Assembly: GCF_001506075.1 (NCBI RefSeq)
Contig: NZ_KQ947475.1
Location: 2,031,527 to 2,095,526, forward strand
Direction of reading: 5' to 3'
DNA: 64,000 nucleotides
From: Vibrio sp. MEBiC08052
GTDB taxonomy: Bacteria > Pseudomonadota > Gammaproteobacteria > Enterobacterales > Vibrionaceae
The notes under the pieces were generated by a model, which was given only the letters and a program-made list of their open reading frames with translations, was not told where the DNA came from and did not search any database. Made by a program: the position numbers and the translations under genes. Shown piece by piece: positions 1 to 64,000 of this stretch; position 1 is the first letter of the stretch, and the number at the start of each line of letters is the position of its first letter.

Positions 1-81
1 CTCGATCCGCTGGGGTCTCATCTTTGCTGCAAGCGGACGAAAATCTTCATCCCCTGAAAAATCCAAACTATAGTTATTCAC
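1..81 (-). CDS. rarA: RarA (MgsA) AAA+ recombination factor, 5' end only
   Basis: Only the first 27 codons lie in the window; the gene continues off the left edge. The translated start (VNNYSLDFSGDEDF, then RPLAAKMRP) lines up residue for residue with the start of E. coli RarA (MSNLSLDFS...). That favours the GTG at 79-81; an in-frame ATG four codons upstream (91-93) is the alternative. RarA is a clamp-loader-like AAA+ ATPase acting at stalled replication forks. It lies directly downstream of lolA on the same strand, as in other gamma-proteobacteria (ftsK-lolA-rarA), which supports the call. The catalytic motifs are outside the window. Confidence 0.85.
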   Translation of the reverse strand, partial: MNNYSLDFSGDEDFRPLAAKMRPQRIE

Positions 82-159
82 AATGATGCTCATCCGTCAT
101 GCTTTGAAGCGACTGCTCTTTTTTGAACCTACCGTTTTTTTGGAACAACTTATTTGAAA

Positions 160-771
160 CTACTGCCGCTGGTCATCCACTTCTACACCCGCAGGAATTT
201 TGAACTGGAACAGATGATTGTCCGGCCGTTTCAGTGTGATATTCTGAAACGAGAATAAACTTTTCTGGCCATCCTGTTCAATCACATCAAACCCTTTGAC
301 AACACCTTTTTGATCAATTCGAATATGAAACTCACCTTGTCTGCTGTCTGTTGTCGTCGGCACCAGTGTAAAATCATCGCTTTGCTGCGAAACTCGATAA
401 TGTTCCCAGTCCTGTTTTCGGTTTCTCGTCAACAACACAAATGGTGTCTGCTCAGTTGCCTGAGACTGATTATAAATAGACACCTGTTCGACAAAAGGAT
501 TGTAATACCAAACGGTGGTTCCGTCAGAGACCAGCAAGTTCTCATCCGGGGTAACCGTCTCCCAACGAAACAGACTCGGGCGCGCAATATCGACTTTCCC
601 TTCTCCCTGAGAAACGACTTCCCCGTCAGGGCTGACAACCTGCTGTTGAAAATGAGCACTGAACCCATCATTTAACGCAAGCCTCGCACTTAATTCATCC
701 TTCGGATCCGCCAGTGCTGAAAAGCTACAGGCCATTGATATCAATAGAAAGAAGGCAACCAGTTTTTTCAT
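160..771 (-). CDS. lolA: Outer-membrane lipoprotein carrier protein LolA
   Basis: Periplasmic chaperone that takes lipoproteins from the LolCDE complex and hands them to LolB at the outer membrane. The 203-aa product has a signal peptide ([21 protein letters not shown], cleaved before DPKDEL). Its body tracks E. coli LolA closely: [34 protein letters not shown], and a C-terminal GVEVDDQRQ matching GVTVDDQRK. The start at 771 is chosen because GGAG sits seven bases upstream and the signal peptide begins there; an upstream in-frame ATG adds seven residues with no Shine-Dalgarno support. It is followed by rarA. Length and motifs are normal for the family. Confidence 0.95.
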
Positions 772-914
772 GTGTTCTCCGTTGCTGAACAAATGTGAAT
801 GATTATTGATGGATATAGACCATTATTTGCGGCTTTTTGTCATGTGTATGTCGAAAAAAAATCTATCAGCCGAAAAATGCAGCGTGACCGGCCATCCGTC
901 ACGTTCAATTTAAA

Positions 915-1532
915 TCATGCCGTTTTCAAACAACACTGCTTGAATTTTTTACCACTACCGCACGGGCAGTTATCATTTCTGCCGACCGTTTTATAAGGAT
1001 TGACGCGATGTGACCGGGCGCCACTTTGCTGTTCATCCGCGGCACAAGCCACTTCATGAATCATCATGTCCAAGTGTTCAGCCATTTCTGTCAGATAAGG
1101 CGGTACGTCAACCCCCGCATCTTTCATCTGCTGGCGAGTTTCCGCTTCATCAATCGCTAACATCAGCGTCGTCAACAACCCTTGTAACATTCTTTGTGTA
1201 CCGTCAGATACAGCGACTCGTTGCCAGTGGGGCTCCACTAAAGGCCAGACTCCCATAAACCCTGACGCAAACTCAGCCAATGCTTCGCGGTCAGTCACAT
1301 CCAGCAAGTCACCAACGGAGTACTGCCGGGCCAGTAATGCTGAATACTGCTGTTGATAATGAGCCGTAAAAGCTTGCTCTGCTGTGTCTGTGAGTTCAGT
1401 CACCAGATGAGACATCCATAAATGAGCTTCCAACGGCTGACAAGCCATATTGGCTGCCAGTACCGCACCTTCAATCAGTAATGGCGACTCGTCGCTCGGA
1501 AGTTCAGTTATATTCAGCAATTGATAAGTCAT
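915..1532 (-). CDS. YecA/UPF0149-family protein with C-terminal SEC-C zinc motif
   Basis: 205-aa soluble, mostly helical protein of the YgfB/YecA (UPF0149) type. The last 20 or so residues carry a SEC-C metal-binding motif (GRNDNCPCGSGKKFKQCC), the Cys-rich zinc tail first described at the end of SecA. The family function is not established; the SEC-C tail suggests a ribosome- or SecA-related interaction, which is inference. The start at 1532 is preceded by an AGGA-type ribosome site, whereas the longer reading frame (from 1595) adds an unlikely 21 residues. It is divergent from dusC. Confidence 0.8.
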   Translation of the reverse strand: MTYQLLNITELPSDESPLLIEGAVLAANMACQPLEAHLWMSHLVTELTDTAEQAFTAHYQQQYSALLARQYSVGDLLDVTDREALAEFASGFMGVWPLVEPHWQRVAVSDGTQRMLQGLLTTLMLAIDEAETRQQMKDAGVDVPPYLTEMAEHLDMMIHEVACAADEQQSGARSHRVNPYKTVGRNDNCPCGSGKKFKQCCLKTA

Positions 1533-1672
1533 GATACATATTGTTCCTGTTTTTCTGTCATCGGCCATTATACCCAGAACGTAAATCAATGACACGCAGC
1601 AGAAAGATTCTGGCGTGACATTTGCGACCGAGCCAATTACAATCGCGCGTCCTGATAGAAGAGCGGAAGTTT

Positions 1673-2632
1673 ATGCGTATTGTTCTGGGCCCGATGGAGG
1701 GTGTTCTCGATCATCTGATGCGAGAAATACTGACAGACATGAATGATTATGACCTGTGTGTGACGGAGTTTGTCCGGGTTGTCCATCAGTTGCTGCCTAA
1801 ACACGTCTACTATCGCCTCTGTCCCGAACTACACCACGGCTCCCGCACCCGTTCAGGGGTTCCCGTGAATATTCAATTACTCGGACAAGATCCGGACTGG
1901 ATGGCAGAAAATGCTGCGTTTGCCGCAGAACTCGGGGCACATGGTATCGATCTGAATTTCGGCTGTCCGGCAAAAACCGTAAACAAAAGCAAAGGTGGCG
2001 CAGCACTTCTGGAATTTCCGGAATTAATTTATCAAGTCGTCAAAGCTTGCCGAGAAGCCGTGCCCGAGGAAATCCCCGTTTCAGCAAAAATCCGCTTAGG
2101 ACTAGAAAACCCGCAAGACTGCTTTGAAATCGTCGATGCCATTGAGCAGGCGGGAGCAAACGAGCTAACGGTTCATGCTCGTACCAAAGCCGGCGGCTAC
2201 AAAGCCAGTGAAATCAAGTGGGAATATATCCAGCAGATTCGCCAAAAAACCCGTCTACCGTTAATTGCCAACGGCGAAATATGGGATGCGACCGATGCTC
2301 AGCGGTGTATTGATGTGACAGGTGTAGACAGCCTGATGGTTTGTCGTGGGGCATTAAATCGCCCGAATTTGGGCAACATGATTAAATACAATCATGCTCC
2401 GCTCTCTTGGTCTGAAATCGTCGAGCTCTTGCTGATTTATTCTCGCTGTGAGGTAAATGGTGACAAAAGCAAATACTATCCAAACCGCGTCAAACAGTGG
2501 TTTTCTTATCTACGCCAAGTTTATCCTCAAGCGAATGCCTTATTTCGAGAGATCCGGACGCTGACAGCCGTAGAACCGATTGTTGAACGGATTAAACATC
2601 ATCAATCCGAACAGCCGCGGGAATGGGTGTAA
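1673..2632 (+). CDS. dusC: tRNA-dihydrouridine(16) synthase DusC
   Basis: FMN-dependent reductase that converts uridine 16 of the tRNA D-loop to dihydrouridine using NAD(P)H. The 319-aa product begins MRIVLGPMEGVLDHLMREIL, matching E. coli DusC ([20 protein letters not shown]). It carries the Dus signature NFGCPAKTVN with the catalytic cysteine, VHARTKAGGYK, ANGEIWD and RGALNRPNL. Agreement along the whole length, including the DusC-type C-terminal end, separates it from DusA and DusB. The ATG at 1673 is preceded by GAGCGGAAG; the longer frame from 1622 has no family support. It converges on the diguanylate cyclase gene, with 28 bases between the stops. Confidence 0.93.
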   Translation: MRIVLGPMEGVLDHLMREILTDMNDYDLCVTEFVRVVHQLLPKHVYYRLCPELHHGSRTRSGVPVNIQLLGQDPDWMAENAAFAAELGAHGIDLNFGCPAKTVNKSKGGAALLEFPELIYQVVKACREAVPEEIPVSAKIRLGLENPQDCFEIVDAIEQAGANELTVHARTKAGGYKASEIKWEYIQQIRQKTRLPLIANGEIWDATDAQRCIDVTGVDSLMVCRGALNRPNLGNMIKYNHAPLSWSEIVELLLIYSRCEVNGDKSKYYPNRVKQWFSYLRQVYPQANALFREIRTLTAVEPIVERIKHHQSEQPREWV

Positions 2633-2660
2633 GCTCACTTTCCTGCAACAATCAACACTC

Positions 2661-4121
2661 TTAGAAAATCAGCTGATTTTTGCCGCTCTTTTTTGCCATG
2701 TATAATTTTTCATCGGCTGATTTCAAGATTGCATCAATATCATGCAGCTCACTACAAGCCACAATCTCAACCCCACCGGAAATCGTAAAACCACCTTCCA
2801 CAACCATCTCAGACTCTTCACTCAGGGCTTCTTTGACGCGGAGTAATGTTCTCCTGAGATGACTTTCACGCTCGGCCGTCAAATACAGAACAAATTCTTC
2901 GCCACCATAACGGGCAACCGTATCGGTCGCACGGATATGGCATCGAATCTGGTCACCGACATAGCAGATAACATCATCCCCAACATCATGACCAAAGTGA
3001 TCATTGATCGCTTTAAAATTATCAATATCAAACATCGCAATCGCCACATAAGACTGATGCGGTGTATGTTCAAGAAAGGCTTCAAATCCACGCCGATTGC
3101 GTAGGCCTGTCAATGGGTCTCGAACAGCAAGTCCTTCATAATAACTTTTCGCATGACGGGTATTCATAAACAGAAAGAACATCACTGTTAATACATACAT
3201 CACAGTGATAAGCACTAATGTCTTCTGTTTCAGACTGACAAACTGATAGATCTCATGCCCCCAATCCATATCGTAATAAATGGCATGATGAAATGAGATT
3301 CCCGCATCCTGAAGCGAATAAGGTTGAAAAGCACTTGTTGGCAACGACTCTTTCTGTGTATCAATAAAATGGAGCTTACCCGCAAGACGTTGGTTAGTAT
3401 TCAACAGCTTATCCAACATGATATTCAATGAAATTACCCCTTCGAACTGATGATTTGAGTAAACTGGCAACATCAAAGAAATGAGGCTTTCAGTCGATTG
3501 CAGTTCCTGAAGTACCATCGGTCCACGAACTTTAATCAGCTGTTCTTCGTCCAGATTCTGATATACGTCCCAGTTCGGAGATTGAATCTGTTCGAGCACG
3601 TCTGTCGTCACATTAACCGACAGCGTGTCAGGAGAAGAAATGATATAACCCGATGGATCGATATAATGAACGCCTATCAGATAATCATCCAGATCATGAA
3701 GCAATGAAATCACCGGTGCCAGTGCAATTCTGAATCCTACTTCGTGATGGAGGGGACTATTTCTGTCACACAGTGTTTTATCGCCAACAATAATGTATTC
3801 AAGTGCCCGTATATGAACATCGGAATTTACGCGATCATCTGTTACTGCCAACTTCGGCCGCATATGGCATACGCCATTTACAATCTTTGTCGTATGCGTC
3901 AGTATCAGAGATTGACGGACCTTGATGTAATTATTCAAACTATAATCCAAAATGGTCAACATCTTGGATGCGCGAAAGAATTCCCGTTCGACTCTTTCGT
4001 ACTCTTCACTCAGCTCTCTCTCCAATTGCCTGATATGCCCTTCAAACAGCATACCTACAAGTGCCAAAGCAAAAATGAGTGGGGTCAGAAGTCGCCCTTT
4101 TATAGCAAAATGTTTCTTCAT
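2661..4121 (-). CDS. Membrane diguanylate cyclase with periplasmic sensor domain (GGDEF)
   Basis: 486-aa inner-membrane protein predicted to make c-di-GMP from two GTP. The N-terminus has a membrane segment (about residues 10-27), followed by a roughly 270-residue periplasmic region likely to be a Cache-type sensor fold. A second membrane segment lies near 300-320, then a cytoplasmic GGDEF domain. The active-site loop GGEEF is at about 406-410, preceded by FDIDNFKAINDHFGHDVGD. An RATD tetrapeptide lies five residues before GGEEF, the position of the canonical inhibitory I-site (RxxD), so product feedback inhibition is likely. There is no EAL domain. The periplasmic ligand cannot be told from sequence. 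Confidence 0.88.
   Translation of the reverse strand: MKKHFAIKGRLLTPLIFALALVGMLFEGHIRQLERELSEEYERVEREFFRASKMLTILDYSLNNYIKVRQSLILTHTTKIVNGVCHMRPKLAVTDDRVNSDVHIRALEYIIVGDKTLCDRNSPLHHEVGFRIALAPVISLLHDLDDYLIGVHYIDPSGYIISSPDTLSVNVTTDVLEQIQSPNWDVYQNLDEEQLIKVRGPMVLQELQSTESLISLMLPVYSNHQFEGVISLNIMLDKLLNTNQRLAGKLHFIDTQKESLPTSAFQPYSLQDAGISFHHAIYYDMDWGHEIYQFVSLKQKTLVLITVMYVLTVMFFLFMNTRHAKSYYEGLAVRDPLTGLRNRRGFEAFLEHTPHQSYVAIAMFDIDNFKAINDHFGHDVGDDVICYVGDQIRCHIRATDTVARYGGEEFVLYLTAERESHLRRTLLRVKEALSEESEMVVEGGFTISGGVEIVACSELHDIDAILKSADEKLYMAKKSGKNQLIF
2665..2680. terminator. AT-rich palindrome between converging genes, possible terminator
   Basis: The perfect 16-base palindrome AAAATCAGCTGATTTT lies inside the last codons of the diguanylate cyclase gene and about 30 bases past the dusC stop. 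It could end dusC transcription, and it is the only hairpin-like element between the two converging genes. The stem is short and AU-rich, so the call is weak. Confidence 0.3.
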
Positions 4122-4285
4122 TCACAGATATACACTAAGTGATGGCGTTGTTCCTTTAAGCGTAATACAAAGGAGCACTACAGAAATTAGAAAGCATTGA
4201 CTTATATCAAAATTTGATATGAAAAGATAATAAGAATTGATTTTTGTTATATGAAATTGATAGATATGCTCTGAAACATGCATAA

Positions 4286-4312
4286 AAAAGTGCGTCGTCT
4301 CAACGCACTTTT
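4286..4312 (-). terminator. Intrinsic terminator of the lipoprotein gene
   Basis: Ten-base stem AAAAGTGCGT / ACGCACTTTT with a seven-base loop, just past the stop of the minus-strand lipoprotein gene. Read on the minus strand it ends in a U-run. It may also work in the plus direction. Confidence 0.75.
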
Positions 4313-4328
4313 CTCTAGAACTATCTCA

Positions 4329-4850
4329 TTACATTTCGGTCAAAGTGAGAACATCCTTGATGTTGACATCCATATCTTCCGGATAAATGACATAGACTTG
4401 CAACTGATAACGTCCAACAGCAGTCGTATACCCCTCAATTTTATAACCATCTTGCTCAAACTGTTGAATATAATATTTATTACCGGCATGGTAGAAAGTT
4501 GATTTTTTATACTTGTCATCGATCAAATGGGAGCTAGGAATCCAGTAAGAATTCACATCGACAGTTGTTTCATCGATAATCTGCACTTCGATGTTATCTT
4601 TATCAAACACCATCTTTTTCGTGATGATGTTTCCTTGATCCACTGTCGAATCACTAAATTTCTGAAATTCACTGCTGTCTTCTTGATGAACCAATACAAA
4701 TCCATCACTGAGTACAATCCGAGTATGGTATGGAGCCGCTGAAATAACATTATCCTGAACCGTCATATAGCGGTTTTGTGAAGAAGTCGCAGCACAACCA
4801 GTAAGAATAAAAGTAGCCAATATTAGACACAAAAAGTTTTTCATATTCAT
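4329..4850 (-). CDS. Hypothetical lipoprotein
   Basis: 173-aa protein with a lipoprotein signal peptide ending in the lipobox LTGC (Cys 19), so it is probably anchored to the inner or outer membrane. The mature part is hydrophilic and beta-rich; I recognise no family. It begins MNMKNFLC, and the second Met (residue 3) could equally be the start. It is monocistronic: more than 150 bases separate it from the diguanylate cyclase upstream region, and it has its own terminator. Function unknown. Confidence 0.65.
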   Translation of the reverse strand: MNMKNFLCLILATFILTGCAATSSQNRYMTVQDNVISAAPYHTRIVLSDGFVLVHQEDSSEFQKFSDSTVDQGNIITKKMVFDKDNIEVQIIDETTVDVNSYWIPSSHLIDDKYKKSTFYHAGNKYYIQQFEQDGYKIEGYTTAVGRYQLQVYVIYPEDMDVNIKDVLTLTEM

Positions 4851-5012
4851 CGATATTCCTCATGATAAGTGGGGGCATCATACATGAAATAAATCAACAG
4901 ATTCAATAAATTATGATAACACTTCCACCATCAACCAAAAATAATGTGAAATATATCAACATTGTGAGTTCTGAAGGCGTTCAGCGTTGTCCGTGATTTG
5001 ATTTCTGACAAC

Positions 5013-5039
5013 AAAAAAGACGCGCTAACTGCACGTCTT
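5013..5039 (-). terminator. Intrinsic terminator of the TrpXYZ-type ABC operon
   Basis: On the minus strand a nine-base-pair stem (AAGACGTGC / GCGCGTCTT, one G-U pair) with loop AGTTA runs directly into a U-tract. It lies 30 bases past the stop of the ATPase gene, the last gene of the operon. Confidence 0.85.
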
Positions 5040-5068
5040 CGTAGTTTAGGCGGTTGGCAGAAACAGGC

Positions 5069-5863
5069 TCAACTCAAAAGTAAACTATCATCAGCCAATG
5101 TCTCCCCTCTGACTTTTGAAAACATGTCCAGCAAATCCGGTACATCCATATGTCGTCGTTGCTCTCCGGAGACATCGAGTACGATCTGTCCCTGATGAAG
5201 CATCACCGTTCGGTCACCACAAGCCAATGCATCTTTCATCGAATGTGTCACCATCATCACCGTCAGATTAAACTCTTTTACGATTTTATTCGTCAGCTCA
5301 ATAATGAAAGCTGCCATACGGGGATCGAGTGCTGCCGTGTGTTCATCCAATAACAATAACTTACTCTCTGCGAGCGTCGCCATCACCAGACTCACAGCCT
5401 GCCGTTGTCCTCCGGAGAGCAGACCAATGCTGTCACCGAGACGATCTTCCAGCCCCAGTCCCAAAATACTGATACGCTCCTGAAACAGCTGACGACGCTT
5501 GGAAGAGAGTGCATGTTTCCAACTGCGGCGACTGCCGCGCTTGTAAGCCAGCGCCATATTCTCTTCAATGGTCAACGAACCACAAGTGCCCGCCAGCGGA
5601 TCCTGAAACACACGCGCACAAAAATTAGCACGCTGATCAACACTTCGACGCGTCACATCGATATCATCAATCAACACCTTGCCACCAACCATCGGTGTTT
5701 CACCCGTCACCGCACCCAGTAGCGTTGATTTACCGGCGCCATTTGAACCAATCACAGTCAGAAACTGATGTTCAGGCACCGTCAAAGACACCCCTTTCAA
5801 AGCACGGTTTTCTAGAATTGTCCCCGGGTTAAAAGTCACCTGTATATTTTCCAGCCGAATCAT
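5069..5863 (-). CDS. ABC transporter ATP-binding protein (TrpXYZ/PF04392-type importer)
   Basis: 264-aa nucleotide-binding subunit. It has Walker A GSNGAGKST (residues 39-47), the signature LSGGQRQAV, Walker B LLLLDEH and the switch histidine in MMVTHSM. The usual Walker B glutamate is present (DEH). Its start overlaps the permease stop by four bases (ATGA), so the two are translationally coupled. It is the third gene of a binding protein-permease-ATPase operon. Importers of this type are linked in other bacteria to tryptophan or tyrosine uptake, or are uncharacterised, so the substrate here is open. Confidence 0.88.
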   Translation of the reverse strand: MIRLENIQVTFNPGTILENRALKGVSLTVPEHQFLTVIGSNGAGKSTLLGAVTGETPMVGGKVLIDDIDVTRRSVDQRANFCARVFQDPLAGTCGSLTIEENMALAYKRGSRRSWKHALSSKRRQLFQERISILGLGLEDRLGDSIGLLSGGQRQAVSLVMATLAESKLLLLDEHTAALDPRMAAFIIELTNKIVKEFNLTVMMVTHSMKDALACGDRTVMLHQGQIVLDVSGEQRRHMDVPDLLDMFSKVRGETLADDSLLLS

Positions 5864-6756
5864 GCAGCACCTCCGGCCCGGTTCGATTTCATTTTATTCT
5901 TCATACGCGGCATGATCAGCGCGATCGCAACCAATACGGCCGTTACAAGATTCAGATCTGAAGCCTGCAAACCAAACATACCTGAACTCAGTGCAAATGC
6001 CACAGCGAGACGATAAAGCACCGAGCCAAGAATTACCGCGACCACGGCAACCCAGATACGTCTTCCGGGAATTAATGTTTGTCCCAGAATCACAGCTGCC
6101 AGCCCGACAACAATGGTGCCGACACCGGAAGTAACATCAGCAAAACTGTTGGTCTGCGCGAACAATGCCCCGGCAAAGCCGACAAAACCATTCGACAGCG
6201 CCAAACCAAAATAAGTATAAAATGCGGTGCTGCCACCTTGAGCTGCCACCATCCGTGCATTCACGCCTGTGGCTCTCAGACCTAAACCAAAATCACTGTT
6301 CAGCAAGCGGACAATCAATAAAGCGGTTAGTAACACCAGCACACCAACGACCAATGGACGGATATACATAGGGTCCCCCATCGCTTCAAAAGGCGTCAAA
6401 ATCGTATCTTCACCAATCAACGCCAGATTCGGACGCCCCATAATACGAATATTGATTGAAAACGCGGCAATCATGGTGAGGATCGAGGCCAGCAAGTTTA
6501 AGATACCGAACCGAACCGTGAGAAAAGCGGTCACCCAACCAGTCATCGCACCGGCAATTATGGCTAACCCGGTTGCAATCCACGGATTTATTCCCGCGAC
6601 AATCGCTGTTGCAGCAACCGCTGCCCCCATTGGGAAACTACCATCCACACTTAAATCAGGAAAATCAAGCACTCGAAACGTCAAATAAACGCCAAGTGCA
6701 ACTAATCCATAAATCAGCCCTATTTCCAGAGCTCCAAAAAAGGCAAAAGCAGACAT
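5860..6756 (-). CDS. ABC transporter permease (BPD_transp_2 family)
   Basis: 298-aa integral membrane protein with eight or nine hydrophobic helices (for example GLIYGLVALGVYLTFRVL, LLASILTMIAAFSIN and a run near VVVGLAAVILGQ). It belongs to the single-polypeptide permease family that pairs with PF04392 substrate-binding proteins. It sits between the binding protein and the ATPase, overlapping the latter by four bases. A GC-rich hairpin precedes it (6785-6804). Substrate unknown; aromatic amino acids are a guess from related operons. Confidence 0.87.
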   Translation of the reverse strand: MSAFAFFGALEIGLIYGLVALGVYLTFRVLDFPDLSVDGSFPMGAAVAATAIVAGINPWIATGLAIIAGAMTGWVTAFLTVRFGILNLLASILTMIAAFSINIRIMGRPNLALIGEDTILTPFEAMGDPMYIRPLVVGVLVLLTALLIVRLLNSDFGLGLRATGVNARMVAAQGGSTAFYTYFGLALSNGFVGFAGALFAQTNSFADVTSGVGTIVVGLAAVILGQTLIPGRRIWVAVVAVILGSVLYRLAVAFALSSGMFGLQASDLNLVTAVLVAIALIMPRMKNKMKSNRAGGAA

Positions 6757-6784
6757 TTCGTACTCCCTTTCTGCTTATTTATTT

Positions 6785-6804
6785 CGGGCTGGTGAGCCAG
6801 CCCG
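6785..6804 (-). other. Intercistronic hairpin between binding protein and permease
   Basis: Perfect eight-base-pair GC-rich stem (CGGGCTGG / CCAGCCCG, loop of four) between the binding-protein stop and the permease start. No U-run follows it on the minus strand, so it is better read as an mRNA-stabilising or partial-attenuation hairpin. That arrangement would favour higher expression of the periplasmic subunit. Confidence 0.6.
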
Positions 6805-6817
6805 TTTATTGTTGTGA

Positions 6818-7783
6818 TTATTTGATACTGGTTGCACGATCCAGAATGGATTGAGGAATCTTGAAGCCCAGCTTATCCGCAACGGTTTTATTCACGACCA
6901 GATCTGAACCTTTTGCGACAGTGACATCAATATCTCCCGGCTCTTTGCCGTTCAGAATCTCGGCAACATAATTAGCTGTCTGTATACCAATCTGATAGTA
7001 ATCGAAACCAAGACTCGCAATCGCACCGCGATCAACATAGGAGGTTGCAGCCCCAAAAACGGGCGTTTTGGCCTGATTGGCCGTCACAATCATCCCTTCG
7101 ATGGCACTGGCAACCGTATTATCGATTAAGGCATAAATAATGTCAGATTTCTCAACAATACTTTGCGTTGCAGACTGAACATCGGCACTTTTCAATGCAG
7201 TCGCTTCAACGAGTTTCAGGCCATTTTCTTTGACACTCTGCTTGAGCAGCTCGATCAAACTGACCGCGTTTGCTTCACCCGGATTGTAGACAACACCAAT
7301 GGTTTTGACGTCCGGCATCAATTCTTTAATCAGCTCGACATGCTGTTTGACAGGAGACAAATCGGATAGGCCCGTCACATTTTTTCCCGGATGCTGCATG
7401 GTTTTAACCAGCTTCGCACCAATAGGATCAGTAACCGCAGTAAAAACGATGGGAATAGAACGGGTTGCGGAAACTAAAGCTTGTGCGGTTGGGGTCGCGA
7501 TACCGACCAGCACATCCGGACGCTCTCCGACAAACTGTCTGGCGATCTGTACGGCTATTGCTGGGTTTCCTTGTGCGGTCTTGTATTCAAAATCTAGATT
7601 TTTTCCTTCAATATATCCTTTCGCTTTTAATCCATCCAGAAGCCCCTGACGGGTCGCATCCAAAGCTGGGTGTTCAACGATCTGTGACACGGCGACTTTT
7701 GCCGTTTTCGCCATAATATTAGTTGAGGAAATGAGCGCCGCTCCGGCCAGAACAGCGGTTGCTACCAGTTTTCCTGCTTTCAT
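6818..7783 (-). CDS. ABC transporter substrate-binding protein (PF04392, TrpX-like)
   Basis: 321-aa periplasmic protein with a Sec signal peptide (MKAGKLVATAVLAGAALISS..., cleaved near NIMA/KTAKVAV). The mature part has the two-lobed PF04392 fold with recognisable pieces: VAVSQIVEHPALDATRQGL, PIVFTAVTDPIGAKLV, NVTGLSDLSPVKQHVELI and GVVYNPGEANAVS. The family includes TrpX, predicted to bind tryptophan or tyrosine, but also proteins with other or unknown ligands. It is first in the three-gene operon. Imperfect 12-base tandem repeats lie 30-60 bases upstream. I saw no T-box and no TrpR-like operator. Confidence 0.87.
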   Translation of the reverse strand: MKAGKLVATAVLAGAALISSTNIMAKTAKVAVSQIVEHPALDATRQGLLDGLKAKGYIEGKNLDFEYKTAQGNPAIAVQIARQFVGERPDVLVGIATPTAQALVSATRSIPIVFTAVTDPIGAKLVKTMQHPGKNVTGLSDLSPVKQHVELIKELMPDVKTIGVVYNPGEANAVSLIELLKQSVKENGLKLVEATALKSADVQSATQSIVEKSDIIYALIDNTVASAIEGMIVTANQAKTPVFGAATSYVDRGAIASLGFDYYQIGIQTANYVAEILNGKEPGDIDVTVAKGSDLVVNKTVADKLGFKIPQSILDRATSIK

Positions 7784-7812
7784 CGTGACTCCTTAAATCT
7801 AAGGCATTAAGT

Positions 7813-7844
7813 TTTAATGTTGTGTTTAATGTTGTGTTTAATGT
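7813..7844. repeat. 12-base tandem repeat upstream of the ABC operon
   Basis: The unit TTTAATGTTGTG occurs twice exactly (7813-7824, 7825-7836), followed by its first eight bases (7837-7844). It lies 30-60 bases upstream of the binding-protein start, in the region expected for its promoter or leader. Confidence 0.8.
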
Positions 7845-8007
7845 ATTTGACTTGTTATTACTGCGTTACAGGCTGCAATCAACAACATTATTACCAGCAA
7901 GTTACAGTAAAGGGAAGTGTGATTTATACCTTCATCCACTCAGAAGAATAAATAGTGATAGATATATACATAAATCACAATCAGGCAGGGTGCAAATATT
8001 AAATATA

Positions 8008-8037
8008 TTTCATAGTCTTTTATAAAAGACTATGAAA
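8008..8037. terminator. Perfect 30-base palindrome downstream of yfbV
   Basis: Two 15-base arms (starting TTTCATAGTC) meet with no spacer 25 bases past the yfbV stop. As RNA it would fold to a long AU-rich hairpin and probably ends yfbV transcription. Because it is symmetrical it could act in both directions, although the following tract is only A/U-rich and not a clean U-run. Confidence 0.55.
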
Positions 8038-8062
8038 CAGAAGGCACTTCGATGGGCAGAAA

Positions 8063-8515
8063 TTAAAACCAGCGATCAAGCGCCGATTTATCCAACTGGC
8101 GAAATGCTTTATTGAGTACCAGCGCTAACTCTTTATATCTAGGTTTTGCCTTTATGGGTTCTAACGCAAAACCAGTCTCGACAATTTTTTGGTGCAGCTC
8201 GCGATACCATCCGGCTAGCGAAGGTGGGAGTCGTGTATTGGCTCGATTGCCTAACCACCAAATCCCCTGCAAGGGAAGGCTGATCGCAAACAGAGCCATG
8301 ATAATCGCTTGGGGCATCGCTCCGATATTGTGAAAAACCATTTGGGTTAGCACACTAATCGCTGCCACAGCTGGCATGACCTTCACCGCAAAACGAGTCG
8401 CTTTGATAATCCTTTGTTCAGGGAACATCGGGGCTAACTCTTTGCGCATTGGCCAGATATCCATGTACTTTTGCCCATCTCTCAGATTATGAATCAATCC
8501 TGCGTTATGGCTCAT
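8063..8515 (-). CDS. yfbV: UPF0208 membrane protein YfbV
   Basis: 150-aa inner-membrane protein with two hydrophobic segments (about residues 46-66 and 70-90). It matches E. coli YfbV through [36 protein letters not shown] and the C-terminal [18 protein letters not shown]. coli YfbV has been linked to Ter macrodomain insulation, but its molecular role is unclear. The start at 8515 (MSHNAGLIH) fits family members; an ATG two codons upstream is the alternative. It is divergent from ackA, the usual neighbour, which supports the call. Confidence 0.9.
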
Positions 8516-8616
8516 TGGCATTTCTCACTCACTGGCAGACAAACTATAAGAATAATTGAAATCTTCAACTAATCCCGTAAAATCTTGTCCAAAATTAATA
8601 TTTGTTCAAATTTTTT

Positions 8617-8625
8617 TGTTATAAT
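8617..8625 (+). promoter_or_regulatory. Predicted sigma-70 extended -10 upstream of ackA
   Basis: TGTTATAAT fits an extended -10 element (TGnTATAAT) about 230 bases upstream of ackA, in the 340-base yfbV-ackA intergenic region. No good -35 is visible at normal spacing, as is common with extended -10 promoters. The rest of the intergenic region shows nothing else I can name. Confidence 0.5.
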
Positions 8626-8855
8626 GGCCGAACATCGCTATCCTTTGCGCGCCTTACTGTCATTGTTGCCTCGATTTATTATTTAAGCAACTTTGAAACT
8701 TACTTTAGGTGATAATAAAACGTGTAACCTTTAAGTCAATCACGATAGGTAGACGTAAGTTGATGTTTGTTTGACCAGGATTAGTTTATGACCCGATTTG
8801 TCATATTACTCTTGGAACCGATTTTTATCTAAACCGATTATACAGGTAGTTACTC

Positions 8856-10052
8856 ATGTCAAAGCTAGTTTTAGTTTTAAACTGCGGTAGTTCTTCTCTT
8901 AAGTTCGCGATCGTTGATGCAGAAAATGGTAATGAGCATCTCACAGGTCTTGCTGAATGTCTCCACCTCCCAGAAGCCCGAATCAAATGGAAATTGGATG
9001 GTAAGCATGAAGCACAACTAGGAAATGGTGCTGCCCATGAAGAAGCTTTAGCTTTTATCGTTGAAACCATTCTCGCGTCTAAACCTGAACTGGCAGACAA
9101 TCTGGCAGCGATCGGTCACCGAATTGTTCATGGCGGTGAACAGTTTACTCAATCCGCTTTGATTGATGATTCTGTTTTAAAAGGTATTGAAGAGGCAGCC
9201 ACATTTGCACCACTGCATAACCCTGCCCATGTTATCGGCATTAAAGCCGCACAGCACGCATTCCCAAGTCTGAAAAATGTGGCCGTATTTGATACAGCTT
9301 TCCATCAGACCATGCCTGAAGAATCATTCTTATACGCACTGCCATACAAACTCTATAAAGAGCACGGTATCCGTCGTTACGGAATGCATGGCACATCTCA
9401 CCTGTTTATCACGCGTGAAGCGGCAGAACGTCTGGGTAAACCGGCCGATCAACTGAACATCATCAACTGTCACTTAGGGAATGGTGCTTCTGTTTGTGCC
9501 ATCAAAAATGGTCAATCCGTCGATACCTCGATGGGGCTAACACCACTGGAAGGCCTTGTCATGGGCACACGTTGTGGTGATATCGACCCAGCGATTATTT
9601 TCCATCTGCATGATGCACTTGGCTACTCAGTGAAAGATATCAACACCATGCTGACGAAAGAATCCGGGTTACAAGGTCTGACTGAAGTCACGTCTGACTG
9701 CCGTTACGTTGAAGATAACTACGGTACAAAAGAAGATGCAACACGTGCAATGGATGTATTCTGCCATCGTCTGGCAAAATACGTTGCAGGTTACACCGCA
9801 AGTATGGATGGTCGTTTAGACGCCATCGTATTTACCGGTGGTATCGGTGAAAACTCAGCGCCTATTCGTGAGATGGTGTTGAATCGTTTAAGTATTTTCG
9901 GTATTCAGGTGAACCAAGAAGCGAACCTGAAAGCCCGCTTCGGTGGTGAAGGTACAATCACGACTGAAGATAGTCGAATTCCTGCAATGGTCATCTCTAC
10001 CAATGAAGAGTTGGTCATCGCTGAAGACACTGCAAAACTCGCAGGTCTGTAA
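8856..10052 (+). CDS. ackA: Acetate kinase
   Basis: Reversibly phosphorylates acetate with ATP; with Pta it forms the acetate overflow and acetyl-phosphate node. The 398-aa protein has the ASKHA-fold motifs [10 protein letters not shown] at the N-terminus, [11 protein letters not shown], the catalytic-Asp segment [21 protein letters not shown] and the adenosine loop TGGIGENSA. Length is normal. It lies 130 bases upstream of pta with a strong hairpin between them, and divergent from yfbV, as in E. coli and Vibrio. Confidence 0.97.
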
Positions 10053-10059
10053 TGACACA

Positions 10060-10084
10060 CTGGCTAACTCGATGAGTTAGCCAG
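10060..10084 (+). terminator. Hairpin with U-tract between ackA and pta
   Basis: Perfect 11-base-pair stem (CTGGCTAACTC / GAGTTAGCCAG, loop GAT) followed by TTTTGTT, eight bases past the ackA stop. It has the form of an intrinsic terminator inside what is normally a two-gene operon. It could lower pta expression relative to ackA, or imply a separate pta promoter in 10085-10185. Confidence 0.75.
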
Positions 10085-10185
10085 TTTTGTTCTGGGGCTT
10101 AACAATTTCTATCCGTTAAGCTTTGTTCCTTTCTGCAAGCAAATTTTCATTTGTATTGCAATCGATAGCTAAAGGTACTCTACTC

Positions 10186-12324
10186 ATGTCTCGTACTATT
10201 ATGCTGATCCCTATCAGTGCCGGTGTTGGTTTAACCAGTGTCAGTCTTGGGGTAATCCGCGCGATGGAGCGCAAAGGTGTTAAGGTCTCTTTTTTCAAGC
10301 CAATAGCCCAGCCTCGTCACGGCGGAGACCAACCGGATCTGACTTCAGCCATTTTAAGTTCAAGCAGCGATATCAAAATCGCTGAACCCATGCAGATGTC
10401 AAAGGTTGAGACACTGATTGGTAGTGAACAGATGGATGTTCTCCTTGAGACCATCGTGGAAAGATACAATCAAGTGAACAAGGATTCCGAAGTCACTCTG
10501 ATAGAAGGTCTTGTCCCAACACGGAAACATCCGTTCGCCAATCAAGTCAATGCAGAAGTTGCCAAAACCCTTGGTGCTGAAATTGTCTTTGTCGCCACTC
10601 CGGGAACAAACAATCCAACACAGTTGAAAGAACGGATTGAAGTCGCCTGTTCAAACTTCGGTGGCACGAAGAATAACAACATTTCTGGTGTTATCATTAA
10701 CAAACTCAATGCTCCTGTTGATGAAGACGGCCGCACCCGACCAGATTTGTCTGAAATTTTTGATGATAGTGACCAAGCAAAACAGACTAATCTTGAAGTC
10801 ATGCAAATCTTCAACTCCAGTCCGATTCGAGTGCTGGGTTGCGTACCATGGCGTATTGATCTGATTGCAACACGTGCCATTGATATGGCAAAACACCTGA
10901 ATGCAGAAATCATTAACGAAGGTGAAATCAACACACGCCGGATCAGAAGTATTACGTTCTGTGCCCGCTCATTACCGAATATGATTGAGCATTTCAAACC
11001 CGGTTCGCTACTGGTGACGTCAGCAGATCGCCCTGACGTGATGGTTGCAGCAGCATTGGCTGCCATGAACGGGGTTGATATCGGCGCTGTTCTCCTGACT
11101 GGTGGTTATGATATGCCAGAGACGATCATGAATCTGTGTCGTCCGGCATTTGAATCAGGCCTGCCGATCTTTAAAGCGCAGGGTAACACTTGGCAAACGT
11201 CGCTGAACTTACAGAGTTTCAGCCTCGAAGTACCGGCAGATGACAAAGAACGGATCGAATTCGTCAATGAACATGTTGCCAGCCATATTGACGGACCATG
11301 GATCGATTCCCTGACTGAAGGCACACAAGGTATTCGTCGTCTCAGTCCACCAGCGTTCCGTTATCAGCTCACCGAATTTGCTCGTCGTGCGAATAAGCGC
11401 ATTGTGCTGCCTGAAGGTGACGAACCTCGTACCGTCAAAGCAGCATCTATCTGTGCTGAACGTGGTATTGCAGAGTGTGTTCTGCTGGGTAACCCGGAAG
11501 AGATCAAACGTGTCGCCATTCAACAAGGTGTTGAGTTGGGTACAGGTATCACCATCATCAACCCGAGTGATGCGCGTGAACAGTATGTCGAACGTCTGGT
11601 TGAACTGCGTAAGAACAAAGGCATGACCGAAGTTGTTGCCAGAGAACAACTGCAAGATACTGTGGTTCTCGGAACAATGATGCTGGAGAAAGGTGAAGTT
11701 GACGGCTTGGTTTCCGGTGCTGTGCACACAACGGCAAATACCATCCGCCCGCCACTTCAGTTGATTAAGACCGCTCCGAATGCTTCGCTCGTGTCTTCAA
11801 TTTTCTTCATGTTGCTTCCGGATCAGGTTCTGGTTTATGGCGACTGTGCCATCAATCCGGATCCAAATTCAGAACAACTGGCTGAAATTGCCATTCAATC
11901 CGCTGATTCAGCCGCTGCGTTCGGTATTGAACCACGGGTTGCTATGATTTCTTACTCGACAGGAACCTCTGGTCAGGGTGCGGATGTTGATAAAGTTCGT
12001 GAAGCGACTCGCATTGCACAAGAAAAACGTCCTGATTTAATCATCGATGGTCCGCTTCAGTACGATGCAGCAATCATGGAAAACGTTGCCGCGTCGAAAG
12101 CACCAGACTCACCGGTTGCCGGTAAAGCGACGGTGTTTGTATTCCCTGATTTGAACACCGGTAATACAACCTATAAAGCGGTACAGCGCTCTGCTGATCT
12201 GGTCTCGATTGGTCCAATGCTGCAAGGTATGCGTAAACCTGTTAACGATCTGTCTCGGGGAGCACTGGTAGACGATATTGTTTACACCATCGCTCTGACA
12301 GCAATTCAGGCGAGCCAAGAATAG
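10186..12324 (+). CDS. pta: Phosphate acetyltransferase
   Basis: Interconverts acetyl-CoA and acetyl phosphate. The 712-aa protein is the long enterobacterial/Vibrio form. It has an N-terminal P-loop-like BioD/CobQ-type domain ([26 protein letters not shown]), a central DRTGG domain (around [20 protein letters not shown]) and the C-terminal catalytic PTA domain ([48 protein letters not shown]). The ATG at 10186 has an AAAGG site upstream; the longer frame from 10123 adds 21 residues without family support. It follows ackA and ends at a strong terminator. Confidence 0.96.
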
Positions 12325-12347
12325 AGATAATCTCTGATTCGTAAAAC

Positions 12348-12386
12348 AAAAGCCCTCACTTCAACATTGAAGCGAGGGCTTTTTTA
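12348..12386 (+). terminator. Intrinsic terminator after pta
   Basis: The stem AAAGCCCTC / GAGGGCTTT is extended by CTT/AAG after one mismatch and followed by TTTTTT, 25 bases past the pta stop. Confidence 0.9.
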
Positions 12387-12443
12387 TCAGTAATTATTGA
12401 TGAACCATCTTACGCAACACAGCACACTTGATGTCTGCTGTAA

Positions 12444-13391
12444 TTAATTGAGATGCTCTCTGCCATGCGGAGACAGCAAATCCAGTACAGGGCCGACAGG
12501 AACGACTTGAGTCGGATTAATCCCTGTATGGCTGAAGTAATAATGCCGCTTAATATGATAAAAATCGGTCGTGTCTTGGATACCCGGTACTTGGTACAAC
12601 TCTCTCAGATAACCGGATAAATGCTTGTAATCTGCAATGCGTCTTTTATTACATTTGAAATGTCCGACATAGACTGCATCGAAACGAATCAATGTGGTAA
12701 ATAAACGCCAATCGGCTTCAGTCAACTGATTACCAACCAGATAACGGCTACCGGCAAGATGTGCATCGATCTTATCCAATTCATCAAATAACGATTCATA
12801 TGCTTCTTCATAAGCATCTTGAGTGGTCGCAAACCCACAGCGGTAGACACCATTATTCACATTCGGATAGATGCGGTCATTCCACTGATCAATCGCTGCT
12901 TGTAATGCTTTAGGATAAAAATCCAGTGAATTACCGGTCAGGTGGTTAAATTCACTGTTAAACATCCGGATAATCTCAGACGACTCGTTACTCACAATGG
13001 TATCGGTCTTTTTATCCCAAAGGACAGGAACGGTGACCCGGCCAGTATAATCCGGTTTTGCCCGCGTATAGATCTGATGTAAACGGGTATGACCGAATAG
13101 CGGCTCAGGAATCCCGAATGTCCATCCTTCAGACATCATATCCGGACAGACGATCGTAATATCAATATGGTCATTCAACGCTTTCAGTTGACGGAAAATC
13201 AGGGTGCGATGAGCCCATGGGCAAGCAAGAGAGACATAGAGATGATAACGGCCGGATTCTGGCTGAAATGCGGCATCAGGATCATGCCTGACCCAATGAC
13301 GAAACCCTGCGTCCTCACGAACAAAACGCCCTTGCTGGCTCTTTGTATCGTACCAAACATCATGCCATGTACCTTCAATAAGCTTTCCCAT
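12444..13391 (-). CDS. yqjG: Glutathionyl-hydroquinone reductase (YqjG/EcfG4-type GST)
   Basis: 315-aa xi-class glutathione transferase that removes glutathione from glutathionyl-hydroquinones. It matches E. coli YqjG along its length: MGKLIEGTWHDVWYDTKS, the catalytic-Cys segment SLACPWAHRTLI, SGRVTVPVLWDKK-like GRVTVPVLWDKK, VSNESSEIIRMFN, NNGVYRCGFATTQ, GNQLTEADWRLFTTL and SHTGINPT near the end. The start at 13391 follows a run of G residues that can serve as ribosome site; the upstream ATG adds 15 unmatched residues. It is monocistronic. Confidence 0.93.
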   Translation of the reverse strand: MGKLIEGTWHDVWYDTKSQQGRFVREDAGFRHWVRHDPDAAFQPESGRYHLYVSLACPWAHRTLIFRQLKALNDHIDITIVCPDMMSEGWTFGIPEPLFGHTRLHQIYTRAKPDYTGRVTVPVLWDKKTDTIVSNESSEIIRMFNSEFNHLTGNSLDFYPKALQAAIDQWNDRIYPNVNNGVYRCGFATTQDAYEEAYESLFDELDKIDAHLAGSRYLVGNQLTEADWRLFTTLIRFDAVYVGHFKCNKRRIADYKHLSGYLRELYQVPGIQDTTDFYHIKRHYYFSHTGINPTQVVPVGPVLDLLSPHGREHLN

Positions 13392-13905
13392 AAATCCCCC
13401 CTTATCTCTGTGTAAGTGGATTATAGGAAAATACAACCAGATTCAACACTCACCATCTCTGGCTTTCATATTCAAATAATTCGAATAACCCAATATATGA
13501 CTGCTTACATGTCCATAATACGAATGAAAAATAAATCATTGATCATATAAGCATATTAATCACATCAATTAAAAATACATAAAATAATAAATTAAATAGC
13601 GAAATTAAATATAAAAATACTGATTTAAAATAGACTGATAATAATAAAAAAATTACATCTAAAGTAATAAAATAATGATTAAACAATTAGAAAATCCAAC
13701 TAAACTATCCATAGAAATAACCCTAGTACCACTCTGAGCATTTGCTAAACAAACGAGCGGACAAGGTATCCAGACAACACGACAAAGCCACCACAAGATA
13801 TTGATAATTATCAATAATATAATGATATCACTGTCATAATAATACGTGATAATATTGATATATTCAGGTAAAATAATTATCGTAAAATACACAGGAGACA
13901 TCACA
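13392..13905. promoter_or_regulatory. AT-rich yqjG-scrK intergenic region with a 16-base palindrome
   Basis: About 500 bases of very AT-rich DNA (long A/T runs at 13540-13680) with no credible gene. The perfect palindrome ATTGATAATTATCAAT lies at 13800-13815, about 90 bases before the scrK start. It does not resemble the ScrR operators near scrB and scrA and only loosely resembles a Fur site. No AACGTT-centred ScrR-type operator was found here. Confidence 0.5.
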
Positions 13906-14829
13906 GTGAATACGATATGGTTAACCGGAGATGCTGTCGTTGATTTAATCCCTGACGGAGAATCTCATTATTTAAGATGCCCGGGAGGTGCGCCAGCAAA
14001 TGTCGCTGTTGCTATCGCTCGTTTAGGTGGAAAAAGTGCATTTTTTGGTCGCGTCGGTTTTGACCCGATGGGTAAATTTATGCAACATACATTGACTGAA
14101 GAATCGGTTAACACCGATTATTTATTTCTTGATAAAGCACAGCGAACTTCCACTGTCGTCGTTGATTTAGATGATCACGGCGAACGTAGTTTTACATTTA
14201 TGGTAAAACCGAGTGCCGATCAATTTTTAACCACTGATGATATCCCGCATTTTCAACCCAATGAGTGGTTGCATGTGTGCTCTATTGCGCTGGCAAACGA
14301 ACCCAGTCGAAGTTCAACACTCACAGCGATTCAACAGATCAAACAAGCCGGCGGCTCATTCAGTTTTGATCCAAATCTGAGAGAAGAAGTCTGGTCAAAT
14401 CCTGAAGAGATGATTCCCACCGTGATGCAAGTGGTTCGTCATGCGGATGTAGTCAAATTCTCCGCAGAAGAACTGACTTTACTGACGGGGACTGAAACGA
14501 TTGAAGCCGGTCTGGAAATGTTGGCTGAATTCTCTATCCCTTTGATTGTCATCACATTAGGTGCCGAAGGCACACTTGTTGTCAGTCAAGGTGAACAACT
14601 CAAAGTACCGAGCCGTCAAGTCAATGTCGTTGATACCACTGGGGCGGGCGATGCATTCGTTGGTGGCATGCTCTGCCGTTTATCTGAATTCGAACAATGG
14701 AAAAACCGGGCAACGATCATTGATGCCGTTACATGGGGGAATTGCTGTGGAGGTCTGGCAACCACACAAAAAGGGGCAATGACCGCTCTGCCTCATCGTC
14801 ATAAATTACTCGAACTCATTACCGGTTAA
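13906..14829 (+). CDS. scrK: Fructokinase ScrK (PfkB family)
   Basis: Phosphorylates the free fructose released when ScrB splits sucrose-6-phosphate. 307 aa, with the PfkB signatures CPGGAPANVAVAIARLGG near the N-terminus and DTTGAGDAFVGGMLCRL near the C-terminus (catalytic Asp in GAGD). SFTFMVKPSADQF and SFDPNLREEVW are typical of Vibrio ScrK. The GTG start at 13906 is chosen because AGGAG lies eight bases upstream and the protein family begins there; the frame is open further upstream but without support. It converges on scrB. Confidence 0.93.
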   Translation: MNTIWLTGDAVVDLIPDGESHYLRCPGGAPANVAVAIARLGGKSAFFGRVGFDPMGKFMQHTLTEESVNTDYLFLDKAQRTSTVVVDLDDHGERSFTFMVKPSADQFLTTDDIPHFQPNEWLHVCSIALANEPSRSSTLTAIQQIKQAGGSFSFDPNLREEVWSNPEEMIPTVMQVVRHADVVKFSAEELTLLTGTETIEAGLEMLAEFSIPLIVITLGAEGTLVVSQGEQLKVPSRQVNVVDTTGAGDAFVGGMLCRLSEFEQWKNRATIIDAVTWGNCCGGLATTQKGAMTALPHRHKLLELITG

Positions 14830-14841
14830 TGTATTTCAGAT

Positions 14842-14872
14842 AAAAAACGGGTGAAGCTACTGCTTCACCCGT
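14842..14872 (-). terminator. Terminator between converging scrK and scrB
   Basis: Eleven-base-pair perfect stem (ACGGGTGAAGC / GCTTCACCCGT, loop TACT) between the two stops. The U-run is on the minus strand, so it best serves scrB; in the plus direction it may act weakly for scrK. Confidence 0.85.
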
Positions 14873-14885
14873 CCCTAAAAAGATG

Positions 14886-16514
14886 CTATGAACGGTAAGG
14901 CGCTGCTGGCGCATGAAGTTCGTAAACCTGTAAATTCACTGTGGCATCTTTTACGGACAGCCGTGTGGCTGGCTCCGGCGTAAAGACGCGAGTCGTCATC
15001 ACGGCTTCTCCATGATTGATAAAAATTTCCAGTGACGAATTATCAGCCAGAATCTGCAGCGCAACGCTGCCGGAGAATAATTCAACTTCACGAACAGTAT
15101 CCCCCTCTTCAATCTGAGTCTTTGTACGATCAAGCAGTAAACGATGTTTAATCGGATCAAGATAAATCTCAACATAGTACTGTTCATCTTCAAATAAACG
15201 AAGTCGACTGCCCCATTCTAGTTCTGCAAACAGTTCAAACGTTTTGGTATTGAGATCAACAGCATCATTGTCTAACCGGATATCACGTAATTCGCCCCGC
15301 AGGGCAGCTAATTCCCGTAACGGATGCTGGACAATCTTGCCACCGACGAACTCAAGTTCACGCAATGCAGTGAGCTGGTGAATCCAACCAGAACGACAAG
15401 TCGGATGCTTTAATTCATCCGGTAACCCCATCCAACCACACATCACTCGACGACCATCTGGCGTCTCCATACTCTGTGGAGCATAAAAATCAAAACCATA
15501 ATCGAGGATCTGCAGTTTCGAAATTGAGATTTCATCCTGCTCATTGAATGATACCTGAGCAATGCGATTCTGGTGCGGTACTGTATTCAGTGCACTTTCG
15601 GATTGAATACCTTGCGGTGCAAAGACAAAACAATCTTGGCCATTCAAACTGAAAATATCCGGGCATTCCCACATATAACCAAAATCACCAAGTTCATGAC
15701 CATACAGATTATCGAATTGCCAATCACGGAGATCTTCGGAATGATAGACCGCTAAACGGCCTTGCATCGCTGTGGTTTGTGTCCCGAGAAACATCATCCA
15801 CTTACCATTTCGGTAAATCACCTTCGGATCTCGTGTGTGCTCAGTTACGCCCGGTGGTAATTCCCGAATCACAGGACCAATTTTATGCAGCGGTTCTCCC
15901 GCTTGTGAGATCGCGGCACACTGCATCGTTTGACGATAGCGTTCTTCACCCAGCCTGACATTGCCCGTATAAAATACCATCAACGCCTTATCCAGACTGA
16001 CTGCATGACCAGAATAAACACCATGACTATCAAACCAGTCTGACGGTGTCAGTGCCACATCATCCCATCGCCAATTCAATAGATCGTCACTCAGCGTATG
16101 GACCCAATACTTATCCGTATGAGCACAGCCAACCGGAGACCACTGGTAAAATAAATGGTACTGCCCGTCATGGAAAATAAATCCATTTGGATCATTCAAT
16201 AACCCGCGAGGGGGAGCGATATGCCAGGACGGACGGTAATGGCAGATAACGGGTTGTGCCAGATCAATCAGTTGCGTTCTTTGCTGTGCTTCGATAGCTC
16301 TTCCCAGACGGAATAAAGCCGCTTCATTCACGACCTCATCAGATAAAGCAGTGAGATGCCATTCTTCTAATACTTTTTCAAGAACAACATCGGCAGGCAG
16401 ATCCCTAATTGCATCCGGATTTCGGACTGCGAGAGAAACATGATGTTCTGGTAACAGAACCCGGTAGATATTACTGACTCCGCCAGCCAACTCGATGAGG
16501 TCTTCTAAACACAT
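14886..16514 (-). CDS. scrB: Sucrose-6-phosphate hydrolase ScrB (GH32)
   Basis: Cleaves sucrose-6-phosphate from the PTS into glucose-6-phosphate and fructose. 542 aa: an N-terminal extension of about 100 residues, then the GH32 five-bladed propeller. The nucleophile motif is LLNDPNG (in PPRGLLNDPNGFIF), followed by HTRDPKVIY (RDP motif) and MWECPDIF (acid/base Glu). A C-terminal beta-sandwich ends the protein. No signal peptide, as expected for an intracellular enzyme. A strong ScrR-type operator lies 19-38 bases upstream of the start codon, and scrR follows upstream on the same strand. Confidence 0.94.
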   Translation of the reverse strand: MCLEDLIELAGGVSNIYRVLLPEHHVSLAVRNPDAIRDLPADVVLEKVLEEWHLTALSDEVVNEAALFRLGRAIEAQQRTQLIDLAQPVICHYRPSWHIAPPRGLLNDPNGFIFHDGQYHLFYQWSPVGCAHTDKYWVHTLSDDLLNWRWDDVALTPSDWFDSHGVYSGHAVSLDKALMVFYTGNVRLGEERYRQTMQCAAISQAGEPLHKIGPVIRELPPGVTEHTRDPKVIYRNGKWMMFLGTQTTAMQGRLAVYHSEDLRDWQFDNLYGHELGDFGYMWECPDIFSLNGQDCFVFAPQGIQSESALNTVPHQNRIAQVSFNEQDEISISKLQILDYGFDFYAPQSMETPDGRRVMCGWMGLPDELKHPTCRSGWIHQLTALRELEFVGGKIVQHPLRELAALRGELRDIRLDNDAVDLNTKTFELFAELEWGSRLRLFEDEQYYVEIYLDPIKHRLLLDRTKTQIEEGDTVREVELFSGSVALQILADNSSLEIFINHGEAVMTTRVFTPEPATRLSVKDATVNLQVYELHAPAAPYRS

Positions 16515-16532
16515 GTATCGATAATCCTATAT

Positions 16533-16552
16533 TTTTGGGAACGTTCTCAAAA
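16533..16552. promoter_or_regulatory. ScrR operator upstream of scrB
   Basis: The near-perfect 20-base palindrome TTTTGGGAACGTTCTCAAAA is centred on AACGTT, typical of LacI/GalR-family sites. It shares its left half with the operator upstream of scrA. Its position just before scrB suggests direct repression by ScrR. Confidence 0.8.
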
Positions 16553-16641
16553 TATAGATCTATTCAAAAAATGCAAGAGAACGCAGTGAATGGGGCATAC
16601 CAAATTCATATTATGTGAACATCGGCACAACTCTTCATCGA

Positions 16642-17628
16642 TCAACAAGTTTCACGTTTAATATTATCGAAGGTCAACACCATTTTGCTCATTTCTTTGC
16701 CATGCCCTTCGATTCGGTCTAATAGCATTCTCGCTGCATTTTCTCCGGCTTTGCCGAAGGCGTAATTAAACGTGGAAAGCGATGGACTACTGATATACGC
16801 CAACTCATCGTTTCCAACCCCCAGCACTTTGACCTGCTCTCCGACTGAAATACCCATTTCCCGCATAGCTTTAATCGCTCCGACAGCAATTCGGTCTGTC
16901 GCACAAAATAATCCATCGGTTGCGGGATATGTTTGTAAAAATTCACGTGCCAATCGATAACCGGATTCAATCGAGAAGTCACCATGGGCATGAAAAATCA
17001 CTTGTTGCTGATGCATTTGCAGTGATTTCTCCAAGCCTTGAGATCGGAGCTCATCCACGGCAAGGTCATCCGTTTGTACACCAATAAACCCAATCTGTTG
17101 ACACCCTTGCGCGAGTAAACGCTGTCCGGCTTCATAGCCAACACGAAAATCATCATGGATAATACTGGGAATATCATATAAGGAACCATCTTGACCAATG
17201 AGCACCACAGGTACGGATGACTGTTGAATGGCTTTGATCAGTGGCATATCCAGATGCGTCGCGAAAAATACAATACCTTCAACCCGCTTCTGATTAAAAA
17301 TCTGGATATACTCAAGCTCTTTACTATGATTCTGATGGGTATTCGCCAGCAGGACATGTTTTCCCGCAGGCTCAAAAATGGCTGTCAAACCATCGACACC
17401 CTGTGCTGTTGCATGTGATGAGACCCTCGGTACAATGACACCGATAAGATTCGTTTTCTGGGATTTTAAATCTTTTGCGACCTGATTGACCACATAACCA
17501 CATTGAGAAACAGCTTCTAATACTTTGATTTTAGTCGCTTCTTTCACGCCATATTCATTATTAATCACACGCGAAACTGTTGATTTTGAAACACCAGCTA
17601 ACCTTGCGACATCATGTAAACTCGCCAT
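16642..17628 (-). CDS. scrR: Sucrose operon repressor ScrR (LacI family)
   Basis: 328-aa repressor. It has a LacI-type helix-turn-helix at residues 2-25 (SLHDVARLAGVSKSTVSRVI), a hinge helix (QVAKDLKSQ) and a periplasmic-binding-protein-like sugar domain (NLIGVIVPRVSS, GLFCATDRIAVGAIKAM, VLGVGNDELAYISSPSLSTF). It lies between scrB and scrA and is divergent from scrA. Two matching palindromic operators flank it. The likely inducer is fructose or a fructose phosphate by analogy with other ScrR/FruR-type proteins, which is inference. Confidence 0.92.
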   Translation of the reverse strand: MASLHDVARLAGVSKSTVSRVINNEYGVKEATKIKVLEAVSQCGYVVNQVAKDLKSQKTNLIGVIVPRVSSHATAQGVDGLTAIFEPAGKHVLLANTHQNHSKELEYIQIFNQKRVEGIVFFATHLDMPLIKAIQQSSVPVVLIGQDGSLYDIPSIIHDDFRVGYEAGQRLLAQGCQQIGFIGVQTDDLAVDELRSQGLEKSLQMHQQQVIFHAHGDFSIESGYRLAREFLQTYPATDGLFCATDRIAVGAIKAMREMGISVGEQVKVLGVGNDELAYISSPSLSTFNYAFGKAGENAARMLLDRIEGHGKEMSKMVLTFDNIKRETC

Positions 17629-17825
17629 TCCGCTTCCTTATACCTTTGGAATCAATTGCAATTATCCCCAGGTGGCTACAAAAAACCTGGAATAACGTGT
17701 CACCTTCAATCGTGACAACGTGATTTTACCCTTGTTTTCATCATAATTCGTCGTCCCATTAGCGATCTGACTCACATAATAGTCCACATGGTTTTGACCA
17801 TTTGTTAATTATTGACAAAAATCCG

Positions 17826-17845
17826 AATTGCAAACGTTCCCAAAA
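17826..17845. promoter_or_regulatory. ScrR operator upstream of scrA
   Basis: AATTGCAAACGTTCCCAAAA, 54 bases upstream of scrA in the scrR-scrA divergent region. Its reverse complement shares TTTTGGGAACGTT with the scrB operator, so both are likely ScrR sites; this one may also autoregulate scrR. The rest of the 270-base divergent region holds no other clear element. Confidence 0.8.
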
Positions 17846-17898
17846 CATAAAATTATTTATACACAGAATATAATCCAATAACAGAATCGGAGTAAGTT

Positions 17899-19338
17899 AT
17901 GGACTATCCAGTCATCGCGAAACAGCTGCTAGAGCATCTGGGTGGCAAACAAAACATCCAGGCATTGGCACATTGTGCAACTCGTTTAAGATTAGCACTC
18001 AAAGACGAATCCGTGATTAATGAAGATGCGATTAGTGAAATAGAAGGTGTCAAAGGTCAATTTAAAGTCGCAGGGCAATACCAAATCATTTTTGGTTCAG
18101 GAATTGTCAATCAAGTGTATGCAGCCATGTCTGAAGCAACCGGAATGACAGATATGTCAACCAATGATGTTGCACAAGCCGGCGCCCAGAAACAGAATAT
18201 TATCCAGCGCGCAGTAAAAGGTCTGTCTGACATTTTCGTCCCCATCATTCCTGCGATTGTTGCCGGTGGTTTATTAATGGGGATATTTAATGTCCTCACT
18301 GCCAAAGGACTGTTCATTGATGGTCAATCGCTGATTGACGCCAATCCTGGATTGGCTGACCTTGCCAGCATGATCAATACTTTTGCCAATGCACCGTTTG
18401 TTTATTTACCTATTTTACTGGCATTCTCCGCAACCAAAAAATTCGGTGGTAACCCATTCCTCGGTGCCGCACTCGGGATGCTGATGGTTCACCCGGATTT
18501 ACTCAATGGCTGGGGATTCGGTAGTGCATCCGTCCATGGCACAATCCCGTCATGGAATATTTTAGGTTTCGAGATTCAGAAAGTCGGCTATCAAGGCTCG
18601 GTACTACCGGTTCTTGTGTGCGCTTTCATTCTGGCGAAGATTGAAAATAACCTGCGAAAAATTGTCCCTTCGGTTCTGGATAATCTACTCACACCGCTAC
18701 TGTCGCTGTTCATTACTGGCTTCCTCACATTTACGGTGGTCGGCCCGTTCACACGAGATTTAGGTTTCTTATTAGGTGACGGTTTAAACTGGTTATATGA
18801 ATCAGCAGGCTTCATCGGCGGGGCAATTTTTGGCTTAATCTATGCGCCTTTCGTCATCACCGGAATGCATCACAGTTTCATCGCGATTGAAACTCAACTT
18901 CTGGCAGATATTGCGGTCACAGGTGGTACATTTATCTTCCCAATCGCAGCAATGTCTAACGTTGCTCAAGGGGCCGCATCTCTCGCTGTCGGGATGATGA
19001 CCCGGGATCAAAAACTGAAAGGTATTGCAATCCCATCAGGGATTACGGCACTACTCGGTATCACAGAACCAGCAATGTTCGGCGTCAACTTAAAAATGCG
19101 CTATCCTTTCATTGCCGCAATCACCGGTTCAGCGGTCGCCAGTGCTTTCATTACCTTTTTCCATGTCAAAGCACATGCACTGGGGGCGGCAGGTTTACCG
19201 GGAATTATTTCCATCAATCCGGCAAAACTCAGCTACTATATAATTGGTATGGCAATTTCGTTTATCACTGCCTTCGGATTAACTTATGCTCTAGGTGTGA
19301 GAAATAAAGCAAAACAACAGCCGAAAGCTGTGGCTTAA
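17899..19338 (+). CDS. scrA: PTS sucrose-specific EIIBC component ScrA
   Basis: Imports and phosphorylates sucrose to sucrose-6-phosphate. 479 aa: an N-terminal EIIB domain with the phosphorylated Cys 26 (AHCATRLRLAL), a linker, and an EIIC domain of about ten membrane helices containing FVITGMHHSFIAIE and GITEPAMFGVNLK. There is no EIIA domain, so it must use a separate EIIA such as the glucose Crr protein. It is divergent from scrR behind an ScrR operator and is followed by a terminator. Confidence 0.94.
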   Translation: MDYPVIAKQLLEHLGGKQNIQALAHCATRLRLALKDESVINEDAISEIEGVKGQFKVAGQYQIIFGSGIVNQVYAAMSEATGMTDMSTNDVAQAGAQKQNIIQRAVKGLSDIFVPIIPAIVAGGLLMGIFNVLTAKGLFIDGQSLIDANPGLADLASMINTFANAPFVYLPILLAFSATKKFGGNPFLGAALGMLMVHPDLLNGWGFGSASVHGTIPSWNILGFEIQKVGYQGSVLPVLVCAFILAKIENNLRKIVPSVLDNLLTPLLSLFITGFLTFTVVGPFTRDLGFLLGDGLNWLYESAGFIGGAIFGLIYAPFVITGMHHSFIAIETQLLADIAVTGGTFIFPIAAMSNVAQGAASLAVGMMTRDQKLKGIAIPSGITALLGITEPAMFGVNLKMRYPFIAAITGSAVASAFITFFHVKAHALGAAGLPGIISINPAKLSYYIIGMAISFITAFGLTYALGVRNKAKQQPKAVA

Positions 19339-19362
19339 CATGCTCTCACCTCTTTCCCCCCG

Positions 19363-19388
19363 AGCCCATCAATGATGGGCTTTTTTTT
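19363..19388 (+). terminator. Intrinsic terminator after scrA
   Basis: The stem AGCCCATC / GATGGGCT with loop AAT is followed by eight T residues, 25 bases past the scrA stop. Confidence 0.9.
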
Positions 19389-19406
19389 ATCTCTCATTGC
19401 TGAAAT

Positions 19407-20681
19407 TTATTCACTATCTATCTCAATAGCGGTGAAACTGATATACACATCTCTCCCTGCTGCCAGTTCTTCAACATGATAAGGCCAATGATAATGTTCG
19501 ATAATACAGCTGGTTAATTGCAGTCCCAAACCGAACCCAAGACTTTCATCCGTTTCGCCGATGGCACTGTAATTTCTGATTTTGACCGTCTGTCCTAACT
19601 GAACGATTTCAACTTGACCATGATATGTATGCTGAAAAGCATTCCTGATTAGATTCCCCAATACAATTCTGACCATACCCAAAGGCAGTTGATAACTGGC
19701 GGGCTCTGTTTCGATAGTAATATCAATTTCTTTATCACGAACCAGATAATCCAGTTCATAACGGATCTGATGAACTAATTTTTCCAGATCTACCGGCTCC
19801 GTCGATAAATTGTCAAACTTACCCCGATTCAGCCAAAGTAGCGTTTCACACAGTTCGGTCATGGTCATCCCCGCCCGGAGAATCCGATCCAGTACTTCCT
19901 GTTGCTTTTCTTCCGTCCCCTCTTTTTGCAGGAGACGTTTCATCAACTGACTATTACTTCGGACCACCGAGATAGGTGTTCTCAGTTCATGGCTGGCATG
20001 AGATAAAAATTGTTTCTCTCGATTCAGGGTCGTCTGTACCGACTGCAAACTTGAATGAATAATTTCAGCCAAATTATTTAACTCGTTATAGTAAAAATCA
20101 GGGGCAGCACGATTGAGATTGCCGGAAGAGAGCTCTTTAGCCCAGCCGATAAGACGCTCAACCGGAATGGCAATCCTATGCAGCAGTACCACCATAATCA
20201 ATGCAAAGAGGGTAATCGCAATAATGGCGTAAATCATAATGCGCAAATAATAATTTGTATCTGCATTATTTTGCTGAAGATGAGAAACGATATCGGTAAA
20301 AACCCAAGAGATATAGAACGTCCCTTGTGGTGCATCGTCATAACGCAATACGAAAACAGCAGCGGTAGGAATATCAAACCAGTTATCCCGCTTGACATAT
20401 TTGCCAAAAGCCTGATGAGTCTGCAATTTCGGGATATGTTCCCTCACAAGTTCAGGGGTATCTTCCCAACGTTGATAAACAGCAAACCCCTTTAGGTTAT
20501 TCGGTTGCATCTCTGAATTGGCGATTTCTCGTGCCATCTGAGTCATACTGTAACGAATAGTCACATCAGAACCTTGGATAAAGAAACTTGCAGCTAAGGT
20601 AGAAAAAACGAGTACGACCAACGTTCCGACTGAAATCACGGCAAATAAAAAATAGATTTTCAGACTACGACGAATTTGCAT
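19407..20681 (-). CDS. Two-component sensor histidine kinase (HAMP/HisKA/HATPase)
   Basis: 424-aa inner-membrane kinase. Two membrane helices (about 8-30 and 155-178) bracket a roughly 125-residue periplasmic sensor. These are followed by HAMP, the phosphorylated His in LSHASHELRTPISVV, the N box GNLIRNAFQHT and the glycine loop GFGLGLQL; the HATPase domain is short. The start at 20681 lies two bases after the stop of the response regulator, with GCGGCGGAAG as ribosome site. It pairs with the OmpR-type regulator upstream. The pair resembles the Vibrio CarS/VprB class in layout, but I cannot assign it with confidence. Confidence 0.88.
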   Translation of the reverse strand: MQIRRSLKIYFLFAVISVGTLVVLVFSTLAASFFIQGSDVTIRYSMTQMAREIANSEMQPNNLKGFAVYQRWEDTPELVREHIPKLQTHQAFGKYVKRDNWFDIPTAAVFVLRYDDAPQGTFYISWVFTDIVSHLQQNNADTNYYLRIMIYAIIAITLFALIMVVLLHRIAIPVERLIGWAKELSSGNLNRAAPDFYYNELNNLAEIIHSSLQSVQTTLNREKQFLSHASHELRTPISVVRSNSQLMKRLLQKEGTEEKQQEVLDRILRAGMTMTELCETLLWLNRGKFDNLSTEPVDLEKLVHQIRYELDYLVRDKEIDITIETEPASYQLPLGMVRIVLGNLIRNAFQHTYHGQVEIVQLGQTVKIRNYSAIGETDESLGFGLGLQLTSCIIEHYHWPYHVEELAAGRDVYISFTAIEIDSE

Positions 20682-20682
20682 G

Positions 20683-21357
20683 TCAATCTTCCGCCGCTTT
20701 GATAGCAAAACCAAAACTGGGAACAGTGTGGATCAGCGGTTTGAAGCCCTCTTTATTGACCTGTTTGCGTAGGTTGAAGATATGAACTTTTAAACTGTTG
20801 CTATCGGGTTGTTCGCTACCCCAAACCGTTTGGATAAGTTTTTCCCGGGAAACTGTCGAAGGAGACTCACGCATCAAAACTTCCAGAATTTTGGTCGCTA
20901 TCGGAGAAAGCTTCAGTAACTCGCCAGCCCGGCGAACTTCTTTACCAGCCAAATCTAACTCCAGATCTTCAACAACCAGTCTGGAAACCTGTCCGCTCTT
21001 TCTTTTAGATAAAACGTTCACCCGCGCGATCAACTCTTCCATCTCAAACGGCTTCACCAGATAGTCATCTGCACCTTTCGAAAATCCTCGTAGTTTATCG
21101 TCAAGCGTATCCTTTGCAGTCAACATCAGAATCGGGACTTGAATGCCTTGAGAACGCACTCGTTCACAAACAATCAGTCCCTCTATTTTAGGTAGGTTTA
21201 AATCCAGCACAATCACATCATATGTATGGCTGGTGATAAGATTGTAACCAATCTGTCCATCGGCTGCATAATCCGCTTCAATGTCCTCAAGCGCCATGTA
21301 ATCGATGATGGCCGTCGCCAAATCTAAATCATCTTCGACAAGTAATACTTTCAGCAT
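20683..21357 (-). CDS. OmpR-family response regulator
   Basis: 224-aa regulator. The receiver domain (1-120) has the acidic pocket VEDDLD and the phospho-acceptor Asp in VIVLDLNLP, with LTAKD and the switch Lys in YLVKPFEMEEL. The C-terminal winged helix (about 127-220) has KLSPIATKILEVLM, VWGSEQPDSNSLKVHIFNLRKQV and the terminal beta-hairpin VPSFGFAI. It is the first gene of the pair with the kinase immediately downstream. Target genes are not evident from the neighbours. Possibly CarR/VprA-like, with low certainty. Confidence 0.88.
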   Translation of the reverse strand: MLKVLLVEDDLDLATAIIDYMALEDIEADYAADGQIGYNLITSHTYDVIVLDLNLPKIEGLIVCERVRSQGIQVPILMLTAKDTLDDKLRGFSKGADDYLVKPFEMEELIARVNVLSKRKSGQVSRLVVEDLELDLAGKEVRRAGELLKLSPIATKILEVLMRESPSTVSREKLIQTVWGSEQPDSNSLKVHIFNLRKQVNKEGFKPLIHTVPSFGFAIKAAED

Positions 21358-21506
21358 CTGAAATTTTGATCACCCTCTTGCCCGCAATTTTTACCTGACT
21401 GCCGAATTATTATTCTGAGCATCATCAGGTCACGTGTGTCAATATCCACACGCAATGTAATAAAATTTTGGTTAAGAGTCGGTTAACTTCATCAAGAAGC
21501 TGTACA

Positions 21507-22295
21507 TTATGCCGCTGCGCGATTTACACGACCTGAACGTAATGTCCGTACAAAAGGAATCCCCTGCTGATCATGAGTCACTTCAGCATCCACACCATAA
21601 ACATCTCGAATCAATTGTGGCGTTAATACAGTTTGTGGACATCCCTGTGCAATAACCTTGCCTTGTTTCAGAACCAGTAAATGATCTGCGTACTGTGCGG
21701 CCAAATTCAAATCGTGCAGCACCATCAGAGTTACCCAACGCTGACTTTCCGTCCGCTCGACCAGATGATCCAGCAAGACATGTTGAAAATGGAGATCTAA
21801 TGCACTCACCGGCTCATCCAGCATTAAAATTTCAGGGCGACGCATCAATGCCTGTGCAAATAAAATCATCTGACATTGTCCACCACTCAGTGTCCGGACA
21901 TCCCGGTTCGCCAGATGTAACAAACCGATTTGTTCCAATGCAGCCAGTGCATCTTCCAGCATTTGATTATCAACCCGCAGACTCAATGCATCCAATTGAC
22001 CGAGTAAGACGACTTCAGTCACCGTCAGGCTGACATCAAGTCGAATATCCTGTGGCATGTAACCAAATTGCTGACGCCAAGCCGAAATTTGCTTAGGCTG
22101 AAGTTTTTGGTCACCAAACACGATCTCTCCGGACTGGGGGCGAATATCGCCAAACAGGGTTTTCAGCAATGTGCTCTTCCCCGTGCCATTCGGGCCAATG
22201 ATGACACTTACTTTGCCGGGCTGAAGGCTGAAATCCATTTGATCAGCTAGGGTTAACCCATCAATATTTAAATTTAAGTCAGTCACATGCAGCAT
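21507..22295 (-). CDS. Iron-siderophore type ABC transporter ATP-binding protein
   Basis: 262-aa ATPase of the FepC/FecE type. It has Walker A GPNGTGKST (residues 33-41), the signature TLSGGQCQM, Walker B LMLDEPVSALD and the switch His in VLHDLNLAAQYADH, the sequence typical of siderophore and cobalamin importers. It starts one base into the end of the permease gene. There is no binding-protein gene next to the pair, so it must use one encoded elsewhere. The exact siderophore is unknown. Confidence 0.85.
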   Translation of the reverse strand: MLHVTDLNLNIDGLTLADQMDFSLQPGKVSVIIGPNGTGKSTLLKTLFGDIRPQSGEIVFGDQKLQPKQISAWRQQFGYMPQDIRLDVSLTVTEVVLLGQLDALSLRVDNQMLEDALAALEQIGLLHLANRDVRTLSGGQCQMILFAQALMRRPEILMLDEPVSALDLHFQHVLLDHLVERTESQRWVTLMVLHDLNLAAQYADHLLVLKQGKVIAQGCPQTVLTPQLIRDVYGVDAEVTHDQQGIPFVRTLRSGRVNRAAA

Positions 22296-23350
22296 TATGA
22301 ACGCCTTTTACCAATAATGAGCCAGAAGAAAAACGGTACCCCGATAATCGCGGTGACAATGCCAATCGGAAACAGTGCGCCGGGGACAATGACTTTAGAA
22401 AGAACCGACGCACTGGACAGTAAAAAAGCCCCGATCAGAAAAGATAACGGCAGGAAGAAACGCTGGTCTTCCCCCACCAACATCCGAGCAATATTCGGTG
22501 CAACAATCCCGACAAAACCAATGATGCCGACAAAACTGGTGGCTGTAGCTGTCATGACCGCAACGATAAACAGGGTTTTCAGGCGTAAACGGGCAACATG
22601 AACACCGAGACTTTTGGCCCGCTCTTCTCCCAACCGCAGCGCAGTCAGTTTCCAAGAATCTTTCAATAGCAGCAATAAACAGACGATCGTCACCACCGCA
22701 GTAATCATCAGATTTGTCCACGTTGCTTTCGAAAGGCTACCAAATAGCCAAAACAGGATCTGCTGGCTCAATTCAGGAGAAGAAACAAACTGGACCAGTG
22801 ATAACAATGATTGAAACAGGAAAAGTAATGCAATCCCAGCCAGAATTAACTGTCCGGAGGTGATATGACGCATCGTTGCTAACGCAAAAAGGAAACAAGC
22901 GGAGAGCATACAGCAAAAAAAAGCACCCAGCGGTACGGCAATGTATGATTCAAGCCCCAGAGAATCCATATAAAGCATCAACGCTGCACCAAACCCGGCA
23001 GCAGCAGCCATGCCCAATGTATAAGGGCTTGCCATCGAATTATTCAGCAGCGTTTGCATCTCCGCACCACCAATACCGAGCGAACCACCAACTATCACTG
23101 CCATCAGGGCAATCGGCAATCTGAGATTGGTGACGATGACTTGTGTCATCGGATCCACTGAAACGGAAAAACCCAGCCACTGCAATAAGGCGTTACTGAC
23201 CCGAGAGACGTCAAGCATCGACGGACCGGTGGCAACATCGAGAATAAACGAAACAGCGAGTACAGCCAAAATGGTACCAATGACTGTCCAACGCCGTCTT
23301 TCATTGGCTCTCTGTTTCGCAACAGCTTCAAGCATTAAATCGACTTGCAT
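22295..23350 (-). CDS. FecCD-family iron transport permease
   Basis: 351-aa integral membrane protein with about ten helices and the family segments TNLRLPIALMAVIVGGSLGIGGAEMQ (split across the first periplasmic turn), NSMASPYTLGMA, GFVGIVAPNIARMLVG and FPIGIVTAIIGVPFF. The last two are classical for BtuC/FecD-like permeases. It probably homodimerises, since only one permease gene is present. A Fur-box-like sequence lies about 190 bases upstream, consistent with iron control. It overlaps the ATPase gene by one base. Confidence 0.87.
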   Translation of the reverse strand: MQVDLMLEAVAKQRANERRRWTVIGTILAVLAVSFILDVATGPSMLDVSRVSNALLQWLGFSVSVDPMTQVIVTNLRLPIALMAVIVGGSLGIGGAEMQTLLNNSMASPYTLGMAAAAGFGAALMLYMDSLGLESYIAVPLGAFFCCMLSACFLFALATMRHITSGQLILAGIALLFLFQSLLSLVQFVSSPELSQQILFWLFGSLSKATWTNLMITAVVTIVCLLLLLKDSWKLTALRLGEERAKSLGVHVARLRLKTLFIVAVMTATATSFVGIIGFVGIVAPNIARMLVGEDQRFFLPLSFLIGAFLLSSASVLSKVIVPGALFPIGIVTAIIGVPFFFWLIIGKRRS

Positions 23351-23539
23351 GTTTTAACTCCGGTGACAATATGACCTGAACAGGCCATAACTTCTATCAT
23401 GAATCGGTAACACGGACAGCAAAATTCCCCCATACCATCATCATAAGCATTCCCCATTGATCTGACTCGAAGCGCGAATCACTGATGATCGGCTTAATTT
23501 AGAAAATCAGAAAGATGCTGCATTATATCTAAACAAATA

Positions 23540-23554
23540 TGAGAGTCATTCTTA
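23540..23554. promoter_or_regulatory. Candidate Fur box
   Basis: TGAGAGTCATTCTTA matches 10 of 14 defined positions of the 7-1-7 Fur motif (TGATAATnATTATCA). It lies in the 329-base region between the iron permease and thiD, about 190 bases before the permease start. Nothing else recognisable was seen in this intergenic region; in particular there is no TPP riboswitch before thiD. Confidence 0.5.
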
Positions 23555-23679
23555 TTTTCAAAATAATGTTATATCTGTCAGCATGAGATGGTTGATATCG
23601 CAGCGATTCGATGTTTAAAATCACTCAAACGGCAAAACGACCTCGCTCCTCACAGCACAATTAAAAAGGACACATAGAT

Positions 23680-24522
23680 ATGATTTCGTCTTTCCCATCA
23701 TCGATTCCCGTTGTGCTGACGATCGCAGGTAGTGATAGTAGTGGTGGCGCAGGGATTCAGGCCGATATCAAAACCATCTCCGCAACGGGAAGTTACGCTT
23801 GCTCCGTGATTACCGCGTCCACAGCCCAAAACACTCAAGGCGTATTCGATGTATTGCCGTTTCCCGTCAGTCATGTGATACAACAGCTTGACGCAGTGTT
23901 TGCAGACTTAAATATTGTGGCCGTCAAAATCGGGATGCTCGCCAATGCAGAAATCGTAGAAGCGGTCGCAAACAAACTTCAGGCAGTTCGTCCCCGCCAT
24001 CTGGTCATTGACCCGGTGCTGTTATCAACCAGTGGTCGAGCGTTGCTGAGTCAAGCAGCCTTAAAGCCATTACAAGAAATGCTGTTCCCAATGGCAGATT
24101 TAGTCACGCCAAATCTTCCGGAAGCGGCTGTACTACTGGGTTATCCGACAACTGATACAGGCGACGAGCCGACATGGTCGCGCCCCGAGATGATCGCAGA
24201 TTTACAGGGACTCGGTTTACCTGCCATTTTACTCAAAGGGGGTCATGCCGATGATCCGCATTACAGCCAAGACTGGCTGATCACCGCAACAACAACAACG
24301 ATGTTTAGTGCACCTCGGATTGATGAGAAAAATACGCATGGCACAGGCTGTACACTCTCTTCAGCCATTGCTTCTTACTTGGCCCATGGCTACTCACTCT
24401 CTTCAGCCGTTGAAGCAGCTAAAACCTATATTTCCGGTGCCATTCTTCATGCAAGTCAATTGGATGTGGGGCGGGGAAAAGGGCCGTTACATCATTTCTA
24501 TCTACAATCTTTCGATCAATAA
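23680..24522 (+). CDS. thiD: Hydroxymethylpyrimidine/phosphomethylpyrimidine kinase ThiD
   Basis: Phosphorylates HMP and then HMP-phosphate to the pyrophosphate used in thiamine synthesis. 280-aa ribokinase-fold enzyme with TIAGSDSSGGAGIQADIK at the N-terminus (substrate pocket), LLKGGHADD and the catalytic anion-hole segment KNTHGTGCTLSSAIAS. It is a single gene, not in a thi operon, and lacks an upstream TPP riboswitch, which fits a salvage role. It converges on the REC-HD-GYP gene. Confidence 0.94.
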   Translation: MISSFPSSIPVVLTIAGSDSSGGAGIQADIKTISATGSYACSVITASTAQNTQGVFDVLPFPVSHVIQQLDAVFADLNIVAVKIGMLANAEIVEAVANKLQAVRPRHLVIDPVLLSTSGRALLSQAALKPLQEMLFPMADLVTPNLPEAAVLLGYPTTDTGDEPTWSRPEMIADLQGLGLPAILLKGGHADDPHYSQDWLITATTTTMFSAPRIDEKNTHGTGCTLSSAIASYLAHGYSLSSAVEAAKTYISGAILHASQLDVGRGKGPLHHFYLQSFDQ

Positions 24523-24558
24523 TCAATGCGCCCATCAATCACTCAGACGCATCCTGCA

Positions 24559-25902
24559 TCAACCAATATAAACCGTAATCGGCATATTGGTTTGTTTCTC
24601 GATCGATTTCAGTCGGGACAATAAAACGGCACTAATAGCGTGTCCTGCGGTGAGCATCAGATTGCCGTTGGGTAGATAGAGATCGCGTTTGATCACCATA
24701 CCCGGTTTAATTTCACTCAATCCGATACAGAGCTCGACACCTTCTTCAATCCGGCTAGGTTGTTTCAGCATCTCAAGGTAGACATCAACCACCTGAGGAT
24801 CATACATTTCACCGGCCTGTTGCTTCAGGTACCCTTGCGCACTGCGGGTGGTCATTCTCTTCGGGTTATAAGGTGAAGCAACGTAAAAATCGTAGTCTTT
24901 TACCACTTTTATGACTCTGGCACCAATTGGTATTTCCGGCCCTCGCAGATGGTCCGGCCGTCCCAAACCATTATAGAGTTCATCCTGATGACGAATAATT
25001 TCGACCAATGGCTCAAAGCGTTTGATCCGTTCGACAATCGTTGCACCGACGACCGCATTTGCACTCGGTGAAATCGGAACCTGACTTTCCGGATCGACTT
25101 TGGTCATTTCAATTTCCGAGTCCCGGGCCCCGATCAGACCAATCTGGTGCATGAGGCCACATAAATAAACATGACCGATTTCTGTTTCCGGTAATTTCAA
25201 ACGTTGCGCAACAGACTTCGCCTGATTGGCAATTCGCTCAGCATGATCAGCAGGGAATCCAGTTCGATGCTGAATAATCGCTGTCACCATACCCAAAATA
25301 TCTTTGAACGTTTTATTCCGACTTTTCAACAACAATTCTAGCCGAGTATTCGACGTGCTTAACGCTTTAGTTCTTTCTTGGACTTGTAATTCCAACTGAT
25401 GATTAAAATCGGATAACTTTTGGTTGGATACTTCCAACGCCTGATTCATCGTTTCAAGCTGTTGATTGCGTTCTTCGAGTTCTTGCGATAATCGCTCTTT
25501 TTCTTTGGTTAAGCGGAAAAACTCAGCGGACTTAGCAATGATCAGTTTTAAATTTTCATTGTCCCAAGGTTTACTGATATAGGTGTGAATGCCACCGGCA
25601 TTCACGGCTCTCACGGTGGACTGAATATCACTGTATCCCGTCAGTAGAATACGAATCGCATCAGGCGCGATTTCTTTCGCCTGAGATAAAAACTCAGCAC
25701 CATCCATCTCGGGCATTCGCATATCGGAAATAATGATTGAGACTTCGCTCTCTTTCAAATACGCCAATGCTTCCCGGCCATCACTAAAACTCACGACATC
25801 ATAATCAAGACGAAGCACCCGATTAAGCGCTTTCAGAATATCATTTTCATCATCCAATAAGAGCAGTGTCAGTCGCTCCGACGCTATAGCATGACTTTCC
25901 AT
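24559..25902 (-). CDS. Response regulator with degenerate HD-GYP domain
   Basis: 447 aa. The receiver domain (about 10-125) has LLLDDENDILKAL, the acceptor Asp in IIISDMRMPEMDG and YISKPWDNE. A coiled coil follows (about 140-205, rich in E/Q/L), then an HD-GYP-like domain. The metal-binding residues are altered: the HD pair reads GLMHQIG instead of HDIGK, HHE reads RHQDE, and GYP reads GRP. It is therefore probably not a c-di-GMP phosphodiesterase and may be a binding or regulatory relic. The start at 25902 follows GGGAG; a longer frame from 26016 lacks support. It is the last gene of the phosphorelay cluster, after a 274-base gap. Confidence 0.85.
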   Translation of the reverse strand: MESHAIASERLTLLLLDDENDILKALNRVLRLDYDVVSFSDGREALAYLKESEVSIIISDMRMPEMDGAEFLSQAKEIAPDAIRILLTGYSDIQSTVRAVNAGGIHTYISKPWDNENLKLIIAKSAEFFRLTKEKERLSQELEERNQQLETMNQALEVSNQKLSDFNHQLELQVQERTKALSTSNTRLELLLKSRNKTFKDILGMVTAIIQHRTGFPADHAERIANQAKSVAQRLKLPETEIGHVYLCGLMHQIGLIGARDSEIEMTKVDPESQVPISPSANAVVGATIVERIKRFEPLVEIIRHQDELYNGLGRPDHLRGPEIPIGARVIKVVKDYDFYVASPYNPKRMTTRSAQGYLKQQAGEMYDPQVVDVYLEMLKQPSRIEEGVELCIGLSEIKPGMVIKRDLYLPNGNLMLTAGHAISAVLLSRLKSIEKQTNMPITVYIG

Positions 25903-26176
25903 GATGATCGCTCCCGCTTCTGTTAGCTTTGAGAGAACAATATTGTGCTTGTTCTGATAACGTCGGACTACCGACCCCGAATCACGCCAAGAGAATTTTC
26001 TCTGTAAGTAATTCAATTATATTATACTTTTCAAGGATTGGTAAAAAATGTACCGGAAGCTGTCATACCAATACTGATTTGGTACCAGAAATTGATCTTG
26101 AACTTCCCGTGGCAAGATTTTAGAACCGCACGCTTGTCATCAAGCCCATGAATGCTCATCAGTACATGTCTTGCGC

Positions 26177-27490
26177 CTAAGGCATACTCACAACACAAGG
26201 CAGCCGAATCACGGCCTGAGTCCCTTTGCCTAATTCAGACTCAATCGAGATGAGACCGAGATGCTCTTCAATGATTTCTTTGGCAACAGAGAGTCCTAAT
26301 CCGGCACCACTACCCACTTGCTTAGTGGTAAAAAACGGTTCAAAAATATGTTGCAAATGTTCCTTGGAAATCCCTTTACCATTATCTTGAATCGATAGAC
26401 AAAAATTACGCTTTCTCGGCATGAGCACACTAGTCTCATATATCAGCCGGATGCAAATGATGCCATCCGCATGTGTAATCGATTGGAAAGCATTCATAAG
26501 CAGGTGGATAAACGCCTGTTGCAGTTTATTGGATTGCCCTTTGACATACATGGGTCGCTCCGGAGTCTGATAATCAACCTTAGCCCGCATCTTGAGTTCA
26601 CCGAGGATCAGACTCAACGATGAGCTAATCACATCCCGCAGGTCAACTACCCCGACGTTTGAACTGGATACATGGTTATAGACATTCAAACTTGAAACAA
26701 CATTCTGAATTCGGGTGAGTCCTTCGAGTGTCTCAGAGATGATATCCGTACTATCATCCAGCATCTCTTCTACGGATGTTTTTTGTGATTCAGACAACGT
26801 CGAAACAAATTGTTTAAATCCGTTCATATAGGCACTTAACGTGCCTAAATTACTCATGACAAATCCTAAAGGATTATTAATTTCGTGAGCGACACCGGCA
26901 GCTAATTTTCCTAAAGAGGCAAATTTCTCTGTCTGTTCGACATCCCGATTGTGATACATCATCTCGGTCGATGTAATATAGGTGAGTGCAATCTTCACCA
27001 CTTCAATAATGTAGTGCAATGTCCCTAAAGTGTTTTGATGCCACAGCGCTTCAGACTGGGAAGTCAGGAGCATCATGTAGTGACGAGAACGGATCTGAAC
27101 CGTCACAACCAGCCCTTTACTCATTGTTGGGAAAAAAGGTGCATAGTGTTCAGTCCAGAAACTGGAGAGTTCGAGTCGCTCGATAAAACAAAACTCGTCT
27201 TGAGTGAAAGTCGGAAAGAATTGCTCTCGGATCGGACCAGTCAATACCGGACGAGAGCGTATCAAGCGAAGAGAACCCAACTCATGAATAGCGAATAGAT
27301 AAACGTCCGTATCCGAAAAGGTCTCGCTCATGAATTCCACAAATAGGTCGAGACTGTCGTCCTGAGTCTCCGTGATCAACATCAGCCGCAGGATATCCAA
27401 AGCAAGATTTTGTTCTGCACACAACGGCCCTGCTTCAGAGAAAATCACTGGCTTGACTTGAATATCGTTTTCTATTGACGGATGTCCCAC
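26177..27490 (-). CDS. Soluble sensor histidine kinase (HEINNP type), GAF-like N-terminus
   Basis: 437 aa with no membrane segment. The N-terminal 170 residues look like a GAF-type sensor (inference from length and hydrophobic pattern). A helix with HNRDVEQTEKFASLGKLAAG leads to the phospho-acceptor His in GVAHEINNPLGFVMSNL, then a long dimer helix. The HATPase part has LLMNAFQSI (N box), IQDNGKGI, FEPFFTTK and GAGLGLSVAKEI. The catalytic region is close to that of the neighbouring kinase at 27535-28854, suggesting duplication or joint action on the adjacent receivers. Confidence 0.87.
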   Translation of the reverse strand: MGHPSIENDIQVKPVIFSEAGPLCAEQNLALDILRLMLITETQDDSLDLFVEFMSETFSDTDVYLFAIHELGSLRLIRSRPVLTGPIREQFFPTFTQDEFCFIERLELSSFWTEHYAPFFPTMSKGLVVTVQIRSRHYMMLLTSQSEALWHQNTLGTLHYIIEVVKIALTYITSTEMMYHNRDVEQTEKFASLGKLAAGVAHEINNPLGFVMSNLGTLSAYMNGFKQFVSTLSESQKTSVEEMLDDSTDIISETLEGLTRIQNVVSSLNVYNHVSSSNVGVVDLRDVISSSLSLILGELKMRAKVDYQTPERPMYVKGQSNKLQQAFIHLLMNAFQSITHADGIICIRLIYETSVLMPRKRNFCLSIQDNGKGISKEHLQHIFEPFFTTKQVGSGAGLGLSVAKEIIEEHLGLISIESELGKGTQAVIRLPCVVSMP

Positions 27491-27534
27491 ATTATCTATC
27501 CTTCAGTGTTCAGGCCAAAACCAGAAAACGCGAC

Positions 27535-28854
27535 TCAGCTCGTTGCTTGTTCAACAACTTCATCGGTTGCAGTCACTTCATCGATAGGAAGCTGAATAAT
27601 AAATTCACTGCCGACCCCTATCTCACTCTGGACGGCAATTGTACCCTTATGCGTTTTAATAATCCCATAAGACACAGACAATCCCAGTCCCGTTCCTGAT
27701 CCAACGGCTTTCGTAGTAAAGAAAGGATCAAAGATGCGATCCTGAATTTCAGGCGGAATGCCTGTCCCCGTATCACGAATCCGAATTTCAACATAGTGAT
27801 CATTGGCTTGATGTACGGAGATATAAATCGTCCCTTCCCCTTCAATCGCCTGACTGGCGTTCAGTAAAACGTTCAGCAACACCTGATTGATTTGCATGGG
27901 CTGACAATAAACATCCGGAATATCAGCTTGGTAATCTTTTTCAATCGTAATACTGTACTTAATCTCGTTATGAATAATTTTCAGTGTCGATTCAATGCCA
28001 CTAACAAGGCTGGCATACCCCCACTCCGAACCATCAACATGTGAAAAATCTTTCAGGTTTTTCACAATAGACATCACTCGGGATGAACCTTCCAATGACT
28101 CCTGAATTAAATCTGATGTATCTTCCAAAATAAAGCTAACTTGCTGCTGATGTAACACGGCTTCACAATGTTCTGCCAACGCACTATCACCCGCTTCATC
28201 AATCATTTCTTTCATCGTATCAATGACTTGAGCCAAGCGTTGAAAGTAATCATGCAAAGTCTGAATATTCGATGTGATAAAACCGACCGGATTGTTAATC
28301 TCATGAGCAATCCCCGCTGATAACTGACCGATAGACGCCATTTTTTCAGATTGGATCAACTGCCCTTGAGTCTCTTCCAGTTTCCTAATCAACATTTTCT
28401 GTTCTTGATGCTCGATTTCCAACTGTTGTGAAATATTCCGCAGCTGTGCTTGCTGACTGGCTTGAATGGTCACGTCATAAATACAAAGACAAACATGCTC
28501 AATAGCACCATCTTCACTATGGATAGGAATCACTTCCAGATTTTGGAACATTTGCTCTTCTTCGCCTGAAACCGGGCGAGAACTTTTGAAAGGTAGGACG
28601 TGTGGTTTTTGTTCCCATGACGAAAAACTCGATGACTCAATCACTAATGCAGTATCAACCTTGCGCTTCAGATAGTCAGCGGACTGAGGAAAAAGCGTCA
28701 GAATGTTCTGCCCCTGCATCGTGTCACCCGCATAGATCGCCCGTGACTGAAAATATTCATTTGCTTTGATAATCACGTAATCATTGCGAATGATACACAA
28801 TGCAAAATTGAGCTGGTCTAATAGATCTGACAGCAATAACCGACTTTTAGCCAT
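27535..28854 (-). CDS. Soluble PAS histidine kinase (HEINNP type)
   Basis: 439 aa. The N-terminal PAS domain (about 8-130; NFALCIIRNDYVIIKANEYF, EHVCLCIYDVT) is followed by a coiled coil (135-175). The phospho-acceptor His is in GIAHEINNPVGFITSNIQTL, and the HATPase region has LLNASQAI, IRDTGTGIP, FDPFFTTK and GTGLGLSVSYGIIKTH. There are no membrane helices, so the signal is cytoplasmic, perhaps redox or a small molecule through PAS, which is inference. The gene begins eight bases after the CheC-like gene and is probably co-transcribed with it. Confidence 0.88.
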   Translation of the reverse strand: MAKSRLLLSDLLDQLNFALCIIRNDYVIIKANEYFQSRAIYAGDTMQGQNILTLFPQSADYLKRKVDTALVIESSSFSSWEQKPHVLPFKSSRPVSGEEEQMFQNLEVIPIHSEDGAIEHVCLCIYDVTIQASQQAQLRNISQQLEIEHQEQKMLIRKLEETQGQLIQSEKMASIGQLSAGIAHEINNPVGFITSNIQTLHDYFQRLAQVIDTMKEMIDEAGDSALAEHCEAVLHQQQVSFILEDTSDLIQESLEGSSRVMSIVKNLKDFSHVDGSEWGYASLVSGIESTLKIIHNEIKYSITIEKDYQADIPDVYCQPMQINQVLLNVLLNASQAIEGEGTIYISVHQANDHYVEIRIRDTGTGIPPEIQDRIFDPFFTTKAVGSGTGLGLSVSYGIIKTHKGTIAVQSEIGVGSEFIIQLPIDEVTATDEVVEQATS

Positions 28855-28862
28855 ACTGACTC

Positions 28863-29444
28863 CTATAATAATTCATCTAGGCGCTCAAGCATCCTGTCTA
28901 ATTCCCTATCAGCAAAACAGATAATGGTTCTCGCTGCAAACGAATCTTTTTCAATCAGAAACGAGATTTCCATAATCAGAGAAAGTTTCCACTCAGAGAC
29001 AGGTAAAGGCTGTTTCGAGGGCTCAAATAACACCGGTGGTTGCATTTTAGTTTTGACATCGATTTGTTCACACAAACCCTTGAGGCTTGCCCCAGACAAA
29101 ATATTTGAGATATCCAGAATACTTTCATCGACATTGATGGAATCGGAATTATGTCCTTTGGCTCGGTTCAGATCCACCACAATCTGTTGACATCCGAGGC
29201 GGCTGATCAAAGTAATCAGCTCACCATCCATACCACCAAAAAATGATTGCCGCGTATAATAGTAATCCATCTCAGATTTTTTCAGACGGGCTAAATCTTC
29301 ATCGGTGGCTAAACGAATATTCGGCACAGAAATCGTGACATGGAGATCCAGTAAGGTCGCGAGCTTATTCGCTGCTCTCCCCATCGATATATTCATAAAT
29401 TCTTGAAGCGCATCTTGATGATCTGCAGAAAAAACCGTATTCAT
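28863..29444 (-). CDS. CheC/CheX-like phosphatase-family protein
   Basis: 193-aa soluble protein. It has two CheC-type helices with the E-x2-N pattern: LQEFMNISMGRAANKLA (residues about 12-28) followed by a downstream Pro, and ESILDISNILSGASLKGL near 100-117. CheC proteins dephosphorylate CheY-type receivers. There is no CheD, CheA, CheW or receptor gene nearby, so the natural target is probably the single-domain receiver encoded immediately upstream, whose stop overlaps this start by four bases. Confidence 0.72.
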   Translation of the reverse strand: MNTVFSADHQDALQEFMNISMGRAANKLATLLDLHVTISVPNIRLATDEDLARLKKSEMDYYYTRQSFFGGMDGELITLISRLGCQQIVVDLNRAKGHNSDSINVDESILDISNILSGASLKGLCEQIDVKTKMQPPVLFEPSKQPLPVSEWKLSLIMEISFLIEKDSFAARTIICFADRELDRMLERLDELL

Positions 29445-29806
29445 AGCAATCCTACCCCATGTAATACATGTTCTAATTGTGTTGGGTCTAACGGTTTCTG
29501 AACAAATGACGCAGCACCTAATTGTTTTACTCTTTCCTGAGAATAAGGTTGAATATCCGCACTAATCACGATCACCACAGTTTTTGCATCAATTTGATGC
29601 AGGTACTCCAAAACCTGAAAACCATCCATTTCAGGCATGGTTAAATCGAGAAACATGACATCCGCTAGTCCCTGATTATAATTGCTGATCGCTTCTTTAC
29701 CGTTCGACGCTTCATGAATACTCACATCCCACCGTTCAGGTAACGCTCTCATCACTGACTTACGCGACATTTTTGAATCATCTGCTATCGTTACATTAAT
29801 CGCCAT
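29441..29806 (-). CDS. Single-domain CheY-like response regulator
   Basis: 121-aa receiver with nothing attached: the acidic pocket ADDSKMSRKS, the acceptor Asp in VMFLDLTMPEMDG, the conserved Ser in VIVISADIQ and Lys in FVQKPLDP. The start at 29806 (MAINVT) is preferred because GAGGGGAG then sits at proper spacing; an ATG two codons upstream is too close to it. Four-base overlap with the CheC-like gene implies coupling. It probably shuttles phosphate between the two kinases and the Hpt protein, or controls an unlinked target. Confidence 0.85.
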   Translation of the reverse strand: MAINVTIADDSKMSRKSVMRALPERWDVSIHEASNGKEAISNYNQGLADVMFLDLTMPEMDGFQVLEYLHQIDAKTVVIVISADIQPYSQERVKQLGAASFVQKPLDPTQLEHVLHGVGLL

Positions 29807-29885
29807 TGGCATCTCCCCTCACATTCAAAAAATTATCAACGCTGTTGTGATATTGTTTATCATCATATTGTTTTTAATCATTTTG

Positions 29886-31040
29886 TTATGCTGTTTCTAA
29901 TAATAATGGGATCAGTGTCAACACAACATCACGGACAAAATCGGGCAGTTGCTCAGCGACTTGCTTGAATTGTACTTCTGTCTTGAATTTCTCAACCATA
30001 TAAGCCAAGCCGACAATGCTGCCATATATGACCGTCTCATTCTGACTAAGAAAATCGATATGGCTCTGAGATAAAATAATGTCACCGATATCAATATCAT
30101 ATCCCCATAGAATCAGCAGATAAGCAGCAGCAACGTGGTGGTCATAGTAACCTTCCTGCAACCCCAAGTATGTTTTGATGTTTTCAAGTGTCGCACCTTC
30201 TTCCAGAACGAGCAGTGTGCCGATAGACGTTAATAGACTGGCAACAAACACTTTATCCTGTTCACGACGGGCGAAGTTCATCTCTTTCGCGAGCAACCTC
30301 GCAATAGATCCGACCTTCAAGGCTCGTTCTGCGACCAGCTTATGCTGGCTCGGAGAAACCCGGTGATGAGGAATTTGAGTTAATAAAGAAACCGCAATCG
30401 TTTCAATCAATGTCGCCCCTAATCGACTGACCGCTTCAGAGAGTGAATCGGTATGTCTTCTGAACCCAAAGTACGATGAATTGGCAATTTGAAATATCCG
30501 CGCAACTAACGAAGGTTCATGACTGATAACCCCAGCCATTAAATGCATATCACAATTGGGAGAAGCGATAACATTCTGCAATTCACGAACGGTATTCGGC
30601 AATACTGGCAAACCGGATAAAGACCCTAACTTCTGACGACACTCGGCATTAAACGGCATTTTATGCAAGCGTTCTGCACACTGAAATAGGTGTTCAAAAT
30701 CTTCTTGAGTAAATGGTTTTGGTAAGACGAAGTGGGCATAACCGTGTGCTTTTTGAGGCAATTCTTGCGTTGTATCACCAGTCAACAGCACTCGGATTGA
30801 CTCCGGCAAATTCATTTTGACTTCATTGAGCAACGCATCGCCACGCTTCTTTGGCATCAATAGATCAGAAATAAAGATCGCCGGATGATCAATTTCAGAA
30901 GCTGCCATGATCTCCTCCCACCGCATCGGCTCATCAAGGAGAAGAAACCGCCATTCGGGACGTAAACGACGAACCAGACGGCCAATGGCTTTCAGCATAA
31001 ATTCATCGTCATCAACACATACAACTTCAAGACTTGCCAT
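29886..31040 (-). CDS. Response regulator with HDOD domain
   Basis: 384 aa. The receiver (1-120) has VCVDDDEFML, the acceptor Asp in AIFISDLLMPKKRGD and FVLPKPFTQED. The HDOD domain (about 135-330) has GSLSGLPVLPNTVRELQNVI, MAGVISHEPSLVARIFQIANSSYFG (given here in two stretches of the same helix pair) and SLSEAVSRLGATLIETIAV. HDOD domains are HD-superfamily relatives without the catalytic pair, used as signalling scaffolds. It lies ten bases after the Hpt gene in the same operon. Confidence 0.87.
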   Translation of the reverse strand: MASLEVVCVDDDEFMLKAIGRLVRRLRPEWRFLLLDEPMRWEEIMAASEIDHPAIFISDLLMPKKRGDALLNEVKMNLPESIRVLLTGDTTQELPQKAHGYAHFVLPKPFTQEDFEHLFQCAERLHKMPFNAECRQKLGSLSGLPVLPNTVRELQNVIASPNCDMHLMAGVISHEPSLVARIFQIANSSYFGFRRHTDSLSEAVSRLGATLIETIAVSLLTQIPHHRVSPSQHKLVAERALKVGSIARLLAKEMNFARREQDKVFVASLLTSIGTLLVLEEGATLENIKTYLGLQEGYYDHHVAAAYLLILWGYDIDIGDIILSQSHIDFLSQNETVIYGSIVGLAYMVEKFKTEVQFKQVAEQLPDFVRDVVLTLIPLLLETA

Positions 31041-31050
31041 AGACCAATCC

Positions 31051-31410
31051 TTAACTCGCAGAATCCAAATAATGGTTAATCTCTCGTGTCAACTCATGAC
31101 ACCATTGTTCAACCACACTGAGCTGAGTCGTCTGCGCACAAATGTTATTCGCTTCATTAAGCGAATCCGTTTCAATCTTTTGGAGGACCTCAGCCAGCTC
31201 ATCCGCACCAATAAAGCGGGCTGATGATTTCATCCGGTGAGATGTCATTCTGACATGTTGTACATCGCCTTCCTGCCAATACAATTGCAGTTGGGACAAA
31301 GACTCGCCCAGTGACGTTAGATAACCACTAAGCATCTCACCAACATTCTCTTCACCAACCATGTCTGCAACCCTTGCCGGCTGGAAATACTGTAAGTCCG
31401 CCATGATCAT
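31051..31410 (-). CDS. Histidine phosphotransfer (Hpt) domain protein
   Basis: 119-aa all-helical stand-alone Hpt. The phosphorylatable His is in HRMKSSARFIGADELAEVL. It is the first gene of the phosphorelay cluster, ten bases before the REC-HDOD gene. Stand-alone Hpt proteins pass phosphate between receivers, so it fits as the relay between the cluster's kinases and response regulators. The second ATG (MADLQ, residue 3) could be the true start. Confidence 0.82.
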   Translation of the reverse strand: MIMADLQYFQPARVADMVGEENVGEMLSGYLTSLGESLSQLQLYWQEGDVQHVRMTSHRMKSSARFIGADELAEVLQKIETDSLNEANNICAQTTQLSVVEQWCHELTREINHYLDSAS

Positions 31411-31562
31411 TCCCCAAGGTAACTGAGCTAAAAATCGATACGTGAAATTTACGAACGCTGTTTTCTCAATGCGTTAGGTTTAGTGTAGCTGATTCTCAGC
31501 AACGCGAAGGGCCAAAACAGTGCGCCTGTTAACGAAATCTCAATGTCCTGTCAGGGAGAAAT

Positions 31563-31594
31563 AAAAAATCCCCCGAAAATTGCTTCCGAGGGAT
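31563..31594 (-). terminator. Intrinsic terminator of qorB
   Basis: On the minus strand ATCCCTCGG pairs with CCGGGGGAT-like bases (one mismatch) and is followed by TTTTTTATTT, 40 bases past the qorB stop. Confidence 0.75.
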
Positions 31595-31633
31595 AATCGA
31601 TGCGACAACTATCACAACATACTATCGATACCG

Positions 31634-32497
31634 CTACTCAGTAATCCCTGACAGCGTCTCTTTAATCGTCACACCAATCGGTGTGCTTGGCCGACCCAGA
31701 AGCTGACTGAGATCTATTGATGTACTAAATAGATCTCCCGCAGACGCCCCGATTTCAGAGTTTCCTAACACCATCGGAAGTGGTTCCGGGACACCAGCAC
31801 TTTCCAACGCGTGAACATAGTCGGCTTCAGACAGATTCTGATAAGCAATTGATTGTCCCGTTGCTTCGGACAGATAATCCGCAAATTCAGCTAGTGTGAA
31901 ACCATGATCACCGGCCAGTTCGTAGACTTTGCCGGCCTGTCCCTCGCGTGTCAGGACATCCGCTGCTGCTTCAGCATAATCGCGGCGGGGCGCAGAGGAA
32001 ATACGACCGTCTCCGACACACCCAATCATCATACCCTGTTTCAAAATCGCTGGAATCCCCATGGTATAATTTTCCGAATACCAGCCATTTCTCAAAATCA
32101 CCGCGGGGAGTCCGGATTCTTGAATCAGAGCTTCCGTCGCGACATGTTCTTCGGCCAACATCAAGGAAGAACGATCGGCATTCAAAATACTGGTATAAGC
32201 CAGTAAAGTAACGTTCGCTGCTTTCGCCGCCTCAATGACGGTACGATGCTGCTCAACGCGCTGTCCGACTTCACTGGAAGAAATCAGCAGCACCTTATTC
32301 ACACCGGCAAACGCCTCACACCATGAGTCAGGTTGTGTGTAATCCGCATACCGGACCTGAACCCCTAGTTTGGCCAAATCCTGTGCTTTATGAACATCGC
32401 GAACCACCGCGACAATTTGTGATGCGGGCACTTTCTGTAGTAAAACCTCAATCACGAGACGGCCCAGTTGGCCGGTTGCTCCAGTAATCGCTAACAT
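31634..32497 (-). CDS. qorB: NAD(P)H:quinone oxidoreductase QorB (NmrA-like SDR)
   Basis: 287-aa atypical short-chain dehydrogenase. The NADPH-binding glycine motif is MLAITGATGQLGRLVIEVLL. It matches E. coli QorB through VPASQIVAVVRD, VLLISSSEVGQRVEQHR, LRNGWYSENYT, GKVYELAGD and YQNLSEADYVHAL. The enzyme reduces quinones and is thought to protect against quinone stress. It is divergent from the HxlR-type regulator gene, an arrangement conserved in E. coli (ytfG/ytfH), and has its own terminator. Confidence 0.92.
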   Translation of the reverse strand: MLAITGATGQLGRLVIEVLLQKVPASQIVAVVRDVHKAQDLAKLGVQVRYADYTQPDSWCEAFAGVNKVLLISSSEVGQRVEQHRTVIEAAKAANVTLLAYTSILNADRSSLMLAEEHVATEALIQESGLPAVILRNGWYSENYTMGIPAILKQGMMIGCVGDGRISSAPRRDYAEAAADVLTREGQAGKVYELAGDHGFTLAEFADYLSEATGQSIAYQNLSEADYVHALESAGVPEPLPMVLGNSEIGASAGDLFSTSIDLSQLLGRPSTPIGVTIKETLSGITE

Positions 32498-32656
32498 AAT
32501 TTCTCCTTTTGCTTTGACTTGTTATCGTCTCTAAATCAACTATACAACCACGGCCATAATGACTATTGAGCATGATGGATTGATTGCTCACCAGGCCGAC
32601 TGATCCTATAATAAAATCAAAACTAACTTTTAGTAAGTACGCACAAAAAGGTAAGT

Positions 32657-33079
32657 ATGAAAAAAATATCTCAGCTTGAACAATATCAGCGCGGTAATGT
32701 CTTTATCGCACAATGTCCGTCCCGGGAGATACTCAACCATATCACCAGCCGTTGGGGGATTTTGGTATTAATTGCTTTGAATGACGGTGCGCGACATCGC
32801 TTTAGTGAACTCAGGAAGAGAATTATGGGGATTAGTGAAAAAATGCTGTCGCAGACGCTGCAAACCTTAGAACGTGATGGTTTTCTGACACGGATTGCCC
32901 ATCCTGTAGTACCACCTCATGTCGAATATCAGCTCACCCCGCATGGCCATACCGTGACACAAAAAGCAGCGGTTCTTGTCGAATGGCTCGAAGACAATAT
33001 TATCGATATCCAGAGTATTCAACATCAATATGATCAGGCGCGGATGATGTGCGAATCATCACTTCAGGCAAAAAAATAA
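32657..33079 (+). CDS. qorR: HxlR-family redox regulator QorR
   Basis: 140-aa winged-helix regulator with the HxlR core CPSREILNHITSRWGILVLI, FSELRKRIMGISEKMLSQTL and PVVPPHVEYQLTPHG, closely matching E. coli YtfH/QorR. The N-terminal cysteine in CPSRE is the conserved residue that senses oxidants in QorR/YodB proteins. It is divergent from qorB across 159 bases, so it most likely represses qorB and itself. I did not find a clear palindrome to name as operator. Confidence 0.88.
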   Translation: MKKISQLEQYQRGNVFIAQCPSREILNHITSRWGILVLIALNDGARHRFSELRKRIMGISEKMLSQTLQTLERDGFLTRIAHPVVPPHVEYQLTPHGHTVTQKAAVLVEWLEDNIIDIQSIQHQYDQARMMCESSLQAKK

Positions 33080-33098
33080 GCGTGCCGACAGCACGCTT
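33070..33098 (-). terminator. Terminator between converging qorR and the RND operon
   Basis: The perfect eight-base-pair stem AAGCGTGC / GCACGCTT overlaps the qorR stop. On the minus strand it is followed by a run of T residues, so it chiefly ends the efflux operon. Confidence 0.8.
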
Positions 33099-33133
33099 AT
33101 TCATCACAAACAAGTAATGTTCAGTCTCATCAT

Positions 33134-34576
33134 TTATTGATCAATTGTTTCCAAAACTGATGAGACCTGAGTAGACTTTTGCTGATCAGCGGCACGCCAA
33201 CCACCACCGAGTGCTTTATATAAATTGACCCGGCTCAGCAGTAAATTCAAATGCGATGCCAGTTCACTCTCCCGGGCACTAAATAATGACCGTTGTGCGT
33301 CCAGTAAGTCCATATAACTGTCATTGCCTTTTTCATAGCGCATTTTTGCCAGCTCGTAATACTCTTGGTTTGCAGCCATATTATTCTGCTGAGCTTGCCA
33401 CTCTTCCAGATAATACGTCTGCCCTAACAAAGCATCAGAAACTTCTTTAAACGCAGTTTCAATCGCCTGCTGATAAGCAACTATCGAGCGCTGCTTCTTA
33501 ATCTTTGCCACATCCAGAGAGGCTTGATTACTCCCCCAATCGAAGATAGGTAAAGAGATAGACGGTGAAAATTGCCAATACCCCGAATCCGAGTTAAATA
33601 ACCCCGACAGAGAATTACTGGCACTGCCGGCATTTGCCGTTAAACGAATACTCGGGAAAAATGCAGCACGTGCCGCACCGATGTTCGCATTGGCTGCCTT
33701 AAGTGTATGTTCAGCCGCCAGAATATCAGGACGCTTGAGTAACAGCTCTGATGACGTGCCAACTTGCAGCGCTGACAGCATTTGCCCGCTTTCATCAGGC
33801 AAACGGCCATCAATGTACTGCATGATCGGAGCACCGACCAGCTGCCGCAACACATTGTAACCCTTCGCAACCGCCAGTTTGTACTGCGCTTGCTTCGCCT
33901 GTGCACTATGTAATGCGGTCTTACTTTGTGCGAGCGTCAAGGCATCACTATATCCGGCATCATAGCGCGTTTGCACCAGTGACAAGGTTTCCTGATAGGC
34001 ATCAACCGTTTCTGTCGTTAATGTCAGCAACTCTTGGTTGGTCAGCAAATTCATGTAGGCACTGGCAATTTCACTAATCAGCGCAATCACGGTACTGCGA
34101 CGATTCTCATCCTGAGACAGATAACTCTCAAGCGCCTGCTCACTCAGGTTTTGTACCCGGCCAAACAGATCCAACTCATAACTCGTCACACCGACCGTTG
34201 CTTTATACTGCGAAGAATATGACTTGCCATTGCCTGTATTTGCATCAGAAAAACGTGTTCTCGAACCGCTTCCCGAGGCGTCCAGCCCCGGATAGCGTTC
34301 AGCATCCTGAATTCGGTATGTGGCTCGCAAAGAAGCAACATTCAGCAATGTTGTTTTCAAGTCTTTATTATTTGCCAGCGCTAACTCAATCAGCGATTGT
34401 AACCGCTCATCCGGCATGAAAGTACGCCAGTCAGGCAGCTCGGTTTCCGCCGTCTGACTTGCTTCAACACCTTGCCACCCTTGTGTTGACGGGGGTTCTG
34501 GCTGCTGATAATCCGGCGCCAGACTACAGCCACTTAAAACAGCAGTCATTATCAGCGGCAGTAACTTAATTTGCAT
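33134..34576 (-). CDS. Outer-membrane efflux lipoprotein (OprM/NodT family)
   Basis: 480-aa outer-membrane channel of a tripartite pump. A lipoprotein signal ends in LSGC (Cys 17), and the body contains the two TolC-like repeats rich in helical Q/A/L segments ([19 protein letters not shown]-type near 75-95; [39 protein letters not shown]). It is the third gene of the operon and its start overlaps the end of the RND gene by 11 bases, so it is dedicated to this pump rather than sharing TolC. Confidence 0.9.
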
Positions 34577-37500
34577 CTGACTTATCCTCCACGGCAGGAG
34601 CGGCAGAGAAATCGCCTCTTGGTTTAGTGCGGAACAAACGCATCACCAAGACAAAGAACACCGGAACAAAGAAAATAGACAACACCGTGGCAGACACCAT
34701 GCCGCCGACAACCCCCCAACCAATCGCATTCCGGCTGGCAGCCCCCGCACCACTACTCAGTGCCAACGGTAAAACCCCCAGAATAAATGCAAAAGAGGTC
34801 ATCAGAATCGGACGTAAACGCATCCGACAAGCTTCAACGGTTGCTTTGAACAGATCCATGCCCTCATCATATTGGGCTTTGGCGAACTCAACGATCAGAA
34901 TCGCGTTTTTCGCCGATAAACCAATCGTCGTCAACAGCCCGACCTGAAAGTAAACATCATTCGCTAATCCTTTCAGGGTGGTCGCCAACACGGCCCCGAA
35001 AATCCCCAACGGCACAATCAAAATCACCGAGAAAGGAACACTCCAACTTTCATAAAGTGCAGCCAGACAGAGGAATACGATAAGCAAAGAAATACCATAC
35101 AGTAACGAGGCTTGGGAACCGGACTGTCTTTCCTGATACGAAGATCCACTCCATTCCACATCAAAGCCTTTTGGCAACTGGTGAACCATTTTTTCAATCT
35201 CAAGCATCGCCTCACCAGAACTCTTTCCGGGCGCAGCCGAACCTTGAATGTTGACCGCAGGGGAAGCATTAAAGCGCTCCAGTCGTGGCGATCCATAAGT
35301 CCAGTACGTTTTGGCAAAGGCGTTAAACGGCACCATGTCCCCCTCGGAATTGCGAACATGCCACAGATCGAAGTCTTCAGGATTCATCCGAAATGGCGCA
35401 TCAGCCTGAACGTACACTTTCTTAATCCGCCCGTTATCGACAAAGTCGTTCACATAAGTCGAACCCCATGCAGTCGATAAGGTTGAGTTAATATCATTCA
35501 CAGAAACGCCCATTGCCATCGCTTTTTCATAATCGATATCAATTCGGAGCTGAGCGGTATCTTCCATCCCGTTTGGCCGGACAGACACCAGATTCGGGTT
35601 CTTCGCTGCCATTCCCAACAGTTGGTTACGAGCCTGAATCAATGCCTCATGACCAAGGTTGCCCCGGTCAACCAGATAAGCATCAAAGCCACTGGCTGTT
35701 CCCAACGAAATAATCGGTGGCAAGTTGAACGCAAATATTTGCGCTTCTTTGATCTGTCCTAAAGCGCCCCATGCTCGCCCGATAATGGCTTCGACGGACT
35801 GTGAAGGCTTGGTTCGTTGACTCCAGTCAGTGAGTTTGACGAATGCCAGCCCCATATTCTGACCGCGACCGGCAAAACTAAACCCTGCAACAGTAAAGAC
35901 CGAGGCCACATCATCTTTTTCATCTTGCAAGAAGTGACCCCGGATTTTCTCCATTACGTTGAGTGTCCGTTCTTGCGTTGCACCGGAAGGTAGTTTAACC
36001 ATCACCATTAAGACACCCTGATCTTCATCAGGCAAAAATGAAGTCGGTAGTTTGTGCCACAACAAACCTAAGCCACCGACGATTAAGACATAAACTACCA
36101 GATATCTGATTTTCTGATGAATTCCTTTTTCGACCGTGCCTTTATAACGCACAGTTCCCTGATTAAACAATCGGTTAAACAGGCCAATCGGTCCGCGTTT
36201 TGCCTGATGACTACCTTCTGAAAGCGGCTTTAGAATCGTCGCACACAGTGCCGGTGTAAGGATCATCGCCACCAACACAGACAGCGCCATAGAAGAAACA
36301 ATCGTCAAGGAGAACTGCCGGTAAATCGCCCCGGCGGCACCACCAAAGAAAGCCATCGGAATAAATACCGCACTCAGAACCAGAGCAATACCAACCAATG
36401 CACCGGTAATCTGCCCCATCGACTTACGGGTTGCTTCTAATGGCGATAAACCATCCTCAGCCATCACCCGTTCGACGTTCTCGACCACGACAATTGCGTC
36501 ATCCACCAACAGACCGATCGCCAGCACCAACCCAAACATCGTCAGAGTATTAATCGAAAAGCCGAAGGCAGCCATGATGCCCATCGTCCCCAATAACACC
36601 ACCGGTACCGCAATGGTCGGAATCAGAGTCGCACGGAAGTTTTGCAAGAAGAGGTACATGACCAAAAAGACCAGCACGACCGCTTCAATCAGGGTATGAA
36701 CCACCTCTTCAATCGAAATTTTAACGAATGGGGTCGTGTCATACGGATAAACAATTTTCAGAGAGTTGGGGAAGAATTGTTTCAATTCTGCCATTTTGGC
36801 ACGCACAGCATCCGCTGTATCCAGTGCATTGGCGCCTGTCGCAAGCCGAATCGCCAGACCGGTCGCCGGTAAACCATTAAACTCAGCAACAGCGGCATAA
36901 CTTTCACCACCGATTTCAATGCGCGCAACATCCTGCAAACGAATTTGAGAACCATCCGTATCAACTTTAAGCAGAATATTTTTAAAATCTTTTACGCTCT
37001 TCAGACGCCCCTGAGCCGTGATCGTTGCAGTCAGTTGCTGCCCTTTCACCGCAGGTGTACCACCCAACTCACCGACGGATACCTGCGTATTCTGAGCTTT
37101 AATAGCACTGAGAACATCGCTGGAAGTCAGACTGAACTTATTCAGTTTATGTGGATCCAGCCAGATTCTCATCGCATGTTGCGCCCCAAACACTTGGGTT
37201 TCACCGACACCTTGAACACGGCTAATCGGATCTTTCACGTTTGAGACGATATAATCCGCGATACCGGTATTATTCATGCTGCCATCAGATGAGATAAAGC
37301 CAATCACCATCAAGAAGCTACTGGTCGATTTTGCAACCGTAATCCCCCGGGTCACAACCGACTCAGGCAGCGACGATTCAACAGCAGACAATTTATTCTG
37401 TACTTGAACCTGTGCAATATCCGGGTCTGTCCCCGTCGCAAACGTCAGACTAATAGAAAATGAACCGGACGAATCACTGTTGGAAGACATATACAGTAGG

Positions 37501-37721
37501 TTATCGATACCATTCATATTTTGTTCGATAACCTGCGTCACACTATTTTCCACGGTTTTCGCAGATGCACCGACGTAAACACCAGAAATGCTAACCGCTG
37601 GTGGTGCAATCTGCGGATACTGTTCAATCGGTAAAGTTTTGATGGACAGAACACCGGCCAGCATGATCACGATCGCAATCACCCATGCAAAAATCGGTCT
37701 GTCGATAAAAAAGCGAACCAT
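34566..37721 (-). CDS. RND multidrug efflux transporter (HAE-1, AcrB-like)
   Basis: 1051-aa inner-membrane proton antiporter, near AcrB's 1049. Twelve membrane helices, with two large periplasmic loops after helices 1 and 7. The N-terminus [17 protein letters not shown] is typical. The proton-relay aspartates in helix 4 are in [18 protein letters not shown], and the helix-10 Lys is in [34 protein letters not shown] and the closing [12 protein letters not shown] also fit. It is probably exporting drugs, bile-like compounds or solvents; the substrate range cannot be read from sequence. Four bases separate it from the adaptor gene. Confidence 0.94.
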
Positions 37722-37724
37722 ATA

Positions 37725-38873
37725 TTATTGCCCCTGCTCTACCATGTTTGCCGTCACCATCGCTCCCGGACGAATTTTTTGTAATCCGCTCACGATAACT
37801 TTGTCTCCGGCTTTGAGACCAGAATCAACCAACCACTGAGTACCGACAATCCGGTTTGTGGTGATCATACGATCTTCGACTTTGTTTTCTGCATTAATCA
37901 CCATGACATGAGCCTGACCTTTTGCATCACGCACCACTGCAGCCTGTGGGACTAAAATCGCTTTTTCACGATATTCTGTCGGTAGATCAGCTCTGACATA
38001 CAGCCCCGGCAACAAAGCCTGATCAGGGTTTGGTAGTAAAGCACGCAGGTTTACTGTACCGGTTTTCTCATTCACCGTTACATCGGCAAACTGTAACGTC
38101 GCTTCCTGATCAATTTTTGTCCCGTCATCCAAACTCAGTTTAATGCCGCTGAGCTTCTGGTCACTGCCGACGGCCTGTTTCCTCAGTTTCAGGAGTTCAT
38201 TACTGGATTGAGAAAGATCGACGAACAGAGGATCAAGTTGCTGAATCGTGGCCAGATAGTCGGTCTGATTCGCGGTAACCAGTGCACCTTCGGTCACATT
38301 TGATTTACCAATCCGTCCGGAAATCGGTGCTTTAATGTGGGTATAATCTAAATTGATCTGCGCAGATTTCACGGAGGCCTCGGCAGACATCACCGCAGCA
38401 AGAGCCTCCCGGTAAGTCGCGCGTGAATCTTCATAATCTTGCTCACTGATCGCACGGCTTTTCACCAATGTCTGATAACGCTCAGCCTGCAATTTTGCTT
38501 TTTCTAATGTGGCTTGGGCAGAAGCTAAACTGGCCTTGGCACTATCTAGAGTCGCGTCATATGTTGCCGGATCAATTTGGTATAACACCTCACCTTTTTT
38601 GACCTTGCTCCCTTCAACAAACAAGCGTTTAATAATAATACCAGCCACCTGCGGTCTCACTTCAGCCACCCGATAGGCACTTGTCCGTCCGGGGAGACGA
38701 GTCGTCAACTCGACCGGCTGATATTGGATCGCAACAGCATCGACCGCAACAGCTTGTGGCTTCTGTGGGGTTGTTGCTTCAGCCTGGGTGCCATCCGGTT
38801 GGCACCCAACCAGTGCAAACACCAACCCAAAGGCAACCAATGACTGGCGATAAAGAGGGAAGGTTTTCGTCAT
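37725..38873 (-). CDS. RND efflux periplasmic adaptor (MFP, AcrA-like)
   Basis: 382-aa membrane-fusion protein linking the RND pump to the outer-membrane channel. It has a lipoprotein signal ending LVGC (Cys 24), the lipoyl half-motifs RPQVAGIIIKRLFVEGSKVKKG (read in order, near 67-88) and IKAPISGRIGKSNVTEGALV, an alpha-hairpin between them (about 100-165), and a beta-barrel then membrane-proximal domain (LLPNPDQALLPGLYVRADLP). It is the first gene of the adaptor-pump-channel operon. No TetR or MarR regulator adjoins, unlike many AcrAB or MexAB loci. Confidence 0.93.
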   Translation of the reverse strand: MTKTFPLYRQSLVAFGLVFALVGCQPDGTQAEATTPQKPQAVAVDAVAIQYQPVELTTRLPGRTSAYRVAEVRPQVAGIIIKRLFVEGSKVKKGEVLYQIDPATYDATLDSAKASLASAQATLEKAKLQAERYQTLVKSRAISEQDYEDSRATYREALAAVMSAEASVKSAQINLDYTHIKAPISGRIGKSNVTEGALVTANQTDYLATIQQLDPLFVDLSQSSNELLKLRKQAVGSDQKLSGIKLSLDDGTKIDQEATLQFADVTVNEKTGTVNLRALLPNPDQALLPGLYVRADLPTEYREKAILVPQAAVVRDAKGQAHVMVINAENKVEDRMITTNRIVGTQWLVDSGLKAGDKVIVSGLQKIRPGAMVTANMVEQGQ

Positions 38874-39303
38874 GAATTACTCTCCTAAAACTATGCTACT
38901 GGCGCTGAAGTAACATTACTTCAGCGCCTCATTCCTTATTCTGTACGTGATTCAGTCATCATTGTGTTCACAGTGACACGGCGAAAAATTTCTACAAACC
39001 TACAAATCAAGCAGCATCAATCGTCATTCATACGTATTTGTTATAAAGCCGCTTTATCAGCCGTCACAAATCATACCGTCACCAAATGAGAGAACTAACT
39101 ATATTCTAGATATTTAACGGGTTAAAGTGTGGTTAATGATGATCAGCTTTTAGACAATTGAAGTTATTAATTTAATATTTTTATCAATGACGATTCATGG
39201 TGGAAATCATATCATGCCTCAATCATTGCATCACAACCATCACAAAAGATGGCTAAATATCAATTAGAGATACAAATTAGCTGTTATCAGCAAAGGAGAA
39301 ACC
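38874..39303. other. Intergenic region upstream of the efflux operon
   Basis: About 430 bases with no credible ORF. It must contain the efflux-operon promoter, but I could not identify a convincing -10/-35 pair or operator palindrome. A/T content rises towards 39100-39200. Confidence 0.4.
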
Positions 39304-39331
39304 AAAAAACCCAACCGAGATGATTGGGTTT
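39304..39331 (-). terminator. Intrinsic terminator after dat
   Basis: The stem AAACCCAA / TTGGGTTT with a nine-base loop has its U-run on the minus strand, about 35 bases past the dat stop. Confidence 0.8.
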
Positions 39332-39365
39332 CTGTGACATGTAAATTTATTTCGGTCAATTTAAA

Positions 39366-40220
39366 TCAGGCATACGCTCTCGCAGTCTGAATATAAATCT
39401 CCCGCAGCTTCAACGCCAACTGTCCCGGTTGACCGTCACCGATGGGCTGTTCATCGATGGCAACAACTGGCCAGACAAACGTAGTTGCCGAACTGATAAA
39501 TGCTTCTTTGGCCTGCAGCGCTTCTTCGATGGTAAACAAGCGTTCTTCAACCCTAACGCCAGTGTCTTGAACCAGTTTCATCAAAGCAGCTCGGGTAATC
39601 CCATGCAGGATATCATGGCTGAGTGGTCGAGTGACTAATGTTCCTTCTTGTGTCACGATGTAAGCATTGCTGGAACCGCCTTCAGTCACATATCCATCTT
39701 CAATGAGCCACACATCATCAGCTCCCGCTGCGTGTGCTGCATGTTTTGCCAAACACGCCGGCAACAGGCTGGTGGTTTTAATATCCCGGCGTTTCCAGCG
39801 GATATCTTCAAATGAAATCACTTTAATGCCGTGCTTCACTTTCGGGCTATCAATCAACTGCTTGGCCTGAGTAAATAAAATCAACGTAGGCTCGATCGCA
39901 TCTTGATAAGAAAAGTCACGATCCCCTTCATTGCCTCGGGTTAGTTGCAGATAAATGCCCCCTTCAACCAAATGATTTTTTTCGATCAGCGTCTGCTGAA
40001 TGGACGTCAGTTGTTCCGCTGTAGCTGGCATTTTAATTCCCAGCTCACGACAAGAACGTTCCAGACGAGCAATATGTCCCACATTATCAATCAGTTTGCC
40101 GTCCAATACTGACGTCACTTCATAGACAGCATCGGCGAACAGAAAACCCCGGTCAAAAATTGACACTTTCGCTTCAGATTCAGGAACATACGTCCCATTG
40201 ACATAAACAATCCGTTCCAT
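39366..40220 (-). CDS. dat: D-amino-acid (D-alanine) aminotransferase
   Basis: 284-aa fold-IV PLP enzyme that interconverts D-alanine + 2-oxoglutarate with pyruvate + D-glutamate. Visible motifs: FDRGFLFADAVYEVT near the start, the PLP Lys in RRDIKTTSLLP, EGGSSNAYIV (the Glu that holds the cofactor ring) and LHGITRAALM. Its closest known resemblance is Bacillus D-AAT rather than branched-chain IlvE. The start at 40220 (MERIVYVNG) follows AAGGGA; the frame extends eight codons further without support. It follows dgcA by 14 bases and completes a D-glutamate operon. Confidence 0.82.
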   Translation of the reverse strand: MERIVYVNGTYVPESEAKVSIFDRGFLFADAVYEVTSVLDGKLIDNVGHIARLERSCRELGIKMPATAEQLTSIQQTLIEKNHLVEGGIYLQLTRGNEGDRDFSYQDAIEPTLILFTQAKQLIDSPKVKHGIKVISFEDIRWKRRDIKTTSLLPACLAKHAAHAAGADDVWLIEDGYVTEGGSSNAYIVTQEGTLVTRPLSHDILHGITRAALMKLVQDTGVRVEERLFTIEEALQAKEAFISSATTFVWPVVAIDEQPIGDGQPGQLALKLREIYIQTARAYA

Positions 40221-40234
40221 AAATAATTTTCCCT

Positions 40235-41209
40235 TTATCCCCATAGTTCCGAACCAAAAGGCAGCATTTGATTTTTTTCAAACTCAAAACCATGTTCAAT
40301 ATCCTGGCTCAGTAATAACGGGCCATCCAGATCAACAACATCAACCCCCTGAGCAACAACAAATGCAGGTGCCATGCTGAGTGAAGAAGACAACATACAA
40401 CCCACCATAATTTGTAACCCCGCTTCCTGAGCGGCTTGCTTCAACGCCAATGCTTCCGTCAAACCACCGGTTTTATCGGTCTTAATATTAATCATGTCAT
40501 AGCGACCAATCACACGACTCAGGCTCTGCCGATCATGGCAAGATTCATCAGCACAAATCGGTATCGGCCGAGGCAGTCCATCTAAAACCCTATCTTCATC
40601 GGCATGAAACGGCTGCTCGATCATCGCGACATTCAACTGCTCTAACTCAGGAATCAACGCTTGATAGGTTGCAACATCCCAAGCTTCATTGGCATCCAGA
40701 ATAATCGTTGCCTGTGGTGAACCACGACGAACAGCACGGACACGCTCCAGATCCTCCGGGCCACCCAACTTTAATTTGAGCAACGGACGAAAAGCATTCG
40801 CGACCGCAGCCTCTTCCATCTTGTGCGGTTTATCGAGCGATAATGTATAAGCCGTTGTCAGCACACAAGGCGTTATCTGGAGTTGCGACCAAATCGTGGT
40901 TTGACTGAGCTTGCATTCCAGATCCCACATCGCACAATCGACCGCATTCCGAGCCGCTCCGGCAGGTAATAAGGGTTGGAGTTGCTGACGGTTAATCCCA
41001 CATTTGATTTCAGGAAAAATCCCCTCAATCTGTGCGATAACGCTGTCAACAGACTCCCCATAACGGTGGTAGGGAACACACTCTCCCCGCCCGATAAAAC
41101 CATTTTTTTCAATCTCAACCACGATGGTTTCAGCGGAAGTCTTACTGCCGCGAGAAATCGTGAAACTGCCTCGAATTGGCCAGCTTTTGCGATAGAGACG
41201 AATATTCAT
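40235..41209 (-). CDS. dgcA: Enolase-superfamily racemase, DgcA-type (N-acetyl-D-glutamate racemase) or dipeptide epimerase
   Basis: 324-aa member of the muconate-lactonizing subgroup. It has a KxK base in LLKLKLGG, metal ligands in ILDANEAW (Asp), MIEQPF (Glu) and CADESCH (Asp), and the second base Lys in NIKTDKTGGL. By family alone it would be called L-Ala-D/L-Glu epimerase (YcjG). Its four-base overlap with a DUF1611/DgcN gene instead points to DgcA, reported in marine bacteria to racemise N-acetyl-D-glutamate to N-acetyl-L-glutamate after DgcN acetylates D-glutamate. The DgcA reading is therefore from context. Confidence 0.75.
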   Translation of the reverse strand: MNIRLYRKSWPIRGSFTISRGSKTSAETIVVEIEKNGFIGRGECVPYHRYGESVDSVIAQIEGIFPEIKCGINRQQLQPLLPAGAARNAVDCAMWDLECKLSQTTIWSQLQITPCVLTTAYTLSLDKPHKMEEAAVANAFRPLLKLKLGGPEDLERVRAVRRGSPQATIILDANEAWDVATYQALIPELEQLNVAMIEQPFHADEDRVLDGLPRPIPICADESCHDRQSLSRVIGRYDMINIKTDKTGGLTEALALKQAAQEAGLQIMVGCMLSSSLSMAPAFVVAQGVDVVDLDGPLLLSQDIEHGFEFEKNQMLPFGSELWG

Positions 41210-42213
41210 GAAAACACCGCCAACTGATCAACAATACGTCCGACACCTTGCCGGAAAGGGTCAACCACCGGTAATCCAAGCTGCTCTTCAAGCGTGGCCA
41301 TATAAGACAATGCTGCCTGTTCATCCAATCCGGACGTGTTGATCGATACCCCGACAAACTGAGCATTCGGATTCGTTAAACGCGCCGTCGTCAGATTGGC
41401 AGCCATACAGGCGTCAATATCCGGCAAGGCATAATCCGGCAAGCCTCGCATATGCTGACGCGTTGGCTCATGACACAACACCAGCGCATCCGCCTGAGAA
41501 CCATGAATCAATCCGGTTGTCACACCGGCAAACGACGCGTGGAATAAAGAACCCTGCCCTTCAATGACATCCCAGTGATCAGGGTTGTTGGCGGGAGATA
41601 TCGTCTCAATCGCACCAGAAATAAAGTCAGACACCACACAGTCAGCACTGACTCCCTCTCCCGAAATCAGAATCCCGGTCTGACCGGTTGCCCGAAAATC
41701 GGCATCCATCCCGCGATCACGCATTTCTTTCTCAATCGCAAGCGACGTATACATTTTCCCTACGGAGCAATCGGTTCCTACGGTTAGCAAACGCTTACCC
41801 GTCCGTTTTTTACCATTCGCGACCGGATAAACCTGAGTCGGATAGCGCACATCAAACAGAGCACAATCTTGTTTCTCCGCGCACGCGACCAAGGCGGGAA
41901 TATCGGTCAATTTATTATGCAATCCCGACGCAATGTCCATCCCAGCTTCTAACGCTTCAACCAGTACACTGATCCATTCATCAGAAATAATGCCGCCTCG
42001 GTTTGCAACACCAATCACCAGTGTTTTTGCCCCGGCTGCCACTGCGTCCGATATGCTCATATCAGGCAAACCACAATCGGCATTGCAGTTCTCTAAACGA
42101 AACTGTCCGACACAATACTCTGGACGCCACGTCTTGATGCCTTGGGCAACCTTCGCAGCTAATGCATCAGCTGCATCACCTAAAAACAATAAATACGGTT
42201 TCTTCAGTTCCAT
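41206..42213 (-). CDS. dgcN: DUF1611 family D-glutamate N-acetyltransferase, DgcN-type
   Basis: 335-aa protein with a P-loop-like motif (LTVGTDCSVGKMYTSLAIEKE) in the second half, an N-terminal domain (LLFLGDAADALAAKVAQGI) and RATGQTGILISGEGVSAD. DUF1611 proteins next to an enolase-superfamily gene correspond to DgcN, described as the acetylating first step of a D-glutamate catabolic route. The four-base overlap with dgcA and the following D-amino-acid transaminase support this. A pair of ArgR-box-like sites lies about 135-180 bases upstream. The function rests on family and context. Confidence 0.78.
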   Translation of the reverse strand: MELKKPYLLFLGDAADALAAKVAQGIKTWRPEYCVGQFRLENCNADCGLPDMSISDAVAAGAKTLVIGVANRGGIISDEWISVLVEALEAGMDIASGLHNKLTDIPALVACAEKQDCALFDVRYPTQVYPVANGKKRTGKRLLTVGTDCSVGKMYTSLAIEKEMRDRGMDADFRATGQTGILISGEGVSADCVVSDFISGAIETISPANNPDHWDVIEGQGSLFHASFAGVTTGLIHGSQADALVLCHEPTRQHMRGLPDYALPDIDACMAANLTTARLTNPNAQFVGVSINTSGLDEQAALSYMATLEEQLGLPVVDPFRQGVGRIVDQLAVFS

Positions 42214-42346
42214 CTCGCAATCACTCCATCCAAGTCAGCATAGATATAAAATGTTCATTATGGGTCAATCATCATTTACAGAGCAAAATACATGACAACA
42301 TGAAGGAAAGGAAATGAGCAACAAAATCATTTTTGCGCATCATTTT

Positions 42347-42390
42347 TGAATAAAAATTCAATAATAGAAACATAATGGAATAAAAATTCA
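42347..42390. promoter_or_regulatory. Pair of candidate ArgR (ARG) boxes upstream of dgcN
   Basis: TGAATAAAAATTCA at 42347-42360 matches the core ARG-box consensus (TGAATwwwwATTCA) at every position; GGAATAAAAATTCA at 42377-42390 matches 13 of 14. The centres are 30 bases apart, against 21 in classical paired boxes, so both sites are on about the same DNA face (three turns). They lie 134-177 bases before dgcN. An RpiR- or other family regulator with a similar palindrome is the alternative. Confidence 0.5.
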
Positions 42391-42585
42391 TTCAATCACA
42401 AAATGCGCATATGATAGAAACCGCCAATCCTGTGCATTTTTACAGAGTCTTATTCTAAACCCACTGACTGAATCAGAAAAATGCACGGCCTACACTCCTT
42501 TTTCAAATTTATATAATTTTACAGAATCGACCATTTCTCAGTGATTCAAACTATTAAAGTGATCTAAACAAAATCTTACAAATGT

Positions 42586-42599
42586 GTGATTATAATCAC
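42586..42599. promoter_or_regulatory. 14-base palindrome in the dgcN-alr divergent region
   Basis: The perfect palindrome GTGATTATAATCAC lies midway in a 956-base intergenic region (42214-43169) between dgcN and alr. The rest of this region is AT-rich and holds no credible gene; a 61-codon reading frame at 42907-43092 on the minus strand looks spurious. The palindrome resembles a generic dimer operator; I cannot name the factor. Confidence 0.4.
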
Positions 42600-43169
42600 T
42601 AAAAGAATGATAATTTATGTATATATCTGTCGCTCCTAATGCCAGAGATGCATTTCAGCGGTGCAATTCGCACTAATTTGGTGCTCTATATCGATATCTT
42701 GCCAGTCAAAACAGGTCCTCAAAATAGAAATCACATGATGTTCATTCATGTGTCTGACCGGTAACCTATCGAATTGCTTTCTCATTGCATTGAAATTTAA
42801 AACCAAAAAATACAACCTTTACAGCATAAAATGAAAGACCACATCATTACTAACATTGTTAACAACATTTCCCAAACGCATACTGCACATATATGGTTTT
42901 CTCACCTCAATACGCAGTCAGAAAGCTTCCCGTAATCTCAAAGCACTGGCCTGTATATTGCTTCGTCTGCCTTGCTGTTTGGATATGATGAAAATCAGCG
43001 AACATTGCACAAATCTCATCCGCTGATGACATGCTTGTTGAGTGAAGCGATACGATACGCATTATTAATACGTTAATGATTAATATATGCATTGCCCAAG
43101 CAGGCGATATACACTGTTGTAACAGAAAATTAAAGATGATCTCTATGTTTGCCCAAATCAGGAACGATT

Positions 43170-44252
43170 ATGATTACTGCTGAAGCGGTTATTGATTTAA
43201 ATGCATTAAGGAATAATTTCACCTTATTAAAATCCCACTGTGATAGTGGTACCAAACTGATCGCAGTTTTAAAAGGTGATGCTTACGGGCACAACGCCAT
43301 CCGAGTCGCACACGCACTACCACATGCCGACATGTTTGCTGTCTCCCGGATTGAAGAAGCGATTGAATTACGCTCGGCAGATATTCTTCAACCCATCTTA
43401 TTATTGGAAGGTTGCTTCTGCCCGGAAGATCTCCAGCTGGCCGCACAGCTCAATTTCCACACCACGATTCACTGTATTGAGCAACTACGAGATTTCGAGC
43501 AAACGCCACTGACGCAACATACCGCGGTTTGGTTAAAGTTAGATACAGGAATGCATCGCCTCGGCGTTCAGCCCGATGAAATCAGTGCGTACATCACGCG
43601 CTTGGAAAAAAGCGGAAAAATTGCAGGCGATGTTGGTTTTATCAGCCATTTCAGCTGTGCTGACGACCTGAATTCACATTCAACACTGGCTCAACTTGAA
43701 CGTTTTAAAGCGCAGACACAAGCGTATCAAGGGATGAAAACACTGGCTAACTCCGCCGGCATTTTGTTCTGGCCAGATGCTCACTTTGACGCTGTCCGGG
43801 CCGGGATTGCCTTGTACGGCATAGCCCCGAGTATTGATGAAATTGGTCAGCAACGTCATTTGACACCTGTGATGACATTACAGTCCAAGTTAATTGCTAT
43901 TCGTCGGCATCAGGCAAACCACCCCGTCGGCTATGGTGAAAATTGGACCTCAGATCGAGATACTTACATAGGTGTGGTCGCAATGGGCTACGGTGACGGC
44001 TATCCGAGATCGGCTCCGAATGGAACCCCCGTCTATATTAATGGCCGTATTGTGCCGATAGCCGGCCGGATATCCATGGATATGATCACCGTCGATCTGG
44101 GACCGAACGCAACCGATCAGGTTGGAGACTGTGTTGAACTTTGGGGTAACCATGTTCCGGTCGAACAAGTTGCCAAATTAGTCGGAACAATTCCATATGA
44201 ACTGGTGATTCAGTTGACTCGACGCGTTGTCAGAACCTTTATCAATGAATGA
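43170..44252 (+). CDS. alr: Alanine racemase
   Basis: 360-aa fold-III PLP enzyme interconverting L- and D-alanine for peptidoglycan or D-alanine use. The PLP Lys is in AVLKGDAYGHNAIRVA, the catalytic Tyr region is GVVAMGYGDGYPR, and GRISMDMITVDLG also fits. No signal peptide, so it is a cytosolic Alr/DadX and not a periplasmic broad-spectrum racemase. The ATG at 43170 has AGGAA upstream; the longer frame would need a TTG start. It is flanked by D-glutamate genes and 5-oxoprolinase genes, suggesting a role in D-amino-acid turnover as well as wall synthesis. Confidence 0.92.
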   Translation: MITAEAVIDLNALRNNFTLLKSHCDSGTKLIAVLKGDAYGHNAIRVAHALPHADMFAVSRIEEAIELRSADILQPILLLEGCFCPEDLQLAAQLNFHTTIHCIEQLRDFEQTPLTQHTAVWLKLDTGMHRLGVQPDEISAYITRLEKSGKIAGDVGFISHFSCADDLNSHSTLAQLERFKAQTQAYQGMKTLANSAGILFWPDAHFDAVRAGIALYGIAPSIDEIGQQRHLTPVMTLQSKLIAIRRHQANHPVGYGENWTSDRDTYIGVVAMGYGDGYPRSAPNGTPVYINGRIVPIAGRISMDMITVDLGPNATDQVGDCVELWGNHVPVEQVAKLVGTIPYELVIQLTRRVVRTFINE

Positions 44253-44270
44253 CAATCACGACACCGCCAT

Positions 44271-45023
44271 TTACATCGACTGAACCACCGCTGACTGCTG
44301 CAACGCCTGACGGATCTTCGCCGCAAATTCAAGTGCATGGGCACCATCTCCGTGAATACAGATAGTGTCGGCTTGAATATCGATCCACTGCCCGTCGGTT
44401 GCCCGAACCTTGCCTTGGCAGACCATATCAAGCACTTGAGTTAAGGCCGCATCGTCATGATGAATCAAAGCATCGGAGCGGTCTCGTGGTGTTAACGTAC
44501 CGTCCGGCTGATATGTGCGATCCGCGAAAACTTCATGAGCCACACGCAACCCTTCGGTTTCTCCGGCACGAATCAGCGCACTGCCGGATAATCCATACAA
44601 TACCAAAGTCGGATCAACATCCTTCACCGCCTGCGCAATTGCGGCTGCCAGCGACGTATCCTGAGCGGCCATATTATATAAAGCGCCATGTGGCTTTACA
44701 TGGTGCAAATGTCCCCCGGCAGCACGGACAAACCCGTACAATGCCCCGATCTGGTAAACCACCATGTCATAAGCTTCCCGGGGGGAAATCGCCATCGTCC
44801 GACGACCGAATCCAGCGAGATCCGGCAATCCCGGATGTGCACCGATCGCTAAACTTTTCTCTAATGCATGTCTGACCGTCTCACGCATTACTCCCGGATC
44901 ACCGGCATGAAAACCACAGGCAATATTCACTGAACTGACATAATCCATCAATGCTACATCATTACCGAGTGAATACACCCCGAAGCTTTCTCCCATGTCA
45001 CAATTCAGATCGACTCTGTTCAT
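44271..45023 (-). CDS. pxpA: 5-oxoprolinase subunit A
   Basis: 250-aa LamB/YcsF-family protein: [50 protein letters not shown] and [12 protein letters not shown]. With PxpB and PxpC it forms the ATP-dependent 5-oxoprolinase that opens 5-oxo-L-proline to L-glutamate. It is last in the minus-strand operon pxpB-pxpC-pxpA, 52 bases after pxpC, and converges on alr. Confidence 0.94.
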
Positions 45024-45075
45024 ATTGTCCTCACAGCTTAATTCGGTTGATGACTTGAATCCTTAGTCTTCCCGT

Positions 45076-46017
45076 TCAGTAAGAATTCAATGCCAGTGTC
45101 ACACGTTGTAAATAACGATCCTGAACTTCGGCAGCCATGTGGGCCTCAGCCAAAGAGACTGGCTGAAAATACACCTGCTCCCCCGGTCGCAGTTGACCTA
45201 AACGCCACAAATCACTGTCAATGACGACAGCCATTCTCGGGTAGCCCCCACTGGTCTGCCCTTCAGCCGCCAGAATAATCGGTTGCCCATCCGGTGGCAA
45301 TTGAATCACGCCAGGGAAAACCGCATGAGACACTAGCTTGATCTCAGATTGCGCCTCAATCGGCGGACCTTCGAGTCGGAATCCCATCCGATTACTATTG
45401 GAACTCACTTGCCACGCGGTGGTGAAAAACTGTTCTTGAGCATAGAGAGAATAGTGTCCGAATTCCGGTCCGACACAGACACGAATGATCGCATCGGAAA
45501 CCGGCAGTAAAATACCAAAGTGCTCATCGGGCAACGCATCATGGATGTGGCGGTTTTCTCCTACAGACAGCCGATCACCTTTGCGCAACGGCCGTCCATC
45601 AACACCGCCGAAACCCGCCTGTAAATCGGTTGCAGCAGCGCCCATCACCAGCGGCACATCGATCCCCCCTTGAACCGCAAGATAAGCACACAATCCTCGC
45701 TTAGGCATGTAGAGTTTTAATTGCTGTCCGGCGTAGGCGCGATAACGCCACCCCGGATAAACTGGGAGATCATCGCATCGGGCAAAGCAATCCGCTCCGG
45801 TCAGCGCAAAACAAACATCCGTCTGAAAGAGAAACGTACTGGTCCCGAACATGATTTCCAACCCGGCAGTATTATCGGGATTACCGACCAATCGATTGGC
45901 AATCGTCAGCGCCAGAGCATCGAGCGCACCAGCACGGGATACCCCTTGATGACGAAATCTCTCACGCCCTAAATCCTGAACACTCATCAGCGGGCCGGTC
46001 TGTCGCACTTCAATCAC
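45076..46017 (-). CDS. pxpC: 5-oxoprolinase subunit C
   Basis: 313-aa carboxyltransferase-like (urea amidolyase C-terminal) protein: GPLMSVQDLGRERFRHQGVS, GALDALALTIANRLVGN, LEIMFGTSTF, SSNSNRMGFRLEG and EGQTSGGYPRMAVV. The GTG start at 46017 is chosen because GGAGG lies six bases upstream and the family begins here (VIEVRQTGPL against E. coli PxpC's N-terminus); the frame upstream is open by chance over pxpB. It overlaps pxpB by eight bases. Confidence 0.92.
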   Translation of the reverse strand: MIEVRQTGPLMSVQDLGRERFRHQGVSRAGALDALALTIANRLVGNPDNTAGLEIMFGTSTFLFQTDVCFALTGADCFARCDDLPVYPGWRYRAYAGQQLKLYMPKRGLCAYLAVQGGIDVPLVMGAAATDLQAGFGGVDGRPLRKGDRLSVGENRHIHDALPDEHFGILLPVSDAIIRVCVGPEFGHYSLYAQEQFFTTAWQVSSNSNRMGFRLEGPPIEAQSEIKLVSHAVFPGVIQLPPDGQPIILAAEGQTSGGYPRMAVVIDSDLWRLGQLRPGEQVYFQPVSLAEAHMAAEVQDRYLQRVTLALNSY

Positions 46018-46690
46018 AATCAACCTCCGCAACGGTGAACGTGACCCTATCCCCCGGTAACCAAAAAGAAGGTTGCGCACGTTGTGGATCAAACAAAACT
46101 ACGTCTGTTCGTCCAATCACTTGCCAGCCTCCGGGAGATGCATTGGGGTAAACTCCGGTTTGAGCACCACCAATCGCGACGGAACCCGCTGGAATTTTTG
46201 TTCGGGGTGAGGCATGTCGGGGCGTATGCAGCGCTTCAGGTAACCCACCAAGGTAAGCAAAACCCGGCTGAAAGCCTAAAAAATAAACGCGATATTCCGC
46301 CTCAGTATAAAGACGAATCACCGCATCAATATTCAATCCGGCATGATCCGCAACATGCGCCAAATCAGGACCATTATCACCGCCGAATGTCACGGCAATT
46401 TCTAGTTGCCGTCCGTCGGTCAATACCACGTCGTCGGCAGCCCAGTAATGATGGAATAGCTCGCATACAGAGTCATATTCATCCGGCTTGTTGTCGGTTA
46501 TGTATGGCTGAACACGAACCGTCAGGTTATTCATACCGGGGACAACATCGACCATTTCCGGTCTGGTTCTCAGTTGTTCCGCGATTGCCCAGATTTTCTG
46601 TTGCTGAGGTAACGTCACCGGATCCGGTGCCTGAAGCACATAGCTATGCTCTCCTAACCGGTAAATGTCAATCTGTCCGGATTCTCTCAC
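46010..46690 (-). CDS. pxpB: 5-oxoprolinase subunit B
   Basis: 226-aa KipI-like (cyclophilin-fold) subunit. It has the conserved VDVVPGMNNLTVRV, EIAVTFGGDNGPDLAHVA, VYFLGFQPGFAYLGGLPEALHTPR and GSVAIGGAQTGVYPNASPGGWQVIGRT (each quoted in part). It partners PxpC in ATP-dependent opening of 5-oxoproline. First gene of the pxpBCA operon; the pxpC ribosome site lies inside its last codons, giving tight coupling. Confidence 0.94.
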   Translation of the reverse strand: MRESGQIDIYRLGEHSYVLQAPDPVTLPQQQKIWAIAEQLRTRPEMVDVVPGMNNLTVRVQPYITDNKPDEYDSVCELFHHYWAADDVVLTDGRQLEIAVTFGGDNGPDLAHVADHAGLNIDAVIRLYTEAEYRVYFLGFQPGFAYLGGLPEALHTPRHASPRTKIPAGSVAIGGAQTGVYPNASPGGWQVIGRTDVVLFDPQRAQPSFWLPGDRVTFTVAEVDCD

Positions 46691-46789
46691 TCAAACCTCC
46701 CTCCATGTTAGTGATGTCGGACATGACAGAATCAATACGATAACACTCAAAACCAGACCGTGAATGGGCCTGATTTTGGTATGTTGGTC

Positions 46790-48379
46790 TTATATGATGT
46801 TTCTGACCGAATGGCGATGAATAAAAGCTTTAATCTCCTCAATCGGCATCGGTCTGGCGTAATACCATCCCTGCCCGATCACCGCGATATCTCGTTTACG
46901 CAGATAATCAACCTGTTCGGGGGTTTCAATCCCCTCCAACACAATCGTGACATCCTCAAAACCTTCCAGCAGATCTAACATCATGTTAACGGTTCGTCCA
47001 GCAATCGTGTCAGTCCCTAACGCACTGGTAAACATCCGGTCAATTTTAATCTCATCCGTATAAATATCACTGAGCCACGACAAATTCGAATATCCTGTCC
47101 CGAAATCATCAAGCGATACTCGGAAATGACGCAGTCGGAGCGAATCACACACAGAAACAACATCCTGACAACCAAAGGATGAGCGCTCGGTAATTTCAAA
47201 CATGACCTGATTCACATTGACTGAATACTTGTTCACGATTTCAGTCACGCGTTCAATGAAAGGCTCGGTCAGGTACTCATCCACAGCCAAGTTGATGCTC
47301 AAGGTGTATTCCGGATACTTTTGTAACACTCGCGCCATATCTTGAATCGACTGCTCGACAACAAACAGTGTCAGTTGGCGAATCTGCTTCGTCTGTTCCG
47401 CCAAAGGAATAAAGACCTCTGGACTGATATTCCCCAACAGTGGATCATGCCAGCGACATAACACTTCAAACCCTTGGATCCGTTCATCTTTGAGCACAAA
47501 TTTAGGTTGATATACCAATGAAAGTTGCCGATGTGCAATTGCCCTACGCAATCGACTCTTCAACTGTTTATCCCGGGAGGCGGGCATTCCCCATGCTTTA
47601 TAGCTGAGCAAAATAAACAGGATAACGACCACAAAAGAACTCAGGGTCGGACCATTCAAAGCATGATAGAGAAAAGGATGATTATCTCTGACCAATACGC
47701 AGAGCGACGGTTTATTGCTGCACTTTTTTTCAACCAGCAAACGGGACAAATGCCCGTCCGGCTGAATTTCCGGTAACGTCGTATCTCCCAACCGTTCAAA
47801 AACATGCTTCAGGCTAGCGCTGCGGATTTCAACCGTGTAATTGGTCGAGATTTCAAAGCCCTCAAAGGCTCGGGGAGCTGTCATTGCAATGACATTATCG
47901 CGAAAAGTCAGATCAATCGGAAGATGAGTCGGTGAGGGTTCAAACTGGTAACGTTTCACAAAAGAATAGCCATTCGACATATATTGTGCTTCAGGCAGCC
48001 GGAGTGGCCTATCTAATTTTTTGAGCGTCAGGCATTGAATCAGGCCACCGTCAATCCGGCCAATATCGGCAATGAAATGGTTGATATGCAGAATATCCTG
48101 CATTAAATGTTCATCTTCCAGACTACATGGAACCGTATCACTGTCAGCCAGCAACTGTATCGCCTGCCTTAATTGTATTGCAATTTGGCTTGCATGACTG
48201 AGAGCAAGATAAGCCACACTTTTCATTTCTTCGCGATGAAATGTCGTCATCATTATCTGCGCAAAAATGCCAAGAAAGAGGATCGTAAGAAAAATCAATT
48301 GCACCGGTTGCCTCAAAGCTGAGGCATATGATCTGATTTTGCTTGTTTTATGCAGCTTGTCGGATGGATGTTCTGCCAT
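46790..48379 (-). CDS. Membrane c-di-GMP phosphodiesterase, CSS-motif periplasmic domain + EAL
   Basis: 529 aa. Two membrane helices (about 25-45 and 240-258) bracket a periplasmic domain of the CSS type, but the motif reads PCSLED rather than CSS; a second Cys lies in GGLIQC. The cytoplasmic EAL domain reads EVL (FEVLCRW), with the metal and catalytic residues present: SINLAVDEY, FEITERS, LDDFGTGYS, EIKIDRMF, LEGIETPEQ and GQGWYYARPM. Activity is therefore likely, controlled by periplasmic disulfide state as in E. coli PdeC. The start at 48379 follows AGGA; the longer frame from 48421 lacks support. Confidence 0.87.
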   Translation of the reverse strand: MAEHPSDKLHKTSKIRSYASALRQPVQLIFLTILFLGIFAQIMMTTFHREEMKSVAYLALSHASQIAIQLRQAIQLLADSDTVPCSLEDEHLMQDILHINHFIADIGRIDGGLIQCLTLKKLDRPLRLPEAQYMSNGYSFVKRYQFEPSPTHLPIDLTFRDNVIAMTAPRAFEGFEISTNYTVEIRSASLKHVFERLGDTTLPEIQPDGHLSRLLVEKKCSNKPSLCVLVRDNHPFLYHALNGPTLSSFVVVILFILLSYKAWGMPASRDKQLKSRLRRAIAHRQLSLVYQPKFVLKDERIQGFEVLCRWHDPLLGNISPEVFIPLAEQTKQIRQLTLFVVEQSIQDMARVLQKYPEYTLSINLAVDEYLTEPFIERVTEIVNKYSVNVNQVMFEITERSSFGCQDVVSVCDSLRLRHFRVSLDDFGTGYSNLSWLSDIYTDEIKIDRMFTSALGTDTIAGRTVNMMLDLLEGFEDVTIVLEGIETPEQVDYLRKRDIAVIGQGWYYARPMPIEEIKAFIHRHSVRNII

Positions 48380-48756
48380 ATAAAATCCTAGTTTGCGACT
48401 TCCGTACTTAGGTAATACCAACCGAGTAACCCCCGACTCAATGCAATCATCATACTGATTATTTCCGTACTTAATGACAGTTTAGTTCACGAAATTCAAT
48501 ACAACCTATACCGGATCATCATGAGATGACTGGAAATTATTTTACAACTCTATACCAATAATGTTCATTATTTGAATCATATGCACGAAATCACTGAGTG
48601 ATCTCTCAGTTTCTCTACTTTTAACATTATCTCTTTTCATCAGAGGACGCTCACATCATTAACGATAGAATCGGACCTCCTCGATTGCTGGATTGGGTGT
48701 TCATCCGTAATGAAACGATCCACACTCATTTCAGAAGCAATCATTTACAAACACCA

Positions 48757-48866
48757 ATTGACATATGTCAATAAGGTCATTTATAGTCACTATCGTTCAC
48801 AAAAAATTACATCAATTCGCTTGTATCTATTACCAGAATTAGACAAACACAATGACATATATCAAT
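48757..48866. promoter_or_regulatory. Two matching palindromes upstream of the dehydrogenase gene
   Basis: ATTGACATATGTCAAT (48757-48772) is a perfect 16-base palindrome; AATGACATATATCAAT (48851-48866) matches it at 14 of 16 positions. Their centres are 94 bases apart, close to nine helical turns, and the second lies 24 bases before the start codon at 48891. This looks like a two-site operator for a dimeric repressor or activator. The rest of 48380-48756 shows nothing else I can name. Confidence 0.5.
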
Positions 48867-48890
48867 TATCTTATAGCGTAAGGAGCATTC

Positions 48891-49772
48891 ATGAATATTA
48901 CCAATGTTGCATTTATCGGTTTAGGCGTAATGGGATACCCGATGGCTGGTTATCTTGCCAAGGCCGGCTATCAAACTCACGTCTATAACCGAACGCACAC
49001 CAAAGCGGAAGCTTGGGAACAACACTATTCAGGTAAAGCTTATCCTACCCCGAAGCTTGCTGCTGAAGGCTGCGAAGCCATTTTTCTCTGTGTCGGGAAC
49101 GACCAGGATGTCCGCAGCGTCATGTATGGTGATGACGGGATTATTGCCGGAGCGAAACCGGGTGCAATTATCGTCGATCACACCACCACCTCTGCTGAAC
49201 TTGCGCTTGAGCTGGCTCAGGCGTGCCGGGAAAAAGGTATCTCATTTATTGATGCTCCCGTATCCGGAGGACAAGCCGGAGCTGAAAATGGCACGCTCAC
49301 AATCATGTGTGGTGGTGAAGCTGACATCTTCAGCCAAATTCAACCCGTCATGGTCAACTACGCCAAACAGGCTGAGCTACTCGGTATTCACGGACAGGGC
49401 CAACGCTGTAAAATGGTCAACCAGATTTGTATTGCCGGTGTACTGCAGGGATTAAGTGAAGCATTGCAACTGGCACAAGCCGCTGATCTGGATATTGAAC
49501 AAGTGATCAATGTAATCAAACACGGTGCTGCCGGTTCTTGGCAGATGGAGAACCGAGCCGTGACAATGTCACAAAATAAATTTGATTTCGGTTTTGCTAT
49601 CGACTGGATGAGAAAGGATTTAGGTTTCTGTCTTAATGAAGCGGCTCGTCACCAGATTGAGCTCCCGATGACAAAAAAGGTGGATGCAATGTACGCTAAA
49701 CTTCAGGATCGAGGCTTGGGGCGGATGGATACTTCGGTATTAATCAAAGCCTACGATAAAACATCAATATAA
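48891..49772 (+). CDS. NAD(P)-dependent beta-hydroxyacid dehydrogenase (GarR/HIBADH family)
   Basis: 293-aa two-domain dehydrogenase. The Rossmann motif VAFIGLGVMGYPMAGYLAKAGY is at the N-terminus (residues 6-27). DAPVSGGQAGAENGTL is the substrate-binding signature, and the catalytic Lys is in RCKMVNQICIAG. FGFAIDWMRKDLGFCLNEA is in the all-helical domain. The family includes 3-hydroxyisobutyrate, tartronate-semialdehyde and succinic-semialdehyde reductases; the substrate cannot be fixed from sequence. It has a strong AAGGAG site, stands alone and sits behind two matching palindromes. Confidence 0.88.
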   Translation: MNITNVAFIGLGVMGYPMAGYLAKAGYQTHVYNRTHTKAEAWEQHYSGKAYPTPKLAAEGCEAIFLCVGNDQDVRSVMYGDDGIIAGAKPGAIIVDHTTTSAELALELAQACREKGISFIDAPVSGGQAGAENGTLTIMCGGEADIFSQIQPVMVNYAKQAELLGIHGQGQRCKMVNQICIAGVLQGLSEALQLAQAADLDIEQVINVIKHGAAGSWQMENRAVTMSQNKFDFGFAIDWMRKDLGFCLNEAARHQIELPMTKKVDAMYAKLQDRGLGRMDTSVLIKAYDKTSI

Positions 49773-49800
49773 ATTTTGTTCATCGACATGGTTGATGCTC

Positions 49801-49848
49801 CATACAATGTTCAGACCGAAGCAACATTGCTTCGGTCTAAATTGTATG
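49801..49848. terminator. Long bipartite hairpin after the dehydrogenase gene
   Basis: A 12-base-pair perfect inner stem (AGACCGAAGCAA / TTGCTTCGGTCT, loop CA) is enclosed by an outer stem CATACAAT / ATTGTATG. It lies 29-76 bases past the stop. It probably ends transcription, but no U-run follows, so it could also be a cruciform or a processing structure. Confidence 0.55.
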
Positions 49849-50751
49849 ATGATAAGCTAATTGCCGTTTCAATGCATACGGAGACAGTTTCTTGATTAAA
49901 TCATCCAGATTAATCATTTAAATCCTCACCGATAATTGATTAGAAATTACTACTTTAAACTGAATACCAGCCTGTAATTTTCAATCACATAAAACATGAT
50001 ACACCTTCCATTTTTATATTTTATTAAGGTTTTGAAATAATATTTCATTTTTAAAACAAAATTTATCAATGCCATTATTAAATAAGATAAAACTATAACA
50101 TTAAAAATATCATGAAATATTTCACGAAGAGCTCAAAACAATGACACATTTCAAAAAAACCACAACAACATCATCGGCACCGATGAGAGACAACAGAAAG
50201 AATTAATTATCAAAATCAAATTAAATCATATAATTACATACATAATACAATTAAAAACAAACTAACCCTCGAATATCATCAGTTATCCTACTGATTCAGC
50301 TCATCCTCACCATAACGTATGACGTTTTATTTATTACTTGATAAAAATCAATAATTATTTATTTACCCACCAAACCAATCCACCCTACGATACAATAATT
50401 TATGATGATAGGCATATAAGTTATTCGCTTATTTTTTTCGATAAAAATAACAGTTCAATAATTAATTCGATGAATAACACATTCAAATTTTGACAGGCCG
50501 TTATTCTGTCACTAATGGTTAATGTGTTTGATGAGATTATTTGACTTTAGTTTATCTTCAGTTTTTTACTGACGAATTTGTAGTTCTGCCAAACGGTCAC
50601 CAATTCAAGCAAATAAATCATCTCAAATTTTTATCTCAACTTATGGACTCAGGGTTGAGTCAGGGGGTGGATGAACATTCATTTATGGATAGCAACAGAT
50701 CATATTCAGCAATAAAAATAAATATTTAAGAATAATTGAAAGGAGTAACAA
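49849..50751. other. AT-rich leader region upstream of the cellulase gene
   Basis: About 900 bases, very AT-rich between 49980 and 50480, with no credible gene. A 62-codon frame at 50541-50729 has no ribosome site or recognisable content. It presumably contains the cellulase promoter and a long leader. I looked for riboswitch-like conserved blocks, including c-di-GMP aptamers, and found none I could support. Confidence 0.4.
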
Positions 50752-52584
50752 ATGAGAAAACAGCAAGTTTTCAAAAACATCAGTTGTAAGAAACAGACCC
50801 TCAGTATTGGTATCAGTCTGGCTTTGGCTGCTTTATCCGGTTCTGCGTACGCAGGATGTACCTATGAAGTTCAGAGTGACTGGGGTTCAGGTTTCGTTGC
50901 TAACGTGACTGTCAAAAATGATACTTCCAGCGCTGTATCAGCATGGAATGTGGGCTGGGAGTATACCAAAGGTGCCAAAATCACCAATATATGGAACGCT
51001 GCACTGTCCGGTAGTAACCCATATACCGCAAGTAGTACAGCTTCAAACGGTAATTTACAGCCCGGCTCCAGCACCACATTCGGCTTTCAAGGCACCGGTA
51101 CATCAGAGGTTCCAACCCTAACCGGTTCACTATGTGGTGATCCCGGTGACCCTGGTGATCCCGGTGACCCCGGTGACCCTAGTGACCCCGGTGACGGCAA
51201 CCAAGTTGTCTTCCGGGTCAATGAAAATGGTCATATCACCAAAGATGATGTCGTCAAACCGGTTCGTTGTGGCTCATGGTTTGGTCTGGAAGGTCGTCAC
51301 GAACAGGCAAATGACGCTACCAACCCTAGCGGCGCACCGATGGAACTCTATATGGGTAACACATTCTGGGCGAACAACAGCCAAGGTACAGGCCGGACAA
51401 TCCAACAAACCATGGATGAAATCAAAGCGAAAGGTATCAACCTGATTCGTCTGCCTATCGCACCGCAAACACTGGATCCGGATGACCCGCAAGGTCAACC
51501 TCGCGTCTTTAAAAACCACCAATCTGTACGTGCAACCAATGCGCGTCAGGCACTGGAAGACTTCATCAAACTGGCTGACAAAAACGGGCTCGATATCCTG
51601 CTCGATATTCACTCATGCTCGAATTATCTAGGCTGGCGTGCGGGACGTTTAGACGCAACACCACCTTATGCTGATGCAAACCGTGATAACTACCCCTACA
51701 AACGTGAAAACTACTCCTGTGGTACCGATGTCGGTCCTGGCGTTACCGTTCAAGAATACAACGAACAGAAATGGCTGGAAGACCTCCGTCAACTGGCACG
51801 TTTCGCGGATGAGCTGAAAGTGAACAACATCCTCGGGATCGATATCTTCAACGAACCATGGGATTACACTTGGACAGATTGGAAAACGCTGGCTGAGCAT
51901 GCATACGAGGCCATCAACGAAGAAAACAAAAATGTGTTGATCTGGGTTGAAGGGATCAGTGGTGGTACATCAGCTGGCACACAAAGTCCTCATGGTGATG
52001 AAGCAACTAATCCAAACTGGGGTGAAAACTTCTTCTCAATGGCAACTGACCCACTGAATATTCCAAAAGACCGTTTAGTGCTGTCACCACATACCTATGG
52101 TCCTTCTGTATCTGTACAGAAACAGTTTATGGACCCTGCTCAACCAGAATGTGCCGGCTTGTCTGAAGACGAAGCGGCTAAAGCAAAATGTAACATTGTG
52201 ATTAACCCTGAACTGCTCAGAGAAGGCTGGGAAGAACACTTTGGTTATCTCAAAGATAAAGGCTATGCAATTGTGATCGGTGAATTCGGTGGTCACTATG
52301 ACTGGCCGGAATCTGGTGCAGTCCGTATTCAAGATATGTGGGGTTACCTCCCTCGTTCTGATTATGATAAAAAATGGCAAAATGCACTTGTTGACTACAT
52401 GTCAGACAAGAACATTGAAGGTTGCTACTGGAGCATCAACCCAGAATCAGACGACACCGGTGGTTTGTACAGTCACGCCTATGATGCACGGACCAACACA
52501 TCTGGCTGGGGTGAATGGACTGGCTTCGAAACTGAGAAATGGGACATGTTACAACGGTTGTGGGATTCAAATACCGTCAAGTAA
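50752..52584 (+). CDS. Secreted GH5 endoglucanase with N-terminal CBM2
   Basis: 610-aa secreted enzyme that hydrolyses internal beta-1,4 links in cellulose. The signal peptide ends SGSAYA/GC (residue 34). CBM2 spans residues 35-128, closed by the Cys 36-Cys 128 pair and bearing surface Trp residues (SAWNVGWEY). A Gly-Asp-Pro linker (129-150) leads to the GH5 catalytic barrel (about 151-610). The acid/base Glu is in DIFNEPWDYTW and the nucleophile Glu in VIGEFGGHYDW. Export to the medium is probably by type II secretion. It is 40 bases upstream of the GH43 gene and likely co-transcribed. Confidence 0.92.
   Translation: MRKQQVFKNISCKKQTLSIGISLALAALSGSAYAGCTYEVQSDWGSGFVANVTVKNDTSSAVSAWNVGWEYTKGAKITNIWNAALSGSNPYTASSTASNGNLQPGSSTTFGFQGTGTSEVPTLTGSLCGDPGDPGDPGDPGDPSDPGDGNQVVFRVNENGHITKDDVVKPVRCGSWFGLEGRHEQANDATNPSGAPMELYMGNTFWANNSQGTGRTIQQTMDEIKAKGINLIRLPIAPQTLDPDDPQGQPRVFKNHQSVRATNARQALEDFIKLADKNGLDILLDIHSCSNYLGWRAGRLDATPPYADANRDNYPYKRENYSCGTDVGPGVTVQEYNEQKWLEDLRQLARFADELKVNNILGIDIFNEPWDYTWTDWKTLAEHAYEAINEENKNVLIWVEGISGGTSAGTQSPHGDEATNPNWGENFFSMATDPLNIPKDRLVLSPHTYGPSVSVQKQFMDPAQPECAGLSEDEAAKAKCNIVINPELLREGWEEHFGYLKDKGYAIVIGEFGGHYDWPESGAVRIQDMWGYLPRSDYDKKWQNALVDYMSDKNIEGCYWSINPESDDTGGLYSHAYDARTNTSGWGEWTGFETEKWDMLQRLWDSNTVK
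51136..51189 (+). repeat. Tandem 9-base repeat coding the Gly-Asp-Pro linker
   Basis: Six consecutive nine-base units of the form GGTGAYCCY (one begins AGT, giving Ser) encode the flexible GDP linker between CBM2 and the GH5 domain. Unit gain or loss keeps the frame, so linker length can vary between strains. Confidence 0.85.
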
Positions 52585-52624
52585 CAGTTGATATTTGACC
52601 TCTCATTATAGTGAAGGAGTTCTG

Positions 52625-54028
52625 ATGAGAACGCTCTACATTATATTTCTTGCGGGCATCACGCTCGCAGGAACTGTACAAGCAAGCGTCAGAAATGGTG
52701 TGTATACCATTCAGTCAAAGGTCAGTGGTAAATTCGTCGAAGTCGCAAATGCTGACAAAAGTAATGGTGCCAACATTAGTCAATGGCCGGATAACGGCCA
52801 TAACACACAACGCTGGCTCGTTACCAAGCGCGATGACGGTTACTACTCCATCATTAATCTTAACAGTGCCAAAGCAATGGAAGTATATGGCGCTGGTAAG
52901 GCGAATGGCGATAATGTTTCACAATGGCAGTATGAGGGTGGTGATACCCAAAAGTGGGACATTCGGGATCTGAATAACAACTATCATGTACTGGTGAATA
53001 AAAACAGCGGTAAAGCGCTGGATTTATGGGACTGGGACACATCTGACGGTGCCAATATTGATCAGTGGGAGGTCAATAATCTTGATGTACAACAGTTTCG
53101 CTTGAGTTTAGTTCAGGCCTCTGGTGGCAAGCCGGTGGATACCTCATCCACCAATGGCAGAACCAACCATTGGCCACTGAGCGGTAACTTAGGAACACAC
53201 GATCCGACGATTGCCTATGAAAACGGGACTTGGTGGGAATTTCAAACCGGCAAAGGAATCTATGGCAAAGTCAGTGATAACGGCTTGGACTGGAATCCAC
53301 GACCATCCGTTTTTCCGAATGGCTTACGTTGGTGGTACACCTATGTACCCGGTTTGAAAAACGATGATGTATGGGCTCCGGATGTGAAACATTATAATGG
53401 TCGAGTCTGGCTCTATTATGCGGTTTCAACGTTTGGTTCTCGTGTGTCGGCAATTGGTTTGGCTTCAGCCTCAAGTTTAGCGACCGGTGACTGGCAAGAT
53501 CACGGAATGGTGATTCATACCACCGCTGCCAATAACTACAATGCCATTGATCCTGACTTAGTGATTGATAAAGACGGTGACCCATGGCTAACGTTTGGTT
53601 CTTTTGGCTCGGGTATCAAGCTGATCCGCCTCAATCCAATCACCATGAAACCGATTGGCGATCTGTCGAGTCTGGCAAGTCGTTCCGGTGGAATTGAAGC
53701 ACCCAGTATTGTTTATCGTCGCGGTTACTATTATCTGTTTGTATCCACAGGCCGCTGTTGTCGTGGCGTCGACAGCACCTACCAGATCCGTTATGGCCGG
53801 GCTACCGATATTACCGGACCGTATCTGGATAAGAGTGGTAAAGACATGATGAAAGGCGGCGGGACTTTACTCGATGGCGGCAGCAATCGATGGATTGGCC
53901 CCGGAGGTCAGGATATTGCCAACACCGATGTGATTGTCCGTCATGCCTATGATGCGACTGATGGCGGTAATGCTAAACTGCTGATTAGCACACTCAACTG
54001 GGATAGCAACGGCTGGCCAAGATATTAA
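52625..54028 (+). CDS. Secreted ricin-type lectin + GH43 arabinan endo-1,5-alpha-L-arabinosidase
   Basis: 467 aa. The signal peptide is MRTLYIIFLAGITLAGTVQA. A beta-trefoil ricin-type carbohydrate module follows (about 22-155) with three repeats ending NTQRW, DTQKW and DVQQF (QxW pattern). The GH43 five-bladed propeller (about 165-467) has catalytic Asp in GTHDPTIAYENG, the pKa-modulating Asp in NAIDPDLVID and the acid Glu in GGIEAPSIVYRRGYYYLF. Likely cuts arabinan side chains of pectin. The start at 52625 follows AAGGAG; the frame from 52595 adds ten unlikely residues. It follows the cellulase gene. Confidence 0.9.
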   Translation: MRTLYIIFLAGITLAGTVQASVRNGVYTIQSKVSGKFVEVANADKSNGANISQWPDNGHNTQRWLVTKRDDGYYSIINLNSAKAMEVYGAGKANGDNVSQWQYEGGDTQKWDIRDLNNNYHVLVNKNSGKALDLWDWDTSDGANIDQWEVNNLDVQQFRLSLVQASGGKPVDTSSTNGRTNHWPLSGNLGTHDPTIAYENGTWWEFQTGKGIYGKVSDNGLDWNPRPSVFPNGLRWWYTYVPGLKNDDVWAPDVKHYNGRVWLYYAVSTFGSRVSAIGLASASSLATGDWQDHGMVIHTTAANNYNAIDPDLVIDKDGDPWLTFGSFGSGIKLIRLNPITMKPIGDLSSLASRSGGIEAPSIVYRRGYYYLFVSTGRCCRGVDSTYQIRYGRATDITGPYLDKSGKDMMKGGGTLLDGGSNRWIGPGGQDIANTDVIVRHAYDATDGGNAKLLISTLNWDSNGWPRY

Positions 54029-54052
54029 GTTAAGCCAGTGTGTTCACTCAAT

Positions 54053-54087
54053 ACGGGTCACTTGTTAAAGTGACCCGTTCATTTTTA
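54053..54087 (+). terminator. Intrinsic terminator after the GH5-GH43 operon
   Basis: Eleven-base-pair perfect stem (ACGGGTCACTT / AAGTGACCCGT, loop GTTA) followed by TTCATTTTTA, 25 bases past the GH43 stop. Confidence 0.85.
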
Positions 54088-54260
54088 ATTATTAAACTCA
54101 CTCTTGCTATCAGTCATTGCAAAATAAAAACACAATTGCATTTTGCAATAAAGATATGAGCATGACTGTATTGAATGCTGACTACTATTTAATCAAAATC
54201 AAATAAATCAATCAGTTAAAAATAATTTAAAAATTGGCACACATAGTGCAATAGTATTAG

Positions 54261-54364
54261 TGACCCTTATTAAGCCGAGGGTCACCTAGCCAACTGACGT
54301 TGTTAGTGAACCAAATTGTTCATATCGATAGCCAATCACACACTTTGTGATTGGCTTTTTTTAT
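54261..54364 (+). ncRNA. Possible small RNA with two hairpins and terminator
   Basis: A roughly 100-base stretch with no ORF. It starts with a stem GTGACCCT / AGGGTCAC (54260-54285) and ends in a strong 11-base-pair hairpin AGCCAATCACA / TGTGATTGGCT followed by eight T residues. A TTGGCA (54234) and TATTAG (54255) just upstream could form a weak promoter, though the 15-base spacing is short. The terminator cannot serve the GH43 gene, which already has its own. An sRNA is a reasonable reading, but it is unproven and I recognise no known family. Confidence 0.35.
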
Positions 54365-54375
54365 CTATGGGTGCC

Positions 54376-54564
54376 CTATCCATCATTCATGGCTTGCTGC
54401 AAATGTGCTAAAAGCCAGCTCAGTGCCGGATCCTGAGTCTGTCTTTTATGCCACAACAAACAAAGCTTAATGTCCTCGTAATCCATCGGCACATCACTTA
54501 CCGTCAGATTGTAATTCTGTTGCCAAATGACAGCGAGCCCGTGTGGCACTGTTGCTAAGAACGT
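54376..54564 (-). pseudogene. C-terminal remnant of a LysR-family regulator gene
   Basis: 62 codons ending in TAG read as the tail of a LysR effector-binding domain: FLATVPHGLAVIWQQNYNLT, then DVPMDYEDIKLCLLWHKR and PALSWLLAHLQQAM. A TAA stop lies in frame directly upstream (54565-54567) and there is no start codon, so this is a truncated gene. LysE-type exporters are usually paired with a divergent LysR regulator, and the remnant sits exactly there, before the lysE-like gene. The rest of the regulator, including its DNA-binding domain, is gone. Confidence 0.7.
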
Positions 54565-54701
54565 TTAAAGCCCTTTCTTTCACATGGAGCGATCTATCCA
54601 ATCTATCCCCTCAAATCAAACAATAATGGTCAATACTTCACCACTCCGATATGATAATCCGATTGTTTTCAAAACATGCCGGCTCAGCACAAGGATTGTT
54701 T

Positions 54702-55316
54702 ATGCCAATTGAATTTCTTCTGACTTCACTGATTGTTGTTCTGCTCCCCGGTACCGGTGTGTTATATACCGTATCGATTGGCCTGACTCGCGGTGCCAAA
54801 GCCAGCCTCTATGCGGCGCTCGGCTGTACTGCCGGTATTATTCCGCATCTGGTTGCAAGCGTTTTCGGGCTGGCGGCCATTTTACATACCAGCGCAGTCC
54901 TGTTTCAGCTGTTGAAATATGTCGGCGTGATTTATCTGGCTTATCTGGCTTGGGGGATGTGGAAAGACGCCGGAGCACTGACACTTCAGAATGAGAACAC
55001 ATCTCAAACGGGTTATCTTGCTATTGCGTCCAAAGCCGTGCTGATTAACTTACTCAACCCGAAACTGTCGATCTTTTTTCTTGCTTTCTTACCTCAATTT
55101 GTCCCTGCACAACAGACGGCTCCGATACTGAACATGTTGCTCCTGAGTCTGGTGTTCATGCTGATGACCTTCATCGTGTTTGTTATCTACGGCATGCTGG
55201 CCAATAAAATTCGCTATGCCATCATCCAGTCACCCAAAATTGTCCGTCGGATCCAAAAAAGCTTCGCCGGACTGTTTGTATTAATGGGAATAAAACTGGC
55301 CACGATGGAACGTTAG
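54702..55316 (+). CDS. LysE/RhtB-family amino-acid exporter
   Basis: 204-aa inner-membrane protein with five or six helices: PIEFLLTSLIVVLLPGTGVLYTV at the N-terminus (the family's conserved Pro-Gly region), GLTRGAKASLYAALGCTAG, and LINLLNPKLSIFFLAFLPQF in the middle, a strong family signature. It exports amino acids or related compounds; the substrate is unknown. The start at 54702 follows AAGGA. It is next to a broken LysR gene, so it may have lost its regulator. Its stop overlaps the converging cupin gene by four bases. Confidence 0.9.
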   Translation: MPIEFLLTSLIVVLLPGTGVLYTVSIGLTRGAKASLYAALGCTAGIIPHLVASVFGLAAILHTSAVLFQLLKYVGVIYLAYLAWGMWKDAGALTLQNENTSQTGYLAIASKAVLINLLNPKLSIFFLAFLPQFVPAQQTAPILNMLLLSLVFMLMTFIVFVIYGMLANKIRYAIIQSPKIVRRIQKSFAGLFVLMGIKLATMER

Positions 55317-55663
55317 TTGTTCAGCGAGGCAGGTGACGTATCACAAATCGTCACGCCCTGAACCTCAGAAACGGTATGATAGAGTGACGCTTCGCGGGCA
55401 ATGACTTCATGTGCCTGCTCTTTTTTGATGTAAATATGATCGTTTGCAAACAGGTGACACCCGTTCACTTCAATGTGCCCAGAAATCACATAGATTTGCT
55501 CCCAGCCCGGGTGAAAATGTCGCGGAAGACAAGCGCCCTGTTCCAGTTGAAGTAATGCTATATTCGGGCCGGGTTCCGACTGGTGCAGCCACGCATAACA
55601 AATCCCCCGATAAGGTGTATCCTGCCACACTCGCTGTGCAGATAAAGAAACAGATTCTTTCAT
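55313..55663 (-). CDS. Cupin-domain protein
   Basis: 116-aa single cupin. The metal-binding motif 1 reads LPRHFHPGWEQIYVISGHIEV (His, His and Glu/Gln present), and motif 2 is weaker around ANDHIYIKKEQAHEV. Proteins of this size include ChrR-type anti-sigma sensors and small metal-dependent enzymes or binding proteins; the sequence does not decide. It converges on the lysE-like gene with four bases overlap. Confidence 0.75.
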   Translation of the reverse strand: MKESVSLSAQRVWQDTPYRGICYAWLHQSEPGPNIALLQLEQGACLPRHFHPGWEQIYVISGHIEVNGCHLFANDHIYIKKEQAHEVIAREASLYHTVSEVQGVTICDTSPASLNN

Positions 55664-56175
55664 TAATTCTTATCCCATCACTACTTACTGTAATTATGTA
55701 CAGTACATTGCTAAGAATCTGTTTTCAATATTCTGCTGAAAAAAAGCCTCACTCACCCTCTCTTCCTTCATCGAACTGCAACGCCAATGGCTGGAAAAGT
55801 AAAAGGATGATGCTGAGTTTGGGACGCAATAACTTTCCTCGGTTTCATTAGCATCTCCGACTGCGCCCCAGGTACTTTTTAAGGCCGGATAATCACCTTT
55901 AACTAATAATTAAATATAAAACAAGTGTTTATATAGATAACATAGGTGGTTATATAAAAAATGGTACAACATTTAGTACAAATACTCGTGTATGCGAAAT
56001 TGAATATTTGAATCCTTGTGAAATTATATTTAAGCAGGTATTCAGGCTTTGATTGTGTAACTTTCCTTAAAGCTGAGTGAGCATTTAATGACAGTACCTC
56101 AAGTGCATTGAGTATATTGTTTCCACTGAAAGGCAGTTGCTTAATATCAAACGTTGAGTATGAGCAGACATAAAA
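55664..56175. other. Intergenic region at the edge of the accessory DNA
   Basis: About 510 bases with no credible gene. It is AT-rich from 55900 to 56050. A short frame at 55770-55800 ending in ELQRQWLEK could be the tail of a lost gene, but it is too short to assign. I saw no tRNA, integrase or direct-repeat attachment site that would mark the element end. Confidence 0.4.
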
Positions 56176-56204
56176 AAGCCAATCACAAAATTCATGACTG
56201 GCTT
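56172..56204 (-). terminator. Terminator downstream of the polyvalent-protein genes
   Basis: On the minus strand AAGCCAGTCA pairs with TGATTGGCTT (one mismatch) and is followed by TTTTTTA, 160-190 bases past the PLxRFG gene. Its right arm and U-run are nearly identical, in inverted orientation, to the terminator at 54330-54364. Confidence 0.7.
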
Positions 56205-56360
56205 ATGTATATGAACAAATGAGTCCATTAATTACGTCAGATCTTCGGCTTAAGAAGGATCATCAGTGCTATTGTACTCCATGTCTCAGCTTTTGAAATT
56301 AAATTAACTAATTGTTTTTAATACAATTTATTGAGAATAAATAAATTGTATATACCTAAA

Positions 56361-58616
56361 TCACCAGACCACCTCAGCTTCAACACCCCGAAGATGTTGG
56401 TTGAGATTCACACCGTGAGCACTTTCTCTGCTATAACGCTGTCGGACTCTGATTGATTGACGGATTGATTTTGAGGTTAAGGCCAGTGGCGGATATCTCC
56501 GGTTAAAATGTGCAATAGCTTGCTGTGTCTTCAGCATCAACCGCTCATCTCCCAGTTTCCACGCCAGATAATACGATTTCATTAGATTGGAGCGACGATT
56601 GAGTACATGCTGCTCATAGCTTTTACGGGCGTTGTTGAGTTGATATTGTTTGGATAAATCCCCCGGCGTCATTCCGACCGATTGTTCCAGAATCTCAAAA
56701 ACGTCAAAGTCCTCTTTATATGCATCACCCCGGCTATTTAAAGCACCTTCGTCCGCATACCGATAGGCTTTCATGGCATTCTTCACAGCAACCGGGACAA
56801 GACCTTCAATACTGCGATAATAATCCCCGTGAAGTGCTTTATCACCGGATCGGATTGCCTGTACTGCAACACCGCCCAGAACAGGACCGGCAACCTGCTG
56901 CGCGTAAAAAGACCAGACATTGTCCCCTTCCAAATCCCGGTTCGGGTCACGTATCCACATCCCATCTAACGAAATCCTCGGTGACATCCCAGCCCCACCG
57001 ACCCCGTAAATAATCTTATTCGCAATATCCTCCCCAAGTACATCAGACAAATAGGTTTTGAACTCGGTTTCAGCCTCCCATGGCTCATCATCACCACCAA
57101 AAGCAGCATTCAGACTGTCTGCCAGACCGTATACCAGACTCAGAGGCAATGCGGACACGCCCCCCAGTAGCGCAGTCATACCCAGTGTGCCGACAAGCTG
57201 TTTTCTGGCTTCCGATCGTTCTTCAGACGTCATACCTTTCATTGACAGGAATGCATTGCGCATCAGATAGTAAGTCATGTTCTGCGAATATTGTTTGAAC
57301 TGAGTTGCCACCTTCATCACAGGACTCTGCATATAGCGAGCCCGGTTCACATTCGAATAATCAAAATGTGCATCCCATGTTAATTTTTCAGCCAATTTTG
57401 CAGATTGGTCGTGACTCATGCCTTTTTTACGGGCTAGCCGATAAGTGGCCAATGCTGTGGTTTCCCGGTTAAACACCTCAGCTTTGTGAAACAGAGCCGA
57501 CATCCAGCCGGAGAACTTCTCATATGCGGGGCTGTATTTCCAGCTCTGCCCTTCGGCCATACCTGCCAAATCATGCGCATTGGTAGAATCCAGCAGGCCG
57601 GAGTCGTACCACTGATTAAATGCATCGATTTCATCCAGATTGGTCAACCTGACTTTAATATTTCCTTTCGCTGAAATGAATTCTTTCGTTGCTTTTGCCA
57701 ATTCAGATGAGGCACGAATTGCGCCAAACTTGCTGGCAATCATGGGCAAAGCAACCACAAAATTCTGAGTGATGTTCACTGCCGCCGCTGCCGGAGAAAA
57801 ACCCAACATATATAAAAACCCAAGGGATGTGATTTTCTGCGCGGCTTTGGAATGTTTCGGATACATGACCCATTCATGGCGTTTCATCAGTTCATTGGCA
57901 TACCTTGATGACTGATTGTCTCCACTCTTCTTCGCGGTTTCTACCGTCTCAGTTGCAAGTTTTGTCAGTTCGTCTGCGTATTCAAGCCGGGCCAACTGAT
58001 AAGAACCCTTGACCATATTTTCAGCCAGCGCCCTGAGCGCATCATTACTCCACCCTTTCACTTTCTGTCTGTGCATAAATTGTTTACGCATCGAGCGGCT
58101 AGGCAATGACTGAAGATACATTTGATAAATTATGTCCTGTAGTTCGGTTTTCTTTAAATCATTGAGACTGGATTCTTCAACCTGTCCGACTAAATCAACC
58201 ACAAAACCCAGACTCGCCCCTTCAATATGTTGGTTTTTGTCCAACTTATAACCGGTAAAAACAGAAAAACCCTGACGTTCAAGTTTCTCTTTCGCCACTT
58301 GTTGCTCACGCTCAGACTCATACATCATATAGCGTTTCTCGCCGTTCTCATCCGTGGTACTCAGCCAGTAATCGCCAAAGCGTGATAATGGGAAATACGG
58401 AGCCATAACTTCCTGTAACTCAAATTGCGCTCTCAAATCAGCCAGACGCGCCTTTTTTATCCTGCCGTCAATCGCCGCATTGATAATCTGCTGCTCCAGT
58501 AGATGTTTAAAAAGATCGTGACGCTCCCGGTAAGTATCACGCATCGACCGGTAATGCTGTTTCGCTTCCTCCGGCAACTTATCAAATCGCTGTTTTAACT
58601 CAGCATGTTTTTTCAT
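56361..58616 (-). CDS. PLxRFG-domain protein, C-terminal part of a polyvalent phage/conjugative protein
   Basis: 751 aa, mostly helical, with the defining PLSRFG in MAPYFPLSRFGDYWLS near residue 80. Such domains occur at the C-termini of giant 'polyvalent' proteins carried into the host by phages and conjugative elements. A hydrophobic stretch near 255-300 (LGFLYMLGFSPAAAAVNITQ) and another near 495-515 could insert in membrane. It starts within the stop of the preceding ORF (ATGA overlap). Homologues are commonly fused to the upstream domains, so it may be a fragment of a larger gene or a coupled separate gene. Confidence 0.75.
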   Translation of the reverse strand: MKKHAELKQRFDKLPEEAKQHYRSMRDTYRERHDLFKHLLEQQIINAAIDGRIKKARLADLRAQFELQEVMAPYFPLSRFGDYWLSTTDENGEKRYMMYESEREQQVAKEKLERQGFSVFTGYKLDKNQHIEGASLGFVVDLVGQVEESSLNDLKKTELQDIIYQMYLQSLPSRSMRKQFMHRQKVKGWSNDALRALAENMVKGSYQLARLEYADELTKLATETVETAKKSGDNQSSRYANELMKRHEWVMYPKHSKAAQKITSLGFLYMLGFSPAAAAVNITQNFVVALPMIASKFGAIRASSELAKATKEFISAKGNIKVRLTNLDEIDAFNQWYDSGLLDSTNAHDLAGMAEGQSWKYSPAYEKFSGWMSALFHKAEVFNRETTALATYRLARKKGMSHDQSAKLAEKLTWDAHFDYSNVNRARYMQSPVMKVATQFKQYSQNMTYYLMRNAFLSMKGMTSEERSEARKQLVGTLGMTALLGGVSALPLSLVYGLADSLNAAFGGDDEPWEAETEFKTYLSDVLGEDIANKIIYGVGGAGMSPRISLDGMWIRDPNRDLEGDNVWSFYAQQVAGPVLGGVAVQAIRSGDKALHGDYYRSIEGLVPVAVKNAMKAYRYADEGALNSRGDAYKEDFDVFEILEQSVGMTPGDLSKQYQLNNARKSYEQHVLNRRSNLMKSYYLAWKLGDERLMLKTQQAIAHFNRRYPPLALTSKSIRQSIRVRQRYSRESAHGVNLNQHLRGVEAEVVW

Positions 58617-59092
58617 ACGACGGGCTCACCGGCCAGCATATTTCTGAGCGTTTTCAGCTCATCCATTTGCTCATTAGTTTTATGACTGCCGTCGTTTACA
58701 TATTCCAGATGCTGTATCCGTTTCTCGGCAACCTCCCGAGCGGACTGAAACGCTTGCGCCGGGTCAACACCTTCAATGGTTGACTGATGTGCGATATCAA
58801 ACATCTCATCAGCATCTTGTTTGTTTCGACCCATCCATTTACGGATAGAATTAGCCATCTCGTGCGCATCAAAGGCGAGCTGATTCCGGCGGCTTAACAT
58901 CCGGTGAACGGTGTCAACATACTCACTCAACTGAGGCAGTTTTCGCTGAGACAGGTCCGCAAGTTGGCGTAGTGTGAGAGCTCCGAGTCCCAGATTGCCA
59001 CGAACCGCTCCCAGCCCCTGAGAAACTGCATTGAGCACACCGCTGAATCTGGCCCGTGGTGTAGACTGGGCCAGCGCTTCATCCAGAGTCAT
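58613..59092 (-). CDS. Fragment or small ORF of the polyvalent protein module
   Basis: 159-aa helical protein (MTLDEALAQSTPRARFSGVL, TLRQLADLSQRKLPQLSEYV, LAFDAHEMANSIRKWMG). It reads like the segment that precedes the PLxRFG domain in giant polyvalent proteins. A good AGGAG site seven bases before its ATG allows separate translation. However, the frame upstream is continuous through QEKT into SPDIQFS once two copies of the 22-base repeat are removed, joining it in frame to the helicase ORF. It is therefore either a coupled gene or the severed continuation of that ORF. Confidence 0.65.
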   Translation of the reverse strand: MTLDEALAQSTPRARFSGVLNAVSQGLGAVRGNLGLGALTLRQLADLSQRKLPQLSEYVDTVHRMLSRRNQLAFDAHEMANSIRKWMGRNKQDADEMFDIAHQSTIEGVDPAQAFQSAREVAEKRIQHLEYVNDGSHKTNEQMDELKTLRNMLAGEPVV

Positions 59093-59104
59093 GGTTTTCT
59101 CCTG

Positions 59105-59170
59105 AGAGAACTGAATATCAGGTGATAGAGAACTGAATATCAGGTGATAGAGAACTGAATATCAGGTGAT
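59105..59170. repeat. Threefold exact 22-base tandem repeat splitting the polyvalent gene
   Basis: Three identical 22-base units at 59105-59126, 59127-59148 and 59149-59170 (each starts AGAGAACTGAATATCAGG). On the minus strand the first copy read encodes SPDIQFS in the helicase frame, and the next copy brings TGA into frame at 59140-59142. With a single copy the frame continues into the 159-aa ORF without interruption. The unit is not a multiple of three. Confidence 0.95.
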
Positions 59171-62100
59171 GTTGATATCCTGCTGTCCGCAGCTTTCAGA
59201 TATGAGTTATTTGCCATTCTGGCCCGGTCCGCCAGCATCTGGACAATATTGTTCAGCTCAGCAACAGTGACATCCGATGCTTTCATCAGCCCGACTTTTC
59301 TCAGGGCGTGAGCAATGGCTTCCACCACCCGGTCCCACCACTGCCGGATTTTGTTTCTGTCGATTTCAGCGGCGCGTGCCAGCACCTCTTCAACCAAATC
59401 ACTGTCACTCTGGCCTCGATAGTTCCGGTCAACGCTCTCCCACAACGCCTTCAGATACGGAGAGTTCCGGCCCTGCCTGACACGCCGGAGGATGGTCTGA
59501 TATTCAGTAGCCCCCACAACCGTCTTCAGACTGTGATGCACCAGTATTTCATGACGCAGTTTCTGGCGAAGCTGTTTTGCACTCTCAAGATTTTCAGCAA
59601 TTACGACAACTTCACGGCTGTCCCGGCGATAAAATGAATGAATCACACGTTGGCCGAAGTTCATTCCCGCAATTTTCTCTGCCGCTGCCTGTGTCGGAAC
59701 CACGGTCACTTTCACACCGGCCCCGCCTTGATAGGCTTTTAGCCACTGACTGACCACTAGTTCTGCCGATTTCAGAGACATGCCTTTGCCCGGTCTTTGC
59801 ATTGCGATACTTGCCTTGCTGAAAACAATCTCTGACGAACTGGTTTTCGGCTGCTCTAGCTGATTCAGACGAATAAAATCGTCAATCTGAGCTTTATTGA
59901 TGGGCCGAAGAGGGGCAATCTTTTCAAATGCATTCACCAATGCTGACAGTTTTGAGGGTTCAACCTCGACACTCAATATCCCACTGCCGCTGACTGCCTG
60001 CTCTCCGATAATGGCTTCAATCTCCGGGTTCCCCCAAAAACGTTTCCCTCTGCTGACTGATTTAGGCATTTGCAGCACATACTTTGCTTCAGCGCTGCGT
60101 GAATCCCGACGTAAAAGCGCATCATGCTGTTTGGTCGAAAGCCCTAATGATGCCAGTTCGTTATCGCGGGTATTCATCAGCCACTCAAGGGACTGCTCCG
60201 CTGTAGCATCCACAGTCGCCTTAATATGTGTCTTCGGCTCAAAACTGCGAGGTAATAACATCCCCTGAATCACACGACCATCATGTGCTGTAAACGGAAC
60301 GATCTGCCCCGCTTTGATGGTTTGATCTTTTGCCATGATTAAATTGCCCGTCATGACATAACGGTTTTCAACGGACGGTAAAGATGCCTGATGGTCAAAG
60401 ATCATCTGCATCTGGCTTTCATCCATCTCATTACCGGCTTGGGTCAGCGTCCCATCGTGAATATGTCGGTATGTAAACGAAATATGCCGGGTCTGATCAG
60501 CAACCATCACTTCAATTCTGGTTTTTGACGGAGCCATAGGATCGCCGGACTGACTGGCATGATTCACACCGACCACCACCCCCATCACAGACGGACTATC
60601 TGTCTCTTCAGGATTAAATTTAACCCGAACAAACTGACCATATGCCCCTGATACCCAACGCTCATAACTCCCGATGCGGTGTTTGTAAGCCGCGAGTGCA
60701 GAGGTCATCTCATTTTTTTCAGACACAAGTGATTTCACCGATTTTCCTTTGGCACGGTGAGTTTCAATCAACTGATTCAGAGACTCCACTTTGCCTTGCA
60801 TCTGATCGTAAAATTCATTGGCCTGAACTTTCACCTGATGCGCCAGTGATTTGAACGTAGCCTCACTACTCTGACTAAGCCGCTCCTGCACTTCATCCCA
60901 GTGCGGCGCTTTCCCTTGCATCTTCGCTCTGATCCGGGTGAGATAAACCGGCTCGGAGAATACGCCGCGCTTCGGATCGCCTGCGACCAGTTGCGTCTGC
61001 TCGACCGGCTCAGCCTGTAAATCGATCTCAGTCATATTCAGATAGTTCTGACCGGTGGCATTGAGATAATTGATTTTTTCTGCATACAGGGTATCCAGCT
61101 CAGCCAGAACATCCCGCTGGAGCGCAACCGGCAATACGGCAAGTTTGCCCAGAAAATAGTTCGCAGGATGATCTGCCTCACTCACCTTGACAAAATCATC
61201 GCCATATTCACCCAGTGCTTTCAGATTTTCTTTAACATACTGAATCACAACCGCATCCCCGTATGGGTTGAGTAAATCAAAGGACTTCACAGAGGTCGCA
61301 GATTCAGTTGAGCCGGAGGTGTTGGCATTCAGACTGGCCATTTTCCCGGCCAATACCGCTGCCGGACGTTTTTCACTGGGTAAATCCAGCCATGCATTCG
61401 CATACTTCGGTACATTGACCTGTCCGGTTCGGTTGACACGCCCCAGCATCTGCATATAGGTATCAATATTGAGACTCGGCTGAGCCACAATCATAAATCG
61501 TTGACGGGTATCCGGATAATCGGCGCGACTGTGAATAGACAACCCTGTCGAACCCGCCTGATTTAAAATCAGTACATCCAGCATTCCGGTATTAAATTTA
61601 TCGACCTGTCCCCGTCGGTCATTCGCTTCTGCTGTTGCTCTCGGAATTATTTTCCTAGAATCATAATCTACCATCCGTTTGCGACCGGTGATTTCTGCAA
61701 CCCTCATCCCTGCCTGCTCAAGCTGGTGTCTGATATGATCAATCGGAGAGGCGGGAATATGATAGTGCGCAATTTTAGCAATAGCGGCTCTGGCCTGCTC
61801 ATACAGGTGTTTCAGTAATGGACTATCTATGTCATCAATCGATACGGTAAATTTCTCTGAATCCGTCTCGCCCGGCACTTTCACCCGGTATGCCAGCACG
61901 TTTTCCAGTGTTCTGCCCAGATAATCAGCATAAGACAGTGACCCCAGCGAATCTCCATCACTCAGATTATTATCTGCCATATAGTTCTTTAATGCCGATC
62001 CCAATGTACTTTCCAGAGCAATCACTGGCTTTTCACCACGCCCGGATGATGCAATAGCCAATTCAGCAATCGCATCAGCTTTCAGACCTAACGTTAACTG

Positions 62101-64000
62101 CGCAATATAGTTATGCACCACCGAACTGAACGAATTGACATTGATATTTTTATCCGCTTTATTGCCGCTGGTCATCGTATCCAGCCCGTGCTCCGCCGCA
62201 ATACTTTCAGCAAGCTCCTCTTGCACATAATCGTCCCATGCTCGGGACAAACGCTGTAACCCCCGCAGAGCCGCCGTAGTCGTATCAAAGGCTTTTTCGA
62301 TATCACCGCCTGAGTTGATGATTTCATCTTTGATTTCAATGCCATCAAAGCTGCGCTCTCGACGAATATAATGTCCGGCCTGTGCCAGTTTAGCGGCAAT
62401 ATAGTTCTGCATCCCGAGGCCACCGGTTTCAATCGCTCCGGTCACATCATCGCCCCCCGCCGCAACCCCTAAATCAGTCCGTCGGTACAGGGCCATATTT
62501 TCTGGTCGTTTCGCATAGGTGGCAGACAGATACGTCAGACCGGCCACTTTTCCCACATATTGATTAAAGAAAAGCCCACGATTTGACTTTGCCTTTTCTC
62601 CGGAAGCGGCTGAATGCGCTTCATCCATCACCAGAATGGCATTTTTAGCCAAGGCATTCAGAGCCGATTTTTTTATACCGCTCTGGTCTGTACTGATTTG
62701 ATCATATGTGGCAAATAGCGCATCAAAACCGTCAGGTAACCGACCGGTCTCATTCATTTCAGAAAAATATTTTTTGAGTGTCTTACCGCTGTTCCGGTGC
62801 CTGAATACTGTTTTTTCCTGCGGGGTTCCGGGAGAGATTACCTGCTTAATGCCGACTCCACGGTTCATAATCAGTGGGGTAAACTGCCTCACACCGATAT
62901 CAGCAAGGTCGTCAACCATATCGGTAAACAGATTATCTTTTTGTGTAATGAAGATGGGCGTCTTACCGGCATTCATCGCATAACGAAGGATGCCGGCAGC
63001 CTGACGGCCTTTGCCGACACCGGTCTGGTCGCCGATAATAATTGCCTTATTATTTTCAATCGCAGAAACGGCCAGTCCGACAGCATCGGTTTGCAGTCCC
63101 ATAAACGCATCGTGCAACTCAGATATCGAGGGATATCCGAGCTTGTCCATGACATAAGTATCGATATTGCCATGACGCGCTTCTAAATCTGACAGCGCCT
63201 CTGAGGTGTAGTATTCAATGTTGGCCGGGGTTAATACGCTGTCATTCAGACCGCCCGATTTAGACCGGTAAACCGACTGGAAGGCATTCGCCCGCTTGCT
63301 GTCCGGGGCTGATTTAATCTCATTTTCGTCTAAAGGTTGAGCAGGCTGATGACTTCTATCAGATCCTGCGTCCTTTTCAGCTCGTCCGGCAGGGTCGGCA
63401 CTGTTTTCTGTGGATAATTCTCTAGATCCCAGAACCTCTCCAGCAGCCCGATGGATGAGCCTTCCAGTATCCAGTCGGACATCTCGTGCGGCGCGTGCGG
63501 ACCGATCCCCGGCGGTGTGTCCAGCAGAATGACCGCTTCCCTTTGATCTTCTTTCGTTGCCTCCTCGATGATGAGCGGCAGCGCCTCGCTGAGTTCGCTG
63601 AGCATCAATTCGTAAGACAGCTCGCGCTCTCCGCTTACCCGACACGTGAGCAGGATCTGTAGTTCTTCGTCCATATCGGGATGATTGGGTACCCAGTAAC
63701 CCCTGTTTCCGGTAGTGCTCATAAAGAGAGTCCCATGTCTGATGTCTTGTTATCCGTGATTTTGTCGGAGCAAACTGTCCGGTCGGTGTTTTGGCTCTGC
63801 CATCGATGCTGATGAGCATCACCGGCCATCCGGCTCCCTGTTTCTCATAGAGCTTCCCGTCAATTTCCGTGTAGTCGCGCACATGGTAGTTCTGATGCAG
63901 CCAGTTGAGAAAAATCCGTTGATTGACGGAGAGCTTACCGACGACTTTACTGGTGCCAAGGATAAGATACGCTTTACCGTCAGATTTCATCGCCTGTAAT
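59140..64000 (-). CDS. Polyvalent protein with strawberry-notch helicase and metallopeptidase-like motif (5' end outside window)
   Basis: At least 1616 residues; the frame is open to the right edge, so the ATG at 63990 is only the first in view. Residues 1-95 form a small domain (DYTEIDGKLYEKQGAGWPV). Residues 98-217 are a basic Arg/Ala/Gly-rich linker. From about 240 a strawberry-notch SF2 helicase follows, with Walker A GDQTGVGKGRQ (320-329), the DEAH box VMDEAHSAASG, and the C-terminal helicase lobe (NQAGSTGLSIHSR, QMLGRVNRTGQ). A RHEILVHHSL motif near 1480 with a later VEEVLARAAE resembles polyvalent metallopeptidase domains. It ends in the 22-base repeats at SPDIQFSIT. Likely delivered with invading DNA to protect or establish it, by analogy. 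Confidence 0.8.
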   Translation of the reverse strand, partial: LQAMKSDGKAYLILGTSKVVGKLSVNQRIFLNWLHQNYHVRDYTEIDGKLYEKQGAGWPVMLISIDGRAKTPTGQFAPTKSRITRHQTWDSLYEHYRKQGLLGTQSSRYGRRTTDPAHVSGKRRARAVLRIDAQRTQRGAAAHHRGGNERRSKGSGHSAGHTAGDRSARAARDVRLDTGRLIHRAAGEVLGSRELSTENSADPAGRAEKDAGSDRSHQPAQPLDENEIKSAPDSKRANAFQSVYRSKSGGLNDSVLTPANIEYYTSEALSDLEARHGNIDTYVMDKLGYPSISELHDAFMGLQTDAVGLAVSAIENNKAIIIGDQTGVGKGRQAAGILRYAMNAGKTPIFITQKDNLFTDMVDDLADIGVRQFTPLIMNRGVGIKQVISPGTPQEKTVFRHRNSGKTLKKYFSEMNETGRLPDGFDALFATYDQISTDQSGIKKSALNALAKNAILVMDEAHSAASGEKAKSNRGLFFNQYVGKVAGLTYLSATYAKRPENMALYRRTDLGVAAGGDDVTGAIETGGLGMQNYIAAKLAQAGHYIRRERSFDGIEIKDEIINSGGDIEKAFDTTTAALRGLQRLSRAWDDYVQEELAESIAAEHGLDTMTSGNKADKNINVNSFSSVVHNYIAQLTLGLKADAIAELAIASSGRGEKPVIALESTLGSALKNYMADNNLSDGDSLGSLSYADYLGRTLENVLAYRVKVPGETDSEKFTVSIDDIDSPLLKHLYEQARAAIAKIAHYHIPASPIDHIRHQLEQAGMRVAEITGRKRMVDYDSRKIIPRATAEANDRRGQVDKFNTGMLDVLILNQAGSTGLSIHSRADYPDTRQRFMIVAQPSLNIDTYMQMLGRVNRTGQVNVPKYANAWLDLPSEKRPAAVLAGKMASLNANTSGSTESATSVKSFDLLNPYGDAVVIQYVKENLKALGEYGDDFVKVSEADHPANYFLGKLAVLPVALQRDVLAELDTLYAEKINYLNATGQNYLNMTEIDLQAEPVEQTQLVAGDPKRGVFSEPVYLTRIRAKMQGKAPHWDEVQERLSQSSEATFKSLAHQVKVQANEFYDQMQGKVESLNQLIETHRAKGKSVKSLVSEKNEMTSALAAYKHRIGSYERWVSGAYGQFVRVKFNPEETDSPSVMGVVVGVNHASQSGDPMAPSKTRIEVMVADQTRHISFTYRHIHDGTLTQAGNEMDESQMQMIFDHQASLPSVENRYVMTGNLIMAKDQTIKAGQIVPFTAHDGRVIQGMLLPRSFEPKTHIKATVDATAEQSLEWLMNTRDNELASLGLSTKQHDALLRRDSRSAEAKYVLQMPKSVSRGKRFWGNPEIEAIIGEQAVSGSGILSVEVEPSKLSALVNAFEKIAPLRPINKAQIDDFIRLNQLEQPKTSSSEIVFSKASIAMQRPGKGMSLKSAELVVSQWLKAYQGGAGVKVTVVPTQAAAEKIAGMNFGQRVIHSFYRRDSREVVVIAENLESAKQLRQKLRHEILVHHSLKTVVGATEYQTILRRVRQGRNSPYLKALWESVDRNYRGQSDSDLVEEVLARAAEIDRNKIRQWWDRVVEAIAHALRKVGLMKASDVTVAELNNIVQMLADRARMANNSYLKAADSRISTSPDIQFSIT
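63330..63722 (-). CDS. 130-aa ORF nested out of frame inside the polyvalent gene
   Basis: Acidic, helix-forming sequence with normal composition (MSTTGNRGYWVPNHPDMDEE, LMLSELSEALPLIIEEA, AVILLDTPPGIGPHAP, DWILEGSSIGLLERFWDLE). It exactly spans the stretch (residues about 90-220) where the main frame turns into an Arg/Ala/Gly/His-rich linker, and that stretch looks more GC-rich than its surroundings. This suggests the 130-aa frame is the selected one here. It has no clear ribosome site. It could be an overlapping gene, a captured gene, or a piece of the main protein reached by frameshift. I recognise no family. Confidence 0.5.
   Translation of the reverse strand: MSTTGNRGYWVPNHPDMDEELQILLTCRVSGERELSYELMLSELSEALPLIIEEATKEDQREAVILLDTPPGIGPHAPHEMSDWILEGSSIGLLERFWDLENYPQKTVPTLPDELKRTQDLIEVISLLNL

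Follow-up and report, generated by a model that had tools for sequence, protein, structure and literature searches.

A giant gene in a prophage of Vibrio sp. MEBiC08052, which we take from its sequence to encode a phage polyvalent protein, has very probably been inactivated recently and privately, and the 22-bp tandem array that interrupts it is likely to be a scar of duplication and slippage rather than a length switch. Polyvalent proteins are packaged and injected with phage DNA, and a switch between forms of such a protein would have been striking; the evidence instead speaks for recent damage to a prophage. The part of the finding worth following is a short motif encoded by the repeated unit, which brackets the metallopeptidase module of this protein and of many of its phage relatives.

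The array lies at 59105..59170, on the minus strand, in the 64,000-nucleotide stretch that was analysed (the window). Tandem Repeats Finder and a mismatch scan bore out the three exact 22-base units described by the initial annotation: the program returned a period of 22, 3.0 copies and 100% matches, and at up to three mismatches these three units are the only occurrences in the window, against none expected from 100 shuffles. At up to two mismatches they are also the only occurrences in the home genome (G000), and the 22-mer is present in four of 227 Vibrio genomes: three times in tandem in G000, once each at the homologous place in G068 and in V. ruber (G195), and at one site in G123. The idea that the 22-mer is a dispersed element was rejected on this distribution (4/227 genomes). 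No exact copy was found in the viral contigs. Read in the helicase frame, the linker motif SPDIQFS comes from the first copy encountered, and the frame then runs SPDIQFS-IT-TGA, with the stop at 59140-59142 in the second copy, as the earlier reading had it. That reading was also right that every form with two or more copies ends in the second copy.

The gene regions comprise a Strawberry-notch-type helicase, a metallopeptidase, LPD39 and PLxRFG, and here they are spread over three ORFs on the minus strand. The first is a 2877-aa ORF that runs beyond the window end (genome C1:2090666-2099299, start C1:2099299); its 3' part, at 59140..64000, encodes the SF2 helicase (Pfam AAA_34 and Helicase_C_4), followed by the HEXXXH metallopeptidase. 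The junction of this ORF with a 159-aa ORF had been placed correctly, but its length had been given as 1616 residues, a value cut short by the window end. The metallopeptidase module, at 59143..59847, contains HEILVHH, with EIVFSK upstream and SPDIQFS downstream. The 159-aa ORF (58613..59092) carries the first half of LPD39 (Pfam profile positions 7-104 of 198); it starts at ATG 59092, with AGGAG six bases upstream, and its end at 58613 overlaps the next ATG by four bases. That ATG, at 58616, forms an ATGA overlap with the preceding stop, has GGTGAG upstream, and opens a 751-aa ORF (56361..58616) with the remainder of LPD39 (profile 123-188) and the PLxRFG/tail-700 domain (Pfam, NCBIfam). Of the three genomes compared, the window's alone has the AGGAG before ATG 59092, both relatives having GAA for the window's GAG.

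Several features identify the gene as that of a polyvalent protein in a mobile element. AAA_34, Helicase_C_4, LPD39 and tail-700/PLxRFG are all found across the three window ORFs, and in G068 the helicase and LPD39 matches fall within one 3791-aa frame (scanned as three pieces). PHROGs profiles for the major head protein, portal, terminase, internal virion protein and tail fibre match 14-36 kb upstream, while in G068 a portal/terminase block lies ~4 kb from the polyvalent gene. Blocks common to the window prophage and G068 stand in different order, hence both prophages look mosaic. HEILVHH conforms to the HEXXXH pattern of zincin-like metallopeptidases, and its H, E and H columns, together with a downstream E, are conserved in two alignments. 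A Pfam search of the peptidase module found no significant family, and Foldseek, used to look for the zincin fold, gave no match of any kind at E<=0.001; VIA-align returned weak rows only (Z ~4), in which lethal-factor and selecase chains appear alongside unrelated ones with similar Z. Near the gene, sequences resembling promoters were about as frequent as in shuffles (16, against 16.3). The sections of Iyer et al. 2017 (PMC5512222) drawn on here describe a group of HEXXXH peptidases, and polyvalent proteins that likewise unite a Strawberry-notch-type SF2 helicase, a HEXXXH peptidase and LPD39 in one giant protein, whereas the gene studied here is broken into three ORFs.

The intact state of the gene is preserved in relatives. 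The closest of those found, V. ruber and G068, each have one 22-bp copy and one open frame, of 3568 and 3791 aa respectively from stop to stop. Identity to the window across the gene is 95% for V. ruber (10.7 kb) and 90% for G068 (11.5 kb); the V. ruber homology ends ~0.7 kb ahead of the gene start, near a contig end. A 1.1-kb DNA query was fully covered by G195 (92% identity) and G068 (88%), in a search of 196 genus genomes that gave matches in five, the window's own included. A protein search of 227 genus genomes gave 15 with a match, again including the window's own, each genus search using one genome per species. Aligned across the junction, both closest relatives have one continuous frame, and 11 of the 15 matching genomes cover both sides of the border in a single open frame. 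Two others (G154 and G209) have long open frames that match essentially one side of it, in G225 stops interrupt what is left of the gene, and the remaining genome, that of the window, has the split. Beyond the peptidase HE, the frame stays open for at least 330 aa in all 83 loci compared, which comprise 80 viral contigs (retained of 120) and three Vibrio loci. The relatives identified by name are V. ruber, V. albus and Vibrio sp. HA2012. No other relative split at this border was found among the 15 genomes and 83 loci. A near DNA search in plasmids and a distant DNA search in phages gave no match; a single-protein scan of the viral contigs confirmed nothing, and an alignment-based scan did find loci there.

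Seven gaps are listed in the three-way alignment of the gene. Two have lengths that shift the frame, and at each of these the window alone departs from the other two sequences: one is of 44 bp at 59170, the other of 1 bp at ~58625. The latter is a second frame break (58620..58630, minus strand), where the window has one base fewer than both relatives in a short C run. It lies inside LPD39 and had been missed earlier, and consequently the claim that only a single-copy form is open stands as far as 58613 and fails beyond it. A reading of +44 and -1 as compensating changes was rejected, the net 43 not being a multiple of three and the stop lying inside the array. Hence the gene carries private frame-breaking changes relative to intact relatives.

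Insertions are found in the region of the gene as well. A 1419-bp IS4-family element stands 33 bp ahead of the gene's ATG, is flanked by a 12-bp direct repeat (AATAAAAAAGCC), a target duplication, and is absent at the homologous place in G068. The element has six copies in the genome, three of which lie within 41 kb here and are 99.9-100% identical (G000 C1:2099333-2100751, 2124696-2126114 and 2138951-2140369). A different DDE-transposase insertion, at L003:2469-3728 (C1 ~2108456-2109785), has the repeated GATTGGAACC on its flanks and is also absent in G068. Together, the IS4-family and DDE-transposase elements suggest that the region tolerates insertions.

Of the two outcomes that the initial annotation had offered for the repeat, recent inactivation is the one supported, by the one-copy open relatives, the second frameshift and the upstream IS. 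Under this reading, the intact ancestor would have encoded a polyvalent protein of ~3,800 residues, presumably packaged in the virion, that was broken recently in a single Vibrio lineage. In the linker joining metallopeptidase and LPD39, 22 bp were triplicated, probably by a first duplication and then slippage for the third copy, adding 44 bp out of frame and leaving a protein that stops just past the peptidase module. A separate one-base loss split LPD39, and an IS4-family element inserted 33 bp before the ATG; these changes probably abolished function, and they may have occurred in a different order. Judged by how much of each profile they cover, the ORFs for portal, terminase and major head protein seem to be full length, which is a point against inactivation.

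The coding sequence on either side of the repeat gives no sign that selection has been relaxed after the breaks, whether judged by codon changes on the window branch or by dN/dS. Past the repeat, 23 synonymous and four nonsynonymous codon changes fall on the window branch, and 28 and nine on the V. ruber branch; ahead of it, the window branch has 82 and 44 and the V. ruber branch 103 and 65. The dN/dS ratio relative to V. ruber is 0.117 for the part that follows the repeat and 0.193 for the part that precedes it. The missing relaxation lowers confidence in inactivation without removing it, as a young pseudogene need not show relaxation. The breaks are therefore of recent date, unless the pieces continue to be produced; split proteins could still arise from the downstream ORFs, given the plausible re-initiation contexts at ATG 59092 and ATG 58616. 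The private frameshifts and several IS insertions within one prophage resemble prophage decay by indels and IS, with the difference that selection here is not yet relaxed, which again means either recent damage or pieces still in use.

The other outcome proposed for the repeat was a phase-variable switch, with slippage of the array deciding whether the polyvalent protein is made fused or split. Perfect tandem units are slippage-prone, a unit of 22 bp shifts the frame, and the downstream ORFs are under purifying selection, all of which would suit a switch, but the break at ~58625 truncates the protein at any repeat number. As this second break lies outside the array, downstream of it, and cuts LPD39, no copy number yields the whole protein, although some copy number with a full frame would be expected at a phase-variable locus. 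Even as far as the second break, one copy number only is readable past the array, all forms with two or more copies stopping in the second. Nor was a copy-number series found in the relatives examined: across species there is one copy in each of two relatives and three here, and the exact 22-mer is missing from the viral contigs, which thus offer no other copy-number state. The IS4-family insertion just upstream also argues against a switch. The locus shares with contingency loci its perfect tandem units of frame-shifting length, and differs from them in that no variation was seen, in having three units only, in its second frameshift and in its one-copy relatives. In the open-access literature searched, no paper was found that joins prophage phase variation with a 22-bp tandem repeat. 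We consider a switch very unlikely.

A functional fission, in which helicase-peptidase, the N-half of LPD39, and the C-half of LPD39 with PLxRFG have become coupled cistrons, would account for the low dN/dS, for the Shine-Dalgarno-like sequences and ATGA overlap at two restarts, and for the position of the first break, which falls at a conserved motif and where two modules naturally meet, in a part of the V. ruber protein model with pLDDT <50. Yet the second break runs through LPD39 itself, separating Pfam profile positions 7-104 from 123-188, none of the relatives among the genomes and loci compared is divided in this way, and the upstream IS probably hampers expression; fission is therefore an unlikely account of the three ORFs. 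Less probable still is that one break, or both, arose in sequencing or assembly. Tandem repeats and short homopolymers, both present here, are classic trouble spots, and a one-base assembly error at 58625 is conceivable. However, the 66 bp of the three copies are short enough for ordinary reads to span, the genome is in 3 contigs with 100% completeness, and the 11.4-kb gene has no further frame-changing gap among those listed.

Unexpectedly, the repeated unit proved to encode part of a wider pattern. A motif φx[FY]S[KRQ], where φ is hydrophobic, flanks the HEXXXH peptidase on both sides in many phage polyvalent relatives, ~90-94 residues before HEXXXH and ~123-134 after it, and SPDIQFS is the downstream member of the pair. 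In an alignment of 31 sequences, of which 30 rows are 23-48% identical to the first and all are related rather than independent events, the upstream motif has F/Y in 31/31, Ser in 31/31 and K/R/Q in 30/31, while most of its neighbours vary; downstream, Ser is found in 28/31 and F/Y in 24/31. Across 18 clusters (60% identity, from 97 loci), the density of the strict motif relative to the rest of the frames is 48x in the upstream motif window and 25x in the downstream one. The strict motif occurs in 9/18 clusters upstream and 8/17 downstream, and the looser [FY]S[KRQ] in 14/18 and 14/17. These motif windows were set after the first examples had been seen, and seven viral clusters were not used in setting them. 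In those seven, the strict pattern is weakly concentrated (three in the windows and six elsewhere, p 0.008), and the looser pattern strongly so (11 and nine, p 4e-10). The motif is absent at the expected places in two plasmid zeta-toxin relatives, and its upstream member is absent in Escherichia phage PTXU04.

The motif also recurs within linkers and where modules have been added. Two looser units, such as LSQAKFS, lie five residues apart in the downstream linker of 13/31 relatives, hence in-frame multiplication of the motif is common in this linker. In G054 (L013) and G215 (L042), an extra module between peptidase and LPD39 has an FS motif on both of its sides, and in L061, a viral locus, LPD3 comes after the motif. 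In the V. ruber protein model (mean pLDDT 71.5), the downstream motif falls in a stretch below 50 between the confident peptidase and a helical LPD39 part. For the upstream motif, the model shows a short strand at residues 39-41 beside a confident stretch, with a pLDDT of 60 for block 31-40 and 89 for block 41-50.

From these patterns, we predict that φx[FY]S[KRQ] is a candidate processing site in polyvalent proteins. Iyer et al. 2017 (PMC5512222) proposed that zincin-like peptidases process polyvalent proteins, citing P1 DdrB as processed, and name no linker motif or processing sequence in the sections drawn on here. Judged by titles and the start of abstracts, none of the open-access papers searched deals with this motif in phage polyvalent proteins. 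A more specific and tentative reading is that the bracketing motif is the cleavage site of the peptidase itself, copied at module insertions. The 22-bp repeat would then triplicate the DNA of such a site, the truncated product would end almost at the processing point, and the split might be tolerated for that reason. Alternatively, the motif may be a structural strand of the domain fold with no cut at all, which fits the better-modelled upstream copy. If it is a cut site, the 2017 proposal of self-processing by the proteins' own metallopeptidase becomes directly testable, and the packaged and injected fragments become predictable.

Two observations lie to the side of this locus. In the plasmids L056 and L057, the zeta-toxin protein starts with a relative of the same peptidase, and a helicase two genes on carries AIFS[KR] about one third of the way in; a putative cleavage of this helicase in trans by the zeta-toxin peptidase is possible. 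Elsewhere in the window, a 27-bp tandem repeat at 51136-51195, in a GH5 cellulase ORF just after CBM2, encodes an interdomain linker and looks ordinary.
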